Positions 1-64,000 of a stretch of 64,000 nt of DNA are shown here, one piece after another. The DNA is taken from the NCBI GenBank assembly GCA_019114515.1, contig DXFH01000001.1, forward strand, positions 62,001 to 126,000, read 5' to 3'. Each line of letters starts with the position of its first letter. Positions within the stretch are counted from its first letter, which is position 1. A program made the position numbers and the translations under genes. This stretch comes from Candidatus Limosilactobacillus merdigallinarum. Lineage in GTDB: Bacteria > Bacillota > Bacilli > Lactobacillales > Lactobacillaceae. The notes under the pieces were generated by a model, which ran no database searches, was not told the origin of the DNA, and was given only the letters and a program-made list of their open reading frames with translations.

Positions 1-111
1 CACGTCAAAATGATCAGCAATTTCTGAGCGTCGAATTTCAATCTGCTCGTCATTGCCTAAAATCGATTTTAAGTAGCTTTCAATCACATCCGATATACTT
101 TTGCGATCCAC
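1..111 (-). CDS. ctsR: CtsR stress-gene repressor, 5' part only
   Basis: CtsR is the DNA-binding repressor of clp heat-shock genes. Only the first 37 codons are here; the rest lies beyond the window. The reverse strand reads MDRKSISDVIESYLKSILGN and continues EQIEIRRSEIAD, which is the classic CtsR N-terminus. I chose the GTG at 111 because GGGAG lies 8 nt upstream and the protein then begins like known CtsR; in-frame ATGs at 126, 129 and 147 lack this support. clpC normally follows ctsR, but that side is not visible. I see no clear GGTCAAA-type CtsR box. Confidence 0.85.
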   Translation of the reverse strand, partial: MDRKSISDVIESYLKSILGNDEQIEIRRSEIADHFDV

Positions 112-148
112 AACTTCATCTCCCATCATCTGACTAATTCTGACCATT

Positions 149-157
149 ATCATACCA
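149..157 (-). promoter_or_regulatory. Extended -10 promoter of ctsR
   Basis: The reverse strand has TGGTATGAT, an extended -10 (TG-N-TATGAT), about 38 nt upstream of the GTG start. No good -35 is seen at 17 nt. Confidence 0.45.
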
Positions 158-209
158 TGCTTTCACAGCCGTCTAATAGCAAAAAGTCTTCTTAATTATC
201 AGTGATAAC

Positions 210-246
210 AAAAAGGAACCTTCAGTGCTTACTGAAAGTTCCTTTA
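210..246 (-). terminator. Rho-independent terminator of the alcohol dehydrogenase gene
   Basis: An AAAGGAAC-TTCAGT / ACTGAA-GTTCCTTT hairpin with loop GCTT is followed by TTTTTG on the reverse strand. It could also work in the other direction. Confidence 0.8.
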
Positions 247-312
247 TATGCAGGGCTTGCATACAAATATATGAGTTTAGAAAGACTTAGATTGGTTATT
301 TATTAACTAAGA

Positions 313-1335
313 TTACTTGTTGTGAACGAAGTCAACAACGTTACGACCAACAACCTTGTTGTCCTTCAGTTCTTGAATCATTTCGTTGATTTCACTCAGC
401 TTGCGAGTGTGAACGATTGGGTGAACCTTGCCTTCAGCACCGAACTGGAAGCATTCAGCCAAGTCTTGACGGGTACCAACCAGAGAACCAGCAACGATGA
501 TCCCATCCAGAACCGTCTTAGCAATGTTCAGCTTCATGTCACCCTGTGGCAGAGCAACAGCAACTAAGCGGCCATCTGGACGAAGTGAGTTAACGGCTTG
601 GTCAAAGGCAGCAGTAGTAACAGCAGTAACAACTGCGGCATGAACACCGCCAACCTTTTCTTGGATCTGTTCATCAACGTTGTTATCGTGACGGTTGATC
701 AGAATTTCAGCACCGTTTTCCTTAGCAGCTTGTAGCTTGTCAGGGTTACCATCAACGGCGATAACGTGTGCACCAAATACATTGTGAGCAAATTGGATAC
801 CCAGGTTACCAAGGCCACCAGCACCAACAATGGATACCCACTGGCCAGGCTTGATGTTAGCAACCTTCAGAGCCTTGTACATCGTAACACCGGCACAAGT
901 CAGAGAAGTAGCTTCAACTGGGTCCAGGCCATCTGGAACCTTAACAGCGTAGTCAGCTGGAACAATACACTGTTCCGCCATAGCACCATCAGCAGTGTAG
1001 CCGGCGTTTAAAACGTGGCGGCAAAGAGTTTCACGGCCAGTCAGACAATATTCACAGTGGCCACAGCCCTTGAAGAACCAAGCAATTGATACCCGGTCAC
1101 CAACCTTCAGACTAGTAACACCTGGGGCAACCTTGGATACACGGCCAATACCTTCGTGACCAATGATCCGGCCTGGCTTCTTACCGAAGTCACCGGCAGC
1201 ACAGTGAAGGTCAGTGTGACACAGACCACAGTATTCCATGTCAACTAATGCTTCACCTGGCTTTAAATCACGAAGTTTAACATCCTTAACAGTAACGTAC
1301 CCATCAACTGGGTCATTAATAACAGCAGCTTTCAT
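313..1335 (-). CDS. adhP: Zinc-dependent alcohol dehydrogenase (AdhP/AdhA type)
   Basis: Medium-chain, zinc-containing NAD(H)-dependent alcohol dehydrogenase of about 340 residues, expected in the cytoplasm to reduce acetaldehyde to ethanol. Catalytic-zinc residues are in GLCHTDLH and GHEGIGRV. The four structural-zinc cysteines lie in [16 protein letters not shown]. The nucleotide-binding glycine motif is GAGGLGNLG. The listed ORF begins at an upstream TTG, but AAGGAG lies 8 nt before the ATG at 1335 (MKAAVIND), so that start is preferred. The gene is monocistronic with its own promoter and terminator. A more distant second paralog lies at 40122-41156. Confidence 0.93.
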
Positions 1336-1388
1336 AAGTGAAAATCTCCTTCGTAAAAACAAGATCTTTGTTACTCTTTACACAAAAT

Positions 1389-1416
1389 ATAATAACAGCA
1401 TTTAGGAAAAATGCAA
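1389..1416 (-). promoter_or_regulatory. Sigma-70-type promoter of the alcohol dehydrogenase gene
   Basis: On the reverse strand TTGCAT (1411-1416) and TATTAT (1389-1394) are separated by 16 nt, about 55 nt upstream of the ATG. Confidence 0.5.
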
Positions 1417-1589
1417 GCGGTAATGTGAAGATAGTAACAAAGCGTGCTAACATGGCTTGATCGCACTAATGCCAAACAATTGCAATATTCTTTGCGATGG
1501 TATTTTTACTTGATATTCTTTTTTTGTGAATGAATTTGAATAATTGTCTCATTCAAACTTGTGCAATATGTAACTAATTAATAGTAAGT

Positions 1590-1629
1590 AAAACTCCCGC
1601 CACCTGCAATTAACAGATAACGGGAGTTC
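1590..1629 (-). terminator. Terminator after the 181-residue unknown gene
   Basis: AACTCCCG and CGGGAGTT form an 8-bp stem; the reverse strand continues TTTTACTT. Confidence 0.6.
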
Positions 1630-1648
1630 ATTGATGATGACAATGGCA

Positions 1649-2194
1649 TTAGCCAATTACTAACCAACGCATAAAATCATACGCCTTGTTCTTAACTGGT
1701 GGTACCAACTTGTGGAGCCGCTTTTCCATTGACTTCTGGCTGCAATTCTTGCTGCCCTGCCGTAAGTAATCAGTCATTTCATCGTACTTAGCGATCCCGA
1801 AACGCGTGTATTCCGGTTTCATGAATTGGTCACACATGATGCGGTCATCAATACCAGCGTGACGTTTGCTACGCTTGATCCGCAAAATCCGTACTGGCTG
1901 CGTCTCAATTTGGCCATTAACCTTCACAGGAACGTCAATGATGTCACCTTTCAGCAACTGATCCCAGTCTTCTGGATGAATTTTCCGGTATTCTTTTAAG
2001 CCACGCTGCAGCTTCTTAGGTAACTGGTACCATTTCGTGGATTCATCTGAAAATTGAACTAGAGCCCAATAAGTCTTCTTTTTCTTATCACTCTTACGAG
2101 GTTTGACCCGACTATACTTATCCTTTTCCTCTTCACGTAATTCATACAAAGCACGGTCACGAAAACTCATTGATTGTAGATCTTTTTCACTCAT
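1649..2194 (-). CDS. Uncharacterised basic protein, 181 residues
   Basis: I do not recognise this protein. It is strongly charged, with a lysine-rich stretch near the N-terminus (KPRKSDKKKKTYW) and no signal peptide, membrane segment or clear motif. The ORF in the track starts upstream. I place the start at the ATG at 2194 (MSEKDLQSMSF) because GAAAGGA lies just before it. It stands alone, transcribed like its neighbours, with a terminator after it. Composition suggests a soluble, possibly nucleic-acid-binding protein, but that is only a guess. Confidence 0.7.
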   Translation of the reverse strand: MSEKDLQSMSFRDRALYELREEEKDKYSRVKPRKSDKKKKTYWALVQFSDESTKWYQLPKKLQRGLKEYRKIHPEDWDQLLKGDIIDVPVKVNGQIETQPVRILRIKRSKRHAGIDDRIMCDQFMKPEYTRFGIAKYDEMTDYLRQGSKNCSQKSMEKRLHKLVPPVKNKAYDFMRWLVIG

Positions 2195-2581
2195 AATCCT
2201 TTCTCCACTTTCTCCTGATTTGTAATGGCTTTCATCCTTATTATGACTGCATTTGTGGCCAAATATCAAGTAATAAATGAATGAGAATTAGCACTGTTTA
2301 CTAAGAAATATTTTAACCACTGCTCACCGTCGCAAAAGATTCAAAATTTTTTATTTCCAAAAAAGTATCTTAACACTTTTTAGTTAAAGAGCAATCATTT
2401 TTTGCTTTCTTAAGTTATTTACTTCATTCTTTTAATATTACAATCTTTCATGCTATAAAAAATTGCCCCAGCATCTGCTAGGGAAACTATCATTTTTAAT
2501 GTCTTACGGCTAGGTGGCAACAATCATTGACACATACTCGCACTGCTACATATAAAAGGTAGAAAGGATTAAAAAACATGC
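2195..2581. other. Intergenic stretch, AT-rich, with one unexpected forward promoter
   Basis: No convincing gene is present. It holds the terminator of the UPF0210 gene (2456-2484) and, on the forward strand at about 2531-2579, a TTGACA / TATAAA pair (18-nt spacer) followed by AGAAAGGA and ATG, which opens only a four-codon frame (MLNS, stop) that runs into the 3' end of the UPF0210 gene. See findings. Confidence 0.4.
2456..2484 (-). terminator. Terminator of the ACT/UPF0210 operon
   Basis: CCCTAGC and GCTGGGG form a 7-bp stem with loop AGAT on the reverse strand, followed by CAATTTTTT. Confidence 0.6.
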
Positions 2582-3925
2582 TTAATTCTTGAAGGAATGG
2601 ATTGGTGCCGGCATCGTACCCCCACGGTCGATCATTTCTTTGGATGAACCCTTACCAACATCCATGACGGGTGCGTGGCCCAGCAAGCCACCAAATTCAA
2701 CGGTGTCGCCGACCTTCTTGCCTGGTACCGGGATGACCCGGACGGCCGTGGTCTTGTTGTTGATCATACCGATTGCGGCTTCGTCAGCCATCATGCCAGA
2801 AATTGTAGCTGCATCCGTGTCACCAGGAACCGCAATCATGTCTAGACCAACCGAGCAAACTGCCGTCATGGCTTCCAACTTGTCAAAGTGCAGCGCACCA
2901 TTCTCTACGCTGTTAATCATTTCGGCGTCTTCAGAAACGGGAATGAAGGCACCGGACAGGCCACCAACATGGCTGCAGGCCATAATGCCACCCTTCTTCA
3001 CGGCGTCGTTGAGCATTGCTAAAGCAGCCGTCGTACCGTGCACGCCAACGTTGGATAATCCAATTGCTTCCAATACTTCGGCTACGGAATCGCCAGCTGC
3101 GGCAGTTGGGGCTAATGACAGGTCGACGATGCCAAAGCGAGTGTGCAGACGCCGAGCCGCTTCGGAGCCAATCAGCTGACCTAAGCGAGTAATCTTGAAG
3201 GTCGTCTTCTTGATTGTTTCCGCAACCACGTCAATGGATTGACCCGCCACTTTATCGAGGGCGGCTTTAACCACGCCGGGTCCGGAAACTCCACAGTTGA
3301 TGACCGTGTCTGGTTCACCAACGCCTAAGAATCCCCCAGCCATGAAGGGATTATCATCGACGGCGTTGCAGAAGGTTACCAGTTTAGCATTGGTCATGTA
3401 GTCGAGCTTGCTGGCGTCCACCACCGTCTGTCCCATTTCTTTGATGGCATCCATGTTCAGGCCTGCTTTTGTTGACCCGACATTCACTGAAGCACATACA
3501 AGATCCGTTTCCGCTAATGCCTGAGGCAGCGACTTAATCAGGATATGGTCGCCCTTGGTATAGCCTTTTTGTACCAAGGCGGAAAAGCCGCCGACAAAGT
3601 CGACGCCAATGTCATGGGCAGCACGGTCCAAGGTTTTGGCATACTTGACGTAATCATGATCGCCAGAAGCCGCCGCAATCATCGCGATCGGGGTCACTTC
3701 CACCCGCTTGTTAGCGATCTTAATCCCATATTCAGATTCCAGCTCTTGGCCCACCTTCACCAAGTCCTTGGCTTTGGTCGTGATCTTGTCATAAATCTTC
3801 TGGCAGGCGCGGTCACTGTCACTATCGATACAATCAAACAGACTGATCCCCATCGTGATCGTCCGTAAGTCAAGCTTTTCGGTGTCAATCATCCGGAGAG
3901 TTTGCTCAATTTGCTCAATCTCCAT
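2582..3925 (-). CDS. PFL family protein (UPF0210, DUF711)
   Basis: Full-length member (447 residues) of the UPF0210 family. Structures of relatives resemble pyruvate formate-lyase-like barrels, but the reaction is unknown. It begins [22 protein letters not shown] and holds typical family stretches such as [10 protein letters not shown] and [18 protein letters not shown] lies 6 nt before the ATG. The ACT-domain gene ends 11 nt upstream, so the two form an operon. This pairing is conserved across Firmicutes and suggests that the ACT protein senses a small ligand for it. Confidence 0.92.
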
Positions 3926-3936
3926 ATTAACCCTCC

Positions 3937-4203
3937 TTATAACTGCTGCATGGCCCGGTACAATTCTTCGTTACGGATATTAATTTCAATCCCGATTTCT
4001 TTACCTAATGCCCGTACTTGGCTGATCAATGCTGACAGGTCTTCATCTTCATGCAATTGCACCTGCATCATCATCGTAAACGTATCATCCATAATCGTTT
4101 GGGAAATATCTAAAATATTGATATTGCGGTCAGCCAAAAAAGTACTGATCTTTGCAACGATTCCTGGTTTTTCCTTACCCACTGCTGTCAAAATAGCCTT
4201 CAT
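3937..4203 (-). CDS. ACT domain protein (UPF0237)
   Basis: An 88-residue single ACT domain, of the kind that binds amino acids or other small ligands. The sequence [20 protein letters not shown] matches the UPF0237 start. AAGGAGG lies upstream of the ATG at 4203, so the 42 extra upstream residues in the ORF track are discarded. It is the first gene of an operon with the UPF0210 protein, which it presumably regulates or partners. Confidence 0.92.
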
Positions 4204-4355
4204 AATGTGCCTCCTTATCATTCGTACGTCATACAGGTTAATTCTAACATAGAAAGACTTACAAAACGGTATCGGCAAGAAATCGGTTTCAATTAATGAA
4301 CAGTGGCTGTAATTTGTTTGATTGAACAAAGAAATTGCAACAAATTCAAATATGC

Positions 4356-4397
4356 AAAAAGCCTGTCATCCAAGACATCCTTGGATGACGGGCTTTC
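4356..4397 (-). terminator. Terminator after the tRNA cluster
   Basis: A long stem AAAGCC-GTCATCCAAG / CTTGGATGAC-GGCTTT is followed by TTTTTG on the reverse strand. It ends the five-tRNA transcript. Confidence 0.85.
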
Positions 4398-4405
4398 ATC
4401 TTCAA

Positions 4406-4479
4406 TCGGAAATACACGATTTGAACGTGCGACCTCTGCGTCCCGAACGCAGCGCTCTACCAAACTGAGCTAATTTCCG
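4406..4479 (-). tRNA. tRNA-Pro(CGG)
   Basis: Cloverleaf with acceptor CGGAAAT/ATTTCCG, anticodon loop TTCGGGA and T-loop GTTCAAATC. The discriminator base is A. CCA is not encoded. Confidence 0.93.
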
Positions 4480-4541
4480 AAAATCTAAAAAAGAGCGCCA
4501 CAACCATCATTTAAGATAACTGCCACGCTCCTCCTTAATAA

Positions 4542-4615
4542 TGCACCCAGTAGGAGTCGAACCTACAACCTTCTGATTCGTAGTCAGACACTCTATCCAA
4601 TTGCGCTATGGGTGC
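4542..4615 (-). tRNA. tRNA-Arg(ACG)
   Basis: Acceptor GCACCCA/TGGGTGC and anticodon loop CTACGAA. The A34 is expected to be edited to inosine. The discriminator base is A. Confidence 0.93.
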
Positions 4616-4628
4616 AAAATAAACAAAA

Positions 4629-4700
4629 AGCGGAAGACGGGATTCGAACCCGCGACCCCCACCATGGCAAGGTGATGTTCTACCACTGAACTACTTCCGC
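4629..4700 (-). tRNA. tRNA-Gly(GCC)
   Basis: Acceptor GCGGAAG/CTTCCGC and anticodon loop TTGCCAT. The discriminator base is T. Confidence 0.93.
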
Positions 4701-4781
4701 ATGTGATATTGCTATCAACATTTATAAATGATACTAAATAACTCTCAAAACGTCAATAAGTTTTTTGAAGAAATTTAGTAA

Positions 4782-4864
4782 TGCGGATAAGAGGATTCGA
4801 ACCTCCACGTCTAAAAGACACAAGAACCTAAATCTTGCGCGTCTGCCAATTCCGCCATATCCGC
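4782..4864 (-). tRNA. tRNA-Leu(TAG)
   Basis: Class II tRNA with a long variable arm. Acceptor GCGGATA/TATCCGC and anticodon loop TTTAGGT. The discriminator base is A. Confidence 0.93.
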
Positions 4865-4870
4865 AAAAAA

Positions 4871-4943
4871 TAGAGGATACAGGGCTCGAACCTGTGACCC
4901 TCTGCTTGTAAGGCAGATGCTCTCCCAACTGAGCTAATCCTCC
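4871..4943 (-). tRNA. tRNA-Val(TAC)
   Basis: Acceptor GGAGGAT/ATCCTCT with a G-U pair at the end. Anticodon loop CTTACAA. First tRNA of the cluster in the direction of transcription. Confidence 0.93.
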
Positions 4944-4994
4944 ATTAGTAACTCAACTTCTAAAATCATAAAGGAAAATCGAGTTACTGTCAAT

Positions 4995-5636
4995 TTATTT
5001 CAAACCAAGTGATGCTAATTTTTGGTCGATCTGTGAAAGCACTTCCCGGCTGGCCTGTGGATCTTCAATAAAGTCATAGCGATCGCCATTGATGGACATC
5101 TTCGGGCTCTCGTCATAGTCCTCATACCACTGCCGATAACGTTCATTCAGCTGCTTGTAGTAGTTGTACAAACTTGGATCAGCAGATAGCTGCTCATAAG
5201 GACGACCCCGCTTCTTGATCCGCTTCAGCATTGTATCAAAGGAAATCTGAATGTGGATCATTAAGTTAGGTGATTTCTGATGCTTTTGCTCAGGAAGTTC
5301 TTCCATCATATTATGCAAGAGCGAATCATAGATATCAGACTCTGTCTCCGTAGCACGGCCAAGGTCTGCATTTAGTTTAAAAAGCAATGAGTCTTCAAAG
5401 ATGGACCGATCTAAGACGTTAAGGTCATTGCTAAAAGCATCTTCAATCTCCTGTAAACGCCGGTTAAGGAAGTAAATCTGCAGCAAAAAACCATACTTTT
5501 GTGGGTCTTTATAAAAGAGTGGCAAGATTGGATTATCATCCACTGATTCATAAAAGGCCTGCGTACCTAAATGATCGGCTAGGATCTTAGTCAAGCTGGT
5601 CTTGCCAGCCCCGATCGTTCCTGCTAATACAATCAT
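4995..5636 (-). CDS. Deoxynucleoside kinase (dAK/dGK family)
   Basis: Cytoplasmic kinase that phosphorylates deoxynucleosides with ATP for nucleotide salvage. The 213-residue length fits the family. The P-loop is GTIGAGKTS at residues 6-14. The DRS motif occurs in NVLDRSIFEDS, in the position of the ERS motif, and the lid arginines lie in KRIKKRGRPYE. GGGAG lies before the ATG at 5636. Lactobacilli often have a paired dAK/dGK set; only one kinase is here, so substrate choice (dA, dG or dC) cannot be decided. Confidence 0.88.
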   Translation of the reverse strand: MIVLAGTIGAGKTSLTKILADHLGTQAFYESVDDNPILPLFYKDPQKYGFLLQIYFLNRRLQEIEDAFSNDLNVLDRSIFEDSLLFKLNADLGRATETESDIYDSLLHNMMEELPEQKHQKSPNLMIHIQISFDTMLKRIKKRGRPYEQLSADPSLYNYYKQLNERYRQWYEDYDESPKMSINGDRYDFIEDPQASREVLSQIDQKLASLGLK

Positions 5637-5713
5637 GATATTTTCTCCCTACTTAAAAAAGTCACAATTAGTATTGTACCATTTCAGCTCATCAAACGAT
5701 ATGAAAAATTAGA

Positions 5714-7213
5714 TTACTTGTTTGCGTCGTCTTCGTCGCTAGCTTCGTACTTTTCACCACGAGTACTGTGGGAGAAGTCGACATCCTCTAACGGAATCAT
5801 CTTGCTACCGTACTTGAACTTGTAGTACAGGTAGTAGATCAAGAAGATCGGGACTGACAGGTAGGTAATAGCGATGTTCTTCCAGTCTAATTGGATGAAG
5901 GCATCCATGTTTTGGAAGACGATGATAACGATACACAGAATGAATGAGAAGATTGGGCCAAATGGGTAGAAACTAGCATGGTACTTCAGTTCGCTAACAT
6001 CGTGACCTTGTGCCAAGAAGGCCTTCCGGAAACGATAGTGGGCAGCGGCAATGCCGACCCAAGCAATTACCCCACACAAACCAGAAGCACCAATCAGGTA
6101 GTTGTATGCATTAGGGCCGATGAACTGGGTTAACCATACTAAGAGGCCAAAGACAGTCGTAACCAGCAAACCATAAATCGGCACACCACGCTTGTTAACG
6201 TAGCCTAACCAACGCCATGCGTAACCTTCACGCGCCTGTGAGAAGAGCATCCGCGTGGAAGCATACATCCAAGAGTTAGCAGATGACAAAACGGCAACCA
6301 GAATAACCGCGTTCATGACGCTGGCAGCGGCAGCTAAACCAGCACGCTTGAAAATCAAAGTAAATGGACTAGTAACAATATCAGATACATCAGAACTCAA
6401 TAAGTTCTTGTCAGTGTAAGGCAGGATACAAGCAATAATGAAAATCGTGAAGATGTAGAACAGCAGGATCCGCCAGAAAGTAGAATGAATAGCCTTTGGT
6501 ACAGACTTTTCCGGATCTTCAGTTTCACCAGCGGCAATCCCAATCATTTCAGTTCCTTGGAACGAGAAGCCAGCAACCAACAGAACACTGACAATCCCAG
6601 GTACCCCATGAACAAATGGTGCTTGCTTGTAAGTAAAGTTCTTCATGCCAATTGGGCCTTGGCCACCCATAATACGTAAGATAACCAAAACACCAACAAT
6701 CAAGAAAGCAACAACCGCGGCAACCTTTACCAGTGCCAACCAGAATTCCGTTTCACCATATGACCGCACCGTCAGGTAGTTAATTAAGAAAATAAAGATA
6801 AATGCTATTCCACTAAACACCCACGCCGGAATATGTGGCAACCAGAAATTCATAATCAGACCGACCGTGGTAATTTCCACGGGAACGGTCAACGCACCGT
6901 TTAACCAATAATTCCAACCAAAAGCAAATCCCATTGCCGGACTCAGATACTTATCAGCATATGCCGCAAATGATCCGGTCAGCGGCAGGTAAGTCGCCAT
7001 TTCCGCCAAACTGGTCATCAAGAAGTAAACCATAATCCCGATAATAATGTAACCGACAAGGGCACCACCAGGACCCGCCGTCGTAATTGCGGAACCGGAA
7101 GCAATAAATAGGCCGGTACCGATGGATCCTCCCAATGCGATCATGGATAAGTGGCGGCTCTTCAGCCCCCGCTTAACTGATCCTTGTTCGCCCCTACTAT
7201 TATTCTCTGCCAT
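5714..7213 (-). CDS. lysP: Lysine-specific permease (APC family)
   Basis: Amino acid permease of about 499 residues with some 12 membrane segments. The N-terminus carries the APC signature LKSRHLSMIALGGSIGTGLF, followed by SGSAITTAGPGG. Overall it reads as LysP. The strongest support for the substrate is the lysine riboswitch directly upstream. The ORF track starts at an ATG only 2 nt after the GGAGG site; the second ATG (7213) has an 8-nt spacing and is preferred. The C-terminal tail is hydrophilic and acidic (EASDEDDANK). It is a single-gene unit. Confidence 0.92.
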   Translation of the reverse strand: MAENNSRGEQGSVKRGLKSRHLSMIALGGSIGTGLFIASGSAITTAGPGGALVGYIIIGIMVYFLMTSLAEMATYLPLTGSFAAYADKYLSPAMGFAFGWNYWLNGALTVPVEITTVGLIMNFWLPHIPAWVFSGIAFIFIFLINYLTVRSYGETEFWLALVKVAAVVAFLIVGVLVILRIMGGQGPIGMKNFTYKQAPFVHGVPGIVSVLLVAGFSFQGTEMIGIAAGETEDPEKSVPKAIHSTFWRILLFYIFTIFIIACILPYTDKNLLSSDVSDIVTSPFTLIFKRAGLAAAASVMNAVILVAVLSSANSWMYASTRMLFSQAREGYAWRWLGYVNKRGVPIYGLLVTTVFGLLVWLTQFIGPNAYNYLIGASGLCGVIAWVGIAAAHYRFRKAFLAQGHDVSELKYHASFYPFGPIFSFILCIVIIVFQNMDAFIQLDWKNIAITYLSVPIFLIYYLYYKFKYGSKMIPLEDVDFSHSTRGEKYEASDEDDANK

Positions 7214-7230
7214 GAACATTCCCTCCTACG

Positions 7231-7448
7231 AAAAAAGCCTTCTGACGGGCGGCCATCAGAAGACTTATAGTTAATCGTCATTCTTGAAGCTCCCCGCGTA
7301 TACACGCGACAGTCCGCATCCTTTCGGAATACGTCCCAATGTCAGTGGTGGGCAAACACCCCTGCATTTCGGCAATGCACCCTTTCGCCAAGCTTAAGAC
7401 ATTTGCCTGTCTCCACATGGTTACTGATGAGCACTGCAACCTCTTCAA
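7231..7448 (-). promoter_or_regulatory. Lysine riboswitch (L-box) with attenuator
   Basis: The reverse strand carries L-box core pieces in order: AGAGGTTGCAGTGC, AGTAACC, GTGGAGACA, GCGAAAGGGTGCATTGCCGAA, CACTGACATTGGGAC, GGACTGTCGCG and GGGGAGCTTC. P1 closes by TTGAAG (7443-7448) with CTTCAA (7284-7289). A terminator (AGTCTTCTGATGG / CCGTCAGAAGGCTTTTTT, 7231-7266) sits before the lysP ribosome site. Lysine binding should favour termination, so uptake is switched on when lysine is scarce. Confidence 0.93.
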
Positions 7449-7465
7449 ATTTTAATTACTTTTTA

Positions 7466-7493
7466 AGTATACATAAATTAATGCTGACAACAA
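7466..7493 (-). promoter_or_regulatory. Promoter of the lysP riboswitch transcript
   Basis: TTGTTG and TATACT with a 16-nt spacer on the reverse strand, placing transcription start near the first riboswitch bases. Confidence 0.5.
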
Positions 7494-7504
7494 GCGTTTT
7501 TTAA

Positions 7505-7957
7505 TCAGTTCTTTTTTAGGAAGCGCATCCATCCTTGATCTGTTGCCGTTAAATCAAATCCATTTTTTTGCAATACCCGCTGCGATGGCTCGTTATTCAC
7601 CCGTACTTTGGCAAAAATAGGGCAGGAATGATTTTGTTGCAATACTTCCCCCACAGCCATTGTCATGATGCCGTGATGCTGGTATTTCGGCATGAGCAAG
7701 TAGCCAATCTCTTCTTGCCCTTCTGTCGGAAAAAGGTTAATGGTGCCAATGAGCAATTGATGAGAAAAAATGCCCCAGAGAAATTTTTGCTTTACCCAAT
7801 TATTAAAGACCATCTGCCTAAACTCCGGGTTAGCGTCAATCACAATACCAGCTTGTGCTAACAATTGATCATCCGCATACAAGTGGTTCAATGCTGACAA
7901 GTCGGACTGATTTAACAGACGCACCTGAATCTGATTGGCTTTTATTTGCTTTGGCAC
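7505..7957 (-). CDS. GNAT family N-acetyltransferase
   Basis: A 150-residue GNAT-fold enzyme expected to move acetyl from acetyl-CoA to an unknown amine. Typical elements are the GTINLFPTEGQEEIGYLL strands, the KYQHHGIMTMAVGEVL pyrophosphate-binding loop region, and RVNNEPSQRVLQKNGF at the end, as in RimJ/RimL types. The track ORF begins 15 codons upstream at an ATG without a ribosome site; GGAGG lies 8 nt before the GTG at 7957 (VPKQIKANQ), which I use. It is divergent from the next gene with a 39-bp gap, so the two share a very small control region. Confidence 0.82.
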   Translation of the reverse strand: MPKQIKANQIQVRLLNQSDLSALNHLYADDQLLAQAGIVIDANPEFRQMVFNNWVKQKFLWGIFSHQLLIGTINLFPTEGQEEIGYLLMPKYQHHGIMTMAVGEVLQQNHSCPIFAKVRVNNEPSQRVLQKNGFDLTATDQGWMRFLKKN

Positions 7958-7996
7958 TATAATTACCTCCAAATCATTTTTACAAAGGGGTTCATT

Positions 7997-8800
7997 ATGC
8001 AAGTCGTAAACATTAACCTAAGTAATCAACGCTACCGCACACAGGCGTCTCTCACTGTTTACTTACAAACACCAACACCCAAAAGTCCCGTACAGGATTT
8101 TCCGGCGCTTGTCATTGTTCCGGGTGGTTCAATGACTCATATCACTGCAGAAGAAAGTGAAAAAACGGCCATTGCCTTTGCTGCTCGTGGCTTTCAAACA
8201 ATGATCCTACGCTATTCATTTCTCGATGAGCATAATCCACTCTACCCTTACCCGTTATTTGACTTTGCCCAAGCGATGCAAACGATCAATCACCATCGTA
8301 GTTCGTGGCACCTCAGTCCACAAACCTTTATCTTAGGCTTTTCTGCCGGTGGCCACATCGCTGCTTTGTTCAATGACTACTGGGCGAGCTCCTGGTTAAA
8401 AGGGCAAACGGGCATCCAGGAAGAAGTATTGAAACCAACCGCGATTGTGCTGGGCTACCCAGTGATCGACCTTGACGCCGGCTTTCCCAAAGAAGCGCAG
8501 ACTTTGAATCGTTGGACTGATCATCCGGAACGGTACAATGCCAGCCAACATGTTAACGACAACAACCGGCCGACTTTCACTTGGGCCACCATGGATGACC
8601 CGTTTGTACCCGTCCAAAATAGTATCAATTATGCACTTGCTTTACATGCCCACAACATTCCTCAAGAACTGCACCTATTTGCCCATGGCCCCCATGGAAT
8701 GGATATTGCCAATTCACTGGTGGCCCATCATGTTAATGGTGACCAACCCCACGTTGCCCACTGGGTCGACTTGGCTTGTGAGTGGCTATTAAACCACTAA
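7997..8800 (+). CDS. Alpha/beta hydrolase (esterase-like)
   Basis: A 267-residue alpha/beta hydrolase of the acetyl-esterase/BD-FAE-like kind. Oxyanion region VIVPGGSMTHIT; nucleophile elbow GFSAGGH near residue 115; a likely catalytic Asp in TMDDPFVP and His in FAHGPHGMD. No signal peptide, so cytoplasmic. The ORF track extends upstream from a TTG; AAAGGGG lies before the ATG at 7997. Substrate is unknown, probably a small acyl ester. Confidence 0.85.
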   Translation: MQVVNINLSNQRYRTQASLTVYLQTPTPKSPVQDFPALVIVPGGSMTHITAEESEKTAIAFAARGFQTMILRYSFLDEHNPLYPYPLFDFAQAMQTINHHRSSWHLSPQTFILGFSAGGHIAALFNDYWASSWLKGQTGIQEEVLKPTAIVLGYPVIDLDAGFPKEAQTLNRWTDHPERYNASQHVNDNNRPTFTWATMDDPFVPVQNSINYALALHAHNIPQELHLFAHGPHGMDIANSLVAHHVNGDQPHVAHWVDLACEWLLNH

Positions 8801-8815
8801 GAGTTAGCCATAAAA

Positions 8816-8855
8816 TTAACTCCCGACTTCGTTTATCCGAAAGCCGGGAGTTTTT
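8816..8855. terminator. Bidirectional terminator between converging genes
   Basis: AACTCCCG...CTTCG / CGAAAG-CCGGGAGTTTTT forms a stable hairpin with T-run on the forward side and A-run on the other. It serves the hydrolase and the PAP2 gene. Confidence 0.7.
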
Positions 8856-8877
8856 AATTTATATCATTCACCAATGA

Positions 8878-9546
8878 TTAATAATATGAATGGTGCACAA
8901 TGCGCCAGTTTGCCATATGTGGTGCCCAAGAACGGTAAAGTGCTTCGGCAATTTGCAGCCAGGTATAGCCTAGCAGCATTGCGCCAATCGTGTCCGATGG
9001 AAAATGTGCATTTAAGTAAACCCGTGAAACTGCCAGCAGAATGATAAAGATCACTAACAACAGCTGGCAGATCACCCGCTTAGAATTGCTCTTGATTAAG
9101 GGGATTACTACCAGGAAAAGCACAGCTGCCACTAAGAAGAAGCCTAAAACATGGCCACTTGGGTAACTAAAGCCACTATCCTTAGCCATGTGTTGTGCTG
9201 GCCGATTTCTCTTCACAATGTGCTTAATGATAAAGCCCAGCACGTCACCACCAAATACAGTAGCTAAAGCCCACAAGGCTGGAATTTTAAATTTGAATCC
9301 CCAAAGGAAGAATGCGATCACCAATGTCCACAAGATATCCATCTTCGGACTGCCCAGAAAACTGATCAAAACCATTAGGTGATGACCAAAGGAACCCTGG
9401 TTGCCTTCACCAATCAGTGCCTGTAAAACGGAATCGATGGCCCCGATCAGGATGGAGTTCTTATAAACCATTGCGGTAACTACTACGAAAAGGACAGCAG
9501 CCACTATTAGGCGCTTCCAACGTCCAGAATCTTTTTCAATTAGCAT
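8878..9546 (-). CDS. PAP2 family membrane phosphatase
   Basis: A 222-residue integral membrane phosphatase of the PAP2/BacA-independent undecaprenyl-diphosphatase type. The three phosphatase motifs are present: KHIVKRNRP, YPSGH and SRVYLNAHFPSD. About six hydrophobic segments surround them. AGGAGA lies before the ATG. It probably recycles undecaprenyl diphosphate or acts on phosphatidic acid or phosphatidylglycerol phosphate; sequence alone does not decide. A second PAP2 gene lies at 47445. Confidence 0.9.
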   Translation of the reverse strand: MLIEKDSGRWKRLIVAAVLFVVVTAMVYKNSILIGAIDSVLQALIGEGNQGSFGHHLMVLISFLGSPKMDILWTLVIAFFLWGFKFKIPALWALATVFGGDVLGFIIKHIVKRNRPAQHMAKDSGFSYPSGHVLGFFLVAAVLFLVVIPLIKSNSKRVICQLLLVIFIILLAVSRVYLNAHFPSDTIGAMLLGYTWLQIAEALYRSWAPHMANWRIVHHSYY

Positions 9547-9605
9547 TGTCTATCTCCTGTTAATTAATCTTGTTGAGTATAACACAAAATTGTCTGCTTC
9601 GTAGC

Positions 9606-10064
9606 TTACCGGTTCTGTCGCAGCCGTTTATGACGGTAAAATAGCATCCGATTAACCACGTCACCTAACCCATAGCCAATCGTGATTGCACCACAAATTA
9701 CGACGACTTGGTAGAGATAAAACAGGGTGAGGTCATAATGACCCATCACAAAATAGCGCACTACCTTATACGCTTGTCCACCAGGAACTAGCGCTGCCAA
9801 TGCCGGCACGTTAAAGACAATCATTGGTAGGCGATAATGACGTGCTGCATAAAAACTAGCTACCGAGATTCCTAAAGCTGCCAACAAGTTGCACACGGCC
9901 AAGCCTAAATGCAGCTTATAGTAAATCACAACGTAAAAAATCCAATCCAAGCCACCAATTAATGCAATCGGAATGGCTGCCGACCATGGGGTGCTCCGCA
10001 ATGCGCCGAAACAAATGGAGGCAATGCCGGCAAGTAAAAATTGACGTAAGAAATACCAGACCAT
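9606..10064 (-). CDS. Threonine/serine exporter, C-terminal-type subunit (ThrE, DUF3815)
   Basis: A 152-residue, four-to-five-helix membrane protein corresponding to the C-terminal half of ThrE. The PGGQAYKVVRYF stretch is typical. AGGAGGTAGGAT precedes the ATG. The N-terminal-type partner ends 10 nt upstream, so the two form a split exporter. A fused version of the same architecture lies at 35537-36880. Confidence 0.85.
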   Translation of the reverse strand: MVWYFLRQFLLAGIASICFGALRSTPWSAAIPIALIGGLDWIFYVVIYYKLHLGLAVCNLLAALGISVASFYAARHYRLPMIVFNVPALAALVPGGQAYKVVRYFVMGHYDLTLFYLYQVVVICGAITIGYGLGDVVNRMLFYRHKRLRQNR

Positions 10065-10074
10065 ATCCTACCTC

Positions 10075-10827
10075 CTAAAAGTACCGCAAAACAATGACAA
10101 TACCACAACCAATCGCGATCGCCGTAATCACGGCTTCCAAAGCTCGCGTCGGTCCGCTAATCAAATGACCAGATACTAGGTCACGAGCAGCGTTAGTTAA
10201 AGCAACGCCGGGAACTAGCGGCATCACGGCACCAATAATGATAGCATTCACGTTGCCAGTCCAACCGAGCTTATAAGAAAAGCCAGCCATTAAGGCAATC
10301 AGAAGCGATGAGACAAATTCACCCATGTACTTAATCCGGAATTTTTTAACCAGCCAGAGGTAGAACCAGTAGGAAACCCCACCAATAATGAAGCCCGCCC
10401 AACTATCTTTCACATCATTAGTGAAGACAATCATCAGGGTGAGACTCAAGATCGCAGCGGCCATACACTGGGTAAACAAAGACAGCTGCATCTTACTGTG
10501 GTCGACATCTTGCAATTTGTCATAAAGGTCTTCAAGACTCAGCTTACCGGTAGCAAATTCACGGGATAATTCGTTGACCGCAACTACCTTGGCCAAATTA
10601 TCCGCCCGTGACCGAATATCAGTGGCTTCGGCATTCGGCATTCGTTCCGCCGACACCACGATCCCCGTAACGGTAGTGAAAGCTTGGAAATAATGCAGGC
10701 CGGCATTTTGTGCAATGCGGTACATCGTATCATTAACCCGCTCCATGTTTGAACCGTTTTCGATCAATAATTTACCTGCTAACAAACTACAATTTAATGC
10801 TAAAACTAGTCGCTCGTTATCGACCAC
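10075..10827 (-). CDS. Threonine/serine exporter, N-terminal-type subunit (ThrE, DUF1212)
   Basis: A 250-residue protein with the ThrE N-terminal domain: the ENGSNMERVNDTMYRIA segment and TVTGIVVSAE, followed by five hydrophobic helices. The track starts at a GTG directly after GAGG, which is too close; the GTG at 10827 (VVDNERLVL) has 8 nt from AGAGGG. It pairs with the downstream DUF3815 gene to make a complete exporter of threonine, serine or small peptides; specificity is inferred from the family. Confidence 0.85.
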   Translation of the reverse strand: MVDNERLVLALNCSLLAGKLLIENGSNMERVNDTMYRIAQNAGLHYFQAFTTVTGIVVSAERMPNAEATDIRSRADNLAKVVAVNELSREFATGKLSLEDLYDKLQDVDHSKMQLSLFTQCMAAAILSLTLMIVFTNDVKDSWAGFIIGGVSYWFYLWLVKKFRIKYMGEFVSSLLIALMAGFSYKLGWTGNVNAIIIGAVMPLVPGVALTNAARDLVSGHLISGPTRALEAVITAIAIGCGIVIVLRYF

Positions 10828-10933
10828 TACGTTCACCCTCTTTCAATTCATCCTGAAACAGTTTAACAGAGTTTATCCCGAAATTTGCATTAATTTGTCA
10901 AACTTTTCCTAAAGAATATCCAATTAAGAAATT

Positions 10934-10970
10934 AACGTCCAAATACCATACATAACAGTATTTGGACGTT
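10934..10970. repeat. Perfect 13-bp inverted repeat between the DtxR-like and ThrE genes
   Basis: AACGTCCAAATAC and its complement GTATTTGGACGTT are separated by 11 nt. There is no T-run, so it is a weak terminator at best; it may stop the DtxR-like transcript or protect its 3' end. Apart from this hairpin, the gap 10828-11025 shows nothing I recognise. Confidence 0.7.
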
Positions 10971-11025
10971 GTTCGTTCTTTGTCGGCTACTAGACAAAAG
11001 TAAATTCATTACAAACACAAACTTG

Positions 11026-11694
11026 TTAATTATTCTTGGCCGCTTTTTCGTCAATAAAGATATTATGAGAAGCCTTGTAGGAAATATTAATTGGATCCGA
11101 CTGGCCCTTCTTTGTCACCACGATGGGTCCTTCAAACGGCTCGTGCTTAACAATATTGAGTTGATCATGCAGATTAATATGCAAGTCGCTCAAGTAGGTT
11201 AACAGCTCGTGATTATCCAAAAAGCGTTCCACTTCTACTGTTTCGCCGTCTTCACCATCCGATAGCAAGCGGTGACTAACCTGTGAAAAGTGGCCAGAGG
11301 CATCCGGAATGACTCCACCGTGCGGGCAGGTCTTGGGGTGGTCTAGAAAATTATCCAGGGCTGTCGCCAGCCGGTCACTGGTTTCATGCTCCAAAACTTC
11401 TGCTTCTGAATGCACATCGGCAACCTGGTAGTGCAGCTTTTCGGCCAAAAAGTCTTCCCAAAGACGGTGCTTGCGAACTAATTCAGCTGCATAGGCACAG
11501 CCCTTCTTCGTCAACGAAATACCAGCATACGGCTCATGTGACACCAAACCTTCCTCGGTTAATTTCGTGATCATTTCCGTCACCGAACCGGCAGCAATCC
11601 CCAGACCGAGTGAAATTTCCTTGTTGGAGACCTTCTTTTTGCCTCCACCTAATTCAAAGATAATTTTTAAATAATCTTCCTTCATTGGCGTCAT
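11026..11694 (-). CDS. DtxR/MntR family metal-dependent repressor
   Basis: A 222-residue DtxR-family regulator. The N-terminal winged helix runs MTPMKEDYLKIIFELGG to residue ~65 (recognition region GIAAGSVTEMITKL). The dimerisation and metal-binding domain follows (EAEVLEHETSD, then HPKTCPHGG), and a C-terminal SH3-like or FeoA-like domain is seen from about 150. It therefore resembles the longer SirR/IdeR-like forms rather than short MntR. The upstream part of the track ORF is dropped in favour of MTPM at 11694, the family's usual start, with GGTGG upstream. It is divergent from a CDF exporter with a palindromic operator candidate between them. Confidence 0.88.
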   Translation of the reverse strand: MTPMKEDYLKIIFELGGGKKKVSNKEISLGLGIAAGSVTEMITKLTEEGLVSHEPYAGISLTKKGCAYAAELVRKHRLWEDFLAEKLHYQVADVHSEAEVLEHETSDRLATALDNFLDHPKTCPHGGVIPDASGHFSQVSHRLLSDGEDGETVEVERFLDNHELLTYLSDLHINLHDQLNIVKHEPFEGPIVVTKKGQSDPINISYKASHNIFIDEKAAKNN

Positions 11695-11747
11695 TAGTTG
11701 CCACCAGCCTTCTTTCATAAACAAGTGTTGAATACAAAGTGATTATA

Positions 11748-11753
11748 GCATAC
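11748..11753 (-). promoter_or_regulatory. Extended -10 of the DtxR-like regulator gene
   Basis: The reverse strand has TATGCTATAATC: a perfect TATAAT preceded by TG-C, the extended -10 form. The position is approximate to a few bases. Confidence 0.5.
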
Positions 11754-11766
11754 CATAATGTTAACA

Positions 11767-11782
11767 GTTTGGATAACCTAAC
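11767..11782. promoter_or_regulatory. Predicted DtxR/MntR-type operator
   Basis: GTTTGGATAACCTAAC is an imperfect dyad (GTTnGGnTAnCCnAAC) resembling the TTAGGTTAxCCTAA boxes of DtxR, SirR and MntR relatives. It lies just upstream of the regulator's -10 and ahead of the CDF gene, where it could control both. Confidence 0.55.
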
Positions 11783-11817
11783 TTAATTTTTATTTTCATA
11801 TGATAAGGAGTGATTTG

Positions 11818-12723
11818 ATGGACTCACACCGTTTGCGCGGCCAGAACTTTCTGATTGTCACGGTGCTGAATTGGCTCATCACCATCGTTGAAATCATCGG
11901 TGGTTTAGTTTCCGGTTCACTAGCTTTACTCTCGGACGCTTTTCATAACTTAGGCGACTCGTTCTCAATTGTCTTAGGCTATGTCGCCCAATTAATCTCT
12001 CATCGTCCGGAAAGCAAGGAACGAACGTACGGTTACCGGCGCGCAGAAATTTTATCAGCATTATTAAACGCGCTTTTTCTCATTGTTATTTCGGTCTTCT
12101 TGATCGTGGAAGCTGCTAAGCGTTTTGCACATCCACACCCGGTCAACGGTGAAATTATGCTGATCGTCGCCATTATCGGATTGCTAGCAAACTTTGCCAG
12201 TGCTTTTCTATTACATCGGGGTAGCAAAGAGAGCTTAAATGTGAAGGCTACCTACTTGCATGTGCTCAGTGACGCTTTATCATCCTTGGCCGTTATTGTT
12301 GGTGGTTTCATCCTGATATTTGTCGATCTGCCGTGGTTGGACCCCGTCTTAACCATTGCCGTTTCGCTTTATGTTGCCAGTGAAGCTTGGCCCATCGTTA
12401 AACAAACCGTTAGTATCTTGATGCAGTCATCACCTGATCTGGACTTTACGAGCATCGACCATGACCTCATGCAGATTAAAGGCGTCAATGATGTGCACCA
12501 TGTTCATGCCTGGCAAATTGATGAGCACCGCATCATCTTCTCTGCGCATATTAGCTGCGATAACCTGCAGCTATGTCAGTTAGGTAAAATCTACGACCAA
12601 ATCAATGATGTGCTGCAAAAGAAATATGGTATTGCACACGTAACGATTCAGGCCGAATGCGATCGTGGTGATGACAAAGAAATGTTTAACACCAAAGAAG
12701 ACCAGCAAAATATCTGTAACTAA
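11818..12723 (+). CDS. Cation diffusion facilitator (CzcD-like metal exporter)
   Basis: A 301-residue CDF transporter that exports Zn, Co, Cd or Mn out of the cytoplasm in exchange for protons. Six membrane segments occupy residues ~10-200. Metal-site residues appear as SDAFHNLGDS (helix II, D/H) and HVLSDALSS (helix V, H/D). The C-terminal cytoplasmic domain ends with HVTIQAECD. AAGGAG lies 7 nt before the ATG at 11818, so the six extra codons in the track are removed. It is divergent from the DtxR-like repressor, which hints at manganese or iron control, although the sequence looks more like zinc/cadmium CzcD. Confidence 0.9.
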   Translation: MDSHRLRGQNFLIVTVLNWLITIVEIIGGLVSGSLALLSDAFHNLGDSFSIVLGYVAQLISHRPESKERTYGYRRAEILSALLNALFLIVISVFLIVEAAKRFAHPHPVNGEIMLIVAIIGLLANFASAFLLHRGSKESLNVKATYLHVLSDALSSLAVIVGGFILIFVDLPWLDPVLTIAVSLYVASEAWPIVKQTVSILMQSSPDLDFTSIDHDLMQIKGVNDVHHVHAWQIDEHRIIFSAHISCDNLQLCQLGKIYDQINDVLQKKYGIAHVTIQAECDRGDDKEMFNTKEDQQNICN

Positions 12724-12741
12724 TTGCTACATCAAGACATC

Positions 12742-12785
12742 AAAAAGCAGTCATTGGATTCATTCATCCAACGGCTGCTTTTTAT
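12742..12785 (+). terminator. Terminator of the CDF gene
   Basis: AAAGCAG...TTGGAT / ATCCAA...CTGCTTTTT hairpin with T-run. An A-run on the left makes it usable by the converging VIT gene as well. Confidence 0.75.
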
Positions 12786-12803
12786 TTTGATTAATATTAT
12801 GCA

Positions 12804-13493
12804 TTAGAACAATTTACCGACACCAAAGTGGATGGTAATCGTAATTAGGCCAATTATGATATTACGAATAACCGCAATCTTGACCAAACCATTGCCCAAC
12901 TTGGAGCTGATGTAGCCAGTCAATGCACTGGTGGCCACAACCGCTAGAATCGTTGCTGACCACTTGTAGTGACCGGGTACAAAGGTCATGGCTATGAGTG
13001 GCAACAGTCCGCCGGCTGCTGCCGCAAAGAGTGACGCAAAGGCAGCATCCCACGGATTTAAGTAGTGACCTAATTCGATATCATACTTAATCCGGACAAC
13101 CGTTTGCAAAGACTTTTTTTTCAGCAAGTCATCCGCAATGGCCATTGAAGTTTCCGCAGAGACGCCCTTATTAACGTAATAATCACGAACCGCCCTGCGT
13201 TCGCCTTCAAAGTCTTCTTTTAATAGTCGCTCTTCTTTAGCAACGGCCGACTTTTCAGTATCCTTTTGCGTACTAACAGAAGCGTATTCACCACAAGCCA
13301 TGGAAAAGGCACACGCGAGCAAATCTGAGAGACCGGCAATAAAAATCGTAAATTTATCTGTTGTAGCAGCCGCTACGGAAACCAACACGCCGACAACTGT
13401 TAAGATGCCATCATTAGAGCCCAGGACACCGGCACGCAGCGTGTTCAGCTTCTCTTCCATCGTCTGCTTTTCTTTTTTATTTTTCGCGATCAT
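12804..13493 (-). CDS. VIT1/CCC1 family transporter, copy 2
   Basis: A 229-residue member of the vacuolar iron transporter family, which moves Fe(II) or Mn(II). Helix 1 has the family signature LRAGVLGSNDGILTVVGVLV. The cytoplasmic helices are acidic and basic (STQKDTEKSAVAKEERLLKEDF). The track ORF opens at a TTG; the ATG one codon later (13493) has AGGTG at 7 nt. It follows a related gene with a 15-nt gap, so the two are an operon and may form a heteromer. Confidence 0.88.
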   Translation of the reverse strand: MIAKNKKEKQTMEEKLNTLRAGVLGSNDGILTVVGVLVSVAAATTDKFTIFIAGLSDLLACAFSMACGEYASVSTQKDTEKSAVAKEERLLKEDFEGERRAVRDYYVNKGVSAETSMAIADDLLKKKSLQTVVRIKYDIELGHYLNPWDAAFASLFAAAAGGLLPLIAMTFVPGHYKWSATILAVVATSALTGYISSKLGNGLVKIAVIRNIIIGLITITIHFGVGKLF

Positions 13494-13508
13494 CAATGTT
13501 CACCTGCC

Positions 13509-14192
13509 TTAGCGCTTTAACAATTGACCGATTAAGAAAGTCACGGCCATCGTCAATAAGCCGGATACGGTATTGCGGATCACCGACTTTAGTTTGTTCG
13601 GATTATTGCCTAAAACAGCCGCAATGTAACCAGTGATGACTAATGCAATTAAGACCGCAATCACCGTTGCTATAATCCGTGTAGCTGGCGGAAATGTGGT
13701 GACCGCTACCATTGGCAAGATTGAACCCAATGGAAAAGAAATGAACGAAGAGAGTGCCGCCGCATAGGGACTGGTAAATTCATTGGGATTAAAGCCGTAA
13801 CGTTCCTGGACGGCCGTGCCCATGGCATCCTTATCCATCAGTTCTTTAGTAGCTTTCTGTGCCAAGTCTTCAGAAATATCCTGGTCCATGTACTTTTGCT
13901 TTACATAATTGAATTCGCCTTGCGGATCCTCGGCCAACCGTTCCTTTTCTTCGACTAAAGCCATCCGTTGCGAATCTTTTTGGGTACTAACAGAAACATA
14001 CTCCCCCATGCACATAGAAATGGTGCCCGCCAAACTGCCGGATAAACCAGAAATTAAAATTGAATAACTATTGCTAGTGGCAGCGGCAACCCCAATTACA
14101 ATTCCGGCAACGGAGATAATCCCGTCGTTTGCACCCATGACAATTGCCCGCAGAACATTAATCCGCTGTGCCAATGACATCTTCTTTGCCAT
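13509..14192 (-). CDS. VIT1/CCC1 family transporter, copy 1
   Basis: A 227-residue VIT family protein, clearly related to its neighbour. Signature: LRAIVMGANDGIISVAGIVI. The cytoplasmic stretch STQKDSQRMALVEEKERLAE aligns with the other copy. AAGGAAG precedes the ATG at 14192; the 25 extra N-terminal residues of the track ORF are not supported. Role: efflux or handling of ferrous iron or manganese, consistent with the nearby DtxR-like regulator and CDF exporter. Confidence 0.88.
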   Translation of the reverse strand: MAKKMSLAQRINVLRAIVMGANDGIISVAGIVIGVAAATSNSYSILISGLSGSLAGTISMCMGEYVSVSTQKDSQRMALVEEKERLAEDPQGEFNYVKQKYMDQDISEDLAQKATKELMDKDAMGTAVQERYGFNPNEFTSPYAAALSSFISFPLGSILPMVAVTTFPPATRIIATVIAVLIALVITGYIAAVLGNNPNKLKSVIRNTVSGLLTMAVTFLIGQLLKR

Positions 14193-14310
14193 TTTATTAC
14201 TTCCTTCCCTGCGCTGTTTAGAATCATTATAAAGTGGTAATTCACAAAAGTAAAGTTCATTTGCCATTGCCTGTCATTTATTTAGAAGTGTTGTAAATTA
14301 AAATCAAAAT

Positions 14311-14338
14311 AAAAAACGCTGGCAGCCGCCAACGTTTT
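14311..14338 (-). terminator. Terminator of the universal stress protein gene
   Basis: AAACG-TTGGCGGC / GCTGCCAG-CGTTTTTT hairpin on the reverse strand. Confidence 0.75.
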
Positions 14339-14359
14339 GAATGCACACGCTTGATTAAG

Positions 14360-14836
14360 CTAATTTTCTTGTTGGTCTTCTTCGGTCCGAATAACAAAGA
14401 CAGAAGTGCCAGAGTGTTTAACCATGTATGAAGCCTGTGAACCCACTTCTTTACGATTGCCTGGCTTACCAATTGAACCCACAATTAATAGGTCAGGGTG
14501 AAATTCCGGAATGACATGGTTACAAATACGTTCAGAAGGACGATCGCCTTCATCGATAATTGCGGTGATCTTTTGCGGATCAACGCCGTAATCAATCGCT
14601 GCCTGAACATATTCATTAATCCGTTTCTTTAATTCCTCACGACTAGAGTGAATGTAATCCTTGTTCAATGCCTGGTAAACATTCACCTTGTCTGTTTCGT
14701 AAACGGAAACAATTCCCAATTCAGAATTGTTACGTTTGGCCTTGTCAACAGCATATGAAAAAGCTGCTCGGGCGTCAGGAGCATCGTCAACCCCCACTAA
14801 AATCTTATGATAATGTGCTGGTTTAATGTCGAACAT
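14360..14836 (-). CDS. Universal stress protein (UspA family)
   Basis: A 158-residue single Usp domain. The fold begins KILVGVDDAPDARAAFSYAV and ends with the nucleotide-binding strand LLIVGSIGKPGNRKEVGSQASYMVKHSGTSVFVI, a variant of the G-2x-G-9x-G(S/T) ATP motif. AGGGG lies before the ATG. It is expected to be cytoplasmic and induced by stress; no partner can be named. It stands alone with its own terminator. Confidence 0.9.
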   Translation of the reverse strand: MFDIKPAHYHKILVGVDDAPDARAAFSYAVDKAKRNNSELGIVSVYETDKVNVYQALNKDYIHSSREELKKRINEYVQAAIDYGVDPQKITAIIDEGDRPSERICNHVIPEFHPDLLIVGSIGKPGNRKEVGSQASYMVKHSGTSVFVIRTEEDQQEN

Positions 14837-15058
14837 ATTTTTCCCCTCTCCATAGTTGTGGACAACGCACCAAATCCGGCAGTGCGGTTGGTGGTCAATT
14901 CCATTTCTTATGTTACTACTAAATTATGTTTTGTAAACATTATTTTTTAGCTGAGCCTAAACATTTTCTACTATCCCGTTAATAATTGACACATTCCATT
15001 GTTAGTAAACTAAGTAGGCGTTATCATAAAGGCGTATCAATCGATCGGAGGTTTAATT

Positions 15059-16594
15059 ATGGCAAAAAAAATGATTGATCATTACTTTTATGACGAAGCT
15101 GCCTACGACTACCACGATGGCGGTTACGTTCCACTGAAAGTTCCTGATATTCCTCAACAAAAACTGAATATCCCTTCCTTATTGAAGCCGGATAAAGAAA
15201 CGGATACCGACATGTATTACACCGTCACTGCCCAAACCGGTGAAGTGCAGCTATTGCCAGGTCAAAAAACCAAGACTTGGGGTTACAATGCGCCTTTACT
15301 CGGGCAAACCGTTGTGTTTAAAAAGGGCAAGACCATCCATGTACACTTGGTAAACCACCTGCCAGAAGTTACCACTTTTCACTGGCATGGCTTAGTTATT
15401 CCCGGGCCAATTGAAGACGGGGGCTGCCACGCACCCGTTTATCCGGGCGAAGAAAAAGACATTACTTTTAAGATTAACCAGCCAGCTGCCTTTGTTTGGC
15501 TCCACGCTCACCCATGTCCATCAACGGCGGAACAGGTTTGGCATGGCCTCGCTTGTGGCGCCATTGTTCAAGATGAACATGAAGCCCGCATGCCCCTGCC
15601 GCGCAACTATGGAGTAGATGATATTCCAATTATCTTGCAAGACCGGCGCTTCCATGAAGATAATCAATGGGACTACCGTGCCGACTACGACCCCGATGGC
15701 GTGATGGGACCAACCCCAATGATTAACGGCACAATTAACCCTTACTTTGATGTCACTACGCAAAAAGTACGCCTGCGTTTCTTGGATGGCGCTAACCGGC
15801 GTGAATGGAGGCTGCACTTTTCTGACGACCTGCCGTTCACCCAAATTGCTGGCGATTTAAGTCTCTTGCCACATCCGGTTAAGATGACCAAAATAATGAT
15901 CACCTGTGCCGAGCGACAAGAAATCGTTGTCGACTTCGGCAAGTACAAGCCTGGCGATGTCGTTACCCTTTACAGTGATGACACACCATTAGTTCACTTC
16001 CGCATTCATGAATTCAAGGCGGACAACACGCCAATTCCGGATACCTTATACCAGACTCCTAATCCGAAGGTGGACGCCGACTTACCTGTTCACCACGTCA
16101 CCCTTGATGGCATGGATGAATCAGTTGCCATGAACGGTAAGAAATTCCAAATGGAACGCATTGACTACCAAATGGAGGTCGGCCAGGTACAACTGTGGGA
16201 TATCCTGAACACAAACGACAAGCCGGGTATGATCCACCCTTATCACATGCATGGCTGTCACTTTACGGTCGTCTCGCGTAACGGCAAGCAACCTTATCCA
16301 AATGAACTTGGTTTAAAGGATACGGTCGTTGTTAACCCACAAGAACACGTGGTCATCAAGGTCTGGTTCCCGGTTCCCGGGATCTTTATGTACCATTGCC
16401 ATATCATTGAACATGAAGATGGTGGTATGATGGCACAAATTAAGGTCATTGATCCTAATGACCCTGATAAGAAGTATCATTTGATGGACCATCACACCCT
16501 GATGAAGGCGTTTGCCGAAGAACGTGGCGTCTCCATGGATAACCTTTGGCTAGGCGGCATGGATTCCTACAAGAAGATGGGTGTCGAAATGTAA
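15059..16594 (+). CDS. Multicopper oxidase (CotA/laccase-like), cytoplasmic
   Basis: A 511-residue three-domain multicopper oxidase that uses oxygen to oxidise phenolics, bilirubin, Cu(I), Mn(II) or Fe(II). All four copper-ligand motifs are visible: HWHG, WLHAHP, HPYHMHG and HCHIIEHEDGGM, so all three copper types should load. There is no signal peptide or Tat motif, so it should stay in the cytoplasm. CGGAGG lies 7 nt before the ATG. Upstream TTGACA at 14989 may be its -35. A GNAT gene follows 22 nt downstream in the same unit. Its position next to metal transporters suggests metal or redox defence. Confidence 0.92.
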   Translation: MAKKMIDHYFYDEAAYDYHDGGYVPLKVPDIPQQKLNIPSLLKPDKETDTDMYYTVTAQTGEVQLLPGQKTKTWGYNAPLLGQTVVFKKGKTIHVHLVNHLPEVTTFHWHGLVIPGPIEDGGCHAPVYPGEEKDITFKINQPAAFVWLHAHPCPSTAEQVWHGLACGAIVQDEHEARMPLPRNYGVDDIPIILQDRRFHEDNQWDYRADYDPDGVMGPTPMINGTINPYFDVTTQKVRLRFLDGANRREWRLHFSDDLPFTQIAGDLSLLPHPVKMTKIMITCAERQEIVVDFGKYKPGDVVTLYSDDTPLVHFRIHEFKADNTPIPDTLYQTPNPKVDADLPVHHVTLDGMDESVAMNGKKFQMERIDYQMEVGQVQLWDILNTNDKPGMIHPYHMHGCHFTVVSRNGKQPYPNELGLKDTVVVNPQEHVVIKVWFPVPGIFMYHCHIIEHEDGGMMAQIKVIDPNDPDKKYHLMDHHTLMKAFAEERGVSMDNLWLGGMDSYKKMGVEM

Positions 16595-16616
16595 ATACTT
16601 AACTGGAGGGTTGCGT

Positions 16617-17054
16617 ATGAAATGGTATGACAAAACATTCGATCAAATAACAACTAATGAACTCTTTGACATTAACCTGTTAAGAGCCAACGTATTTAAC
16701 GGCGAGCAGAAATGTATCACCCCCGACCCGGACCTGATGGATAAACAAGCACACCATGTTTTTGCAATTGAAGATGGTAAGTTAGCTGCCTATGGTCGCT
16801 ACTTTGAAGAAGACGATCATGCTAGTCTGGGTCGTGTCGTGGTTAACCCGCTCTTTCGGGGCCGAGGCCTCGGCTCGCAATTAGTTGAGCATATTCTTGC
16901 TGGCATTAAGCAAAATTATGCTGGCAAGCCAATCATTATCCATGCGCAGTGCTATGTAAAAGACTTGTATGCACGCTTTGGTTTCAAAGAGACCGGTGAT
17001 ATTTTCTTTGAAGCAGAACGCGAACACATTACGATGACTCATCCAGCTTTATAA
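16617..17054 (+). CDS. GNAT acetyltransferase, ElaA-like
   Basis: A 145-residue acetyltransferase of the ElaA type. It starts MKWYDKTFDQITTNELFDI, as these proteins do, and has the acetyl-CoA loop LFRGRGLGSQLVEHIL and the C-terminal HAQCYVKDLYARFGFK. TGGAGGG precedes the ATG at 16617, which rejects the upstream start in the track. It is probably co-transcribed with the multicopper oxidase. Substrate unknown. Confidence 0.88.
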   Translation: MKWYDKTFDQITTNELFDINLLRANVFNGEQKCITPDPDLMDKQAHHVFAIEDGKLAAYGRYFEEDDHASLGRVVVNPLFRGRGLGSQLVEHILAGIKQNYAGKPIIIHAQCYVKDLYARFGFKETGDIFFEAEREHITMTHPAL

Positions 17055-17068
17055 TTACTGTCAGTATG

Positions 17069-17106
17069 AAAAACGGTCGCTAGACAATTCTAGCGGCCGT
17101 TTTTTC
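17069..17106 (+). terminator. Terminator of the oxidase/GNAT unit
   Basis: AAACGGTCGCTAGA / TCTAGCGGCCGTTTTTT with loop CAAT; a strong terminator, probably bidirectional. Confidence 0.85.
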
Positions 17107-17140
17107 GGTTATTCTCGTAATGCACTAATATTTAATCTAC

Positions 17141-18367
17141 TTAGTTAAAGTCAAGACGAAAACCAAAGTGCTGATCTTCACCAATCAATTTGTTAGCATG
17201 ACGTTCCATTACGTGACGCCGATTACCAAACATCATCCAGGCGGTAATACCACCCAACACGATGAATTCGATTAACAGGGTCAGCCAATCCATATAATTA
17301 GTATGACCAGCCATCGTTGATGTACCGGAAACAGTAAAGGCTGTCCAGTCAAATAAGAAGTGAATCAGCATCGTCAGCCATAATTGACCCGTGTACAAGT
17401 AAACAACGGACAAGAATAGGCCTAACAGGAAGGCATTGATTGCCTGCACAGTGGTCATATCAAAGTGCTGGTCAAACAAATTGAAGTAATGCATCAAACC
17501 AAAGAGCAGGGAGCTAACGATTACTGCCCAGCAAACCCGATTCTTCCAGTTACGCATTGCGTACAGACAAGTACCCAAAAAGCCAAAACGTACCAGGGAT
17601 TCTTCCCCAACAGCCGCTTCAAAGGATTTTGCTGTAAGCATTTTACTTGGCGTGTGCCAGCTGAAATAATAGGAGAACAGTACGTTATACCAATGGTCTC
17701 CCGTTCCATAGGCGTTCCAGATGATCAAAGCGGCTGCAACAATTAGTAGGATAGCAATTACCCACCAACTAACATCCCAGCTAAAGCGCGGTTTTAATCC
17801 GGGCCACGATAATTCCCAAGTACGCATTACGGTAGTTACTAGCAGGAAAAAGGCCAGCGCTCCCGCAGCACCACTGGAAATTAGCACAACAAACGTATGC
17901 GGCCCCATGAATTTTTGCGGTAACGCAACATCCATCCCAAACACAACAATGTTAAACCACCAAAATAGGCAAAAGATCCGGGCAGCTGCCCATTTTAACT
18001 GACCGCCAATTTCACTAGCAAAGGGAGCAAACATTACTAAATAGTAGAGCATGGTTAAGGCCACTACGCCACGAGCAGGAAGCTGCAGTCTGACGATAAT
18101 TGACCGGGTTACAAAGCCCCATACTACAATTAAAATTACGGGTTGAACAATTGCCTGCAGCCAGCGGTTCCCCACTTTTAACCATGTGGGTGCAGCATTC
18201 CAACTAGTGGTTACCAAGCCGATCACCGTAATCAAAGTTACCGGAATCATCCGGTAAACTAAAACAATCCCATGAACGGCTTCCCAAGCACAAATTAACA
18301 ACAGTAAAAACGTCACCACTGTCAGCTGTGCTAAATACCAAATGTGGAGGTAATCTTTTCCTGACAC
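17141..18367 (-). CDS. CPBP family intramembrane metalloprotease
   Basis: A 408-residue membrane protein with about ten helices and a C-terminal CPBP (Abi/CAAX-protease-like) domain. The motifs are visible: GEESLVRFG (EExxxR), FGLMHYFN (FxxxH-like) and HFLFDW (HxxxD/N). The start is a GTG at 18367, with AGGAGG at 7 nt. Members process prenylated proteins or bacteriocin-related peptides; no bacteriocin gene is nearby, so its role is open. The N-terminal half is an extra set of helices not needed for the protease fold. Confidence 0.8.
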   Translation of the reverse strand: MSGKDYLHIWYLAQLTVVTFLLLLICAWEAVHGIVLVYRMIPVTLITVIGLVTTSWNAAPTWLKVGNRWLQAIVQPVILIVVWGFVTRSIIVRLQLPARGVVALTMLYYLVMFAPFASEIGGQLKWAAARIFCLFWWFNIVVFGMDVALPQKFMGPHTFVVLISSGAAGALAFFLLVTTVMRTWELSWPGLKPRFSWDVSWWVIAILLIVAAALIIWNAYGTGDHWYNVLFSYYFSWHTPSKMLTAKSFEAAVGEESLVRFGFLGTCLYAMRNWKNRVCWAVIVSSLLFGLMHYFNLFDQHFDMTTVQAINAFLLGLFLSVVYLYTGQLWLTMLIHFLFDWTAFTVSGTSTMAGHTNYMDWLTLLIEFIVLGGITAWMMFGNRRHVMERHANKLIGEDQHFGFRLDFN

Positions 18368-18608
18368 TTCATTTCCTCCTAATCAATTAATTGTCAGTGA
18401 TGATCATAACAAAGCTCGAGGCAGATAAAAAGGCTTGTTAGTTGAAACTTGAAATTATATTAATTACTTAATTTTATTTCGCAACGGTTATGTATTTTGT
18501 GATCAGGGTGTTTGCCATCATTTTTGCCCTGCCAGTTCAGTTTATGTGCTTCAAATGGCCATTCTTTGTTTATAATAAGTGCATTAATGCTTTAAAGAAG
18601 GTTCAATT
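18368..18608. other. Divergent intergenic region
   Basis: I see no gene or repeat. A TATAAT at 18571-18576 on the forward strand is a likely -10 for the TauE/SafE gene, without a good -35. Confidence 0.35.
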
Positions 18609-19360
18609 ATGACAGTCGTTTTGTTTATTACACTGATCGGTGTGGGAATTGCTGGGGGTATTTGCGGTAGTGCCGTTGGCATCGCTTCATTAGCATCCTA
18701 TCCAGCATTGCTCGCCTTGGGCATGCTGCCCGTTACCGCCAACATCACCACTACGTTTGCTAACATTGTGTCCGGGATCAGTTCAGTCTTGCATCTAGCA
18801 AGGAATTGCATGGTCACTGGAACTTTGTCCTCAAAGTTTGGCCACTACTATTAAGCGGGAGCATCGTGGGGGCTTTACTTCTCTTTGCTTTCCCACAATC
18901 AGTTTTTCAACGGGTGGTTCCTTTCTTCATCCTGTTAGCTGCCGTCCTCATGCTGGTGCACAGAGGTGAGACAACACAACGGGAACAACATTCTTCCTTC
19001 GTCATTTTCCTATCATGGGCAGCCATCTTCTTCACCGGTATCTATTCCGGCTACTTCGGTGCTGCTTCCGGTGTTATCATGCTGGCACTGTTCAACATCA
19101 TCACTGATGAACCATACAAGATTTATAATGCCGAAAAAAATGTCGCAATGACTGGGGCCAACCTAACATCACTGGTTGTCTACTTTACCCAAACCAAAAT
19201 TGTCTGGTCATGGATTTTCCCAATGGCAATCGGGTCGATCATCGGCGGCTATGTTGGCCCAATGATTGTCCGTCACCTACCTGACCGGCTAGTTAAGATT
19301 GTGGTTGCCATTGCTGCCATCATTTTAGCCGGCACCTTGGCTTACCAAGCCTACTTCTAA
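18609..19360 (+). pseudogene. TauE/SafE (TSUP) family permease, frameshifted
   Basis: Two overlapping frames (18609-18854 and 18806-19360) together make one TSUP permease of about 250 residues, of the kind that exports sulfite or organosulfonates. The N-terminal part reads GVGIAGGICGSAVGIASLASYPALL and stays in frame up to SSVLH. The next residues of the family are recovered in the other frame (SSKELHGHWNFVLKVWPLLLSG). One base is missing near 18797-18800: adding a T to make CATTCTAGC restores the frame. It may be a real decay or a sequencing error. GAAGG precedes the ATG. Confidence 0.85.
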
Positions 19361-19456
19361 ACGAAAATCAACGTAATTAGTCTCTAGTAAGTTAAATTCT
19401 CACTAAAGGATTTGCTATATCAGCATTTTGACTACTTATTACCAAATTTAAGACAC

Positions 19457-19488
19457 AAAAAAGGGCATCTTCTCAGATGTCCCTTTTG
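19457..19488 (-). terminator. Terminator of the RNase J gene
   Basis: AAAAGGGACATC / GATGCCCTTTTTT hairpin on the reverse strand. The stem is close to perfect. Confidence 0.8.
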
Positions 19489-19491
19489 ATT

Positions 19492-21360
19492 TTATTCGGC
19501 AACAGTTTCCTTTTTGCTTACATGATGAGCAGCTGGCTTTTCATGCTCCTGACCGCTCTTATTTTCACTGCGATGGTTGCGGTAATTGCTGCGGTTGTCA
19601 TGCTTAGTATTACTGTGGTGAGCACGACGATGCGTGTTTTCGCCGACTTCTTTGCGACCCGGATTATCCGCATTCAGGATCGTCACCATTGGGATAATTA
19701 CTGGACGCCGACCAGTCCGTTCATACAGCAAGCGCTGCAGACGACTAACAATTGTCCGGTTAATTGCCCGCCGATCAACTTTCTTGTGGTTCTTGAATGT
19801 ATTCAAAATTGCCCAGAAGACTTCATGGTTGGCTTCCTTAATCAGTTCCTGCGATTCATGCATGTAAACGAAACCGCGGGAAACAATGTCCGGACCAGCC
19901 ACAATTTGGTAGTCTTTCAGGTCAACCACGGCAATGGCAGTAACCACCCCTTCTTCAGAAAGCATCCGCCGTTCCCGAATTTCAGGGTTACCAACTGAAT
20001 CACTGACATCACGGCCGTCAATATAAACATCACCCATTGATTCAATGTGGTCAGCGACCCGGCAAGAATCCTTCGTCAAAGCCAGCACATCACCGTTTTG
20101 CAAGATAAAGCAGTGATCCTTTGGCACACCGGTTAACTGAGCTAACTTGGCGTGGATCTTCTGCATCCGGTATTCACCGTGAACGGGGGCGAAGAACTTC
20201 GGCTTCATCAGCCTAAGCATTAGTTCTTCATCGATTTGGCCACCGTGACCAGAAGTGTGGATGTTGTTAACATAACCATGGATAACCGTGGCACCGTCTT
20301 CTTCCAGCTTGTTGATCAAGGCATTGACACTAATGGTGTTACCAGGAATTGGGTTACTAGAGAAGACGACTGTGTCACCAGGCTGAATGCTAATTTGCCG
20401 GTGGGTACCATTTGCAATCCGGCTTAAAGCAGCCATTGGTTCACCCTGTGATCCGGTACACATAATTAGTACTTTCTCGGGCGGCAACTGGTTGATATCA
20501 TTGCCATCGATCAATGCATCATCTGGAATGTGCAGGTAGCCCAGCTTCTGGCCGGCTTCAATGGCATTTTCCATGCTCCGACCAAAGACTGCAATCTTAC
20601 GTCCTTGATGCAAAGCAGCATCACAGGCTTCACGCAGCCGGTAAACGTTAGATGCAAAGGAGGCAAAAATAATCCGTCCTTTGATTCGTTCAAAGATCCG
20701 GCGAATGTGGACGTCAACCCACCGTTCTGACTTCGTAAACTGCGGGCGTTCCGCGTTAGTAGAATCGGAGGTTAACAGTAAAACCCCCTCGTCACCTAAC
20801 TTAGCCATTTGCTGGAAGTTAGGAGCCGGCAAATTACCAACTGGAGTCAAGTCAAACTTAAAGTCACCAGTTTGGACAATCGTCCCTTGTGGCGTGTGAA
20901 CTGCTACCCCTAAAGTATCAGGGATGGAGTGCGTAGTCCGGAAAAAGCTGACCCATAACTTCTTGAAATGAACCGTATCAAATTCATTCACTTCATGTAA
21001 TTCAGCGTTCCGCAGCAGGTGCTTTTCTTCCAGCTTGCCCCGAATCAAAGACATGGCAAATGGTCCTGCATAAATTGGGACATTAACCTTCTGCAGGAAG
21101 AATGGCAACCCACCAATGTGGTCTTCGTGACCGTGGGTAATAAAAATACCCTTGATCTTTTCCCGATTTTCTACTAAGTAGTCATAATTCTGAATGACAT
21201 AGTCGACCCCAAGCAATTCGTCTTCAGGGAAAAGCACCCCACAGTCAATAATGACGATTTCATCTTGGAACTCGACACAGTACATGTTCTTGCCGATTTC
21301 GCCTAAACCACCGACAGCGAAAAAGGCGACTTCGTTATTCTTAATCTTTAACTTGCGCAT
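19492..21360 (-). CDS. Ribonuclease J
   Basis: Metallo-beta-lactamase/beta-CASP ribonuclease with 5'-3' exo- and endonuclease activity in mRNA decay and rRNA maturation. The catalytic HGHEDHIGG motif is intact. Other landmarks are GEIGKNMYCVEF, FFRTTHSIPD, TGDFKFDLTPVG, CTGSQGEPMAALSRIANG and HTSGHGGQ. Conserved positions look closer to RNase J1 than J2, but rpoY, which usually precedes the J1 gene, is absent, so I leave the symbol open. At 622 residues it is longer than usual, because of a basic/histidine-rich C-terminal tail (HRRAHHSNTKHDNRSNYRNH). AAGGAAGG precedes the ATG. Confidence 0.93.
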   Translation of the reverse strand: MRKLKIKNNEVAFFAVGGLGEIGKNMYCVEFQDEIVIIDCGVLFPEDELLGVDYVIQNYDYLVENREKIKGIFITHGHEDHIGGLPFFLQKVNVPIYAGPFAMSLIRGKLEEKHLLRNAELHEVNEFDTVHFKKLWVSFFRTTHSIPDTLGVAVHTPQGTIVQTGDFKFDLTPVGNLPAPNFQQMAKLGDEGVLLLTSDSTNAERPQFTKSERWVDVHIRRIFERIKGRIIFASFASNVYRLREACDAALHQGRKIAVFGRSMENAIEAGQKLGYLHIPDDALIDGNDINQLPPEKVLIMCTGSQGEPMAALSRIANGTHRQISIQPGDTVVFSSNPIPGNTISVNALINKLEEDGATVIHGYVNNIHTSGHGGQIDEELMLRLMKPKFFAPVHGEYRMQKIHAKLAQLTGVPKDHCFILQNGDVLALTKDSCRVADHIESMGDVYIDGRDVSDSVGNPEIRERRMLSEEGVVTAIAVVDLKDYQIVAGPDIVSRGFVYMHESQELIKEANHEVFWAILNTFKNHKKVDRRAINRTIVSRLQRLLYERTGRRPVIIPMVTILNADNPGRKEVGENTHRRAHHSNTKHDNRSNYRNHRSENKSGQEHEKPAAHHVSKKETVAE

Positions 21361-21599
21361 AGTACCTTCCTTTTACTCTCATTACTTATAACTTTGATGG
21401 TTCACAAAAAGAGCTTAGGCCCGTCACGGGTTTAAGTTATTTATTTAATGGGTTAATGATCACTGGGGATTTCCAGGACCTGAATGCGTCAAAGCAACTA
21501 ATCTTTGACAATTATTGCAACCAAAAAGTTATTTTATCCGTCCAAATAAACTAAAAATATTCTAGCACATCAAAGCAATTTTTAATAGCAGGAAGGATT
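21361..21599. other. Leader region of RNase J
   Basis: No gene. It holds two small hairpins, CCCGTCACGGG near 21420 and GTCAAAG-N8-CTTTGAC near 21488. They could belong to the long 5' leader of the RNase J mRNA; no function is evident. Confidence 0.3.
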
Positions 21600-22775
21600 C
21601 TAGTGATTGTGGATAGCACCATTAAGCTTGCGCCGGTTGCAGAAGTAAATAATCAGGATTGGTGGGATTATTACCAGCATCACAGGATAGAAGTAAACTG
21701 TTGGGAAGATGCTGTCAATCAAGCCGCCGAGCATCGGTCCCAACGCCATTCCGATATCCAATCCTAGATAAAAAGTCGAACTAGCTAAACCCGATTCACT
21801 AATGGGAGCCAATAATAGGGCCGTCGATTGCATCACTGAATAGATGATCCCATAGCCCACTGCCATACCGGCCGCGGCCAACGCCATCAGCCAGTTATTA
21901 TCCATCACGGTAAGCAAGATCAGGTAGATCACCGTTGCAAGCGTACTGATATAAAGCCATGGCCCGAATGCAACTGTATCAAACAGGTTTCGTAAAATCA
22001 GCCGTAGCACTAATAGCACAACGGCATAAATCAAGAAATAAGCGCTAACAGCAACGTGTAAGTGTCGCTGCTCTACATAAGTAACGATGTCAGCTTGGGT
22101 AGCAAAGTATGGCAAAGCAAACAAAGTAGTCAGCGCCGCAATGGGTAAAGCGTCTTTTTGAATGATCTTGAAGTGGTGTACCTTGCCTTTTTGTTCTGGA
22201 TCGCCTTCTGGTTCACCCTTTTGACCGACAAATTGAATCACAACCACCATTAATACAGCGGAAGTTGCCGACAGAATGATGGACTCACGATAGCCAAAAA
22301 TTTTGTAGATATTAATTGATACGGCAGGTGCCATTGCCATCGCTAGGGCGTTCATTAAGCCGTAAAAGCCCATTGCTTCGCCAACATGTTCCCGTGGGAC
22401 TAATTCAGCTAGCCACGTAGTCATGCAAACCGTACACAGCACGTAGCCGGTCCCATTCATTAATCGGAATAAAAGCAATAAGCCACTGTTAGGCGTAATA
22501 ATGTAACCTACTACGCCTAAAACAATAAAAACACCCCCGACACAAGACAACTTATACTTAGTAATCCGGTCGGTCAGGTTACCCGCAATGGGACGCAGGA
22601 TCATCGACGCCACACTCATAATGCCCACGATGAAGCCGGCAAATGCCGCACTCGCGCCAAGTGATTTTGCATAACCATTAATTAGCGGATTAACAAACAT
22701 CGTACTGAACATAAAGAAGAACGATGCTGCCATGACCAAAATAACGTCTTTGCTATAGACCGATTTACTGGCCAT
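21600..22775 (-). CDS. MFS transporter, DHA1-like
   Basis: A 391-residue, 12-helix major facilitator, probably a proton-driven drug or metabolite exporter. The loop 2-3 motif appears as GNLTDRITKYKL, and the YSKDVILVMAASFFFMFSTMFVNP start is typical. AGAGGAG lies 7 nt before the ATG at 22775, which removes 13 codons of the track ORF. It follows the 114-residue unknown gene with a terminator-like hairpin between. Substrate unknown. Confidence 0.85.
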   Translation of the reverse strand: MASKSVYSKDVILVMAASFFFMFSTMFVNPLINGYAKSLGASAAFAGFIVGIMSVASMILRPIAGNLTDRITKYKLSCVGGVFIVLGVVGYIITPNSGLLLLFRLMNGTGYVLCTVCMTTWLAELVPREHVGEAMGFYGLMNALAMAMAPAVSINIYKIFGYRESIILSATSAVLMVVVIQFVGQKGEPEGDPEQKGKVHHFKIIQKDALPIAALTTLFALPYFATQADIVTYVEQRHLHVAVSAYFLIYAVVLLVLRLILRNLFDTVAFGPWLYISTLATVIYLILLTVMDNNWLMALAAAGMAVGYGIIYSVMQSTALLLAPISESGLASSTFYLGLDIGMALGPMLGGLIDSIFPTVYFYPVMLVIIPPILIIYFCNRRKLNGAIHNH

Positions 22776-22795
22776 TTCTAAACTCCTCTCTAAAT

Positions 22796-22836
22796 AAAAA
22801 AGGCGGGTCAGCACTCAGACTGCCTTCCCGTCTTAT
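22796..22836 (-). terminator. Terminator-like hairpin before the MFS gene
   Basis: GACGGG...CAG / CTG...CCCGCC followed by TTTTTT on the reverse strand. It may end the upstream 114-residue gene and partly separate it from the MFS gene. Confidence 0.55.
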
Positions 22837-22848
22837 CATCAAACTGAA

Positions 22849-23193
22849 CTAGTCTTCAACTGGTAATCCTTGATGAATCTTTTCCATCCAATCATTCCAG
22901 CTGCTGGAAGCAGTACCATCATCATGGTATTTAATATCCAATGAATTCAAAATAGCGTCAAACTGACTGCTTACCATTTGTTCAGCCAATTCCACCAGCT
23001 TATCAATGGTCAGGTACTGATTTTCTTCCAGTAAGTGATTAATATTGGCCATGTCTTCGTCATCCGCTTTAGCAGAAATCACTTCCAGATTATCCGAACG
23101 CAACTGCCGAATATAAAAATTCATAAAATCCACGCGCGCCTGCTTCTGTGCATCCACCGACAAAGCTTTGTAAGCCATTAAATCTTCACTCAC
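22849..23193 (-). CDS. Uncharacterised acidic protein, 114 residues
   Basis: I do not recognise this protein. It is small, acidic and predicted mainly helical, with no cysteine, signal or membrane segment (MSEDLMAYKALSVDAQKQ). The start is a GTG at 23193 with GGGAAGGA upstream. It lies between a MerR-type regulator and an MFS gene on the same strand. Codon use and the good ribosome site suggest a real gene. Confidence 0.65.
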   Translation of the reverse strand: MSEDLMAYKALSVDAQKQARVDFMNFYIRQLRSDNLEVISAKADDEDMANINHLLEENQYLTIDKLVELAEQMVSSQFDAILNSLDIKYHDDGTASSSWNDWMEKIHQGLPVED

Positions 23194-23259
23194 AATGATT
23201 CCTTCCCTTCAAATTGTTTATCATTTGAATTTTAGCATTTCGGAAGCGCTTTTGTGAAA

Positions 23260-23700
23260 CTAATTTTCTTCCTTTAAAGTCAAACTGACCTTATATTCTG
23301 GACTAATATTAGCAATTACTCGTTGATTAGGATGGTCATCCAACGGCCCTAAATCGATCACAATTTCACCATTGTTCTTTTTATCAACCTTTTCCACCCG
23401 TTGATAAAGCGACCGCAAAGCTTGAAAAAGGCCCCGCTGTTCATGCTGCTTTTCATATGCCGCCGATAAGGTATAGCCTTCATTTAAAAAGTGCTTGATG
23501 CCTAAAACGATCATTAATGTATGGATGGTGTAAGTGTGGCTTTGATTCTTTTGCTGCTGAATGGACTTGATGTATCCCTTCTTCTCCCAGTAACGGATCT
23601 GACTCGGCGAAACGCTTGTCGTGGAGCTCAGTTCTTTCAAGCTGATCTTAATATCCATTTTAGCGAAGGCTTCACGCACTTCTTTCGCAAGATTTTCCAT
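23260..23700 (-). CDS. MerR family transcriptional regulator
   Basis: A 146-residue MerR-type activator/repressor. The winged helix contains PSQIRYWEKKGYIK, as in the GlnR/TnrA branch, followed by a wing and a dimerisation helix (GIKHFLNEGYTLSAAYEKQ). There is no cysteine metal site, so a drug or metabolite effector is more likely. AGGAGG lies 7 nt before the ATG at 23700; the nine upstream codons in the track are dropped. It is divergent from an MFS pump, with a perfect palindrome in the shared region, and probably controls both. Confidence 0.87.
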   Translation of the reverse strand: MENLAKEVREAFAKMDIKISLKELSSTTSVSPSQIRYWEKKGYIKSIQQQKNQSHTYTIHTLMIVLGIKHFLNEGYTLSAAYEKQHEQRGLFQALRSLYQRVEKVDKKNNGEIVIDLGPLDDHPNQRVIANISPEYKVSLTLKEEN

Positions 23701-23747
23701 AGTTGGTCCTCCTATTTCACCAAACAATTCTCAAATATTTTATTTCT

Positions 23748-23768
23748 TTTGTCAAATAATTTGACAAA
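23748..23768. promoter_or_regulatory. Perfect 10-1-10 palindrome, MerR/GlnR-type operator
   Basis: TTTGTCAAAT, one base, then its exact complement. The inner part fits the TGTNA-N7-TNACA box of GlnR/TnrA. It lies between the divergent MerR gene and MFS gene. Confidence 0.65.
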
Positions 23769-23826
23769 GATAACAAGAAAGATTAGATTAGTTATTGTCG
23801 ATTTTTTAAAGAAAGAAGGCTGAATT

Positions 23827-25320
23827 TTGGATAATACATCAGTGGACATCAATGGTCGTCCTTATAAACGGTCATTGATGGTGGCTATCTTATTAATCGG
23901 TACTTTCTGTACTTTTCTGAACCAAACCATCCTGGCAACGGCCTTTCCGACCTTGATGAATGCTTTTAATATCAATACATCAACTGTCCAGTGGCTGACG
24001 ACCGGTTTCTTAATGGTTAACGGGATTATGATTCCGATTAGCGCATACTTGAGCAATCGTTTTAATACTCGTTGGCTGTACACCACGGCAATGATCATCT
24101 TTGAAATTGGGACCGTCACCGCCTGGTTAGCACCCAACTTTGGTACTTTGTTTATTGCACGGTTAATCCAAGCCGTTGGTGTCGGTATTACGATGCCATT
24201 AATGCAAACGATTATGCTGACCATTTACCCACCGGAAAAGCGTGGGGCAGCAATGGGGATAAACGGCTTGGTCGTAAGTTTAGCACCAGCTATTGGTCCA
24301 ACCTTGTCTGGATGGGTTATTGACCATTACTCATGGCGAGTTTTGTTTGCAATGATCATTCCGATCGTTGCCGTTGTAATTGTTCTTGCACCATTCCTGG
24401 TTAAAAATGTCATTGAAAACCGTCAACCACACTTAGACATCCCATCAGTTATCCTGTCGACTCTTGGCTTCGGCAACATGCTCTACGGTTTCTCATCCGT
24501 TGGGGATAAGGGCTGGCTAGATGGCGAAGTAATTGGCACTATCGTCATCGGGTTCATTCTGGTTGCACTCCTCGTTAGACGGCAAAACCATCTTGATGAA
24601 CCATTCCTTGAATTCAAAGTGTTTGAGACCCCATCATTTACGCTATCCACTATTCTAGCCTCCATTACGATGATGGCCATGGTGGGGGTTGAATTGATTA
24701 TTCCAATGTATTTGCAGATCGTCCATGGCATGTCAGCCTTCCATGCTGGCTTAACCCTGCTGTTAGGGGCCCTGGTAATGGGGTGGATGAGCCCAATCAC
24801 TGGTAATTTATTCGACCGCTTTGGGGCACGGCGGTTAGCAACTACCGGATTATTTATCCTGGTGGTCTCCACCTTCCCATTTGCTTTCGTCAACCGTGAC
24901 ACTCCAACCCTGTACATCGTCATCCTATATGCTGTCCGGATGTTCGGGATGTCGATGGTAATGATGCCCGTTACTACTTCCGGAATGAACGCATTGCCGT
25001 TTAATCTGATTGCTCACGGAACCGCCGTTAACAACACCATGCGGCAGGTGGCTACTTCCGTGGGTACGGCGATCCTGATGTCAGTCTTAACGAACGTGAC
25101 TACTAATGCAACGCCAAATCACCACCTGTTAACTTCATCACCATTGCAATACCGTACTGCAATGATTGACGCCACTCTGAAGGGCTATCATGCTTCTTTC
25201 TGGTTTGCCATCGTCTTTTCAGTTATCGGCTTCTTGGCAGCCTTCTTGTTGAATGACAGCAACAACGCCCACTCACGTACCATTACGGTAGAAAACGAAA
25301 AGGAGGCGGAAGAATTATGA
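23827..25320 (+). CDS. MDR-type MFS transporter (DHA2, LmrB/EmrB-like)
   Basis: A 497-residue, 14-helix DHA2 drug:proton antiporter. It contains the motif C region GINGLVVSLAPAIGPTLSGW and the loop motif GNLFDRFGARRL. The start is TTG at 23827 with AGAAGG 7 nt upstream. It ends with ATGA, overlapping the DUF4811 gene by 4 nt, so the two are coupled. The arrangement MerR / MDR pump / DUF4811 is repeated across lactobacilli. Substrate unknown; LmrB relatives export lincosamides and other drugs. Confidence 0.9.
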   Translation: MDNTSVDINGRPYKRSLMVAILLIGTFCTFLNQTILATAFPTLMNAFNINTSTVQWLTTGFLMVNGIMIPISAYLSNRFNTRWLYTTAMIIFEIGTVTAWLAPNFGTLFIARLIQAVGVGITMPLMQTIMLTIYPPEKRGAAMGINGLVVSLAPAIGPTLSGWVIDHYSWRVLFAMIIPIVAVVIVLAPFLVKNVIENRQPHLDIPSVILSTLGFGNMLYGFSSVGDKGWLDGEVIGTIVIGFILVALLVRRQNHLDEPFLEFKVFETPSFTLSTILASITMMAMVGVELIIPMYLQIVHGMSAFHAGLTLLLGALVMGWMSPITGNLFDRFGARRLATTGLFILVVSTFPFAFVNRDTPTLYIVILYAVRMFGMSMVMMPVTTSGMNALPFNLIAHGTAVNNTMRQVATSVGTAILMSVLTNVTTNATPNHHLLTSSPLQYRTAMIDATLKGYHASFWFAIVFSVIGFLAAFLLNDSNNAHSRTITVENEKEAEEL

Positions 25321-25967
25321 TGATTGTCCTGGTCTTTGTTAGTGCTTTCTGTGTGTTTCTTGCGTCAATGTTTACCCATCGTCTGCGGAGCTTATGGGTG
25401 GCCTTAGCCGGCATTATCTTCATTGGCAGCACTGCCATCGTCACCTTAAATTATTACCATCACTTTGGCATGAAGCAGGTGACTACTAGCTCTAGCAGCG
25501 TCATCTACTCCGCTACCAGCAAACAAGGGATGCCAGTGATTCTCTACCAGCCAGTTGGTACTTCCGGTCGTGATGATGTTTATTTATATAATGAAAGTCC
25601 CGACCAAAAAAAGCCCAGTCATACGGCAGCTAACGAACAAACGCGCAACTACCTGCAATACACGAATGGTGATCAAGTACGTCTGACCACCAAAGAAACA
25701 CGGTGGCAATACCGTAGCAGCTGGGATCACTTCCTTTTTGCCGGCTCCGGCATGGACGGCAAATTGGTTAAGCGGACCAATACTTTCTACTACCCTCGCT
25801 ACTATGTAAAAGCTACTCCTAAACAGATAAAGAGGCTGGCTGCTCAAATGGCTAAGCAAAAGGCAACTAGTGCCGCAGTGCCCGCAGTATCCGCCAGTGC
25901 CAGCAATCAAAGTACCATGATGAAAGCAAAAGCTCAGATGCTAAAGCAGGACCTCGCCAATAAGTAA
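25317..25967 (+). CDS. DUF4811 domain protein, partner of the MDR pump
   Basis: A 216-residue protein with two N-terminal membrane helices (residues ~2-20 and 27-45), then an extracytoplasmic or cytoplasmic beta-rich domain and an Ala/Ser/Gln-rich tail. It matches what I recall of DUF4811 proteins, which lie next to MDR pumps in lactobacilli. AGGAGG is inside the end of the pump gene, and the start overlaps the pump's stop codon. Likely an accessory or regulatory subunit of the pump; no activity is known. Confidence 0.78.
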   Translation: MMIVLVFVSAFCVFLASMFTHRLRSLWVALAGIIFIGSTAIVTLNYYHHFGMKQVTTSSSSVIYSATSKQGMPVILYQPVGTSGRDDVYLYNESPDQKKPSHTAANEQTRNYLQYTNGDQVRLTTKETRWQYRSSWDHFLFAGSGMDGKLVKRTNTFYYPRYYVKATPKQIKRLAAQMAKQKATSAAVPAVSASASNQSTMMKAKAQMLKQDLANK

Positions 25968-26010
25968 TTGACAAACAACACCCCATTTTGCTAAATTATG
26001 GTCATCACAT

Positions 26011-26182
26011 AAACGGAGGAATCAACGATTGAAATTTTAATTCTGCACAATGTATTTGCTAATTCGTAATCATTGGCGAATTGGCCTACTTGGGTAGAAT
26101 TTTATTTCAATTGGTTATTTCACTAATACACTGACGTGAAGTCGGTCTTTTAAGGTCTGTCCTACCCAGGGCAGGCCTTTTT
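26011..26182 (+). promoter_or_regulatory. Attenuator leader of the ABC-F pseudogene
   Basis: A leader with a ribosome site (GGAGG, 26015-26019), a short frame (26028-26069) and a terminator AAGGTCTGTCCT / AGGGCAGGCCTTTTT (26152-26182). Upstream, CTTGGGTAG (26090-26097 region) can pair with CTACCCAG in the terminator loop, giving a competing antiterminator. This is the usual design for ribosome-stalling control of antibiotic-resistance ABC-F genes. Confidence 0.65.
26028..26069 (+). other. Possible leader peptide, 13 codons, with ATT in place of ATG
   Basis: After GGAGG and 8 nt the frame reads xEILILHNVFANS and stops. The first codon is ATT, so an original ATG may have mutated. The overlapping TTG would give only MKF. 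It would be the stalling peptide of the attenuator. Confidence 0.4.
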
Positions 26183-26212
26183 GCGTACCTCACGAAAGGA
26201 TGTGTCTGTTTC

Positions 26213-27693
26213 ATGAATCCAATCACTATTCATAACTTAAACTTTGCTTATCCTGGCCAACCACCCCTATTTTGTCACTGTAATCTAAATATTGATGACA
26301 GCTGGAAATTAGGGCTGTTGGGAAGTAACGGACGGGGTAAAACGACCCTTATGAAAATCCTTCTGCAGCAATTACCGGTTACTGGCCAAATTACTAGTCA
26401 GTTGCAATTCAGCTACTTTTCCTTATCAATTCATGATGAAAAAATGTTTGCTTATGAAGCTTTTAATAGCTGCCACTCCCGACAGTATTGAACGCTGCCA
26501 AATTGAGCGCGAATTAAATTTGATGCAAGTTGATCCGGCGCTGCTTTGGCAACCATATGAAACCCTCAGTGGCGGTGAACAAACTAAACTCCAGCTGACA
26601 GCGACCTTCGCACAGGATGGTTATTTCCTCCTTCTCGATGAGTCAACCAACCACCTCGATCAAGAAGGACGCGCACAAATCACAACATACCTGAACCATA
26701 AACAGCAAGGCTTCATCATTACCAGCCATGATCGGAATTTCTTGGACAAAGTGATTGATCATACATTAGTGATTGAACGTCATCAATTGGTTCTGACCCA
26801 TGGAAATTATTCCACCTATTTCAAGTAAAAAGATCTTCGCGATCGTGAAGCCGAGTCTTATAATCAGCATTTAAAAGCTGAAATCAATAATTTGCATAAA
26901 CGTCGTCAGCAACAGCTGCAATGGGAACAGAAAGCAGAAAATGAGAAGAAAAATAATGCCCATGCGGATAAAGGCTTCATTGGTGCTAAAGCAGCTAAAA
27001 TGATGAAGAAAACTATCACTACCGGCAGCCGGCTAGATAGTGCCATCGAAAAGCGTCAAGGACTGCTTCGAGAAGTGGAGAATAGCGAACTGCTGCCAAT
27101 TAATCTAGTTAGCACCCACCATTCGATATTATTACAGCTTAATGCAGTTTCATTAGCAATTGGCCAAGAACCATTCTTCAAATCCATCAATTAGCCGTTG
27201 GTGAGCATGATCAGGTTGCATTGGTTGGCCAAAATGGTGCTGGTAAATCAAGTTTAATTCGTGCAATAAAAGGACAATTTACTGGTGAAATTCACGGTCG
27301 GATTGCCATTGCTCATGGAATCAAAATCAGTTATGTGCGTCAGCAATACAATAACCGTGGTTCATTGGCCCATTTTGCCAAGCAAAACCACCTCTCATAT
27401 CAAACACTATTAACCATTCTCCGTAAACTAGGCATGGAACGCCAAACCTTTAACGTGCCCATCGAAGAAATGAGTATGGGACAACAAAAAAGGTAGAATT
27501 AGCTCGTTCACTAGCAATGCCTGCTAACCTGTATATTTGGGATGAGCCACTAAATTACCTAGACACATATAATCAAGATCAACTGATTCAATTGATTAAA
27601 GCGGTCCGTCCGCCATTACCCTTCACCGAACATGATCAACACTTTATTCAAACGGTAGTTAGTCAAACAATTAAATTATTTCCCAGGAAATAA
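26213..27693 (+). pseudogene. Lsa-like ABC-F ribosome-protection protein, decayed
   Basis: The pieces align in order with Lsa-type ABC-F proteins, which free ribosomes from lincosamides, streptogramin A and pleuromutilins. First ATPase: WKLGLLGSNGRGKTTL, then LSGGEQTKLQL and DESTNHLDQ. The second ATPase has GQNGAGKSSL, MSMGQQKR and LYIWDEPLNYLD. Lesions: frame change near 26466-26480 (one base gained or two lost), in-frame TAA at 26826-26828, one T lost near 27192, and one A lost in the A-run near 27489. The Walker A and signature motifs are otherwise intact, so decay seems recent. RNA attenuator upstream is preserved. Confidence 0.9.
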
Positions 27694-27812
27694 GGGAGTG
27701 TGACAGAAGTCGTTTACGACTTCGTCTTCACACCCCCGCGATCACAAATAGAGGTCCAGAGTTCGGCTTTTGCCGGGCTTTGCACCTCATTTGTGTACCG
27801 CGTTGTTCGCTT
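27694..27812 (+). repeat. Type 2 structured repeat, copy A
   Basis: Begins GGGAGTGTGACAGAAGTCG. Hairpin 1 pairs GTGTGA-AGAAGTCG with CGACTTCGTCTTCACAC. Hairpin 2 pairs ACAAAT-AGAGGT with ACCTCATTTGT. It ends TACCGCGTTGTT. Compare copies at 31677-31792 and 37850-37965. It fills the gap between the ABC-F remnant and the RluA gene. Confidence 0.75.
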
Positions 27813-27848
27813 TTAATCTATATAGATGGACTTATATCCCTTGTTTTT

Positions 27849-28733
27849 TTAATGCAGCTGTTCCGCTGCTTCTTGCATATTTTCCAGTAGTGGAATGGTG
27901 AATTCCTGCTTTTCTAACGTGAAAGGATCAGTGAAGGCCAGTTTGGTTGCCGCCAATAATTGATGTTCAAAGTGACTAGTATCACCACCATAAAGATGAT
28001 CGCCAATGATTGGACAGTGCAAATAAGCCATGTGTACCCGAATTTGGTGCGTCCGTCCGGTATGCAGGCGCAAACGTACTAGTGAATGTTTTCCGTCTGT
28101 CTTTTCAACCCAATATTCAGTCCGCGCAGGTTGACCATCCGGGGCGATTACTCGCTGTGGGGAGTCAGGCACACGCTTAATGGCAACATTAACCTCACCG
28201 TGAGTCTGTGGCAATTGCCCGCTAACCAGTGCTGCGTATTCTTTAACCATTTGGTGCTTTTCCACTTGCGTACTAATCATACTAGAAGCTACCCGGTGCT
28301 TAGCAATCAGCAATAATCCTGCAGTATATTGATCTAGCCGCGTAATTAAGTGCGGGCGCCTATTCTCATCATCATTTTTTACCAGATGACCAAGCGCACG
28401 GTTCAAAACTGTGTCATTATCTTCATGCGGCCCAGGAAGGGAAACTACGCCGGCAGGTTTATTGACCACTAGCCAGTTAGCATCTTCAAATACGATGTCT
28501 AACGGCAGGTTTGACGCTTTAACACTAGGATCAGCACTCTCGGGATTAACCTCAATCGTCAATGGCTGGTGGGGCAAAATCATTGTCGTCGGCCGCACCG
28601 GTCGATGATCAACTAGGAAACGACCATCTCCTCTTTTGATATCATTAAAAAGGCGGTGCCCCATACCCAGACTCTGTAAGTAGCGTTTAATTTTAATGGG
28701 CTCTTTGCCCTGATACTCCCAGGTGTTTTGCAT
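27849..28733 (-). CDS. RluA family RNA pseudouridine synthase
   Basis: A 294-residue pseudouridine synthase that isomerises uridines in rRNA or tRNA. An S4-like N-terminal region (KIKRYLQSLGMGHRLFNDIKR) precedes the catalytic domain. The motif with the catalytic aspartate is ITRLDQYTAGLLLIAK, close to the HRLDxxTSG family form. RLHTGRTHQIRVHM is the second landmark. AGGAGG lies before the ATG at 28733; the track start is 13 codons too far. Target site unknown (RluD/YjbO-like). The tRNA-Asp gene upstream has its own terminator. Confidence 0.9.
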   Translation of the reverse strand: MQNTWEYQGKEPIKIKRYLQSLGMGHRLFNDIKRGDGRFLVDHRPVRPTTMILPHQPLTIEVNPESADPSVKASNLPLDIVFEDANWLVVNKPAGVVSLPGPHEDNDTVLNRALGHLVKNDDENRRPHLITRLDQYTAGLLLIAKHRVASSMISTQVEKHQMVKEYAALVSGQLPQTHGEVNVAIKRVPDSPQRVIAPDGQPARTEYWVEKTDGKHSLVRLRLHTGRTHQIRVHMAYLHCPIIGDHLYGGDTSHFEHQLLAATKLAFTDPFTLEKQEFTIPLLENMQEAAEQLH

Positions 28734-28746
28734 AATTCCTCCTGAA

Positions 28747-28775
28747 ATAAAAAAAGCTGGGTAAAAACCCAACTT
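28747..28775 (-). terminator. Terminator after tRNA-Asp
   Basis: AGTTGGGT / ACCCAGCT hairpin followed by TTTTTTT on the reverse strand. Confidence 0.8.
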
Positions 28776-28786
28776 CTAATCTCTGA

Positions 28787-28861
28787 CGGTCCATACGCGA
28801 CTCGAACGCGTGATCTCATCCGTGACAGGGATGCGTCCTAAACCAACTAGACCAATGGACC
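28787..28861 (-). tRNA. tRNA-Asp(GTC)
   Basis: Acceptor GGTCCAT/ATGGACC and anticodon loop CTGTCAC (anticodon GTC). The discriminator base is G, as usual for Asp. CCA is not encoded. Confidence 0.93.
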
Positions 28862-28969
28862 ATTTCTGAACGACTATTAGTATACCTTTTCCTAGTTATA
28901 AACGCAATAGGAAAAACAAAATTATTGTAAATTCCAGGTAGACAACTGTCTGTTGAAGCTAGCAATCCC

Positions 28970-28998
28970 TTGCCTTTCATCGTATTATTAGCTATAGA
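28970..28998 (+). promoter_or_regulatory. Promoter of mprF
   Basis: TTGCCT (28970-28975) and TATAGA (28993-28998) with a 17-nt spacer, 27 nt before the start codon. Confidence 0.55.
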
Positions 28999-29025
28999 AG
29001 TTTTTTATTGGGAGAGTTGGCAATT

Positions 29026-31614
29026 ATGTCCAAATTAGTCAGCAGCTTGCAAAATTGGTGGCACAAATATTCACGAGTTTTGAAGATGCTCTTTGTCGCT
29101 TCAGTCGTTATCTTCGTCGTCATCGCGTTAAGCAATTTCTTAAGAGAAGTTGATTGGGTGCGCGTAGGCATCGGATTGCGGAATCAGAGTCTGTTAAACA
29201 TCATTAGCATGACCGTTGGTGGTATCGTCGCGGTCATCCCGATGCTCGGTTACGATGTCGCCATCACTCATCTGTTACCAGGAGATTTTAAACCGAGCTA
29301 CTTAATTCGCAGTGGCTGGATCACCAACACGTTAACTAACGTCGCCGGTTTTGGTGGTCTTCTAGGAGCAACTCTAAGAGCTTATTTATATGGAAAAAAA
29401 GCATCCCGCAATGAAATCCTCCTCGCCATCGCCAAAATCGCCGTCTTTTTACTATCAGGTTTATCGATTCTTTGTTGGCTAGCTTTAATCACCATTGTTT
29501 GTCTCAAGCGCCCCGGTCACGTAGCACGGGACACAATTTGGTTAATCGGTGGCGGACTATATTTCCCGGTGGTTTTCTTTTTCACGCGTCGTCACGATTC
29601 CAAGCTTTTTAAGGGGCTGACCTTAAAGCTAGAAATGTTTATTACCTTGAGTTCCACCTTCGAATGGCTTTTTGTGGCCCTCTTCTTCGTGTTAATCGGT
29701 TACTTAATGGGTGTCCGGACTAATCTAGTTGTTGTCTTCCCCCTCTATGTCGTCGCCCAAATCCTAGGGGTTATTTCCATGCTTCCCGGGGCAATCGGCT
29801 CCTTCGATGTTATGATGATGGTCGAATTGACCATGCTGGGCATCCCTAAGGCGACCACAGTGGTTTGGCTCCTCCTTTTCCGGGTCTTCTACTACATCAT
29901 TCCGCTCGCAATTGGTTTAATCTTTTTTGTTCACCACATGTTCACCCAGGTCGATGAATTCTTTGACCACATTCCGCGCACTGCGTTCCGTCAGCTTGCC
30001 CACTGGCTGGTCACCTGTTTTATGTACATCTCAGGTATCCTGATGCTGCTTGCCGCATCGGTTCCTGACTTAACCTATAATAACCGGATCCTGCAACGCT
30101 TCTTCCCTTTCACTTTCTTTTTCTTGCACCAGCTCACGACCATCCTCTTTGCGATTGCGATGCTGGCATGTGCACGGGGAATTCAAGCGAAGGTTAAACG
30201 GGCATATTGGCCAACCCTGATTATTTTGGTAATTGGGATGACCAACACCGTCATTAACCTGGGAACTTTCTACCTGACTATTTACCTATTAATCCTCCTG
30301 GGACTAGTTATCTTAATGCGTCACGTCCCTTACCGTAAAAAACTGCAATATTCGATGGGAAAGTTCTTGGGTGACGCTACGATCTTCTTAGGCAGTTTGG
30401 TCCTTTATGTAATTGTGGGCGTGATCAATACACCTCACTATGCTGCTAACCACCACATTCCTGATTTCCTGCTTTTCCCGGGAGAACGAATTTGGCTGTC
30501 GGGCTTTGTCGGCTTAGGCCTTGGTTTTGCCATCATGGTATTAATCCTTGGCTACTTCACTAGTGTGCCCGATCCGTTTAGCAGTGTACAGTCGTTAGAT
30601 ACTGATCGGGTTAAAGGCGTGATTGCCAAATGGGGTGGCAATGAAACCAGTCATTTGGCCTTTCTGAATGATAAAAATATTTACTATTACCGTCTGAATA
30701 ACGAAGATCAACTCTTCTTCATGTACCGCCGCAAATACGACAAGCTGATTATCATGGGGGATCCGGTGGGCAATCAAGAAGTTGTCCGTCCGGCAATTCG
30801 GCAGTTTATTCACGAAGCTGATGACTACGGCTACCAACTAGTCTTCTACGAATGCAGCAGTCGTATTACTATGATCCTGCATGAATTTGGCTTTGACTTT
30901 ATCAAGACTGGTGAAGATGGCGTGGTTAAGCTTTCTGAGTTTACCTTGGCTGGTAAACGGCAACGGTCACAGCGAGCACTGATGCACAAGTTCAACCGTG
31001 AAGGTTATGAGTTCAGCATTGTTAACCCACCATTCTCCGATGAACTGTTTACCGAAATGAAGGCCGTGTCAGACGATTGGTTAGGCAACGAAATTGAAAA
31101 GGGCTTTTCATTAGGCTTCTTCTCCCGTGATTATATCAACACCGCACCAGTTGCCCTGGTTCGTGACAAAGATGGCAAGCTCGTCGCCTTCGCCACCCTC
31201 ATGCCAACCGGCAGCAGCAAGATCCTGACAATCGACCTGATGCGTCATAGTCACGATGCACCATCTGGGATCATGGATAAGATCTTTGTTTCACTTTTTC
31301 TCTGGGGACAAGAGGAAGGCTATACCTACTTTGATCTAGGAATGGCGCCATTAGCTAATGTCGGCGAATCACCGTTTAGCTTTACCGAAGAAAAGGTCGC
31401 CCACTTCATTTATGAATATGGTTTCCACCTTTACGGCTTCCAAGGATTACGGCGTTATAAGGATAAATACGCGACTAAATGGCTGTCTCGCTATATCGTT
31501 TACCGCAAGAAGGTTTCTCTGATTGCTACAATGATTGCGGTTGTGAGCGTCGTTAACCAACGCATCGACCAGGACCGGCCAAAGCATCTGTGGCTTGCTT
31601 GGTGGAAGAGTTAA
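29026..31614 (+). CDS. mprF: Bifunctional lysylphosphatidylglycerol flippase/synthetase MprF
   Basis: An 862-residue membrane protein that adds lysine from Lys-tRNA to phosphatidylglycerol and flips the product outward, lowering sensitivity to cationic peptides. The N-terminal ~510 residues hold about 14 helices of the flippase, and the C-terminal ~320 the DUF2156 synthetase domain (GFSLGFFSRDYINTAPVAL, YFDLGMAPLANVG). GGGAGAG precedes the ATG at 29026; the track start at TTG is 6 codons upstream. It is monocistronic with its own promoter. No separate regulator is nearby. Confidence 0.94.
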   Translation: MSKLVSSLQNWWHKYSRVLKMLFVASVVIFVVIALSNFLREVDWVRVGIGLRNQSLLNIISMTVGGIVAVIPMLGYDVAITHLLPGDFKPSYLIRSGWITNTLTNVAGFGGLLGATLRAYLYGKKASRNEILLAIAKIAVFLLSGLSILCWLALITIVCLKRPGHVARDTIWLIGGGLYFPVVFFFTRRHDSKLFKGLTLKLEMFITLSSTFEWLFVALFFVLIGYLMGVRTNLVVVFPLYVVAQILGVISMLPGAIGSFDVMMMVELTMLGIPKATTVVWLLLFRVFYYIIPLAIGLIFFVHHMFTQVDEFFDHIPRTAFRQLAHWLVTCFMYISGILMLLAASVPDLTYNNRILQRFFPFTFFFLHQLTTILFAIAMLACARGIQAKVKRAYWPTLIILVIGMTNTVINLGTFYLTIYLLILLGLVILMRHVPYRKKLQYSMGKFLGDATIFLGSLVLYVIVGVINTPHYAANHHIPDFLLFPGERIWLSGFVGLGLGFAIMVLILGYFTSVPDPFSSVQSLDTDRVKGVIAKWGGNETSHLAFLNDKNIYYYRLNNEDQLFFMYRRKYDKLIIMGDPVGNQEVVRPAIRQFIHEADDYGYQLVFYECSSRITMILHEFGFDFIKTGEDGVVKLSEFTLAGKRQRSQRALMHKFNREGYEFSIVNPPFSDELFTEMKAVSDDWLGNEIEKGFSLGFFSRDYINTAPVALVRDKDGKLVAFATLMPTGSSKILTIDLMRHSHDAPSGIMDKIFVSLFLWGQEEGYTYFDLGMAPLANVGESPFSFTEEKVAHFIYEYGFHLYGFQGLRRYKDKYATKWLSRYIVYRKKVSLIATMIAVVSVVNQRIDQDRPKHLWLAWWKS

Positions 31615-31676
31615 CTTTTTATCATAATAAACACAAAAGAGCTGTGACTTAAGGCGGTTATATCAATCAGCAGCCA

Positions 31677-31792
31677 ACAGCGCAGTACACAAATAGGCCG
31701 CAAACATTCGGTAAGCCCGAACATTTGCGGCCATTTTTGCTCGTAGGGGCGTGACTACGAAGTCATAAACGACTTCTGTCATGCTCCTTTTT
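31677..31792 (-). repeat. Type 2 structured repeat, reverse copy
   Basis: On the reverse strand it begins GGAGCATGACAGAAGTCG. Hairpin 1 is kept (AGAAGTCG/CGACTTC). Hairpin 2 is a long perfect stem, GGCCGCAAA-TTCGG / CCGAA-TTTGCGGCC. It ends TTTGTGTACTGCGCTGTT. It lies between the converging mprF and PfpI genes, where no other terminator is seen. Confidence 0.72.
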
Positions 31793-31806
31793 GTTTGACG
31801 TCTAGT

Positions 31807-32379
31807 TTAAATGTTTTTAGCTAAGAAATCATACAGCATCGAATGGCGAATTTCTTTCGTGTCATAGCCCAATGTCTCCGCAATCCGGAAAGCAAATGCC
31901 ATTGCTGTTGCCGGACCACGACTGGTGATAATGTGACCACTTTCGTCAACAACGGTAATATCTTCTTTGAAGTGGCCAGTTGGTGCGACTTCCTTAGTCT
32001 CTTTATCAATGCCAGGGAAGCAGGTGTAATCGTGAACATCTAATAAACCGTAACGCGCAAAGGCAATCGGCGCAGCACACATGGCCGCATTCCACTTACC
32101 TGCCTGCTGCCGCTTTACCATCAAGTCTTTCAGCTGGTCGTTATCCCGCAGCGCATGAGCACCACCCATGCCACCAGGAAAGACAACACAGTCATAATCA
32201 AGCAAGCTGTCATCAACTACTTTGTCACAGTGTAGTGGAATATCATGAGCACCCATAATATCCTGACTGCCTAGGCCAACCATATCCGCTGGGATGTTCA
32301 TCCGCCTCAAAACATCGATTTGGGTTAAGCCTTCAACCTCTTCACAACCGTTGGCAAATACTACTGCCACTTTCGTCAT
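31807..32379 (-). CDS. DJ-1/PfpI family protein
   Basis: A 190-residue DJ-1 superfamily protein. Acidic nucleophile-elbow partner EEVEG occurs near residue 15, and the reactive cysteine is in AAMCAAPIAFARYG near 105. It resembles the ThiJ/YajL (deglycase or chaperone-like) branch, cytoplasmic. GAGGTG precedes the ATG at 32379; the three-codon longer start in the track is less likely. Activity unproven: glyoxalase, deglycase or redox chaperone are all claimed for relatives. Confidence 0.9.
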   Translation of the reverse strand: MTKVAVVFANGCEEVEGLTQIDVLRRMNIPADMVGLGSQDIMGAHDIPLHCDKVVDDSLLDYDCVVFPGGMGGAHALRDNDQLKDLMVKRQQAGKWNAAMCAAPIAFARYGLLDVHDYTCFPGIDKETKEVAPTGHFKEDITVVDESGHIITSRGPATAMAFAFRIAETLGYDTKEIRHSMLYDFLAKNI

Positions 32380-32405
32380 AATAATCACCTCATGCTCATT
32401 ATAAC

Positions 32406-33389
32406 TTATTCACGCATACAACGATCGATAATCAATTGGATCGCCTCATCACTCTCTGGCGTTGGGTAAAGGGGATAAGTATGGTACATTCCCCGACCGA
32501 TCTTGCAATCAACACGCACGCCTGCTACCCTTAATTTTTCGGTAAAGGCCATTGCATCAGGATTCATAATTTCCTCGGTACCAACAAAGATCAACACGTT
32601 GCGTAAGGCAGCTACATCACCATAGAGGGGACTCACACGAGAATCATGATGATCAATGTCCCCCGCCCAAAGCTTGCCAATCGTTCGTAAGCCTTGCGCA
32701 TCAAGCATCACATCTTGATCCGCAAATTTACTGATTAACGGATTAGATAAATCAATATCGAGCCAGGGTGAAAATAATACTAAGCTGCCCGGCTGTGGTT
32801 GTTGATGCTGGCCTAAGGACTCACAGAAGGCTGTCGCCAAACCGGCTCCAGATGAATCCCCCATTAAAATCACATTGGAAGTGGGGTGCTGAGAATATAA
32901 TTCTTCATAGTATGTGGTTAATGCTTTTTCTGCATCCTTAACTGTGTATTCAGGAGCCAACGGCAAGATTGGTGCCACTACCATCGCATGGGTAGCATTT
33001 GCCAAACGTTCCAGAAATTGCCAATGTGTTTTCTGCGGACGTTGAAAATAAGCGCCTCCGCATAAATAAACAATAACGTGTTTGCCAGCCTCTTTAGGGG
33101 TTAAAAGCACCAAGGACAAACCGGCCACCTGCTTAATTTGATGGTCAATGCTTAAATGCAGGCCCTTGGGAAAAGCAAATGGCTGCTCATTATCTTTACG
33201 TGCCTGTGCCAAAGCTGCATCCAGTTTTTCTGGATCAGCTAACATTCGCCGAAAGCCGGAAAGCTCAATTCCCATTTCTGTGAAGGTAGCTTTCTTAGAC
33301 CGCGAATGACCGCATTGAAATTGATTTTTAACAGCGCGTTTAAAATTAGTCGCCATTTCTTTTGCTGCTGCCTGCGTCATTTTTTCCAT
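32406..33389 (-). CDS. Alpha/beta hydrolase of the HSL lipase/esterase family
   Basis: A 327-residue esterase. The oxyanion HGG motif is changed to CGG (VYLCGGAYFQRP). The nucleophile elbow is GDSSGAG; a catalytic Asp near IMNPDA and His in MYHTYP complete the triad. It has no signal peptide. It is the last gene of a tight same-strand run, starting 7 nt after the MFS gene, which suggests a shared transcript and perhaps export of a product or drug that it modifies. The HGG-to-CGG change is unusual and worth checking. Confidence 0.87.
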   Translation of the reverse strand: MEKMTQAAAKEMATNFKRAVKNQFQCGHSRSKKATFTEMGIELSGFRRMLADPEKLDAALAQARKDNEQPFAFPKGLHLSIDHQIKQVAGLSLVLLTPKEAGKHVIVYLCGGAYFQRPQKTHWQFLERLANATHAMVVAPILPLAPEYTVKDAEKALTTYYEELYSQHPTSNVILMGDSSGAGLATAFCESLGQHQQPQPGSLVLFSPWLDIDLSNPLISKFADQDVMLDAQGLRTIGKLWAGDIDHHDSRVSPLYGDVAALRNVLIFVGTEEIMNPDAMAFTEKLRVAGVRVDCKIGRGMYHTYPLYPTPESDEAIQLIIDRCMRE

Positions 33390-33396
33390 TAATTAT

Positions 33397-34869
33397 CTAA
33401 CCTCGTTTTGCGTGTACACGTTGCCGGACCATCATGCTGATGACCAGCACTAACGATAACGTAATTAAAATTAGTCCTGCTATCATGATATCACGATAGC
33501 CAAGATAAAGAATGTGGCGCATCGTTGGTAATAATTCCTTAGGTAGAAGGTTAGCCGTTTTGGCGTTGCTAAGCTCGTTTAACATATTCAAGCTAATATG
33601 CGGGTAACGACGAACGCCAGCTAACAGCTGTTGGTTCAAAATTACCCCATACACAGCCGACATCATCGTTTGGCTCAAGATCCGCAGCAAATATGCGAGG
33701 GAGGTGGCGATCGGTACATCTTGCAGCTCCGCATCCGTTTGGACATGGATCTGTAAAACATTAAACACTAAACCGACTCCAAAGCCTTCAAAGCAACCCA
33801 GGCAAAGCAGGAACCAAAATGGTGCTCCTTGCCCCGCCCACAAGATACCAACAAAGGCTACAAAGATCGTGCCGGCACCAATCGTTACCAGAACGTACTT
33901 GCTTAGTCTTTCTTGCAGGTATGGTACCATTTCCGAACCAATGAAATTAGTAATCGATCCTGGAATCTGCGTTGCCCCACCAAGCAAGGCACTCAGGCCT
34001 AAAATTCCTTGCGCCCACATCGGAATATAGGTAACAAAAGCAATGAATGAGCCCCAAATAACGACAAATAGCGTAAAGTCGACCACCAATTCATGGTTAT
34101 TAAATAAGCGACCCGGAATGATCGGATCGGCTGCTTTTGCGTCGACCTTGAACAAGCCCCATAACAAGACAATCCCCGCTACCAAGCACAGAAGGACTAC
34201 CCAAGCAGCAGTCATCCCGATTAACTGGATAGCCAGCAAAATACAAATCAAACCGCTCACCAGCAGACTAGCACCAGCAAAATCTACGGGTTTGCCGGCT
34301 GCTTGCAGCTTATTTTCACGATAAAAAGTACCAACAATAGTAATTGCTACTGCCGCGATCGGCAGGTTAACATAGAAGATCCAGTGCCAACTCAGCACAT
34401 CAACAATCCAGCCACCCAAAAGCGGCCCAATGATGGAAGCCGTCCCAAAACAGGCACTGGAGATGCCCACGACAATGGAACGCTGCTTTAAATCCGGATA
34501 AATCTGTGCAAAAACGATGAACGGAATAGTGTTCATGCCACCAGCACCAATTCCCATCACGGTTCGGGCAATGATAAACCAAATAATGTTCGGCGCCATT
34601 GCCTGAAATAATGCCCCGACTGCAAACAAACTGGTGGCCATTACGTAAGCGCGCCGGTTACCACGGTGTTCACCATACTTACTCCATAAAGGCGTGGCCA
34701 CTGCCATCCCGAAAAGAAATGTTGCCACGATCCACCCCATATATTGGAGCGCATGCAGATCACTGGTGATTGCCGGTAAGGCCGTATTAACAATGGTGCC
34801 GTCCATGCCAGCCATAATGTTTGATAGTAATAATGCTCCCGTGATAAGTCGCCGGTGTTTTACCGCCAT
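33397..34869 (-). CDS. MFS transporter, DHA2 family (14 helices)
   Basis: A 490-residue DHA2 multidrug-type pump. Early residues MAGMDGTIVNTALPAI and the motif C-like region SSACFGTASIIGPLLGGW fit this family. AAGGAGG precedes the ATG. It lies between a uracil-DNA-glycosylase-like gene (10-nt gap) and an esterase gene (7-nt gap) on the same strand. Substrate unknown. Confidence 0.88.
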   Translation of the reverse strand: MAVKHRRLITGALLLSNIMAGMDGTIVNTALPAITSDLHALQYMGWIVATFLFGMAVATPLWSKYGEHRGNRRAYVMATSLFAVGALFQAMAPNIIWFIIARTVMGIGAGGMNTIPFIVFAQIYPDLKQRSIVVGISSACFGTASIIGPLLGGWIVDVLSWHWIFYVNLPIAAVAITIVGTFYRENKLQAAGKPVDFAGASLLVSGLICILLAIQLIGMTAAWVVLLCLVAGIVLLWGLFKVDAKAADPIIPGRLFNNHELVVDFTLFVVIWGSFIAFVTYIPMWAQGILGLSALLGGATQIPGSITNFIGSEMVPYLQERLSKYVLVTIGAGTIFVAFVGILWAGQGAPFWFLLCLGCFEGFGVGLVFNVLQIHVQTDAELQDVPIATSLAYLLRILSQTMMSAVYGVILNQQLLAGVRRYPHISLNMLNELSNAKTANLLPKELLPTMRHILYLGYRDIMIAGLILITLSLVLVISMMVRQRVHAKRG

Positions 34870-34879
34870 GTTGGCCTCC

Positions 34880-35527
34880 TTAACGATTTTGCTCTTTTAA
34901 CCACTTGCCTAGTTTTATCCAATCAGCGCGCACTGTATCTTCTAAGCGCCGTGCATAGAGGTAAGCAGCTGGATGGTACATTGGAATGATCCAATAATCA
35001 TGGTCTCCTAATTCGTACTTTTCTTGCTGGTTCAGGTGCATGATGGGCTGATGCAAGACCTTCCCGTGCAGTTCACTAATTTTCGCTTGCGGGCCTAATA
35101 AACGATGCATACTGGTATTGCCTAATGGCACCAATACCGGCGCATTTACCTGTGATAATTCCCAGTCGAAGAGGTGGCCATATGCTTTAATCTCACGTTG
35201 ACTAGGCGTGCGGTTAGGATGCTCTTCAATTAATTGTCCCTTACGATCACGCACATGCTTTATACTGTATGGGCGGCTGCGTACAACACTAGTAATGTAA
35301 ACCTCATCACGGGTCAGACCGGCCAATTCAACCATCTTGGTTAACTCCTTGCCTGAAGCCCCGACAAAGGGATGTCCCTGCTTGATTTCTTCACGTCCTG
35401 GCGCTTCACCAATCAATATCAAACGCGGATGGTCGGCACCCATTCCAGGAACAAATCCCGTGAGTTTAGCTCCCTGTGTTCTTCTTTGTACATCCGCTAG
35501 TAAATCAGCGGGATATTCAATAATCAT
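34880..35527 (-). CDS. Uracil-DNA glycosylase family protein without iron-sulfur cysteines
   Basis: A 215-residue protein of the family 4/5-type UDG superfamily. Motif A is IGEAPGREE, followed by GHPFVGASGKEL. The C-terminal motif is PMYHPAAYLYARR. It removes uracil from DNA in the related enzymes. No cysteine residue is present, so the 4Fe-4S cluster typical of family 4 must be absent. The usual ung gene is not in this window. It starts 9 nt after the fused ThrE gene, GGGAGA before its ATG; same operon. Confidence 0.85.
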   Translation of the reverse strand: MIIEYPADLLADVQRRTQGAKLTGFVPGMGADHPRLILIGEAPGREEIKQGHPFVGASGKELTKMVELAGLTRDEVYITSVVRSRPYSIKHVRDRKGQLIEEHPNRTPSQREIKAYGHLFDWELSQVNAPVLVPLGNTSMHRLLGPQAKISELHGKVLHQPIMHLNQQEKYELGDHDYWIIPMYHPAAYLYARRLEDTVRADWIKLGKWLKEQNR

Positions 35528-35536
35528 AGTTCTCCC

Positions 35537-36880
35537 TTACTTATTATTCCGTCGCCAGGTCGGGTCCGTGATAATCCGGGCCGCAATCAGTCCCAGCGGC
35601 AAAAAGGCAATGATTAATGCTGCCCGCGTTAACCATAATGCACCAATACTAATTGAGGTTAATCCGATGTTATAAACTGCGCGGTACATGTACAAACCCG
35701 GTACCATAATCACAATGGATGGAATGGTAATCGAAATACGTGGATAGCCGACTTTACGCCGCACAACCGAAGCCAACAAACCAGCCACTAAAGCACCAAT
35801 AAAGGCCGCTGCTCCCGCTGGCATAATCTTAAAATCAACTAATTCCAACCGCAACGTATTGGCAACTGCTCCAATTAGCCCCGCAGTCGTCGCCATTTTC
35901 AGCTTACTGTTGAACATAATAGAGAAGCCAAAGACACCGCAAAAACTAGCGATTAAACGTAACACAAGGTAGGTAACTGGTGGGATCTGCAAGGGAATGA
36001 AGTTTTCGGGATGCAAATGGACCAGCATCGCTACTAGCCAACCTATTAAGGTGGCTACTGTGATGATAATCAAAGCGTACGCTGCTCTTTCCAGCCCTGA
36101 ACGCATATCTAGTTTAGATAAGTCCAGGCCACTCGTAATAAATGGGAATCCCGGAATGATAAACAACATAGCGCCAATGTAGCCCGCTTCATGACGGAAA
36201 TTCACGTTAAAAAGCAGGCGCATAATATCCAATGACAGTAAATACGAAACACAGGCAACCGAGACGGCTACCGCGATGCAGGCGTATAAGGTCATTTGGT
36301 TATCAATCATCTTCCGGCGCACAAAGTTACCTAAGCTGGCCCCCACAAAGCAGCACAGCATCTCTACTAAACCGCCGCCAAGAAGGAACACGAAGGCACT
36401 GCAGGCCAAACCGGCAGCTAAGCCGACCATCCATGGATTGTAATTGCCACGCGTTTTTTCAATCTGATTCAGACGTTCATGAATTTTACCCACTGTCCAG
36501 CTGTCGCCTTCGATAGTCATATCATTAATGAACTTTTCTAAGGCATTTAGTTTGGACGTGTTTACACCGGTCGTAGGCAAAGAAAGCGTCTGGGAAAAAC
36601 TTTCATTTTCGTCCATGCAGGTATATTCGATTGAAACTAAGCCAATATCAGCAGAACAAGTCATCCCCAGGGTCTCGGCAGCTAAGTTCATGGATCGTCT
36701 TACCCGCCAGGAACCAGTGCCACAAGCCAGCATCAAAATGCCGATCCGCCCAACAATCACTGACCTTTCAACTAAATTGGCTTCGGTGGCCGGTGTAATA
36801 TTGTCGCTCGTGACAAAGTCTAACCAATTAATTTTCATATGCTGATGGTAGACCCTAGCGGGTTGCTCATCTCGCTGCAT
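35537..36880 (-). CDS. Threonine/serine exporter, fused ThrE
   Basis: A 447-residue protein that joins the DUF1212 and DUF3815 halves in one chain: N-terminal cytoplasmic part with DNITPATEANLVERSVIVGRIG and TCSADIGLVSIEYTC, then ten helices ending PSIVIMVPGLYMYR. Proposed to export threonine, serine or peptides by proton motive force. AAGGAG lies about 10 nt before the ATG at 36880. The window also has a split pair at 9606-10827. It heads a four-gene operon with UDG, MFS and esterase genes. Confidence 0.85.
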   Translation of the reverse strand: MQRDEQPARVYHQHMKINWLDFVTSDNITPATEANLVERSVIVGRIGILMLACGTGSWRVRRSMNLAAETLGMTCSADIGLVSIEYTCMDENESFSQTLSLPTTGVNTSKLNALEKFINDMTIEGDSWTVGKIHERLNQIEKTRGNYNPWMVGLAAGLACSAFVFLLGGGLVEMLCCFVGASLGNFVRRKMIDNQMTLYACIAVAVSVACVSYLLSLDIMRLLFNVNFRHEAGYIGAMLFIIPGFPFITSGLDLSKLDMRSGLERAAYALIIITVATLIGWLVAMLVHLHPENFIPLQIPPVTYLVLRLIASFCGVFGFSIMFNSKLKMATTAGLIGAVANTLRLELVDFKIMPAGAAAFIGALVAGLLASVVRRKVGYPRISITIPSIVIMVPGLYMYRAVYNIGLTSISIGALWLTRAALIIAFLPLGLIAARIITDPTWRRNNK

Positions 36881-36906
36881 TATTCTTTCACTCCTTGATA
36901 ATTTCA

Positions 36907-36945
36907 ATAAAAAAAAAAAACCTGAATGATTCAGGAATCTTTTTA
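36907..36945 (-). terminator. Terminator of the cyclophilin gene
   Basis: CCTGAA / TTCAGG short stem followed by a run of ten or more T on the reverse strand. Confidence 0.7.
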
Positions 36946-37024
36946 AGCTAACCTGAACATTATAAGGGTCTTTTCGCTATTTGTGTAGTCATCTTTAGAC
37001 AACAATCGTGCAGTCTGAAAATTA

Positions 37025-37615
37025 TTAATGGATATCAATCGATTCGATCACAACGTCTTTTTCTGGACGATCAGCAATATTGCGGGGTACCCGACTAATA
37101 TCAACTGCCGTTTGCATACCGTCAATTACCTGTCCGAAAACGGTGTGGTGATGATCAAGCCATGGCGTGCCGCCCATTTGATAATGATCAATGATTTCTT
37201 GCGGATAGTTAGCAGCCTTCATTTGGCTGGTCAAATTGGTGGTTAAATTACGGTTAGTGACAATGAAAAACTGGCTGCCATTAGTATTAGGACCAGCATT
37301 AGCCATTGATAAAGCACCCCGGAAATTAAACAACCGGTTGCTAAATTCATCTTCAAATGGTCCCCCGTAAATACTCTCTCCACCAGCACCACTGCCAGTT
37401 GGGTCACCGCCCTGAATCATAAAGTCCGGAATCACCCGGTGGAAAGTGACCCCATTGTAGTAACCCTTCTTCGCCAATTCCACAAAATTCTTCACCGTTT
37501 TCGGTGCAATGTCATCAAACAACTGTACTTCAATATCACCCATGCTGGTCTTGATCGTTGCTTTAGTACCAGACTGATTCTCAATATTTAATTGCGGATA
37601 ATCCGTCTCTGCCAT
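37025..37615 (-). CDS. Cyclophilin-type peptidyl-prolyl cis-trans isomerase
   Basis: A 196-residue cytoplasmic cyclophilin that speeds proline isomerisation during folding. Active-site pieces are [22 protein letters not shown] and NTNGSQFFI. There is a short insert ([21 protein letters not shown]) before the [12 protein letters not shown] strand. No signal peptide. GAGGAGG precedes the ATG. Single gene with a terminator after it. Confidence 0.93.
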
Positions 37616-37767
37616 TCGTTCTTCCTCCTCTAGCTAAATTCTCAGCTATTGTACCCTAAATTTATTAGCGGTAGTAGAAATATCACTTACAAAAAATGCG
37701 CAGATTCGGCATTTTATCTCATCTGCGCAATATGTATTTTTTAAATCAGCTAAATAACTGCACTTAT

Positions 37768-38060
37768 TCTGCTCGTTGCGGTCTGGATCGCAGCGGTGAA
37801 ATTGTCGTTAGTGATGTGCAAACAGCACTTACGACAAGACCAAGCTTTTAGGGAGTGGGAAAGAAGTCGCTTGTGACTTCGTCTTCCCACCCCCGCAAGG
37901 ATGGCTAGGTGTTCTGGGCGTTGATTTGTCAACGTCAGGAACCCAGCCAGCTACCGCGTCATTATATAAATAACTTTGAAATAGTAAAGAAACTGAGTTG
38001 ATTTCCAGCTTCTCAAAGTTGTGTCCACCGCGATCCAGCTCCAGAAAGCGTGCAAGCTGA
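37768..38060 (+). repeat. Type 1 structured repeat, copy B, interrupted
   Basis: Left part: GGTGAAATTGTCG...CTTACGACAAGACCAAGCTTTT. Right part: TCTCAAAGTTGTGTCC, CGATCCAGC and GTGCAAGCTG. Both match copy D at 63851-63997, but a type 2 element (37850-37965) plus extra bases sit between them. The outer stem CTGGATCG / CGATCCAG remains. Boundaries are approximate. Confidence 0.65.
37850..37965 (+). repeat. Type 2 structured repeat, copy nested in type 1
   Basis: Begins GGGAGTGGGAAAGAAGTCG; hairpin 1 pairs AGTGGGAA-GAAGTCGC with GACTTCGTCTTCCCACC; hairpin 2 uses TTCTGGGCGTTGA / TCAACGTCAGGAA. Ends CTACCGCGTCATT. Compensating changes relative to the other copies preserve hairpin 1. Confidence 0.72.
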
Positions 38061-38070
38061 TATAACATAA

Positions 38071-40017
38071 TTATTTACTAGTCAAAGCAATCAGTGAATC
38101 ACCGTGTTGAACAGAACCATCGGTAACACGCTTGACGGCGGCGTAATTGGTCGTGTTAGTAATAACAACCATTACCGTTGTGTCGTAACCCGCCTTCTTT
38201 ACAGCATCTAGATCAATGGTACCTAGCTTGTCGCCACGCTTTACCTTCTGGCCTTGTTCGACAAAACTCTCGAAGTGTTCACCCTTTAAGTTAACCGTAT
38301 CCAAGCCAACGTGGATCAGCACTTCAGCACCATCAGTAGAAGTCAAACCATAAGCGTGCTTGGTAGCATATGCCACCGTGATCTCACCATCGACAGGAGC
38401 ATAGATGGTCCCATCGCTTGGCACGATAGCGGCACCGTCACCCATCATCTTTTGCGAGAAGACCTCATCATTTACTTGGGAAAGATCTTCAGCCTGACCA
38501 GTCACTGGGCTGGCAATTGTTTCACTGACAGTTTCAGCAGCTGGGTAATTTGCGTGGTCTAAAGTCGTGGTTGACTCATTGGCTTGAGCAACCGCATCCG
38601 CCGCAATGTCAGTTTCCGCGTCTGGGTTGACTAAATCATTGTGTGCTTTGCCATAGAAGTAAGTAACTAAGAAGGCAATCACGAAGGAAATAACTTCACA
38701 TAGCAGGTATAACGGAATGTCTTTAGCGTAAACGGAAATAAAGCCAATTAACCCGGCAGATCCCATTGAGGCGGCAACCACGTGCAGCAATCCGGCCAAT
38801 ATTGAAGCGACACAAGATCCCACTAAGGCACAGAAGAATGGGAACCGTAATTTCAGGTTAACCCCGAAGATAGCTGGTTCAGTAATGCCTAGCAGTGCAG
38901 AAACAGCTGATGAACTAGACAATGCCTTCATCTTCTTATTCTTGGTCAAGAAGTAAACGGCCGTCGTAGCAGCACCTTGGGCAACATTCGCCATTGAAGC
39001 GACTACGAAGATAAAGTCGCCGGCACCCTTACCAGCTTTGAAGGCCGTAACCAGCTGCGTTTCTATTGCGGGGAAGCTTTGGTGCAGACCCGTCAAAACG
39101 ATTGGCGAGTATAGGGCACCGAAGATTCCTGTTCCAATAAATCCTAACGTGTCGTATAACCAAACAATACCGTTCGTCAGCAGGTCAGACAGTTCCTTCA
39201 TAACGGGGCCCACAACAACGAAGGTCAAAAAGCCAGTGATTAGGACTGACAGTAACGGTGTGAAGGTAAAGTCCACGGCTTGTGGCAAGTGCTTGTGGAA
39301 CCACTTTTCCAAAATGGACAAGATCCAGACAGCCGCCAACGCCGGGATAACCTGGTTCGTGTAAGACTGAATGTGTACTTGCAAACCAAAGAGGTTCCAG
39401 TAGCCACCCTTAGCTAGAGCAGGTGCGGTCATCATCATTCCCACAACGGCACCCAGGAACGGGTTGGCACCGAAGCGTTTAGCAGCTGAAATACCAACTA
39501 GGATTGGCAAGAAGACATACGGTGCTGCTGACATGACATTAACCATGCCTTCAATTCCCTTAAGGGCGGGCACCATCTGAATGACTGAGCGTGGTCCAAA
39601 AAGATCTTGGGCAGTCAATACATTGTCTAAGGCCATTAAAAGACCACCAGCAACCAAAGCCGGAATTAACGGAACGAAGATGTCAGATAACAGTTTGATA
39701 AAGGCCATCACTGGATTGGTCTTTTGATTTTTCGCCGCAATCTGCTTCAAATCCTGTGTGGAAACTTCCTTTAATCCCGTCTGTGCAATTAATTCATCAT
39801 AAACATTATTGACGTCTCCGGGACCGATGATAATTTGATACTGGCCATTCGTATTAAATGTCCCCTTGATATCATCGTCTTGATCTAACCATTGTTGATC
39901 GATCGCCTTCTCATCTTTTAAGACCAAACGCAAACGCGTGGCACAGTGAGCGGCGGCCACGATATTGTCCTTACCCACTGCCTGAATTACGGTAGTGGCA
40001 ACCCTTTTATGGTCCAT
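38071..40017 (-). CDS. Sucrose-type PTS transporter, EIIBCA
   Basis: A 648-residue three-domain PTS permease that imports and phosphorylates sucrose (or a related glucoside). EIIB: phospho-cysteine C25 in [17 protein letters not shown]: about ten helices from ~100 to 460 ([18 protein letters not shown]). EIIA: phospho-histidine in [18 protein letters not shown] near residue 570. GAGGGGG precedes the ATG. The promoter upstream has two LacI-type boxes. The likely sucrose-6-phosphate hydrolase gene (scrB) lies on the other strand at 41317, separated by an alcohol dehydrogenase gene. It resembles ScrA/Pts1BCA. Confidence 0.9.
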
Positions 40018-40045
40018 TACTGATTCCCCCTCAATCGATATGCGA

Positions 40046-40107
40046 TGTAAGCGCTTTTTCTGGTGTATATCATACCCTGATTATAAAAATTGTCAAGCGT
40101 TTATCAA
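40046..40107 (-). promoter_or_regulatory. PTS promoter with two ScrR/LacI-type operators
   Basis: Reverse strand: -35 TTGACA (40091-40096), 16-nt spacer, -10 TATGAT (40069-40074). One box, TTGATAAACGCTTGACAA, overlaps the -35 (40090-40107). A second, AAAAAGCGCTTACA (40046-40059), lies after the -10 and could be a cre site or a second ScrR box. The ScrR gene itself is not in the window. Confidence 0.62.
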
Positions 40108-40121
40108 TTATTCTGGGGGAA

Positions 40122-41156
40122 CTAGTCTTGACCAATGCGGAGGACACAGGCGCCATCCAAATCACCCTTCTTAACCCGCTTTAGGGCTTCATCCGCTTGT
40201 GTAAACGGATATTCAGTAATGGTTGGCTTGATATCCAGACGATCAGCTAAGGTTAAAAATTCTTCACCATCGCGCCGGGTGTTGGATTCAACGCTGGTTA
40301 GATTCTTTTCATGGAAGAGGTGGTCCTGATAAGACATGCTCGGAACATCACTCAAGTGGATACCGGCAAGAGCCAAAGTACCACCGGGAGCTAAGTTAGC
40401 CAAAGCGTTGGGGACCATTTGTCCAGCAGGAGCAAACATAATTCCTGAATCTAGCGGTACTGGTGACTGGTCATAGGCACCTTGCGCAGAAGCACAGCCT
40501 AATTGCAAAGCAAACTTTTGGGCATCCTTGCCCCGCGTAAAGACGTGCACCTCAATTCCTTCTTTAATGGACAGCATTGCGGTTAAGTGAGCGGAACCCC
40601 CAAAGCCGTACAAGCCGAGACGGCCACCTGCAGGTACGTTAGCCCGCAAGAAGGAACGATAGCCAATGATGCCGGCGCACAGCAACGGCGCAGCCACTAG
40701 CGAATCAAAGTGGTCCGGAATCTCATATGCAAAGCCCTCTGGAACTGTGACGTATTCGGCGTAGCCACCGTCATGATCCCAGCCCGTGTACTTTGAATAT
40801 GGACACAAGTTTTCTCGACCAGACCGGCAAAAACGGCAGACACCACAAGCATTACGGAACCACGGAATCCCGATCCGTTGACCATCCTTAAAGCGTTGTG
40901 TATTAGGGCCCTGCTTAACTACTTCACCAATGATTTCATGACCAGGAGTAACGTGTTCTTTGTGTACCGGCAAGTCACCCTCCGTTACGTGTAGGTCGGT
41001 GTGACAAACACCACATGCCAATACCCGTACTAATACTTCGCCACTCTGCGGTTCTGGCACTGGCTTCTCGACCAGCTGCAGGGGACAAGGATTGCTTTCA
41101 ATTGGTGCAGGAGTAGTAACCTCCCACGCCTTCATTGTTGTTGGAATTGCAGTCAT
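40122..41156 (-). CDS. Zinc-dependent alcohol dehydrogenase, second paralog
   Basis: A 344-residue zinc alcohol dehydrogenase of the AdhA/YogA-like kind. Catalytic-zinc region ACGVCHTDLHV and GHEIIGEV; structural zinc ACGVCRFCRSGRENLC. The cofactor loop is GLYGFGGSAH, an unusual variant of GxGGxG. AAGGAGGAG precedes the ATG. It sits between the PTS and scrB and is transcribed towards the PTS gene, so its transcript may read through the LacI-type boxes. Probable role: aldehyde reduction and NAD(P) balance. Confidence 0.88.
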   Translation of the reverse strand: MTAIPTTMKAWEVTTPAPIESNPCPLQLVEKPVPEPQSGEVLVRVLACGVCHTDLHVTEGDLPVHKEHVTPGHEIIGEVVKQGPNTQRFKDGQRIGIPWFRNACGVCRFCRSGRENLCPYSKYTGWDHDGGYAEYVTVPEGFAYEIPDHFDSLVAAPLLCAGIIGYRSFLRANVPAGGRLGLYGFGGSAHLTAMLSIKEGIEVHVFTRGKDAQKFALQLGCASAQGAYDQSPVPLDSGIMFAPAGQMVPNALANLAPGGTLALAGIHLSDVPSMSYQDHLFHEKNLTSVESNTRRDGEEFLTLADRLDIKPTITEYPFTQADEALKRVKKGDLDGACVLRIGQD

Positions 41157-41242
41157 TTGATCTCCTCCTTACTTAATACTCACCCTTTATTGTAGTTGCT
41201 TTTCAGAGCTTGTGAAATAATATTCAAACTAACCACAAAGTT

Positions 41243-41271
41243 TTGACAGCCATCTAATGGACCAATAGAAT
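41243..41271 (+). promoter_or_regulatory. Promoter of scrB
   Basis: TTGACA (41243-41248), 17-nt spacer, TAGAAT (41266-41271). I see no LacI-type operator here, unlike the PTS promoter. Confidence 0.6.
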
Positions 41272-41316
41272 GATGGTAGCTTAGTTGTTTAAGGCACTAT
41301 TAAAGGAGACATCATC

Positions 41317-42792
41317 ATGGAATGGACACGTGAGATGCGTTACCGTCCTTATCAGGATTACAGCGCTATGGATCTGTTAAAGCTGCAACGACAAGCTGGC
41401 AGTTCACCTTACCAGCTGCATTACCATATTCACCCAGCTTCAGGATTACTGAATGATCCCAATGGTTTCAACTTCTTTAATCACGAATGGCATGTCAGTT
41501 ACCAGAACTTTCCTTTCGGTGCAGTCCATGGTTTAAAGTCCTGGATGCATATGTCATCAACTGATTTAGTTCATTGGCAGCCACGAGGAATGGTTTTGAC
41601 CCCAGACACCCAATATGACAGTCATGGAGCATATTCTGGGTCGGCTTTAGCTAAAGATGGCCACCTCTTCCTTATGTATACTGGCAACCATCGTGATAAG
41701 GATTGGACACGTACCCCTTACCAGCTTGGTGCTTGGATGGATAAAAAAGGGCAAGTTGAGAAACTGAAACAGCCGCTCTTTTCCAAACCAACTAACATTT
41801 CCGAGCACTTCCGTGACCCCCAACTGTTAGAACACAACGGTCATTACTATGCGATCCTTGGTGCACAAACCGCAGATGACGAAGCTGGCCACATTGACCT
41901 GTGGGAAAGCGATCAGCTGGAAGACGGCTGGCATGAAGTGGGCTTAGTCCAAATAAGTCAATATCAAATGGGCTACATGGTAGAATGCCCGAACCTGGTA
42001 TTTGTCGATGACCATGCCGTGATGATTTTCTGCCCGCAAGGCTTAAACAAGCAAGTCAGCGACTACCAAAACATCTATCCCAACATGTATTTGATTGGTG
42101 ATAATTTTGACTTCGATCATGCGGCATTAATTAATAGCAGTAATACCCCTGTGAACCTCGACTACGGCTTCGATGTGTATGCTAGTCAGGCATTTAATGC
42201 ACCAGATGGCCGTGCCTATGTTATCAGCTGGGTCGGTTTGCCTGATACCACCTACCCGACTGATGATGAAAACTGGGCTAACTGTTTAAGCCAAGTCAAG
42301 GAGTTACATATTCGCGATGGTCAGCTTTACCAGCAACCCGTCGAGGCTATGAGGACATTGCGGATCGAAAGTAAGCGGTACGAATTTGCCGGCACCTTGC
42401 CAATGATGCCAGAACCGCTCAGTCAGCAGTACGAACTGGCCATGACCATTGAAAAGAAGCAAACTGGCACCTTACACCTATTAGGAAGTCAGGATGGCAA
42501 ACATTCCTTGGCCTTGCACTTTGATACTAAGCAGGGGCAACTGGTAATTGACCGTGACCAAGTTGGTCAGCCAGTAGCAACCGACCATGGTACGACGCGG
42601 ACTATCCAGTTGCCGGAACAGCAAAATCTCAAATTGCATATTTACATTGATCATTCGTTAGCTGAGATCTTTATTAACGATGGCGCACAAGTGGCTACCT
42701 TACGCTACTTTGCTGATCAAAATAATAACCGTATCTACTTCAACCAGCCGACAAAAGTCCAAGGCAGTCTGTGGCCATTAAGTAACATGTAA
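41317..42792 (+). CDS. scrB: Sucrose-6-phosphate hydrolase (GH32)
   Basis: A 491-residue GH32 enzyme that cuts sucrose-6-phosphate (or sucrose, fructo-oligosaccharides) into glucose-6-phosphate and fructose. Motifs: SGLLNDPNGF (nucleophile Asp), FRDPQ (transition-state Asp), and MVECPNLV (acid/base Glu). The C-terminal beta-sandwich starts near residue 350. No signal peptide, so intracellular, fitting the PTS. AAAGGAG precedes the ATG. An unknown gene follows 23 nt later and may be co-transcribed. Confidence 0.92.
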   Translation: MEWTREMRYRPYQDYSAMDLLKLQRQAGSSPYQLHYHIHPASGLLNDPNGFNFFNHEWHVSYQNFPFGAVHGLKSWMHMSSTDLVHWQPRGMVLTPDTQYDSHGAYSGSALAKDGHLFLMYTGNHRDKDWTRTPYQLGAWMDKKGQVEKLKQPLFSKPTNISEHFRDPQLLEHNGHYYAILGAQTADDEAGHIDLWESDQLEDGWHEVGLVQISQYQMGYMVECPNLVFVDDHAVMIFCPQGLNKQVSDYQNIYPNMYLIGDNFDFDHAALINSSNTPVNLDYGFDVYASQAFNAPDGRAYVISWVGLPDTTYPTDDENWANCLSQVKELHIRDGQLYQQPVEAMRTLRIESKRYEFAGTLPMMPEPLSQQYELAMTIEKKQTGTLHLLGSQDGKHSLALHFDTKQGQLVIDRDQVGQPVATDHGTTRTIQLPEQQNLKLHIYIDHSLAEIFINDGAQVATLRYFADQNNNRIYFNQPTKVQGSLWPLSNM

Positions 42793-42815
42793 TTGTGCAT
42801 GAAGGAGGGTTTACC

Positions 42816-43430
42816 GTGTCTGAACCAGTAGCCAGTCAAAACTGGCATGATGCTATTCGTTTCGTTATTGACCGTTCGTTGCCCGATCCAGATTTTGCCG
42901 TTGTTAACTTTCACCAATCACGTTCGAGTGAAAGCATGTACGTTAACCTGCTTGCCCAAGGCCGCCTCTATCAGTTACGCTATGCTTTTCATGATCACGA
43001 TGACCATAATCCGCAATTAAGATCGTTTAACTTACAGTCCTATCCGCACGATCGTTTGTTGATTAAAGACACGAAAAAGTTTTTGCGTAACAGTCATGGC
43101 GGCAGTGAGTTAACCTATTTTCACTTTGCTGCTCTCACCCTTGTCGAAAAGCTAACTCAAGAAAACCCGAGCCCGGTTTTATTACAAAATGATACTTTCA
43201 TCCTGCACGGACAGGTTGCTGCCGACCACCTGCAAGCGGAACTCGACTTTTTGCTTAAGCACCAGCTGCTTCTCTGCCGCTTTAAAACTGGCGAAATCTT
43301 TCTGTCGCAAAGTGGGCAGAAGCTTCTGGACTTTTATTGGGACGTGGCCGATTCACATATTGATGAACAGGTATGGGATGAAAACCCGCGCATTGCTTCT
43401 CAGCGCCGCTTATTAGAGCTACTAGCCTAA
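42816..43430 (+). CDS. Uncharacterised protein downstream of scrB, 204 residues
   Basis: I do not recognise this. No signal, membrane segment or cysteine cluster. The C-terminal third (ELDFLLKHQLLLCRFKTGEIFLSQSGQKLLDFY) resembles a winged-helix fold, so a regulatory role is possible. The start is GTG at 42816 with AAGGAGG; the track ORF begins seven codons earlier, at an unsupported GTG. It follows scrB closely. Confidence 0.65.
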   Translation: MSEPVASQNWHDAIRFVIDRSLPDPDFAVVNFHQSRSSESMYVNLLAQGRLYQLRYAFHDHDDHNPQLRSFNLQSYPHDRLLIKDTKKFLRNSHGGSELTYFHFAALTLVEKLTQENPSPVLLQNDTFILHGQVAADHLQAELDFLLKHQLLLCRFKTGEIFLSQSGQKLLDFYWDVADSHIDEQVWDENPRIASQRRLLELLA

Positions 43431-43452
43431 ATTTTAAATTGATCCTTAATCA

Positions 43453-43492
43453 AAAAATTCGTCCAACGTAAATTACGCTGGGCGAATTTTTA
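43453..43492 (+). terminator. Terminator of the scrB unit
   Basis: AAATTCG-CCA-CGTAA / TTACG-TGG-CGAATTTTT, with good stem and T-run. Confidence 0.75.
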
Positions 43493-43558
43493 GTAACTAA
43501 TTTTATTTATTCAAATCTGTGATTACGCATGTTAGATACACATACAACCAGATCTTTA

Positions 43559-43702
43559 CTATTTATCCTTATAACGATCTCGATGAATCAGGTGGTTGCG
43601 ACTATGAATGAACTTATCTTCTTGAGCAAAGATATTTAACGCATCCAAGAAATTGACATAAAAGCCATGTTTAAAACGCTGCCACCATGTTTTCTTTGCC
43701 AT
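43559..43702 (-). CDS. Small basic protein, 47 residues, not in the ORF track
   Basis: Starts MAKKTWWQRF and has a net positive charge (His/Lys/Arg-rich C-terminus, HLIHRDRYKDK). TGAGGTGAT lies just before the ATG at 43702, and the frame runs 47 codons to TAG at 43559. Good ribosome site and amphipathic composition support a real gene. It lies 25 bp after the YjeM-type permease gene and is transcribed the same way. Function unknown. Confidence 0.6.
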   Translation of the reverse strand: MAKKTWWQRFKHGFYVNFLDALNIFAQEDKFIHSRNHLIHRDRYKDK

Positions 43703-43727
43703 TCTATCACCTCATCACATGCTGACA

Positions 43728-45218
43728 TTAGTCTAGCACATGACGTTTTTCGGAAACAGTATAGTAAATCCAGGCAACTACACCGAAGAGTACCGGACCA
43801 AAGGCAGTCCAGAAGGCAGTGGAATATTGGCCTTCCAGGATTGGTTCAACACACGTGAAGATGATCCCGACAGCAATTACCAACCAAACCACAATCGACA
43901 CAATCCAAGTCCAGGTCATGTTCTTGTAGAAGACGAATGGACGATCCAAATCCTTCTTCATCTTGAAGTATGGGAAGGCACCAACTAAGAACAGGTATGG
44001 TGCAGATGACGAAACATTCATCATATCAGTTAATACAGTGTAGAACTGGTTAGCAGCGTCACCACCAAATGAAATGAAGAAGATAATGATGCTGACAATG
44101 GCTGCCTGAATCCACATTGCAAAGGCGGGCATGTTGTGCTTGTTAATCTTAGTCAATTTCTTTGGCAAGAGACGAGGGTCACATCCTTCAATAAAGGACT
44201 TAACTGGTGAATAAACCATCACAAAGGCTGCACCCAGGCCACCAAAGACATCACTCAAAGCGGTAATCTGAGAGAAGATCCGTCCTAACATCAGTGCGCC
44301 ACTGTGGCTCATACCAAAATTAGCACCAATGGTCAGCCCTAAGTTGTTAATCAAAACATATTCAACGTTCGCCAAGTTAACGTTCTTCTTGCCTAAAATG
44401 CTGGACCAGTTAGCGCTAACCCCACAAACCAGGATTGATAAAACGTACAGTAAAGTCATGATAACCATGGCAATAATTAAAGCCCGCGGGAACGTCTTTT
44501 CTGGTTTATGAACGGAGTCAATCACCCCAGCCATGGTTTCCAAACCACCGTAAGCAAATAATGCATAAACAACAAAGGAAATAATTGCAATTGGTGACTG
44601 GAAGTCATGGTTTGGTGACTTAATCAAGTTCATAGCAGTGATTGGCTCAGCCAGCGTCCCATGGTTCATGGCCCACAAAACTAAACTAGCCAAAATAAAC
44701 AGGGCGGCAATTCCTAAAGTAAATACCCCACAGATAGAGGAAATTTCAGCGATCTTGTTAACACCCTTCGATGCAATAGCAGTCACAACTACCAAAAAGA
44801 TGATTTCCAAAACCCCTAACGTTTGGTTAGCTGAGAGTGAGAATAAGTGCCAGGTCTGCGTCTTATCTTGGCCGGAAATCATGGTTGATACCGAAACCAG
44901 GAAGAATTGCGTCGACGATACTAACCAAACTACCCAAGCAGCCAGCCAAATAAACGTCCCTACAAAGGCCGGCTTTTCACCGATAGAGCCACGCAGCCAG
45001 GAAAAGATACCACCCTTAGCTGCTTTAAAGGACGCACCATATTCAGCGAACATCAATGCGGACGGCAGGAAAAATAAAATTGCCGTCACAATATACCAGA
45101 TAATACTGGCATAACCCATTTGATAAAAGGCAGTCAGTGAATTACTAAATCCGAAAATTGATGAGAAGATCATTAATACCAGGCTGCCTAACCCAATCTT
45201 CTTTACAGTTTCACTCAT
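43728..45218 (-). CDS. APC-family amino acid transporter, YjeM-like (Glu/GABA type)
   Basis: A 496-residue, 12-helix transporter. It starts MSETVKKIGLGSLVLMIFSSIFGF and has the GGLETMAG motif in helix 6. It fits the YjeM branch of glutamate/GABA-like antiporters. RGPYF-like sequences of GadC are missing, and no decarboxylase gene is near, so I do not claim acid resistance. AGAGGTC before the ATG. The small 47-residue gene may be in the same transcript. Confidence 0.85.
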   Translation of the reverse strand: MSETVKKIGLGSLVLMIFSSIFGFSNSLTAFYQMGYASIIWYIVTAILFFLPSALMFAEYGASFKAAKGGIFSWLRGSIGEKPAFVGTFIWLAAWVVWLVSSTQFFLVSVSTMISGQDKTQTWHLFSLSANQTLGVLEIIFLVVVTAIASKGVNKIAEISSICGVFTLGIAALFILASLVLWAMNHGTLAEPITAMNLIKSPNHDFQSPIAIISFVVYALFAYGGLETMAGVIDSVHKPEKTFPRALIIAMVIMTLLYVLSILVCGVSANWSSILGKKNVNLANVEYVLINNLGLTIGANFGMSHSGALMLGRIFSQITALSDVFGGLGAAFVMVYSPVKSFIEGCDPRLLPKKLTKINKHNMPAFAMWIQAAIVSIIIFFISFGGDAANQFYTVLTDMMNVSSSAPYLFLVGAFPYFKMKKDLDRPFVFYKNMTWTWIVSIVVWLVIAVGIIFTCVEPILEGQYSTAFWTAFGPVLFGVVAWIYYTVSEKRHVLD

Positions 45219-45398
45219 AACGAGACCTCTTTTGAAATAAATTAGTTATAATTATACACCTTTTATGCGAATTGAATGGATAAAATTATAATTTGTTAAA
45301 AAATCATTTTCTTTAACCTTTCTTTAAATATCCTTCACTAAATCTCCATCATCCCTATGTTAAAATGCTAAAACCACTTTTATGAAAGGAAAATGCAG
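45219..45398. other. Divergent intergenic region between YjeM and the serine hydrolase
   Basis: AT-rich and without features I can name beyond the ribosome site GAAAGGA at 45384-45391. Confidence 0.35.
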
Positions 45399-46313
45399 AT
45401 GGCAGTGACACGGCGCCAGTTAAGGCAAGCACGGAAAACGAAAAAACAACACTCCCGGGTGTTGTTTAGTATGTTAACTTGTCTAACCTTACTTGGTGCT
45501 GGGATCGGTCTCAATAGCTACCTCGTTAACCGCAATCAGACCGCCAGCCGCAAACAAAACATTGTCCAAGCGACTGCTAGTTTTCTCGATTCGCGGGGTC
45601 TTAATAATCGGCTGCAGCAAGCTTGGGCCAAAGATGCCACTGTTTCTGGCAGTAAAGTTGCCGTTGCCATCTTCTCGAAAAAAACGGGGCAAACCTACAC
45701 TTATACAAATGCTCCTGCTCAATATAAATTTCATACTGCTAGTACAATCAAAGTCGCAGTCTTGGCCAGTGTGTTAGCTAAAAATAATGGCCAGTTGGAT
45801 GAGCATGGCAAGTCACTGGCAGAATCAATGATCGAGAACTCCGATAATGATGCTACGACTGAGTTGATCAATGATTACTTAGGAGGTACTGCCGCCTTCC
45901 AAGCACAGGTCAACCGACTAGGAATGACTAACACAAAGGTTAAGGAAGCTTGGGGGACGAGTACCACTACGCCGACGGACCAGATTAATTTGCTAAACCA
46001 GATTTTCTTCTCATCCAACGTACTGAATAGTCAATCACAACAATACATTCAAAACTTAATGCAGAATGTCGAGTCCGACCAGGCATGGGGAATCTCTGCC
46101 GGCAGCAGTTCCTATGCCTTAAAGAATGGCTGGCTTTCATACGGCCGTAGTCAATGGATTGTTAACAGTATTGGTTACGTGAATGGCAAAGGTGGCAATG
46201 ATTATACTATCGCTGTTTACACTGACCAAAATCCTGACATGGATCACGGTCAGCAATTAACGGAAAAAATTGCCCGGTCTACTAAACAAGTAATGGCTAG
46301 CCTCGATGATTAG
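45399..46313 (+). CDS. Membrane-anchored serine hydrolase (class A beta-lactamase-like)
   Basis: A 304-residue protein. The N-terminus has a basic stretch and a membrane anchor (FSMLTCLTLLGAGIGLNSYL), so the enzyme domain faces outside. Active-site motifs are STIK (SxxK) in HTASTIKVAVLA, SDN in ENSDNDATTE and KNG in ALKNGWLSYG, where beta-lactamases have KTG. It is probably a peptidoglycan-related serine hydrolase rather than a resistance enzyme. The second ATG (45399) has a better 8-nt spacing to AAAGGA than the first. Confidence 0.83.
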   Translation: MAVTRRQLRQARKTKKQHSRVLFSMLTCLTLLGAGIGLNSYLVNRNQTASRKQNIVQATASFLDSRGLNNRLQQAWAKDATVSGSKVAVAIFSKKTGQTYTYTNAPAQYKFHTASTIKVAVLASVLAKNNGQLDEHGKSLAESMIENSDNDATTELINDYLGGTAAFQAQVNRLGMTNTKVKEAWGTSTTTPTDQINLLNQIFFSSNVLNSQSQQYIQNLMQNVESDQAWGISAGSSSYALKNGWLSYGRSQWIVNSIGYVNGKGGNDYTIAVYTDQNPDMDHGQQLTEKIARSTKQVMASLDD

Positions 46314-46326
46314 TTAAATAAACATA

Positions 46327-46367
46327 AAATCGGTGTCTTGATTAACATCAGGACACCGATTTACTTT
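46327..46367 (+). terminator. Terminator between converging serine-enzyme genes
   Basis: AAATCGGTGTC / GACACCGATTT stem with ACTTTTTA after it; probably bidirectional. Confidence 0.7.
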
Positions 46368-46392
46368 TTAGATAAAAATTATTAGATTATTG

Positions 46393-47361
46393 TCATTGCT
46401 TTTTAGGTGCAGGCGTTTGCATATCCTTGCCTAAGACAATACTCAACATGTTATTAGTTTGTCTAAATTGTTCCGCAAAGCCACCGGGAACATTAATAAC
46501 TACTGTTACTAAGCGACGGTTATTAAAAACGCCGGTACCAATAAAACAATTACCTGCTTTATCAGTAGTACCTGTCTTCAATCCATCCATTTCCCCTTCC
46601 TTAGGTGCATTACCATTGTTAGGCAGCATCCCATTAAGGTTATGCATGGAATATGAGTGGTGTTCATCTACCTGGAAGTTAGCAGTTTGCTGCTTCGTAA
46701 TATTAATTGTTTCTGGATAATGGTTAACAGTGTAGCGTGCGATCTTTGCCATATCAGTAGCCGAAAATTGATTCTCTGCCGACTTAGAAACTCCTTTTAA
46801 ACGGTGATTACGCATTTCCCCATTAGAAATACCAATCATGTTGTAGATCTTGGCATCATGAACGCCCGCTTTACGAGCAACTGCCTGCATCTTCTTGTTA
46901 AAGGCCTTCGTACTGCCGGCGGAAGCAAATGCCAAAGCCTCGGCGCTCCCATCCGCGGAAACAATCATCATTGAATTAACCAGGTCCCGAACCGTGTATT
47001 TATGACCTTCTTTCAGCTCAACATTGCTAAAATGCCAATCTGTTGAGGTTTTGGCAACTGCTTTGCTGATTTTAATCTTTTGATTCCAGTGCAATTTTCC
47101 TTGTGCAATATCCTGTTCAATAACCGCTAACGTCAGAATCTTAACACAGGAAGCAACTGGATAAAGTTTCTTAGCGTTCTGCTGATACAAGATTTTGCCC
47201 GTCTTAGCGTCCATCGTGACCGCCGCTTTTGCGTTCACCCGCTTATCTTGATTATTACCAGTAGCAGCATGCGCTCCAAGTGATGACCAGCTACCAAAAG
47301 CCATCCCGATTGCCAAGAGGATCAACCCCACATGGAGGCATACTTTCATTGATTTTTTCAT
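46393..47361 (-). CDS. D-alanyl-D-alanine carboxypeptidase (PBP5/DacA-like)
   Basis: A 322-residue secreted low-molecular-weight penicillin-binding protein that trims the last D-Ala of peptidoglycan stem peptides. Signal peptide ends near AHA-AT. Motifs: SCVK (SxxK) in PVASCVKIL, KTG in DGLKTGTTD, and SAD where SxN is expected (IVSADGSAEALA). The N-to-D change is unusual. The C-terminus ends soon after the catalytic domain, with no long amphipathic anchor. AAAGGGAG precedes the ATG. Confidence 0.87.
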   Translation of the reverse strand: MKKSMKVCLHVGLILLAIGMAFGSWSSLGAHAATGNNQDKRVNAKAAVTMDAKTGKILYQQNAKKLYPVASCVKILTLAVIEQDIAQGKLHWNQKIKISKAVAKTSTDWHFSNVELKEGHKYTVRDLVNSMMIVSADGSAEALAFASAGSTKAFNKKMQAVARKAGVHDAKIYNMIGISNGEMRNHRLKGVSKSAENQFSATDMAKIARYTVNHYPETINITKQQTANFQVDEHHSYSMHNLNGMLPNNGNAPKEGEMDGLKTGTTDKAGNCFIGTGVFNNRRLVTVVINVPGGFAEQFRQTNNMLSIVLGKDMQTPAPKKQ

Positions 47362-47444
47362 TCCTTTATTTCTCCCTTTACGGAATAGCTAACATTTATC
47401 ATGATACAGCAAATTAAACAATTATGTATGATTGCAACAATAAT

Positions 47445-48002
47445 TTAAACTAACAATAAAATAATCATGATCATTGAGAGCGAAAATACACAGATGGCCA
47501 AACAAATAGCACCCAATATGTCCGATAAATAATGTGCTTTTAAGAAGAGGCGGCTTGTGGCAATTAACAACCAAATGATTATCACCAGTAAATGCAGCCA
47601 TAGTGTCCGGTACAGAGATAGCAGCAATAATGCCATCACAGTTGCTCCTAAGACGTGACCACTAGGAAAACTGTAATGAGCGCGCACGGCAGCCGGTCGT
47701 GAACGCCGCACCAGTCGTTTTAGCCAAATGCCCACACCATCCGTTATCCCTAATGTGACTAATACCCAAATTGCCGATTGAAAACAACCTTGGCAGCACA
47801 AAATACCAGCCAGGATAAAGGCATACAGGACCATTAATAGTGGATCACTGAGTCGGGCAATAGTCTGCCAGATTACCGGGCTGCCCGCTGCATGCTGCGT
47901 AAAATAAAGATCCCACCGCGCTGGCGAGGACTTCATTACATAAGTACATAAAAGCACCAAGCCAATTGCCGCCATGATTGCTATAACCAGCCAAGTCAGC
48001 AT
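47445..48002 (-). CDS. PAP2 family membrane phosphatase, second copy
   Basis: A 185-residue PAP2 phosphatase with the motifs KRLVRRSRP, FPSGH and SRLFLKAHYLSD and about five helices. It is smaller than the copy at 8878 and more divergent. GGGAGG precedes the ATG. It could act as undecaprenyl-diphosphatase, and its place next to DacA-like enzymes fits a cell-wall role. Confidence 0.88.
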   Translation of the reverse strand: MLTWLVIAIMAAIGLVLLCTYVMKSSPARWDLYFTQHAAGSPVIWQTIARLSDPLLMVLYAFILAGILCCQGCFQSAIWVLVTLGITDGVGIWLKRLVRRSRPAAVRAHYSFPSGHVLGATVMALLLLSLYRTLWLHLLVIIIWLLIATSRLFLKAHYLSDILGAICLAICVFSLSMIMIILLLV

Positions 48003-48025
48003 ATTATCCCTCCCTTCTTAAACAC

Positions 48026-48056
48026 AAAAGGGGCAACGCATGGTGTGCGTTGCCCT
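48026..48056 (-). terminator. Terminator of the MFS gene
   Basis: GGGCAACGCA / TGCGTTGCCCC followed by TTTTG on the reverse strand. Confidence 0.75.
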
Positions 48057-48065
48057 AAATTAAGC

Positions 48066-49235
48066 TTATCTGCGCATTCCTTCAAAGTTCTTGGAAACGA
48101 TCACAATTAAGACCGTGGCCAGTACGCCAAAGACAGCGCCGACATTGCCGACATTGCTCAAGCTAGAGAAACGGACTGTTTCTGCCGCTGCCAGCGATCC
48201 TAATGAGATCCCGATGTTAGCAAAAATAGAATTAATTGATGAAGCTAAGTCCAAAGATTGTGGGTATTCTTTTTCCGCAATTTCTAGGAACATCAGCTGC
48301 GTCGATGACCCATAACTGGCAAAAGTGACACAAAGAACGGCTACCACTATAATGGAAACCCACTTAAATGGGAATGATGGGCCTAATGCCAGTAACAAGA
48401 GCGTCATCAGCACATAAATATATGGAAGACGGTGGACCCCGCCGTTGTCCGCCAAAAATCCTCCAAATTTATTACCGATCAGGAAGAAGACCCCCATCAT
48501 CAATAACAGCCAGTTTAACCAGGTATCATTAAAGCCCATCAGATTGGAAATCAATGGGCGAATGTAAGTGTACATCGTGTAATCAGCAGCACAAACACTC
48601 ACGACAAACATCGCGCCGGCCAGCACACGCTTATCCTTAAAAAGGGAGAATTGTGAACTAAGGCGTCCTTGTACTTGCGGCGTATCTTTCGGTACCAACC
48701 ATACCAGTAGAGCAAATACGATGACGGTCAGCCAAGTAATAATCCAAAAACTATCATGCCAAGTCAATTTTTGACTGACCATGGTTCCTAAAGGCACACC
48801 GACAACGGAGGCCAGGCTAAAGCCCGCAAAAACCCATGACACTAGGCTGGCCCGCTTTTCAGGCGGTGCAATGAAGTTTGCCAGTACTAAGACGATCGAA
48901 ATAATGGCCCCAGCCACCGTCGCCGTCAGCATCCGGGACAACAATAATGATGTGTAGTTGGTAGCTAATGCCGTCCAAGTGTTGCCAATGAAAAATATCA
49001 CCATCAAGGTCAACAACACCTTGTGCCGCTTCCACCGGTTACCTAACGAGGTAACGACTGGCGTAAAGAACGCATAAATCAAGGCAAACATCGTGACCAG
49101 ATAGCCTAACGATGCCAATGAATTATGGTATTCACTGGCAATGTCTGGTAAAACCCCGACAATCATGTATTCATTGCAGCCCAGCATAAAGGCGACAAAG
49201 ACGAATAAGATTGATTGCAAACGATATCTTGTCAT
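48066..49235 (-). CDS. MFS transporter, DHA1 (AraJ/YdhP-like)
   Basis: A 389-residue, 12-helix exporter. The signature FMLGCNEYMIVGVLPDIA and the GNRWKRHKVLL loop point to the AraJ/YdhP/chloramphenicol-type DHA1 group. The ATG at 49235 is preferred to the upstream GTG of the track, although its ribosome site is weak. Upstream lies a type 1 repeat and a pseudogene, so it is transcribed alone. Confidence 0.85.
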   Translation of the reverse strand: MTRYRLQSILFVFVAFMLGCNEYMIVGVLPDIASEYHNSLASLGYLVTMFALIYAFFTPVVTSLGNRWKRHKVLLTLMVIFFIGNTWTALATNYTSLLLSRMLTATVAGAIISIVLVLANFIAPPEKRASLVSWVFAGFSLASVVGVPLGTMVSQKLTWHDSFWIITWLTVIVFALLVWLVPKDTPQVQGRLSSQFSLFKDKRVLAGAMFVVSVCAADYTMYTYIRPLISNLMGFNDTWLNWLLLMMGVFFLIGNKFGGFLADNGGVHRLPYIYVLMTLLLLALGPSFPFKWVSIIVVAVLCVTFASYGSSTQLMFLEIAEKEYPQSLDLASSINSIFANIGISLGSLAAAETVRFSSLSNVGNVGAVFGVLATVLIVIVSKNFEGMRR

Positions 49236-49465
49236 TTTTATCACTCTCACCGGCCGGTACCCCGGTGTCCTTTCCTTAAAAATTGTATAGCCATTCCAGT
49301 TTAAAAGATATGGCCAACATTTTCCAGGGAAAATTCACAAACGCCAATTTTTTTACAATACTGAATGCAGACATAACAAATATCGTATATGTACATTGCT
49401 TTATTAAATCCACGCCAACTAATATTCATTCTAATGATTAATCAGAGTGCTGTTTGTCAATCCTT

Positions 49466-49611
49466 AAAACTTGCGATAGCGAGGTGGTCTCAGTGGTGAA
49501 ATTCGACTTAGCGTGTCAACGCTTAGTCGAATCCTCAGTTTGAAGACCGGCACGGACGGACTCCAAATGATGGGCACCACGATCCAGACCAGGCAGAGCG
49601 AAGCAAGTTTT
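49466..49611. repeat. Type 1 structured repeat, copy C
   Basis: Closing inverted repeat AAAACTTGC / GCAAGTTTT. Inner shared pieces are TGGTCTCAGTGGTGAAATT and CACGATCCAGACCA. The central hairpin is TTCGACTTAGCGT / ACGCTTAGTCGAA. Compared with copy D, sequence differs but pairing is kept. Confidence 0.7.
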
Positions 49612-49697
49612 AAATATATCGGTTTATTTATAGCTAGCACAACAAAAAATCCAGTCATCATCAACTGACTGAATTTTCAAGCTTTATTATAGATGAA

Positions 49698-50558
49698 CTA
49701 TTGATTGTTCTTGCCCCACAGGAAGTTGATCAAGAGCTTGTCAACCTTGCTGTTGCTGTGCAGCTTACTGTGTTGTGCGTTCTTACCGTGAATGACAACT
49801 TGACGGTAAGACTTAGCCCGGTTGTTAACCAAGTACTTCAATGAAAATGCGGAGTCGACCGGAATTTCACTATCAGAGTGGCTGCCATCATCCAAGTCAC
49901 CAGCAATGTTCAAAACACGTGCTGATTGTGGGTAGCTGTCACGTAATGGCAACATCTTCTTGTAGTTACTTTCCATAATGGATGGCTTACCATCTTTGTC
50001 CAGCTTCGCTTTCTTGTTCCAACCGAAACCGATACCGCCATCGAAGTGACCAGCAATTGCCACGTGGTGCTTCAAAGTTGGCATTGACTTGTCATTTTGG
50101 TTTTGCAGCAGGTAGTAAACAATAGCCAGGTTACCCATTGAGTGGCCAACTAAGTTCATGCTCTTAATGTTGTACTGCTTCTGCACAGCCTGGATAGCTG
50201 ACTTAGCGTATTCTCCGCCCTTAGCGTAATCAGCGTTTTTGTTGTCTTCAAAGTTAACTTCCACGATTGGGTTCTTTGACTTCTTGGTGATCTTGCCGCT
50301 CAGCGTTGTCTTCCCATTCTTATCAACGTCAGCCTTGATGATCGTGTTAGTTGCACCGGCACGACGAGCGGCGTTAGCCATGTGTTCTTCAGCGTGAGAG
50401 CTGCTGTCCTAGCCATTGAAGAAGGTCGTCGTCGTCTTATTATTATTAACATAGTTAGCAGCTGCCACTTTTTGCTAATGTACGTGCCATACACCGCCAC
50501 CTAGGTCCACACCCACTGCTACCAGTGCTAAACTAGTCCATAAGCGTTTATGTTTCAT
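49698..50558 (-). pseudogene. Secreted alpha/beta hydrolase (DUF915-like) with two amber stops
   Basis: The gene begins at the ATG at 50558 with GGGAGGA upstream, and the first 22 codons form a signal-like stretch (KHKRLWTSLALVAVGVD). Codon 28 (50475-50477) and codon 50 (50409-50411) are TAG. After them the frame is open to 49698 and carries a normal hydrolase: nucleophile elbow VGHSMGN, an Asp in AGDLDDG and a His in HGKNAQHSKLH. Family members have NGYGSSSHAEEHM, matching NGxDSSSHAEEHM here. The internal ATG used by the track (50381) has no good ribosome site, so I call it a pseudogene; suppression of TAG is an alternative. Confidence 0.82.
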
Positions 50559-50683
50559 GATATGTCCTCCCCCTTGTCTACATCTGTAATCCTTTTAAAA
50601 CTGTAGCAGATTTAAATCGGGGTGGGAAATATTTATTATCTATCACTAACCATTCTTTTTATGCATATCAAGGAGGTGCCGCT

Positions 50684-51022
50684 ATGCAATTAATCGTTAC
50701 CCAAGCCGCCAGTAAATGGTTGATCAATAACTTAAAGCTAACAGCCGGTGATGGCGTAAAGTTCTTCCCAAAGGATAATAAAGTCCCCGTCAAACATGGC
50801 CCACACCAAGGATTTGCTAAAGATAATCAACCCGACAGGCCCATCCTAGAGGTTAAACAGGACGGTATCAATTACCATATCAACTTCACCGATGACTGGT
50901 TCTTCTCTGCCCGCACCACTACCATTGACTATTCGGCAAAACAAGGACTTTTCTTTACCTTTACGGCTGATCCAGACACAGTGGCTGGTGCTTCCGTCGA
51001 TTACGAAAAATACTTAATGTAA
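50684..51022 (+). CDS. HesB/IscA-like protein without cysteines
   Basis: A 112-residue protein with the HesB/YadR/YfhF fold pattern, beginning MQLIVTQAASKWLINNL, but with none of the three cysteines that bind Fe-S in IscA. Such Cys-less members are common in lactobacilli and their role is unknown. AAGGAGG precedes the ATG. It stands alone, divergent from the hydrolase pseudogene and upstream of a T-box. Confidence 0.83.
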   Translation: MQLIVTQAASKWLINNLKLTAGDGVKFFPKDNKVPVKHGPHQGFAKDNQPDRPILEVKQDGINYHINFTDDWFFSARTTTIDYSAKQGLFFTFTADPDTVAGASVDYEKYLM

Positions 51023-51035
51023 ATTAAAATATCAT

Positions 51036-51064
51036 TTGACTTTATCATCATTTTATAATATATT
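51036..51064 (+). promoter_or_regulatory. Promoter of the T-box transcript
   Basis: TTGACT (51036-51041), 17-nt spacer, TATATT (51059-51064). Confidence 0.55.
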
Positions 51065-51065
51065 G

Positions 51066-51335
51066 TCAACAATGAAACAAAACTTGACGAGAGAGTAAAC
51101 CAATTGCTCGTTATTAAGAGAGCTGCGGATGGTGCAAAGCAGTTAATAAGCATTAGTCGAAGATGGCTCGTCGAACAGGAACTAGCGATACTTAGCTAGT
51201 TACGGTCGTGCCCGTTATTGCACATCACTATTCAATTTGAGCAGTGAATGAGGGTCTGGCTGTAAAGTCAAGCCAAAAACGGGTGGTAACACGTAATCAA
51301 TCGTCCCGGGGATCAATTTGATCCTCGGGATTTTT
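51066..51335 (+). promoter_or_regulatory. T-box riboswitch with terminator
   Basis: Stem I (GACGAG / CTCGTC) with AGTA and GAA loop-E parts, a terminal AGAGAGCTGCGGATGGTGC segment, then AACGGGTGGTAACACG (T-box core, 51279-51293) and the terminator TCCCG-GGATCA / TGATCC-CGGGATTTTTT (51303-51335). The trinucleotide after GAA is GAT, and one base later ATG. The T-box UGGT asks for a discriminator A, which fits Met rather than Asp (tRNA-Asp here has G). I favour Met, not proved. Confidence 0.85.
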
Positions 51336-51353
51336 TATTTAGGAGGTCTTCTT

Positions 51354-52697
51354 ATGACAGCAACATTAACTGATTTATCAAAGTACGCGAGTGAACATTG
51401 GCAAGACTTCAGTGATTTGTGGCGTTTTAAAACGATCGCCGCGCAGCATTTAGGCATTCAAGAAACCATTGATTGGCTTGCTAAAACTTTTAAGCAACTC
51501 GGCGCGAAGACAGTAGAAGTATGGAATGATCAGGGTGGCAACCCCGTGATTTACGCTGAGTTTGCTGGTAATAGCGACAAAACCGTCCTCTTCTATAACC
51601 ACTATGATACTCAGCCTGCCGACCCCGTTGACCAATGGGATAGCGATCCCTTCGAGCCCAGCGTCCGGGATGGCAAGATCTTCGTCCGCGGTGCCGAAGA
51701 CGATAAAGGAGAATTGCTTTTCCGCCTCGTTTTATTGAAATATTATCAAGAACATGGCGGGCTGCCCGTCAACGCTAAATTCTACGTAGAAGGTGAAGAA
51801 GAAATTGGCAGCAGTCACGTCGTCAAATATACACAGGCGCACCGTGATCAGCTTACTGCCGACGCGGTCATTTGGGAAGGTGGCGCCAAGAATGCTGCCG
51901 GTCAGCTTAGTATCACTGGTGGTCTTCGCGGCATTGCCTGTCTCAAGCTGTCTGTCAGTTCTGCAAAGACCGACCTCCACTCTTCACTGGCTTCTTACGC
52001 TGAATCAGCTCCTTGGCGACTGGTCAAGGCTTTAAATAGTCTCCGCGATGATGACGACAATCACATTAAAGTTGCCGGAATTTATGATGATGTCACACCA
52101 TTAACCGACGAGGAACGATCATTAATTGGCAAACTCAATTTTGATCCGCAAACGATTATCCAAAATGCCGGATTAACGCGGCCACTATTGAGCAAGCAAC
52201 CACTAATCGATTTAGCAAATGAGCCCACGATCAATATTGAAGGCATCACGGCGGGCTACCAGGATGAAGGAGTAAAAACCGTCACGCCACGCTACGCCTC
52301 AGCTAAACTCGACTTTCGCTTGGCGCCTAGTCAGGATCCTACTAGAATCACCGGCCTAGTACAGAAGCAGTTAGAGCAAAATGGCTTTTCTGATGTCAAA
52401 GCGGAATACCTAGTCGGCCAACCAGGCTTCCGTAGCGACGTCAATCATCCCTTCATCAAACTCGTGTGTGACACGGCTGCCGAAGTGTACGGGGAGAATG
52501 GTTATGAATACGTACTTAACTCTTACGGCGCTGGTCCTGCTTACGCTTTCGGTCGCCTATTAAAATTACCCGTTTTAAGTATCGGTCTTGGTTATGCCGG
52601 CGCCCACGTCCATGGTGCTAATGAAAACATCCGCTTAAATGATGCTTACCAAGCTCTGCAACACCTTGACCTCGTCTTAAGTCGTTTTGCAGAATAA
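51354..52697 (+). CDS. M20 family metallopeptidase (dipeptidase-like), T-box controlled
   Basis: A 447-residue zinc peptidase of the M20/M25/M40 family. Metal and active-site motifs: NHYDTQPAD (H/D), GAEDDKGE, VEGEEEIGSSH and the C-terminal AGAHVHGANE. No signal peptide, so it acts inside on small peptides. AGGAGG lies before the ATG at 51354. Relatives occur in methionine-uptake operons of streptococci and lactobacilli, which supports a methionine-responsive T-box. No transporter gene is adjacent here. Confidence 0.88.
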   Translation: MTATLTDLSKYASEHWQDFSDLWRFKTIAAQHLGIQETIDWLAKTFKQLGAKTVEVWNDQGGNPVIYAEFAGNSDKTVLFYNHYDTQPADPVDQWDSDPFEPSVRDGKIFVRGAEDDKGELLFRLVLLKYYQEHGGLPVNAKFYVEGEEEIGSSHVVKYTQAHRDQLTADAVIWEGGAKNAAGQLSITGGLRGIACLKLSVSSAKTDLHSSLASYAESAPWRLVKALNSLRDDDDNHIKVAGIYDDVTPLTDEERSLIGKLNFDPQTIIQNAGLTRPLLSKQPLIDLANEPTINIEGITAGYQDEGVKTVTPRYASAKLDFRLAPSQDPTRITGLVQKQLEQNGFSDVKAEYLVGQPGFRSDVNHPFIKLVCDTAAEVYGENGYEYVLNSYGAGPAYAFGRLLKLPVLSIGLGYAGAHVHGANENIRLNDAYQALQHLDLVLSRFAE

Positions 52698-52741
52698 TAA
52701 AAATGACCGTTGTCCCCTCGACTGGGGTAACAGTCACTTTG
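52698..52741. terminator. Bidirectional terminator
   Basis: GTGACTGTTACCCC / GGGGACAACGGTCATTTTT on the reverse strand with T-run; it can serve the M20 gene and the DUF4767 gene. Confidence 0.7.
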
Positions 52742-52762
52742 TCAATTTATACCTAAAATATA

Positions 52763-53335
52763 TTAATGTTGCTTAGCAATGCGCTCGAAGTTGCTGGCGA
52801 CATCCTTATTAGCTGTTGGATGGCAGTGAGGATCACCGTCCCTGCTTTGGTCAACTAAAGCAACCGGGTGGCCATTATGAAAAGCAAAGAAATAGGTAAT
52901 CCGGTTAGGCAGCGGTGGCTTATCACCGTCAAAGTTGTAAATGGCGACAACATTGTAATCATAGTCACCCTTGCCGGACGGAGACCATCCGATGGTGCCC
53001 CCTCCATCAACCACTTCACGATGCAAATCTTCGGGGTAATTTAACCCGGTAGAAACATGCAACGGAGCGTGACCATCATATTTCTTATAGTTTTGCCCCA
53101 TGGTTGGTCCCCAACTACGCATGAAATCGGCCAACGCTTGATCTTTTCTGCCATTCCATAAAGCACCCGTTTGCTGGGCACTAGCTGAATTTTTTCTCTG
53201 ATCTTCAGAGACGGTCTTAGCACTCTTCGCTGAGTATTGGCTATTCCCATTTGAGGAAGAAGACTTCTTTTGTCCACAGGCCGTTAACGTTAATGCAAGC
53301 GTCATCGTCAGGCCTAACGTTATCAATTTTTTCAT
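52763..53335 (-). CDS. DUF4767 lipoprotein
   Basis: A 190-residue secreted lipoprotein: signal peptide with lipobox LTAC (Cys near 20), a Ser/Asn-rich linker, and the DUF4767 domain starting at ALWNGRKDQALADFMRSWG and containing TIGWSPSGKGDYDYNVVAIY. It should be anchored on the outer face of the membrane. GGGAGG precedes the ATG. Function unknown; the domain is frequent in lactobacilli. Confidence 0.87.
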   Translation of the reverse strand: MKKLITLGLTMTLALTLTACGQKKSSSSNGNSQYSAKSAKTVSEDQRKNSASAQQTGALWNGRKDQALADFMRSWGPTMGQNYKKYDGHAPLHVSTGLNYPEDLHREVVDGGGTIGWSPSGKGDYDYNVVAIYNFDGDKPPLPNRITYFFAFHNGHPVALVDQSRDGDPHCHPTANKDVASNFERIAKQH

Positions 53336-53449
53336 TTACTAATCCTCCCTACTAAAACACCAGTCGATTATATCATCTAGCAACGCATTGGTCAGCCGGA
53401 TCACGAAGCTTGCAAGATATTGTCTTCTTGTTTTATATTACTCATGACA

Positions 53450-53597
53450 GTCGGGGTAGGAATGATAGAGTTATTGTCCAACGGAACGGAATATGAACGT
53501 TGGAAGGAGGCTTAGCCGCTTTATCATCCCGAATTCACCGCAGCAGATTTTAGCATGCAGTTCCCGACAAGTTAATCTTTATAGGGAGGCAGGTACT
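53450..53597 (+). ncRNA. Structured leader of folT, possible folate/THF-type riboswitch
   Basis: Outer stem GTCGGG (53450-53455) / CCCGAC (53563-53568). A 12-bp helix GGAATGATAGAG (53459-53470) / CTTTATCATCCC (53519-53530) has 11 pairs including a G-U. Inside is TCCAACG / CGTTGGA (53477-53504). It resembles a THF-riboswitch layout, but the conserved core I remember does not match well. The track's extra N-terminal frame through it is not a gene. Confidence 0.5.
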
Positions 53598-54152
53598 ATG
53601 TCTGTATTCTCGTTTTCAGGTCCCCGTTTGACTACCAGACGGCTGACCCTGGCCGCAATGCTGTGCGGTCTGAAAGTGATTTTAGGTAAGTTATCCATCG
53701 GTGATCCGGCTTTGTTGAAAGTTGGACTGGGCTTCATTGCAACCGCCCTGATTGGCTATTGCCTAGGGCCCTGGATTGGCGGTGGTGTCATGATCGTCAA
53801 CGACATCATTAGCAACACTATTTTGAACACGGGGAACATGTTTTTTCCCGGCTTTACCTTATCCGCTTTTATTTCAGGCGTTCTTGCTGGTATCTTCCTC
53901 TACCAGCAGCCTATCAACTGGCGACGGATCTTTTGCTATGAATTCGTCCAGATTTTGATTAGCAATGTCTTCTTAACTACCTTATGGATTTACATCATGT
54001 CCTTAAGTGCAGGCAGTGGCAGCCGCACCTTTACAGCTTTATTAATATTGCGATTGCCAAAAGAAATCATTTCCTGGCCCATTGAATCGTTGGTTGTATT
54101 AGTCGTCTTACGCGCATTTGCGAAGACCAATGTTTTACGCCGCCTCGGTTAA
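53598..54152 (+). CDS. folT: Folate ECF transporter S component
   Basis: A 184-residue, six-helix substrate-binding membrane protein that works with the shared EcfA/A'/T energy module to import folate. It contains the FolT hallmark LSIGDPALLKVGLGFIATALIGYCLGPWIGG. GGGAGG precedes the ATG at 53598. The 35 extra upstream codons in the track run through the structured leader and are not used. The ECF module genes are elsewhere. Confidence 0.88.
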   Translation: MSVFSFSGPRLTTRRLTLAAMLCGLKVILGKLSIGDPALLKVGLGFIATALIGYCLGPWIGGGVMIVNDIISNTILNTGNMFFPGFTLSAFISGVLAGIFLYQQPINWRRIFCYEFVQILISNVFLTTLWIYIMSLSAGSGSRTFTALLILRLPKEIISWPIESLVVLVVLRAFAKTNVLRRLG

Positions 54153-54261
54153 CAACATATGATGCACCCACTGAAAGCTGGAGCACAGGCAGCAACCCTG
54201 TTTGGCGGATACAACTTTGCGCCTGTTGTCCTTAAACACATATAAAAGTAATTACTATAAC

Positions 54262-54300
54262 AAAAACCGTGATCTCTCATTGAGGTCACGGTTTGCTTTT
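54262..54300 (+). terminator. Terminator between folT and the TetR gene
   Basis: AAAACCGTGATCTC / GAGGTCACGGTTT followed by GCTTTT; probably used from both sides. Confidence 0.75.
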
Positions 54301-54301
54301 G

Positions 54302-54862
54302 CTATAGCGGAAAATCTAAATCCTGTCCAAAGAGGAAACGATAGCAATACTGTGTGCGGCGCATGGCTAAATTCTCAACTGGTTCCTGGCGCCCGTTTTT
54401 ATACCACTGGGTCAATGCACCATTCACGCCACCTGCCAAGAATACTTGATCTTGGTAGTTAAAATGCATGCCTTTGCGGTTAAAGGTGAAATTACGTCCC
54501 TCTATTGCCCGGGTAATCACATTTTGCATCATCGTGGGTGTCTTTAAATTAGCAAAGAGAATAACCGGATACTTGTCCGCAAAAAGGCAGGTCTCCAAAA
54601 TAATGGCATAAATACGCTTCTTTTCATTGTTTCCTTCACTAACGTTGGTCGTGATCATCCGCTGAATCTCATATTTGAATTTATCAACCAAAACATTCTC
54701 TGGAATCTTGTAATAACGGTAGAAAGTTGACCGACCACCCCCTGCCGCCTTACAAAGACCCGATATGGAAATTTCTGTCAGCGTCTGTGTTTCAAGCAAA
54801 TGACACAGACCAATAAATAACAGTTCCCGGCTCGATTGGCGCTTAGCTGCTTGCTCTTTCAT
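54302..54862 (-). CDS. TetR family transcriptional regulator
   Basis: A 186-residue TetR repressor. The N-terminal helix-turn-helix is TEISISGLCKAAGGGRSTFYRYYKIPENVL. The C-terminal ligand domain is not recognised; it contains NGALTQWYKNG. AAAGGAG precedes the ATG at 54862, so the 22 upstream codons in the track are dropped. It is divergent from an alpha/beta hydrolase gene, which it probably controls through the GTTACATGTAAC palindrome. Confidence 0.88.
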   Translation of the reverse strand: MKEQAAKRQSSRELLFIGLCHLLETQTLTEISISGLCKAAGGGRSTFYRYYKIPENVLVDKFKYEIQRMITTNVSEGNNEKKRIYAIILETCLFADKYPVILFANLKTPTMMQNVITRAIEGRNFTFNRKGMHFNYQDQVFLAGGVNGALTQWYKNGRQEPVENLAMRRTQYCYRFLFGQDLDFPL

Positions 54863-54969
54863 CTTCACATCTCCTTTGCCTGTCCGATTTGAAACAACCT
54901 CATGTCCTTTTGTGCCACTTGGCTGCAAACTATGGCTTAACCACGCTGCTTGCCGTACATTGGAATCAA

Positions 54970-54981
54970 GTTACATGTAAC
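54970..54981. promoter_or_regulatory. Palindrome GTTACATGTAAC, candidate TetR operator
   Basis: A perfect 12-bp palindrome between the divergent TetR and hydrolase genes, about 42 bp before the hydrolase ATG. Confidence 0.5.
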
Positions 54982-55022
54982 AATTCATTTCACTGTTGAT
55001 TCATAATTTTGAGGTGATTTAA

Positions 55023-55916
55023 ATGTCCAAAGAAATGCAAGTACTCGTTAAAAACATGAAGCAAATGACCAACGGGATGTTTAGCCAGTCGAAGATCGAC
55101 GTACAGGCTTGTCGGGAATTCTTGGCGCATTCCTACGCTAACCAGCCCAAGATTCCAAACGTCAAAGTGACTGAAGATAAGCTGAACAACATTCCTATCG
55201 GCATCTGCACGCCAAAGTACTTGGCTGGTCAAGATAGCATTTACTACGTTCATGGTGGCGGCTTAATTACCGGTGACGAAAAAACTGCTGTTGTCTATGC
55301 CGCACAATTAGCTTTGGTCAGTGGCCTGCGTGTGATCGCTGGTTCATACCGGCTGGCTCCGGAACACAAATATCCGGCATCCTTAGATGATACAGTTGCT
55401 ATTTACCAGGGCATCCGCGAACAGTACCCTGATTATCAAATCGCTGCCATTGGCGAAAGCGGTGGTGTCTACCTAAGTTTGGCGTTAGCGGTTTATTGCA
55501 AGATGCGCCATTTGCCACAATCAACTTGTCTGGTTTTGAACAGTGTCGTGGCTGACTTTTACGCTAAATTACCACTGCCAGCTGCACCGCATGACTATGT
55601 TGTGTCCGTTGCTGGTTTAAAGTCACTGGCCAAGATGTATGCCAAGCCAGAAGATATCGACAACCCGCTCGTTTCCTTAATCAACGCCGACTACAAGGGA
55701 TTATGTCCAATGCGTTTGACCTACGATGTGCATGAATGCCTGGAGCCGGACAGTCGGTTTGTGATTAAGCAATGTATTGAAAACAACGTTCCCGTTGAAT
55801 CAGCTGCCTACCATGATTTCTTCCATGCCTTCGCCACTGCCGGCTTAGGTACTCCGGAAAGCAAGGTTGAATTGTCCATGTCGATTAAGTTCATGCAAGA
55901 GCACTTTGCTCATTAA
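55023..55916 (+). CDS. Alpha/beta hydrolase of the HSL esterase family
   Basis: A 297-residue esterase: oxyanion motif VHGGGLITGD, nucleophile elbow GESGG, and a C-terminal His in HDFFHAFAT. Rich in cysteines for this genome. No signal peptide. GAGGTG lies before the ATG at 55023. It is divergent from a TetR regulator, so expression is likely induced by a small molecule that may also be its substrate. Confidence 0.86.
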   Translation: MSKEMQVLVKNMKQMTNGMFSQSKIDVQACREFLAHSYANQPKIPNVKVTEDKLNNIPIGICTPKYLAGQDSIYYVHGGGLITGDEKTAVVYAAQLALVSGLRVIAGSYRLAPEHKYPASLDDTVAIYQGIREQYPDYQIAAIGESGGVYLSLALAVYCKMRHLPQSTCLVLNSVVADFYAKLPLPAAPHDYVVSVAGLKSLAKMYAKPEDIDNPLVSLINADYKGLCPMRLTYDVHECLEPDSRFVIKQCIENNVPVESAAYHDFFHAFATAGLGTPESKVELSMSIKFMQEHFAH

Positions 55917-55949
55917 TAATTGGAAAAACTAACTAAATATACCCATACA

Positions 55950-55986
55950 ATGCTGTCGCCGATCAAAGGCGGCAGCGTTTTTTTGT
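55950..55986 (+). terminator. Terminator of the hydrolase gene
   Basis: ATGCTGTCGCC / GGCGGCAGCGT followed by seven T. Confidence 0.8.
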
Positions 55987-56220
55987 CTTAGCCTATATTG
56001 ATCGTCATTAGACTCAGTACTAATACTTGCATCGTCTGCTATTCATTGAATCAAATAAATAACAATAGCAACGGCCTCTAACACTGGTTACCAGCAAAAA
56101 AAGCATCAACCAGATAGCGAACTAATTAGGTTTCTCATCTCGCCATTACTTCAGTCGCATTTTCAAACAAGCAGTGGCGCAAAGTCCCCTCCAATATCGA
56201 CAAAGTCATACCCAACTATA
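55987..56220. other. Intergenic stretch, nothing recognised
   Basis: I see no gene, hairpin family or promoter that I can support between the two converging transcription units. Confidence 0.35.
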
Positions 56221-56255
56221 AAAGGGAATGCAGCTATTCAGCTACATTCCCCTTT
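56221..56255 (-). terminator. Terminator of the DHA2 gene
   Basis: AAAGGGGAATG-AGCT / AGCT-CATTCCCTTTT hairpin on the reverse strand. Confidence 0.75.
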
Positions 56256-56258
56256 AAC

Positions 56259-57635
56259 TCATTCGTGTTGGAACTCTTGCCGCTTTGTCCGGAAAAATTG
56301 GCTAATTATGAGGGCCACTAACAAGACGGCAAAACAGGTTAAGAAACCAGCTTGGATACCTACTTGCGATGTCCCTAAGTGGTGTTTATGATCAATCAAA
56401 TTGACGACCGCCACCACAAAGGCCATACCGAAGCTAGCAGCAATCTGCCGTGTCGTAGAGAAAGTGGCTACCCCGTCCGGCAACTCCTTCTTCGGCAGAA
56501 TGGCTAAGGCTTCTGTCTGTAGCGGAATTAACATGTTCACAATACCGACCTGACGAACCCATTGCCAAAAGGCCACAAACACCGCACCACTATGCACACC
56601 AACAAACGCCTGCATTGCCGTTCCAAAGAGGTCTACTAACAGGCCAAAGGTAACCATCCGCCAAATAGGAATACGATCAAAGAGACGGCCACTCAACGGT
56701 GACAAGATACCGGTAGAAATGGCGCCTGGTAAAATGACTAATCCAGAAATAAAGGCACTCTTGCCCATCACATTTTGGATCATTAATGGCAATAAAATCG
56801 TGTTGCCGTACATAGTGGAAACTAACAGGCAATTAACCACAATCGCGATTGTAAACTGCTTATAAGTAAAGATGCGCAGGTTAATAAATGGATGGTCACT
56901 ATGCCACTGTGTCACGCCAAAGATAATGAGAAAGAATATGCCCACCGTAAGCGAGCCAGCGACCGCCCATGACAGGAAAGACACTACCCCTAAGTTGGAA
57001 AAACTATTCAGCAAAAACCAAAGACCTAAAGATGAAGTAATCAGGCCGTAAGTATTGAATTGGGGACACTCACCCGTCTTCAAACTGGGCATGAAGAAGA
57101 ACGACAGGAGTAACGTAACGAGAATAAACGGCAAGACTAAGAGAAAGAGGTAGCGCCAACTAAAGAAGTCCAAAATCAGTCCTGCTATGGACGGCCCAAT
57201 GATGGGCGAAAAGTTGAACGCCAGACCAACAATGCCCATTACCTCACCTTGGTGGCCAACACTGGCATACTTCATCGCCATGACGTTAACTAAGGGCATC
57301 ATGATTCCTGATCCTAGTGCTTGTACCATCCGGCCAGCCACGATCAGGTGAAAGTTTGGTGCTAAGGCCCCCATTAATGTCCCTAAACCAAAAATGGCAG
57401 TAAACGAAATGAAGAGCCAATGATAAGAATAGCGTTTGATTAAATAAGCTGAGACTGGAATCATCAGTGCATTGATCAGCATATAGCCATTGCTGACCCA
57501 TTGTACCTGTGATGATGAAATATTGAACACCTTCATAAAAGTCGGTAAAGCAATATTCATCATGGTCGAGCACATGATTCCAAAGAAGGTTCCCAAGATC
57601 ATAATGCTCAACACTAATTTCTGTTTACGCGTCAT
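56259..57635 (-). CDS. MFS transporter, DHA2 family
   Basis: A 458-residue drug-type antiporter with 13-14 helices. Motif C-like LAFNFSPIIGPSIAGL and the loop GRLFDRIPIWRM are visible. The ATG at 57635 is chosen with GGAGGAG about 12 nt upstream; the track's GTG lies within that site. It resembles the LmrB-type pump at 23827 but lacks a DUF4811 partner. No regulator is adjacent. Substrate unknown. Confidence 0.85.
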   Translation of the reverse strand: MTRKQKLVLSIMILGTFFGIMCSTMMNIALPTFMKVFNISSSQVQWVSNGYMLINALMIPVSAYLIKRYSYHWLFISFTAIFGLGTLMGALAPNFHLIVAGRMVQALGSGIMMPLVNVMAMKYASVGHQGEVMGIVGLAFNFSPIIGPSIAGLILDFFSWRYLFLLVLPFILVTLLLSFFFMPSLKTGECPQFNTYGLITSSLGLWFLLNSFSNLGVVSFLSWAVAGSLTVGIFFLIIFGVTQWHSDHPFINLRIFTYKQFTIAIVVNCLLVSTMYGNTILLPLMIQNVMGKSAFISGLVILPGAISTGILSPLSGRLFDRIPIWRMVTFGLLVDLFGTAMQAFVGVHSGAVFVAFWQWVRQVGIVNMLIPLQTEALAILPKKELPDGVATFSTTRQIAASFGMAFVVAVVNLIDHKHHLGTSQVGIQAGFLTCFAVLLVALIISQFFRTKRQEFQHE

Positions 57636-57850
57636 TACTTTGTGCTTCTCCTCCACTCAATAATGTGCTTATTATAGACCCCATATCTCAGCTAAAAAAC
57701 GCCAATCCATTAGTCTTTAATATAAAAATGAGCAATTGCTTATTATTTATTAGAAACATTGTTTAATAGGTATTACAAAAATAGCGGTTACCAAGATTGT
57801 TATGAAAAAATAGATTTTTTCTTATTTTAATGAAACTTTTTCTAATTTTA

Positions 57851-58054
57851 GTGCTACAATACAGAATCAAAGCCAGATAGTTGATTACTCATAAGAGGCT
57901 ACCTGTCTTTACCTCAACGAAACTCAACCTTTAGTCATGTCCGGATGAGTTTCCATATCTCATTTCTAACTAGGACTTGCCGGCTGGCGGGCCCTTTTTT
58001 ATTGCACAAAATCACCTGTTGCACATTTGCGGAGTAACAGGTGATTTCCTTTTT
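57851..58054 (+). ncRNA. Candidate small RNA with two tandem terminator-type hairpins
   Basis: Extended -10 TGCTACAAT (57852-57860). About 100 nt later comes GAAACTCA / TGAGTTTC (57919-57953), then GGaCTTGCC / GGCGGGcCC with TTTTTT (57973-58000), then AAATCACCTGTT / AACAGGTGATTT with CCTTTTT (58008-58054). No gene follows on this strand. I do not recognise a known riboswitch. The 68-codon frame at 57977 starts inside a terminator and is rejected. Confidence 0.5.
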
Positions 58055-58082
58055 CTAGACGTTTATAAATATATCAATTTGC

Positions 58083-58130
58083 GTTACCGCTGGGGCTGGA
58101 TCGCACGACGCGCAGCTATTATTTGGGTAG
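58083..58130 (-). repeat. Possible degenerate fragment of a type 1 repeat
   Basis: CTGGGGCTGGATCGCACGACG resembles the end of copy D (reverse: CTGGGGCTGGATCGTGGCGG). The rest does not match. It follows the RNA candidate and precedes the end of the helicase gene. Confidence 0.35.
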
Positions 58131-58171
58131 ACAAAACTTTACCTTATCGTAAGTTGGCTATGCTTCACCAA

Positions 58172-60418
58172 CTATTGATTTAATCCTTGTTCTACCATCT
58201 GGTGCACACACTGACGCATTGTCTGGATGTCCAATACTCCAGTGGCAAAGCCTTTTTGCACTAATTGGTCAGGCAAGTACTTGTCGTATTTATCAAAGTC
58301 GGGGACTTCACCATCAAAGACTAAGTCCATTGGGTCAAAATCTTTATCGGCTTCTTCCGCTAAGATTTGATAAAACTCTTTTTCACTCACATCCATTGAA
58401 AATTCCATGAAATATGGGCGGACGGAATTGAAGCCTCTTAAGCCGAGCCGTTTAGCACACTTCAGGCGTAATAGTCGCTCTAAGGCTAAGAAGGCATACG
58501 TACCCGTCCACGGGAATAGGCACCACATCTTGCCGCCTAAGTTGATCAATGGCTTCTTTAACATGCCACTGGCTTGGGCAGTTGCACGGGCATCAAGTAG
58601 GCGGGCCGTCGCATTCTTCATCAAGTAAGGATAATCTTGACTTTCCACCAACACTTTCCGCATCCGTTGCAGAATCCGTGGGTGAATATCACCGGGAACG
58701 TCGCCAAAATAAGCTGGTACCCGTCCCTTAACCTGGTGAGCGTATACCTGGTGGTGCTTGCGATCAACATCTTCAACCACCCATACCCGGCCGGCAATGG
58801 CAATCTTGTCACCAACCGGCGGCGGTTTCACGATCGTACCAAGTTCTTCGGATCCAGAGTGGACACTGTATTCTTCGTTTTCTGCAAAGACCGCATAAAA
58901 CTTAAAGTTGTTAACTACCCGTTCACCGGCCAGGCCGACAATTAGGCCGCCATTTTCGGTACGTTCAAGGTGGTCCGTTTTCAGCAAATGGTGCAGCAAC
59001 ACCTTAAAATCATCCGCCGTAATGTTGTCGAAATAAGGCAACGTTAAGATTCGGGATGCCAGTTCGGCTGGCGTCATTTCTCCACCGGCAGCCAGCGTGC
59101 TCATTGTTTGGTGGTACAGCAAGCTGTAAGGGTGGCGACCAGTCCGTGGCGGTTCAACGAAGCGATCTTCCAGGTAAAGCTGAATAATAGCGATTCCCTG
59201 CAGAAGCGGCCACGGAATCAGTTCCGGCAGCATTACCCGCGATTCTGGGTGTTCTTCGCGCATAACCAGCCACATTTCGGGCGGATTTCCCCGGCGACCA
59301 GTCCGTCCCAGTCGTTGTAGAAAACCAGTCACCGTAAACGGTGCGTCAATCTGGAAAGCCCGCTCTAAGCGACCAACATCGATGCCCAATTCCAAAGTCG
59401 CGGTGGCACAAGTGGTCATCATGGAATCTTCGTCCTTCATCGCTTCCTCAGCTGTTTGTCGAAAAGCAGTGGACAAATTACCATGGTGAATCATGAAACG
59501 ATCTGGTTCATGATTAGCCTCACAATAAGAGCGTAATGCCTGGCAGACCGCCTCACATTCCTCACGACTATTGGTGAAAACCAGACATTTCTTCCCCCGA
59601 GTATGCTCAAAGATATAGGCTAAACCGGGATCGGCCATTTGCGGCGCCTTATCCGTCTTTGGACCGAGCATCGGTTGCACTGTCTTAGTGATATTGGCGT
59701 TGTCCCCTGCCTGCACCGGATCCTTGTAAAAGTGTTCCATCGACAAGCGCCACACCTCATGAGTATCTTTAACTTTTGGCACTAGCGTTTTTCGATTACT
59801 GCCGGCCGATAGAAATTTACCAGCAGCAGTTGGATCACCAATCGTAGCCGACAAGCCAATCCGTCGCGGATTACAGCCAGCCACACGGGACAATCGCTGA
59901 ATTAAGCAGAAAGTCTGACCACCCCGGTCGCTGCGTAAAAATGAGTGAATTTCATCAATTACAATGAAGCGCAAGTCGCCAAATAAGCTCGGAATATCCA
60001 TGTGCTTATTAATCATCAATGACTCTAATGATTCCGGCGTGATCTGCAGAATACCACGCGGCTTGCGAATTAATGTCCGCTTTTGCGACTGAGCAACATC
60101 GCCATGCCAACGAGTAACCGGAATATGTGGTTCCCGGCACAGGTCACATAATCGCCCATATTGGTCGTTAATTAACGCCTTCAACGGCGCGATATATAAG
60201 CAACCCACCGAGTCTGCCGGATGCTCATCCAATAGTGTCAAGATCGGGAAAAAGGCCGCTTCTGTCTTGCCTGAGGCAGTCGGTGCTGATAGCAACACAT
60301 TATCATCACTGTTGAAAATGGCTTCACCAGCAGCTTGTTGGATGCCCCGTAGCTTTTGCCAGCCTTGCGAATAAATGTAATCTTGGATAAACGGCGCATA
60401 CCGTGAGAAGACATCCAT
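58172..60418 (-). CDS. SF2 helicase, Lhr/BrxHI-like (SngC-like)
   Basis: A 748-residue superfamily 2 DNA helicase. Motif I SAPTASGKTEAA, motif II DEIH (VIDEIHSF), motif III SAT (GLSATIG) and motif VI QRLGRTGRRG are present, so it should be active. After the two RecA domains comes a winged-helix region and a long C-terminal extension (GSEELGTIVKPPPVGDKIAIAG) as in Lhr and BrxHI proteins. AGGAGGG precedes the ATG. The ATPase gene ends 11 nt upstream, and this is the last gene of the three-gene operon. Expected to move along or unwind foreign DNA. Confidence 0.88.
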   Translation of the reverse strand: MDVFSRYAPFIQDYIYSQGWQKLRGIQQAAGEAIFNSDDNVLLSAPTASGKTEAAFFPILTLLDEHPADSVGCLYIAPLKALINDQYGRLCDLCREPHIPVTRWHGDVAQSQKRTLIRKPRGILQITPESLESLMINKHMDIPSLFGDLRFIVIDEIHSFLRSDRGGQTFCLIQRLSRVAGCNPRRIGLSATIGDPTAAGKFLSAGSNRKTLVPKVKDTHEVWRLSMEHFYKDPVQAGDNANITKTVQPMLGPKTDKAPQMADPGLAYIFEHTRGKKCLVFTNSREECEAVCQALRSYCEANHEPDRFMIHHGNLSTAFRQTAEEAMKDEDSMMTTCATATLELGIDVGRLERAFQIDAPFTVTGFLQRLGRTGRRGNPPEMWLVMREEHPESRVMLPELIPWPLLQGIAIIQLYLEDRFVEPPRTGRHPYSLLYHQTMSTLAAGGEMTPAELASRILTLPYFDNITADDFKVLLHHLLKTDHLERTENGGLIVGLAGERVVNNFKFYAVFAENEEYSVHSGSEELGTIVKPPPVGDKIAIAGRVWVVEDVDRKHHQVYAHQVKGRVPAYFGDVPGDIHPRILQRMRKVLVESQDYPYLMKNATARLLDARATAQASGMLKKPLINLGGKMWCLFPWTGTYAFLALERLLRLKCAKRLGLRGFNSVRPYFMEFSMDVSEKEFYQILAEEADKDFDPMDLVFDGEVPDFDKYDKYLPDQLVQKGFATGVLDIQTMRQCVHQMVEQGLNQ

Positions 60419-60429
60419 GCTTTTCCCTC

Positions 60430-61758
60430 CTAAATCTCAAATTCAGCGAATTGGTCGTCACTCTTGTTGGACACCGCATCCGACTGTGAATAATTAAATT
60501 GATCTGATTGCAATAACTCTTCAACTTTGGTGTCAGGATGCTGCCACAGAATATCAAGCAACTCAATAAAGTCACGGATAATTTCTCGGGGCGTGATATT
60601 TGAGCTGGCCCCAATACGGCCATACTCAATCTTAATAAACGTCGCTAAGTCATCCTCCGTGATTGTGCGTTCATAGCCGTAAAGCTGGGCATGCATATTA
60701 GCCAGCTTCTCAGTTAAGACCAGCATCTCTTCAGCCGTCAAGGACTCCAGTTTGATGACGGGGGCATACATATCTTGGGCCCCTTCCTTAGCAAACTTGC
60801 CCTGCGCCAGTCGTGACCGCAACGCTTCATAAGAGTATACACCCCGGCGCCGGTCTTCAATGGCCTGTGGCGTACCACACATGATAATTCCCAGGTACTT
60901 AGCCTTACCCTGCAACGTATCGTTATACATGGTCAAAATCTTTTCATAATTGTACTGCCGGCTAATGCTATTCGGGATCTTTGAAATATTAACCAGTTCG
61001 TCAATCATGATTATCATTCCTTGATAACCAGCTTGCTGGAAAAAGGCCGCAAAGAGTTTCAGGTATTCATACCAGTCATCGTCGTTGATGATGATATTGA
61101 CCCCTAACTCATTCTTGGCATCCGTCTTGCGGTTATATTCACCCCGGAACCATTTGATTACCTTGGCTTTGGTCTCATCATCACCAGTGATGTAGGCGTG
61201 ATAATACATGTTCAGTAATTTAGCGAAGTCGAATCCATGAACCAGCTCATTTAAAGACGAAATCACCTGATAAATCTGCTTATCAAAGGCACTTTCAAAG
61301 GCTGGGTCATCCGGTGTCAGGTTTTGTTGAATCGCTACTTGGCTTTGCACCGAACTGATCCAGCGATCCAAAACCAATGGCAGGGCTCCGCCTTCTGGAC
61401 GCGTTTTGGTCGACAAATTTTGAATTAATTCGCGGTAGGTCGCCAGTCCTTTACCATCACCTCCATGGAGACGGCGTTCGGGCGACAAATCACCATCGAC
61501 TACTACGAAACCGCGGTCCATCACGTAGTTACGAATAGTCTGCAACAGGAAACTCTTGCCGGAACCATAGCGCCCCATAATGAAGCGAAACGATGCACCG
61601 CCTTGGCTAATAATGTCGACATCATGGAGCAAGGCAGCAATTTCATTCTTCCTTCCGACCGTAATATAAGGAAGGCCGATGCGCGGCACCACCCCACCTT
61701 TTAACGAATTCAATATGGTTTGCGCAATTCTTTTTGGTACCCGTTTAGTCTTGGGCAT
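60430..61758 (-). CDS. BrxD-like P-loop ATPase, DUF2791 (SngB-like)
   Basis: A 442-residue ATP-binding protein. Walker A is GRYGSGKSF near residue 65, Walker B is MIIMIDEL near 255, and an arginine-rich sensor region follows (RRRGVYSYEALRSRL). It is closest to the DUF2791/BrxD group found in type 2 BREX next to BrxHI helicases. The ATG at 61758 (MPKTKRVPK) has AGGTG upstream and overlaps the end of the TerB gene by 14 nt. It should load or power the helicase. Confidence 0.86.
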   Translation of the reverse strand: MPKTKRVPKRIAQTILNSLKGGVVPRIGLPYITVGRKNEIAALLHDVDIISQGGASFRFIMGRYGSGKSFLLQTIRNYVMDRGFVVVDGDLSPERRLHGGDGKGLATYRELIQNLSTKTRPEGGALPLVLDRWISSVQSQVAIQQNLTPDDPAFESAFDKQIYQVISSLNELVHGFDFAKLLNMYYHAYITGDDETKAKVIKWFRGEYNRKTDAKNELGVNIIINDDDWYEYLKLFAAFFQQAGYQGMIIMIDELVNISKIPNSISRQYNYEKILTMYNDTLQGKAKYLGIIMCGTPQAIEDRRRGVYSYEALRSRLAQGKFAKEGAQDMYAPVIKLESLTAEEMLVLTEKLANMHAQLYGYERTITEDDLATFIKIEYGRIGASSNITPREIIRDFIELLDILWQHPDTKVEELLQSDQFNYSQSDAVSNKSDDQFAEFEI

Positions 61759-63697
61759 GTGATTCACCTGCTTTCAATAAATCCTCTATATCTGGGCGAT
61801 AATCTTCAACGATTTGTGGTTGCCCTTGATCATCAAATTCAATCACCGTGTCACCGATGACTTCCATCATTTTTTCGTTGATTGAATCAGCCAAAATGCT
61901 GGCCATCAAGTGGTGGTCACGTAAATAATCTTGCCATGGCTGCCCCTTAAGCAAATGCGCTAAGAAGTAGCTTTCGTCATTTGACAATTGCGGTTGGTCT
62001 TCGTCATCATCCGTTTCGTCAGCAAAAGATGGTTCAAAGACGGCCGCTGTATCAGCAGATTTTGTTAATGATATCGTTGACTGACTGGCGACAGCATTAG
62101 CAGCCGCTTCCTCATACTCATCCTGAGTGGCTTCTGCATCCTCTGCTTGTCTTTCTTCTTCGGTTAATAGGCTCTCTTGAGTTTCACTAGCATCGTCACG
62201 AATTTTTTGTAAGTTTGCATGACTGAGATCCAGCTTAGGTCGGTGGGCAATTAGTTGCTCTTCTCGGTATTGCTGAATTGCTTTTTTAACGGCTGCCAAC
62301 TCATAATCGGGCACATCCTGGGGCTTTAATGGTCGTCCTTCATGTGTCGCTAGCCGAATGAGTCGGTCAATTTCATGCAGTAAGTGATTAATATTTTGTT
62401 TGCGTCCCTTCACCGGCGTAAACGTCTGACGGCGCCATTTGCCCCATTCGCAAACATACTCGCGGGCATCGTCAATCTTGTATTGCGTAGTACGTACTGG
62501 TTGCCGATCATAGAACACCGCGTTACCAAACAGGTGCACCTGGACTTCTCCTCGCCAGCCCAATAAGTTTTGCATGATGTTTACCTGAGATTCTTTTAGC
62601 AAGTTCGCCCAAGTCAGCTGCACAATGCGATAAACCACTGCTGGATTATTCTTCATCAACGGGCACTTGTCTAAATGGTAGCTTGCTAATGAAATTAATG
62701 CTTGATAAACTTCGTCACCCTTTGTATCGTCAACATTTTTAAGCACTTCATAAGCATGATCAATTTTGATTTCATCACCAAATTCGGCCTGCTTTTCCTG
62801 GTCACCCATTTGGTAATAGACAACGTAGTCTTTTCGCCACTGTGCCAAATACTTTAACATCTGTTCGTCTGCATAATTAGCATATTGCCGCGGAAAAGAT
62901 GCTAGTTTTTGGTAGCCATCCTGTACGGAAGATACCCCAATCTGGTTTAACAATTCATATATATAAACGTAGGCAAACGATGTCGGCGCCTTTTCAATTT
63001 TTCCTTTACGTAATTTTGTCCGCCAAGTGAAGTAACCGCGCAATTGACCGACTGTCATATCGTGGTAGGTTGGGAAGAAGTGCCGAAAATCACCCAAATA
63101 TTCATAATCATCCTCATAATCGGCCATCAGCTTTCCCTGCTGGTAGAAATTCTGATTACGACCTTTCAAAGGAGGCAAAGTGTAGTCATATTTTGCCCGC
63201 ATTTTCCGAAGCGGTTCTGGCATTTTGAGTTGTTGCTTTGGTTGAAAATGGGCTGGCTTTGGCAATGGTTGATCACTAAAACCATCCTGCTCATCACCGA
63301 ATGGCAGGACCGTAATTAAGTGCTCTTTCTCCTGCACGACCTGTGTCTTACGGGCACGGTCAAACGCGTGATCCAGTGCTTCTTTAACTGCTGCAACCGG
63401 TGTCTGGTCATCCAAACGAATACTGACCCAGGAACCGTCAGCCATCCTGGTTGGTGCATTAAACACTCCCTGTTGGCGTAACTTAGTGGCACCCTCACCA
63501 TAATGGATTTCCAGAAAATTTTGTCGCCTGTCTTCTGTCAGATGCGTCACATCCGGGTTGCGGCTAATCAATAAAGCAAACCACTTGCCGGTAACCGGAC
63601 ACACGAGCACGCAGTCATCAGGAAAGCGCCGCCACTTGTACTGACCGTCCACGCCATATTGAGCTTTCACATAACGCAGAACCTGCATCCGGTTCAT
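61745..63697 (-). CDS. TerB-N/TerB-C protein with N-terminal YjbR-like domain (SngA-like)
   Basis: A 650-residue protein. Residues ~1-110 look like an MmcQ/YjbR domain (MNRMQVLRYVKAQYGVDGQY, then WRRFPDDCVLVCPVTGKWFALL). Residues ~185-400 read as TerB-N, with YDYTLPPLKGRNQNFYQQGK and FRHFFPTYHDMTVGQLRGYF; a TerB-C-like end follows an acidic linker (EEERQAEDAEATQDEYEEAAAN). AGGAGG lies 7 nt before the ATG at 63697; the GTG of the track is inside the site. First gene of the operon. TerB-N/C proteins are found with an ATPase and helicase in the Shango defence system. Confidence 0.82.
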   Translation of the reverse strand: MNRMQVLRYVKAQYGVDGQYKWRRFPDDCVLVCPVTGKWFALLISRNPDVTHLTEDRRQNFLEIHYGEGATKLRQQGVFNAPTRMADGSWVSIRLDDQTPVAAVKEALDHAFDRARKTQVVQEKEHLITVLPFGDEQDGFSDQPLPKPAHFQPKQQLKMPEPLRKMRAKYDYTLPPLKGRNQNFYQQGKLMADYEDDYEYLGDFRHFFPTYHDMTVGQLRGYFTWRTKLRKGKIEKAPTSFAYVYIYELLNQIGVSSVQDGYQKLASFPRQYANYADEQMLKYLAQWRKDYVVYYQMGDQEKQAEFGDEIKIDHAYEVLKNVDDTKGDEVYQALISLASYHLDKCPLMKNNPAVVYRIVQLTWANLLKESQVNIMQNLLGWRGEVQVHLFGNAVFYDRQPVRTTQYKIDDAREYVCEWGKWRRQTFTPVKGRKQNINHLLHEIDRLIRLATHEGRPLKPQDVPDYELAAVKKAIQQYREEQLIAHRPKLDLSHANLQKIRDDASETQESLLTEEERQAEDAEATQDEYEEAAANAVASQSTISLTKSADTAAVFEPSFADETDDDEDQPQLSNDESYFLAHLLKGQPWQDYLRDHHLMASILADSINEKMMEVIGDTVIEFDDQGQPQIVEDYRPDIEDLLKAGESHAQD

Positions 63698-63741
63698 GTT
63701 CACACCTCCTAACAGAATGTTTGTTCGTTTTACGCTTTTTA

Positions 63742-63770
63742 ATTATAAACTGCCGGCAGTCAATTTTAAA
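63742..63770 (-). promoter_or_regulatory. Promoter and palindromic operator of the three-gene defence operon
   Basis: Reverse strand: -35 TTTAAA (63765-63770), 17-nt spacer, -10 TATAAT (63742-63747). The spacer holds the perfect 12-bp palindrome ACTGCCGGCAGT (63749-63760), so a bound repressor would block RNA polymerase. Confidence 0.5.
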
Positions 63771-63850
63771 ATGATACACGCAAACAAAAACGAGGTATTC
63801 GCTTGTAGATTGACCATGACAGTCATTAAATGATGCGCCACAAAGCCTAA

Positions 63851-63997
63851 AAATCAGCTTGCACACTGGGGCTCAGTGGTGAGATTGTCGTAAGCGCAGA
63901 CTGCGCTTACGACAAGACCAAGCTTTGAGACAATAGAATCATTGGCTCAAAGTTGTGTCCGCCACGATCCAGCCCCAGAAACGGTGCAAGCTGGTTT
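63851..63997. repeat. Type 1 structured repeat, copy D
   Basis: Closing inverted repeat CAGCTTGCAC / GTGCAAGCTG (63855-63864, 63984-63993) and inner GGGGCT / AGCCCC. Inside: a perfect 15-bp hairpin TTGTCGTAAGCGCAG / CTGCGCTTACGACAA and a second, CTTTGAG / CTCAAAG. Together they make a three-way junction. It lies upstream of the defence operon. Confidence 0.78.
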
Positions 63998-64000
63998 AGT

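What the first reader, a model, noticed from the sequence alone, without database searches (positions are those of the whole stretch)
63360..63697. YjbR/MmcQ-like domain fused to the N-terminus of the TerB protein
The first ~110 residues read like a free-standing MmcQ/YjbR DNA-binding protein, followed by a linker and then TerB-N. I do not recall this fusion in described Shango proteins. It might supply DNA or nucleotide sensing to the system.
Basis: inference. Interest (0 to 1): 0.7.

Follow-up and report, generated by a model that had tools for sequence, protein, structure and literature searches.

The report
YjbR domain on Shango SngA protein
A small domain of the YjbR family really is fused to the front of this bacterium's anti-phage Shango protein SngA; it marks a whole branch of Shango systems in gut bacteria rather than a one-off, and that YjbR occurs fused to TerB proteins was already noted in print.

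Summary
Residues 1-117 of the 650-aa SngA (window 63347-63697, minus strand) form a true MmcQ/YjbR domain. Pfam PF04237 is just over its cut-off on the N-terminal segment; a family profile matches the solved YjbR protein PSPTO_3016 at E=2e-17; an AlphaFold model superposes on four YjbR structures (Z 10.5-16.6). A low-confidence linker joins it to TerB_N and TerB_C. The gene heads a complete Shango operon (SngA-SngB-SngC).

It is not unique. 79 of the 80 best loci kept from a scan of ~85,000 prokaryote genomes carry the domain (the other record is truncated). On an SngB tree all YjbR-bearing systems form one branch, compatible with a single gain. The nearest outside relatives, and Paenibacillus, E. 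coli, Klebsiella, Sulfitobacter and archaeal SngA, lack it. The domain is under purifying selection.

A YjbR-TerB fusion was mentioned in print in 2020 (PMC7641849, citing a 2012 paper); no Shango paper I could read mentions it. Function is untested. DNA binding is plausible by family, but similarity to MotA is weak (Z~5) and the domain is slightly acidic in most members. Best reading: a tethered recognition module of one Shango clade.

The parts
61745..63697 (-). sngA, 650 aa: YjbR - linker - TerB_N - TerB_C
   Evidence: ORF and Pfam; PADLOC SngA E=5.2e-74
63347..63697 (-). MmcQ/YjbR domain, residues 1-117
   Evidence: Pfam PF04237; PSPTO_3016 E=2e-17; model matches four YjbR structures Z 10.5-16.6
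63233..63346 (-). probably flexible linker, residues 118-155
   Evidence: block pLDDT 35-56 over residues ~121-150; least conserved segment between close relatives, 61% identity
62591..63244 (-). TerB_N domain, residues 152-369
   Evidence: Pfam PF13208 E=4.3e-35
61784..62275 (-). TerB_C domain, residues 475-638
   Evidence: Pfam PF15615 E=3.4e-19; last ~80 residues resemble a winged helix, Z~6 only
63705..63710 (-). ribosome-binding site AGGAGG upstream of the sngA ATG
   Evidence: sequence read directly
60430..61767 (-). sngB, BrxD-like ATPase, overlaps the end of sngA by 23 nt
   Evidence: PADLOC SngB E=2.4e-194; Pfam BrxC_BrxD E=8.9e-172
58172..60418 (-). sngC, DEAD/DEAH (Lhr/BrxHI-like) helicase
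   Evidence: PADLOC SngC E=4.3e-275

Best explanation
The gene encodes the SngA subunit of a complete Shango anti-phage system in which a YjbR domain was added once to the N-terminus of SngA, in an ancestor whose SngA probably already lacked the central TerB domain found in proteobacterial SngA. The YjbR domain sits on a probably flexible tether ahead of TerB_N. Shown: domain identity, operon, clade-wide retention, purifying selection. Inferred: SngA is the recognition/adaptor subunit; its YjbR domain makes an additional contact (most likely with DNA) that helps bring the SngB ATPase and SngC helicase to their target. The confidence below is for the mechanism; the anatomy alone I hold at about 0.97.
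For: YjbR identity. Complete operon; 70 of 80 relatives have SngA-SngB-SngC intact and in this order, most of the rest are cut by contig ends. 79 of 80 loci carry the domain; 68 SngA frames contain only the TerB_N search motif, so were not selected through the N-domain pattern, and 67 of those have the domain, the other being truncated. One branch on the SngB trees (one change, SH-aLRT 85; 94/89, one change in 96% of bootstrap trees). SngA-borne YjbR domains separate from free-standing YjbR proteins of the same family, 99/99 (ignoring one mis-extracted row). pN/pS 0.09 and dN/dS 0.10-0.22 for the YjbR segment, similar to or a little above the rest; 90% identity to L. secaliphilus against 78% in the TerB part. 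Linker low pLDDT. No standalone YjbR gene was seen beside YjbR-less Shango operons, within the ~1.5 kb flanks held. DNA-binding is the published proposal for the family (PMC7641849).
Against: No experiment. MotA C-domain similarity is only Z~5, under the tool's trust level. Median net charge -2 and pI 5.7 over 77 members argue against a general strong DNA-backbone contact. Nothing here shows that SngA is the sensor.
Confidence: 0.38

Rival explanations
1. The YjbR domain is a protein-interaction module: it docks SngA to SngB/SngC or to a phage or host protein, and does not bind DNA.
For: Mildly acidic domain in most members; flexible tether; weak structural similarities also to other alpha/beta domains such as secretion chaperones, which are not diagnostic.
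Against: The family's published proposal is DNA binding; no coevolution or complex model was tested.
Confidence: 0.3
2. The domain is an autoregulator: SngA binds its own promoter through YjbR and limits expression of the operon.
For: YjbR resembles the MotA transcription factor DNA-binding domain weakly; the SngA C-terminus is winged-helix-like, Z~6.
Against: No shared operator was sought or found; the region upstream of sngA in the window is occupied by a genome-wide dispersed repeat, which is not specific to this gene.
Confidence: 0.1
3. A passive fusion without function in defence (hitch-hiking).
For: Only the absence of functional data.
Against: Retained in every full-length member examined from Lactobacillaceae to Lachnospiraceae, Oscillospiraceae and Erysipelotrichaceae, with purifying selection.
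Confidence: 0.05

Closest known systems
Shango (SngA-SngB-SngC), E. coli and P. aeruginosa PA14 (PMC10250203)
   Same: Three-gene order, SngB BrxD-like ATPase, SngC helicase, SngA with TerB_N and TerB_C
   Different: E. coli/Klebsiella SngA (769-775 aa) have a central TerB domain PF05099 and no YjbR; the window's SngA has YjbR and no detectable PF05099. The PA14 protein itself was not examined.
MmcQ/YjbR family PF04237 (PSPTO_3016, E. coli YjbR, DR2400)
   Same: Fold and full-length sequence profile match
   Different: Those are small single-domain proteins; here it is the N-terminal module of a 650-aa protein
MmcQ/YjbR-TerB fusions mentioned in PMC7641849, citing Anantharaman et al. 2012
   Same: Same pair of domain families fused
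   Different: The 2012 paper was not readable here, so it is not known whether the proteins it lists are SngA or what gene context they have
DUF1831-YjbR-EVE fusions (PMC7641849)
   Same: A YjbR domain in a defence-associated multidomain protein
   Different: Partner is the modified-base-binding EVE domain; the same genome holds one such gene, interrupted by a stop

Membership tests
Shango | SngA with TerB_N and TerB_C | tested here: met
   Pfam E=4.3e-35 and 3.4e-19; PADLOC SngA E=5.2e-74
Shango | adjacent SngB ATPase and SngC helicase in one operon | tested here: met
   PADLOC SngB E=2.4e-194, SngC E=4.3e-275
Shango | TerB domain PF05099, listed for Shango in PMC10952713 | tested here: inconclusive
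   Not detected by Pfam at E<=1 in the window protein, nor in the Paenibacillus and other Firmicutes SngA scanned; present in E. coli, Klebsiella, Pantoea, Sulfitobacter, Cetobacterium and archaeal ones. PADLOC still calls the window protein SngA.
Shango | protects against phage | not testable with these tools
   -
MmcQ/YjbR (PF04237) | profile match over the Pfam cut-off | tested here: met
   30.8 bits on the N-terminal segment, cut-off 30.1; 27.3 when the whole protein is scanned; 38 of 77 relatives match at E<=0.01
MmcQ/YjbR (PF04237) | fold of solved members | tested here: met
   Z 16.6, 12.3, 12.1, 10.5 to 3h9x, 2a1v, 2kfp, 2fki
MmcQ/YjbR (PF04237) | DNA binding | not testable with these tools
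   Only proposed for the family

The most novel reading that the evidence does not exclude
The N-terminus of SngA is the exchangeable recognition module of Shango: YjbR in one clade, TM2 membrane segments or large uncharacterised extensions in others, nothing in the rest, so that different Shango systems are aimed at different cues.
Probability: 0.2. Interest if true: 0.55.

Novelty: new variant of a known kind. Interest (0 to 1): 0.32.

Why it matters
How Shango recognises infection was not described in any paper I could read. A clade in which SngA carries an extra, conserved, separately folding domain on a tether gives a clean deletion or swap experiment on the subunit whose role is least understood. 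It also shows that defence annotation tools detect these systems while missing the extra domain. The fusion itself is not new to the literature, so the advance is modest.

Tried and rejected
A one-off or assembly artefact: rejected, the domain is in 79 of 80 relatives. A misread start codon joining two genes: rejected, ATG with AGGAGG, continuous frame, conserved spacing. YjbR as a replacement of the TerB core in one step: not supported, since YjbR-less neighbours (L122, L123) and Paenibacillus also lack PF05099. An accessory fourth gene: the recurrent neighbours are metabolic genes of the local chromosome, none shared across the clade. Carriage on viruses: none in viral contigs. Fold searches with the full model gave no TerB-like match, which is uninformative at this length. 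Anantharaman et al. 2012 and Feldmann et al. 2012 are not held. In one search the row L001_free was cut wrongly by my script (a second, spurious hit replaced the first) and is ignored.

Full report
WHAT IS THERE. On the minus strand the window holds three genes in Shango order: sngA 61745-63697, sngB 60430-61767 and sngC 58172-60418, matching PADLOC SngA (5e-74), SngB (2e-194) and SngC (4e-275). SngA starts at ATG 63697 behind AGGAGG. Pfam finds TerB_N at 152-369, TerB_C at 475-638 and YjbR at 13-113, but not the TerB core PF05099. The PADLOC SngA profile aligns only from residue 138, so its model has no YjbR part.

IS THE YjbR DOMAIN REAL. The Pfam score is marginal when the whole protein is scanned (27.3 bits, cut-off 30.1) and just over the cut-off on the N-terminal segment (30.8 bits, E=4.9e-7; 31 bits). 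Stronger evidence comes from relatives: a profile of 8 N-domains hits the solved YjbR protein PSPTO_3016 at 7.6e-13 and one of 77 at 2e-17, aligned over the whole domain. The AlphaFold model of residues 1-163 (mean pLDDT 85.9) finds PSPTO_3016, E. coli YjbR and DR2400 as its top Foldseek matches and superposes on them with Z 10.5-16.6, well above the next row, 7.2. Only half of the relatives (38 of 77) match Pfam YjbR themselves at E<=0.01, so Pfam-based surveys would miss many.

HOW COMMON IS IT. In a sample of 395 genomes of the window's order, the complete YjbR-SngA proteins come from one genus of the family besides the window's own; one search added one each in another species of the window's genus and in a third genus (G921, G923). 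A scan of genome contigs found 145 relatives; the best 80 were kept. These are Lactobacillus and Limosilactobacillus, and then mostly metagenome bins of Lachnospiraceae, Oscillospiraceae, other Clostridia, Erysipelotrichaceae, and a few labelled Chloroflexota, Desulfovibrio or Bacteroidales. 79 of 80 carry the domain, the last is a truncated record. Of the SngA frames, 68 contain the TerB_N search motif but not the N-domain motif, and 67 of these have the domain; ranking by similarity to the window protein still favours domain-bearing relatives, so the 80 are not an unbiased census. In the phylum sample (398 genomes, 22 besides the window's own with an SngA match) none of the SngA frames has the domain.

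ONE ORIGIN. An SngB tree of 71 systems puts all YjbR-bearing ones on one side of a branch (SH-aLRT 85); a careful tree of 35 gives 94/89 and one change in 96% of bootstrap trees. The nearest outsiders (L121, L122, L123) lack YjbR and lack PF05099 or any other Pfam N-domain where scanned. One gain is the simplest reading; the number of close outsiders is small. The YjbR domains of SngA also separate from free-standing YjbR proteins of Lactobacillaceae (99/99, ignoring one row that my script cut wrongly).

SELECTION AND LAYOUT. Between the window protein and L. secaliphilus the YjbR segment is 90% identical, the linker 61%, the TerB part 78%; synonymous sites are nearly saturated, pN/pS 0.09 for YjbR. 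Two Lactobacillus pairs give dN/dS 0.10 and 0.22 for YjbR against 0.11-0.13 for the rest. So the domain is kept by selection about as strongly as the rest. In the full-length model the stretch ~121-150 has pLDDT 35-56, compatible with a flexible tether; relative domain positions are not known.

OTHER SngA ARCHITECTURES. E. coli and Klebsiella, Pantoea, Sulfitobacter, Cetobacterium and haloarchaeal SngA are TerB_N-TerB-TerB_C without YjbR, though TerB falls just under its cut-off in the haloarchaeal protein. Paenibacillus and several other Firmicutes are short TerB_N-TerB_C forms. Some have an N-terminal TM2 membrane domain (L014, L131) or a ~380-aa extension with no Pfam match (L124, L128). 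Hence the N-terminus varies, with YjbR as one clade's version.

HOW IT MAY WORK. Shown: domain identity, operon, retention. Inferred: SngA as adaptor, YjbR as an extra contact. DNA binding is the published proposal for YjbR (PMC7641849, by analogy with T4 MotA). Against an easy assumption: MotA similarity is Z~5, and the domain has median net charge -2 over 77 members, though +4 in the window. I hold DNA contact slightly ahead of a protein-docking role; nucleotide sensing has no evidence.

WHAT IS KNOWN. [quoted passage not shown] 2012. The P. aeruginosa Shango paper PMC10250203 mentions TerB, helicase and ATPase domains in the passages found; no paper in the library that names Shango also names YjbR. 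So the fusion is not new, its identification as a Shango clade seems not to have been written down in what I could read. The 2012 paper was not readable, and may already show the gene context.

Noticed in passing
window 63845-64000: A dispersed ~150-nt repeat directly upstream of sngA with a strong branched fold (z -10.7); over ten full or partial copies elsewhere in the genome.
   Followed up: partly
G000:C24:1-1934 (L138, L172): Remnants of a second Shango in the same genome: frameshifted SngA pieces with the start of a YjbR-like N-terminus, followed by an SngC piece.
   Followed up: partly
L001 1132-2160, minus strand: A DUF1831-like/YjbR/EVE-like gene of the same genome with an in-frame stop at codon 49; the DUF1831 and EVE parts were recognised by eye, not tested.
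   Followed up: partly
L014, L131; L124, L127-L129: SngA proteins with other N-termini: a TM2 membrane domain, or ~380 residues without a Pfam match, in which I saw possible helicase-like motifs by eye.
   Followed up: partly
L016; L012/L051; L093; L147: Broken SngA genes in several genomes: an apparent mobile-element insertion in L016, in-frame stops in L012/L051 and L093, an annotated frameshift in E. coli STEC367.
   Followed up: no
window SngA residues 571-649 (61751-61987): The C-terminus looks like a winged helix in the model (Z~6 to LysR- and MarR-type domains), below the tool's level of trust.
   Followed up: no
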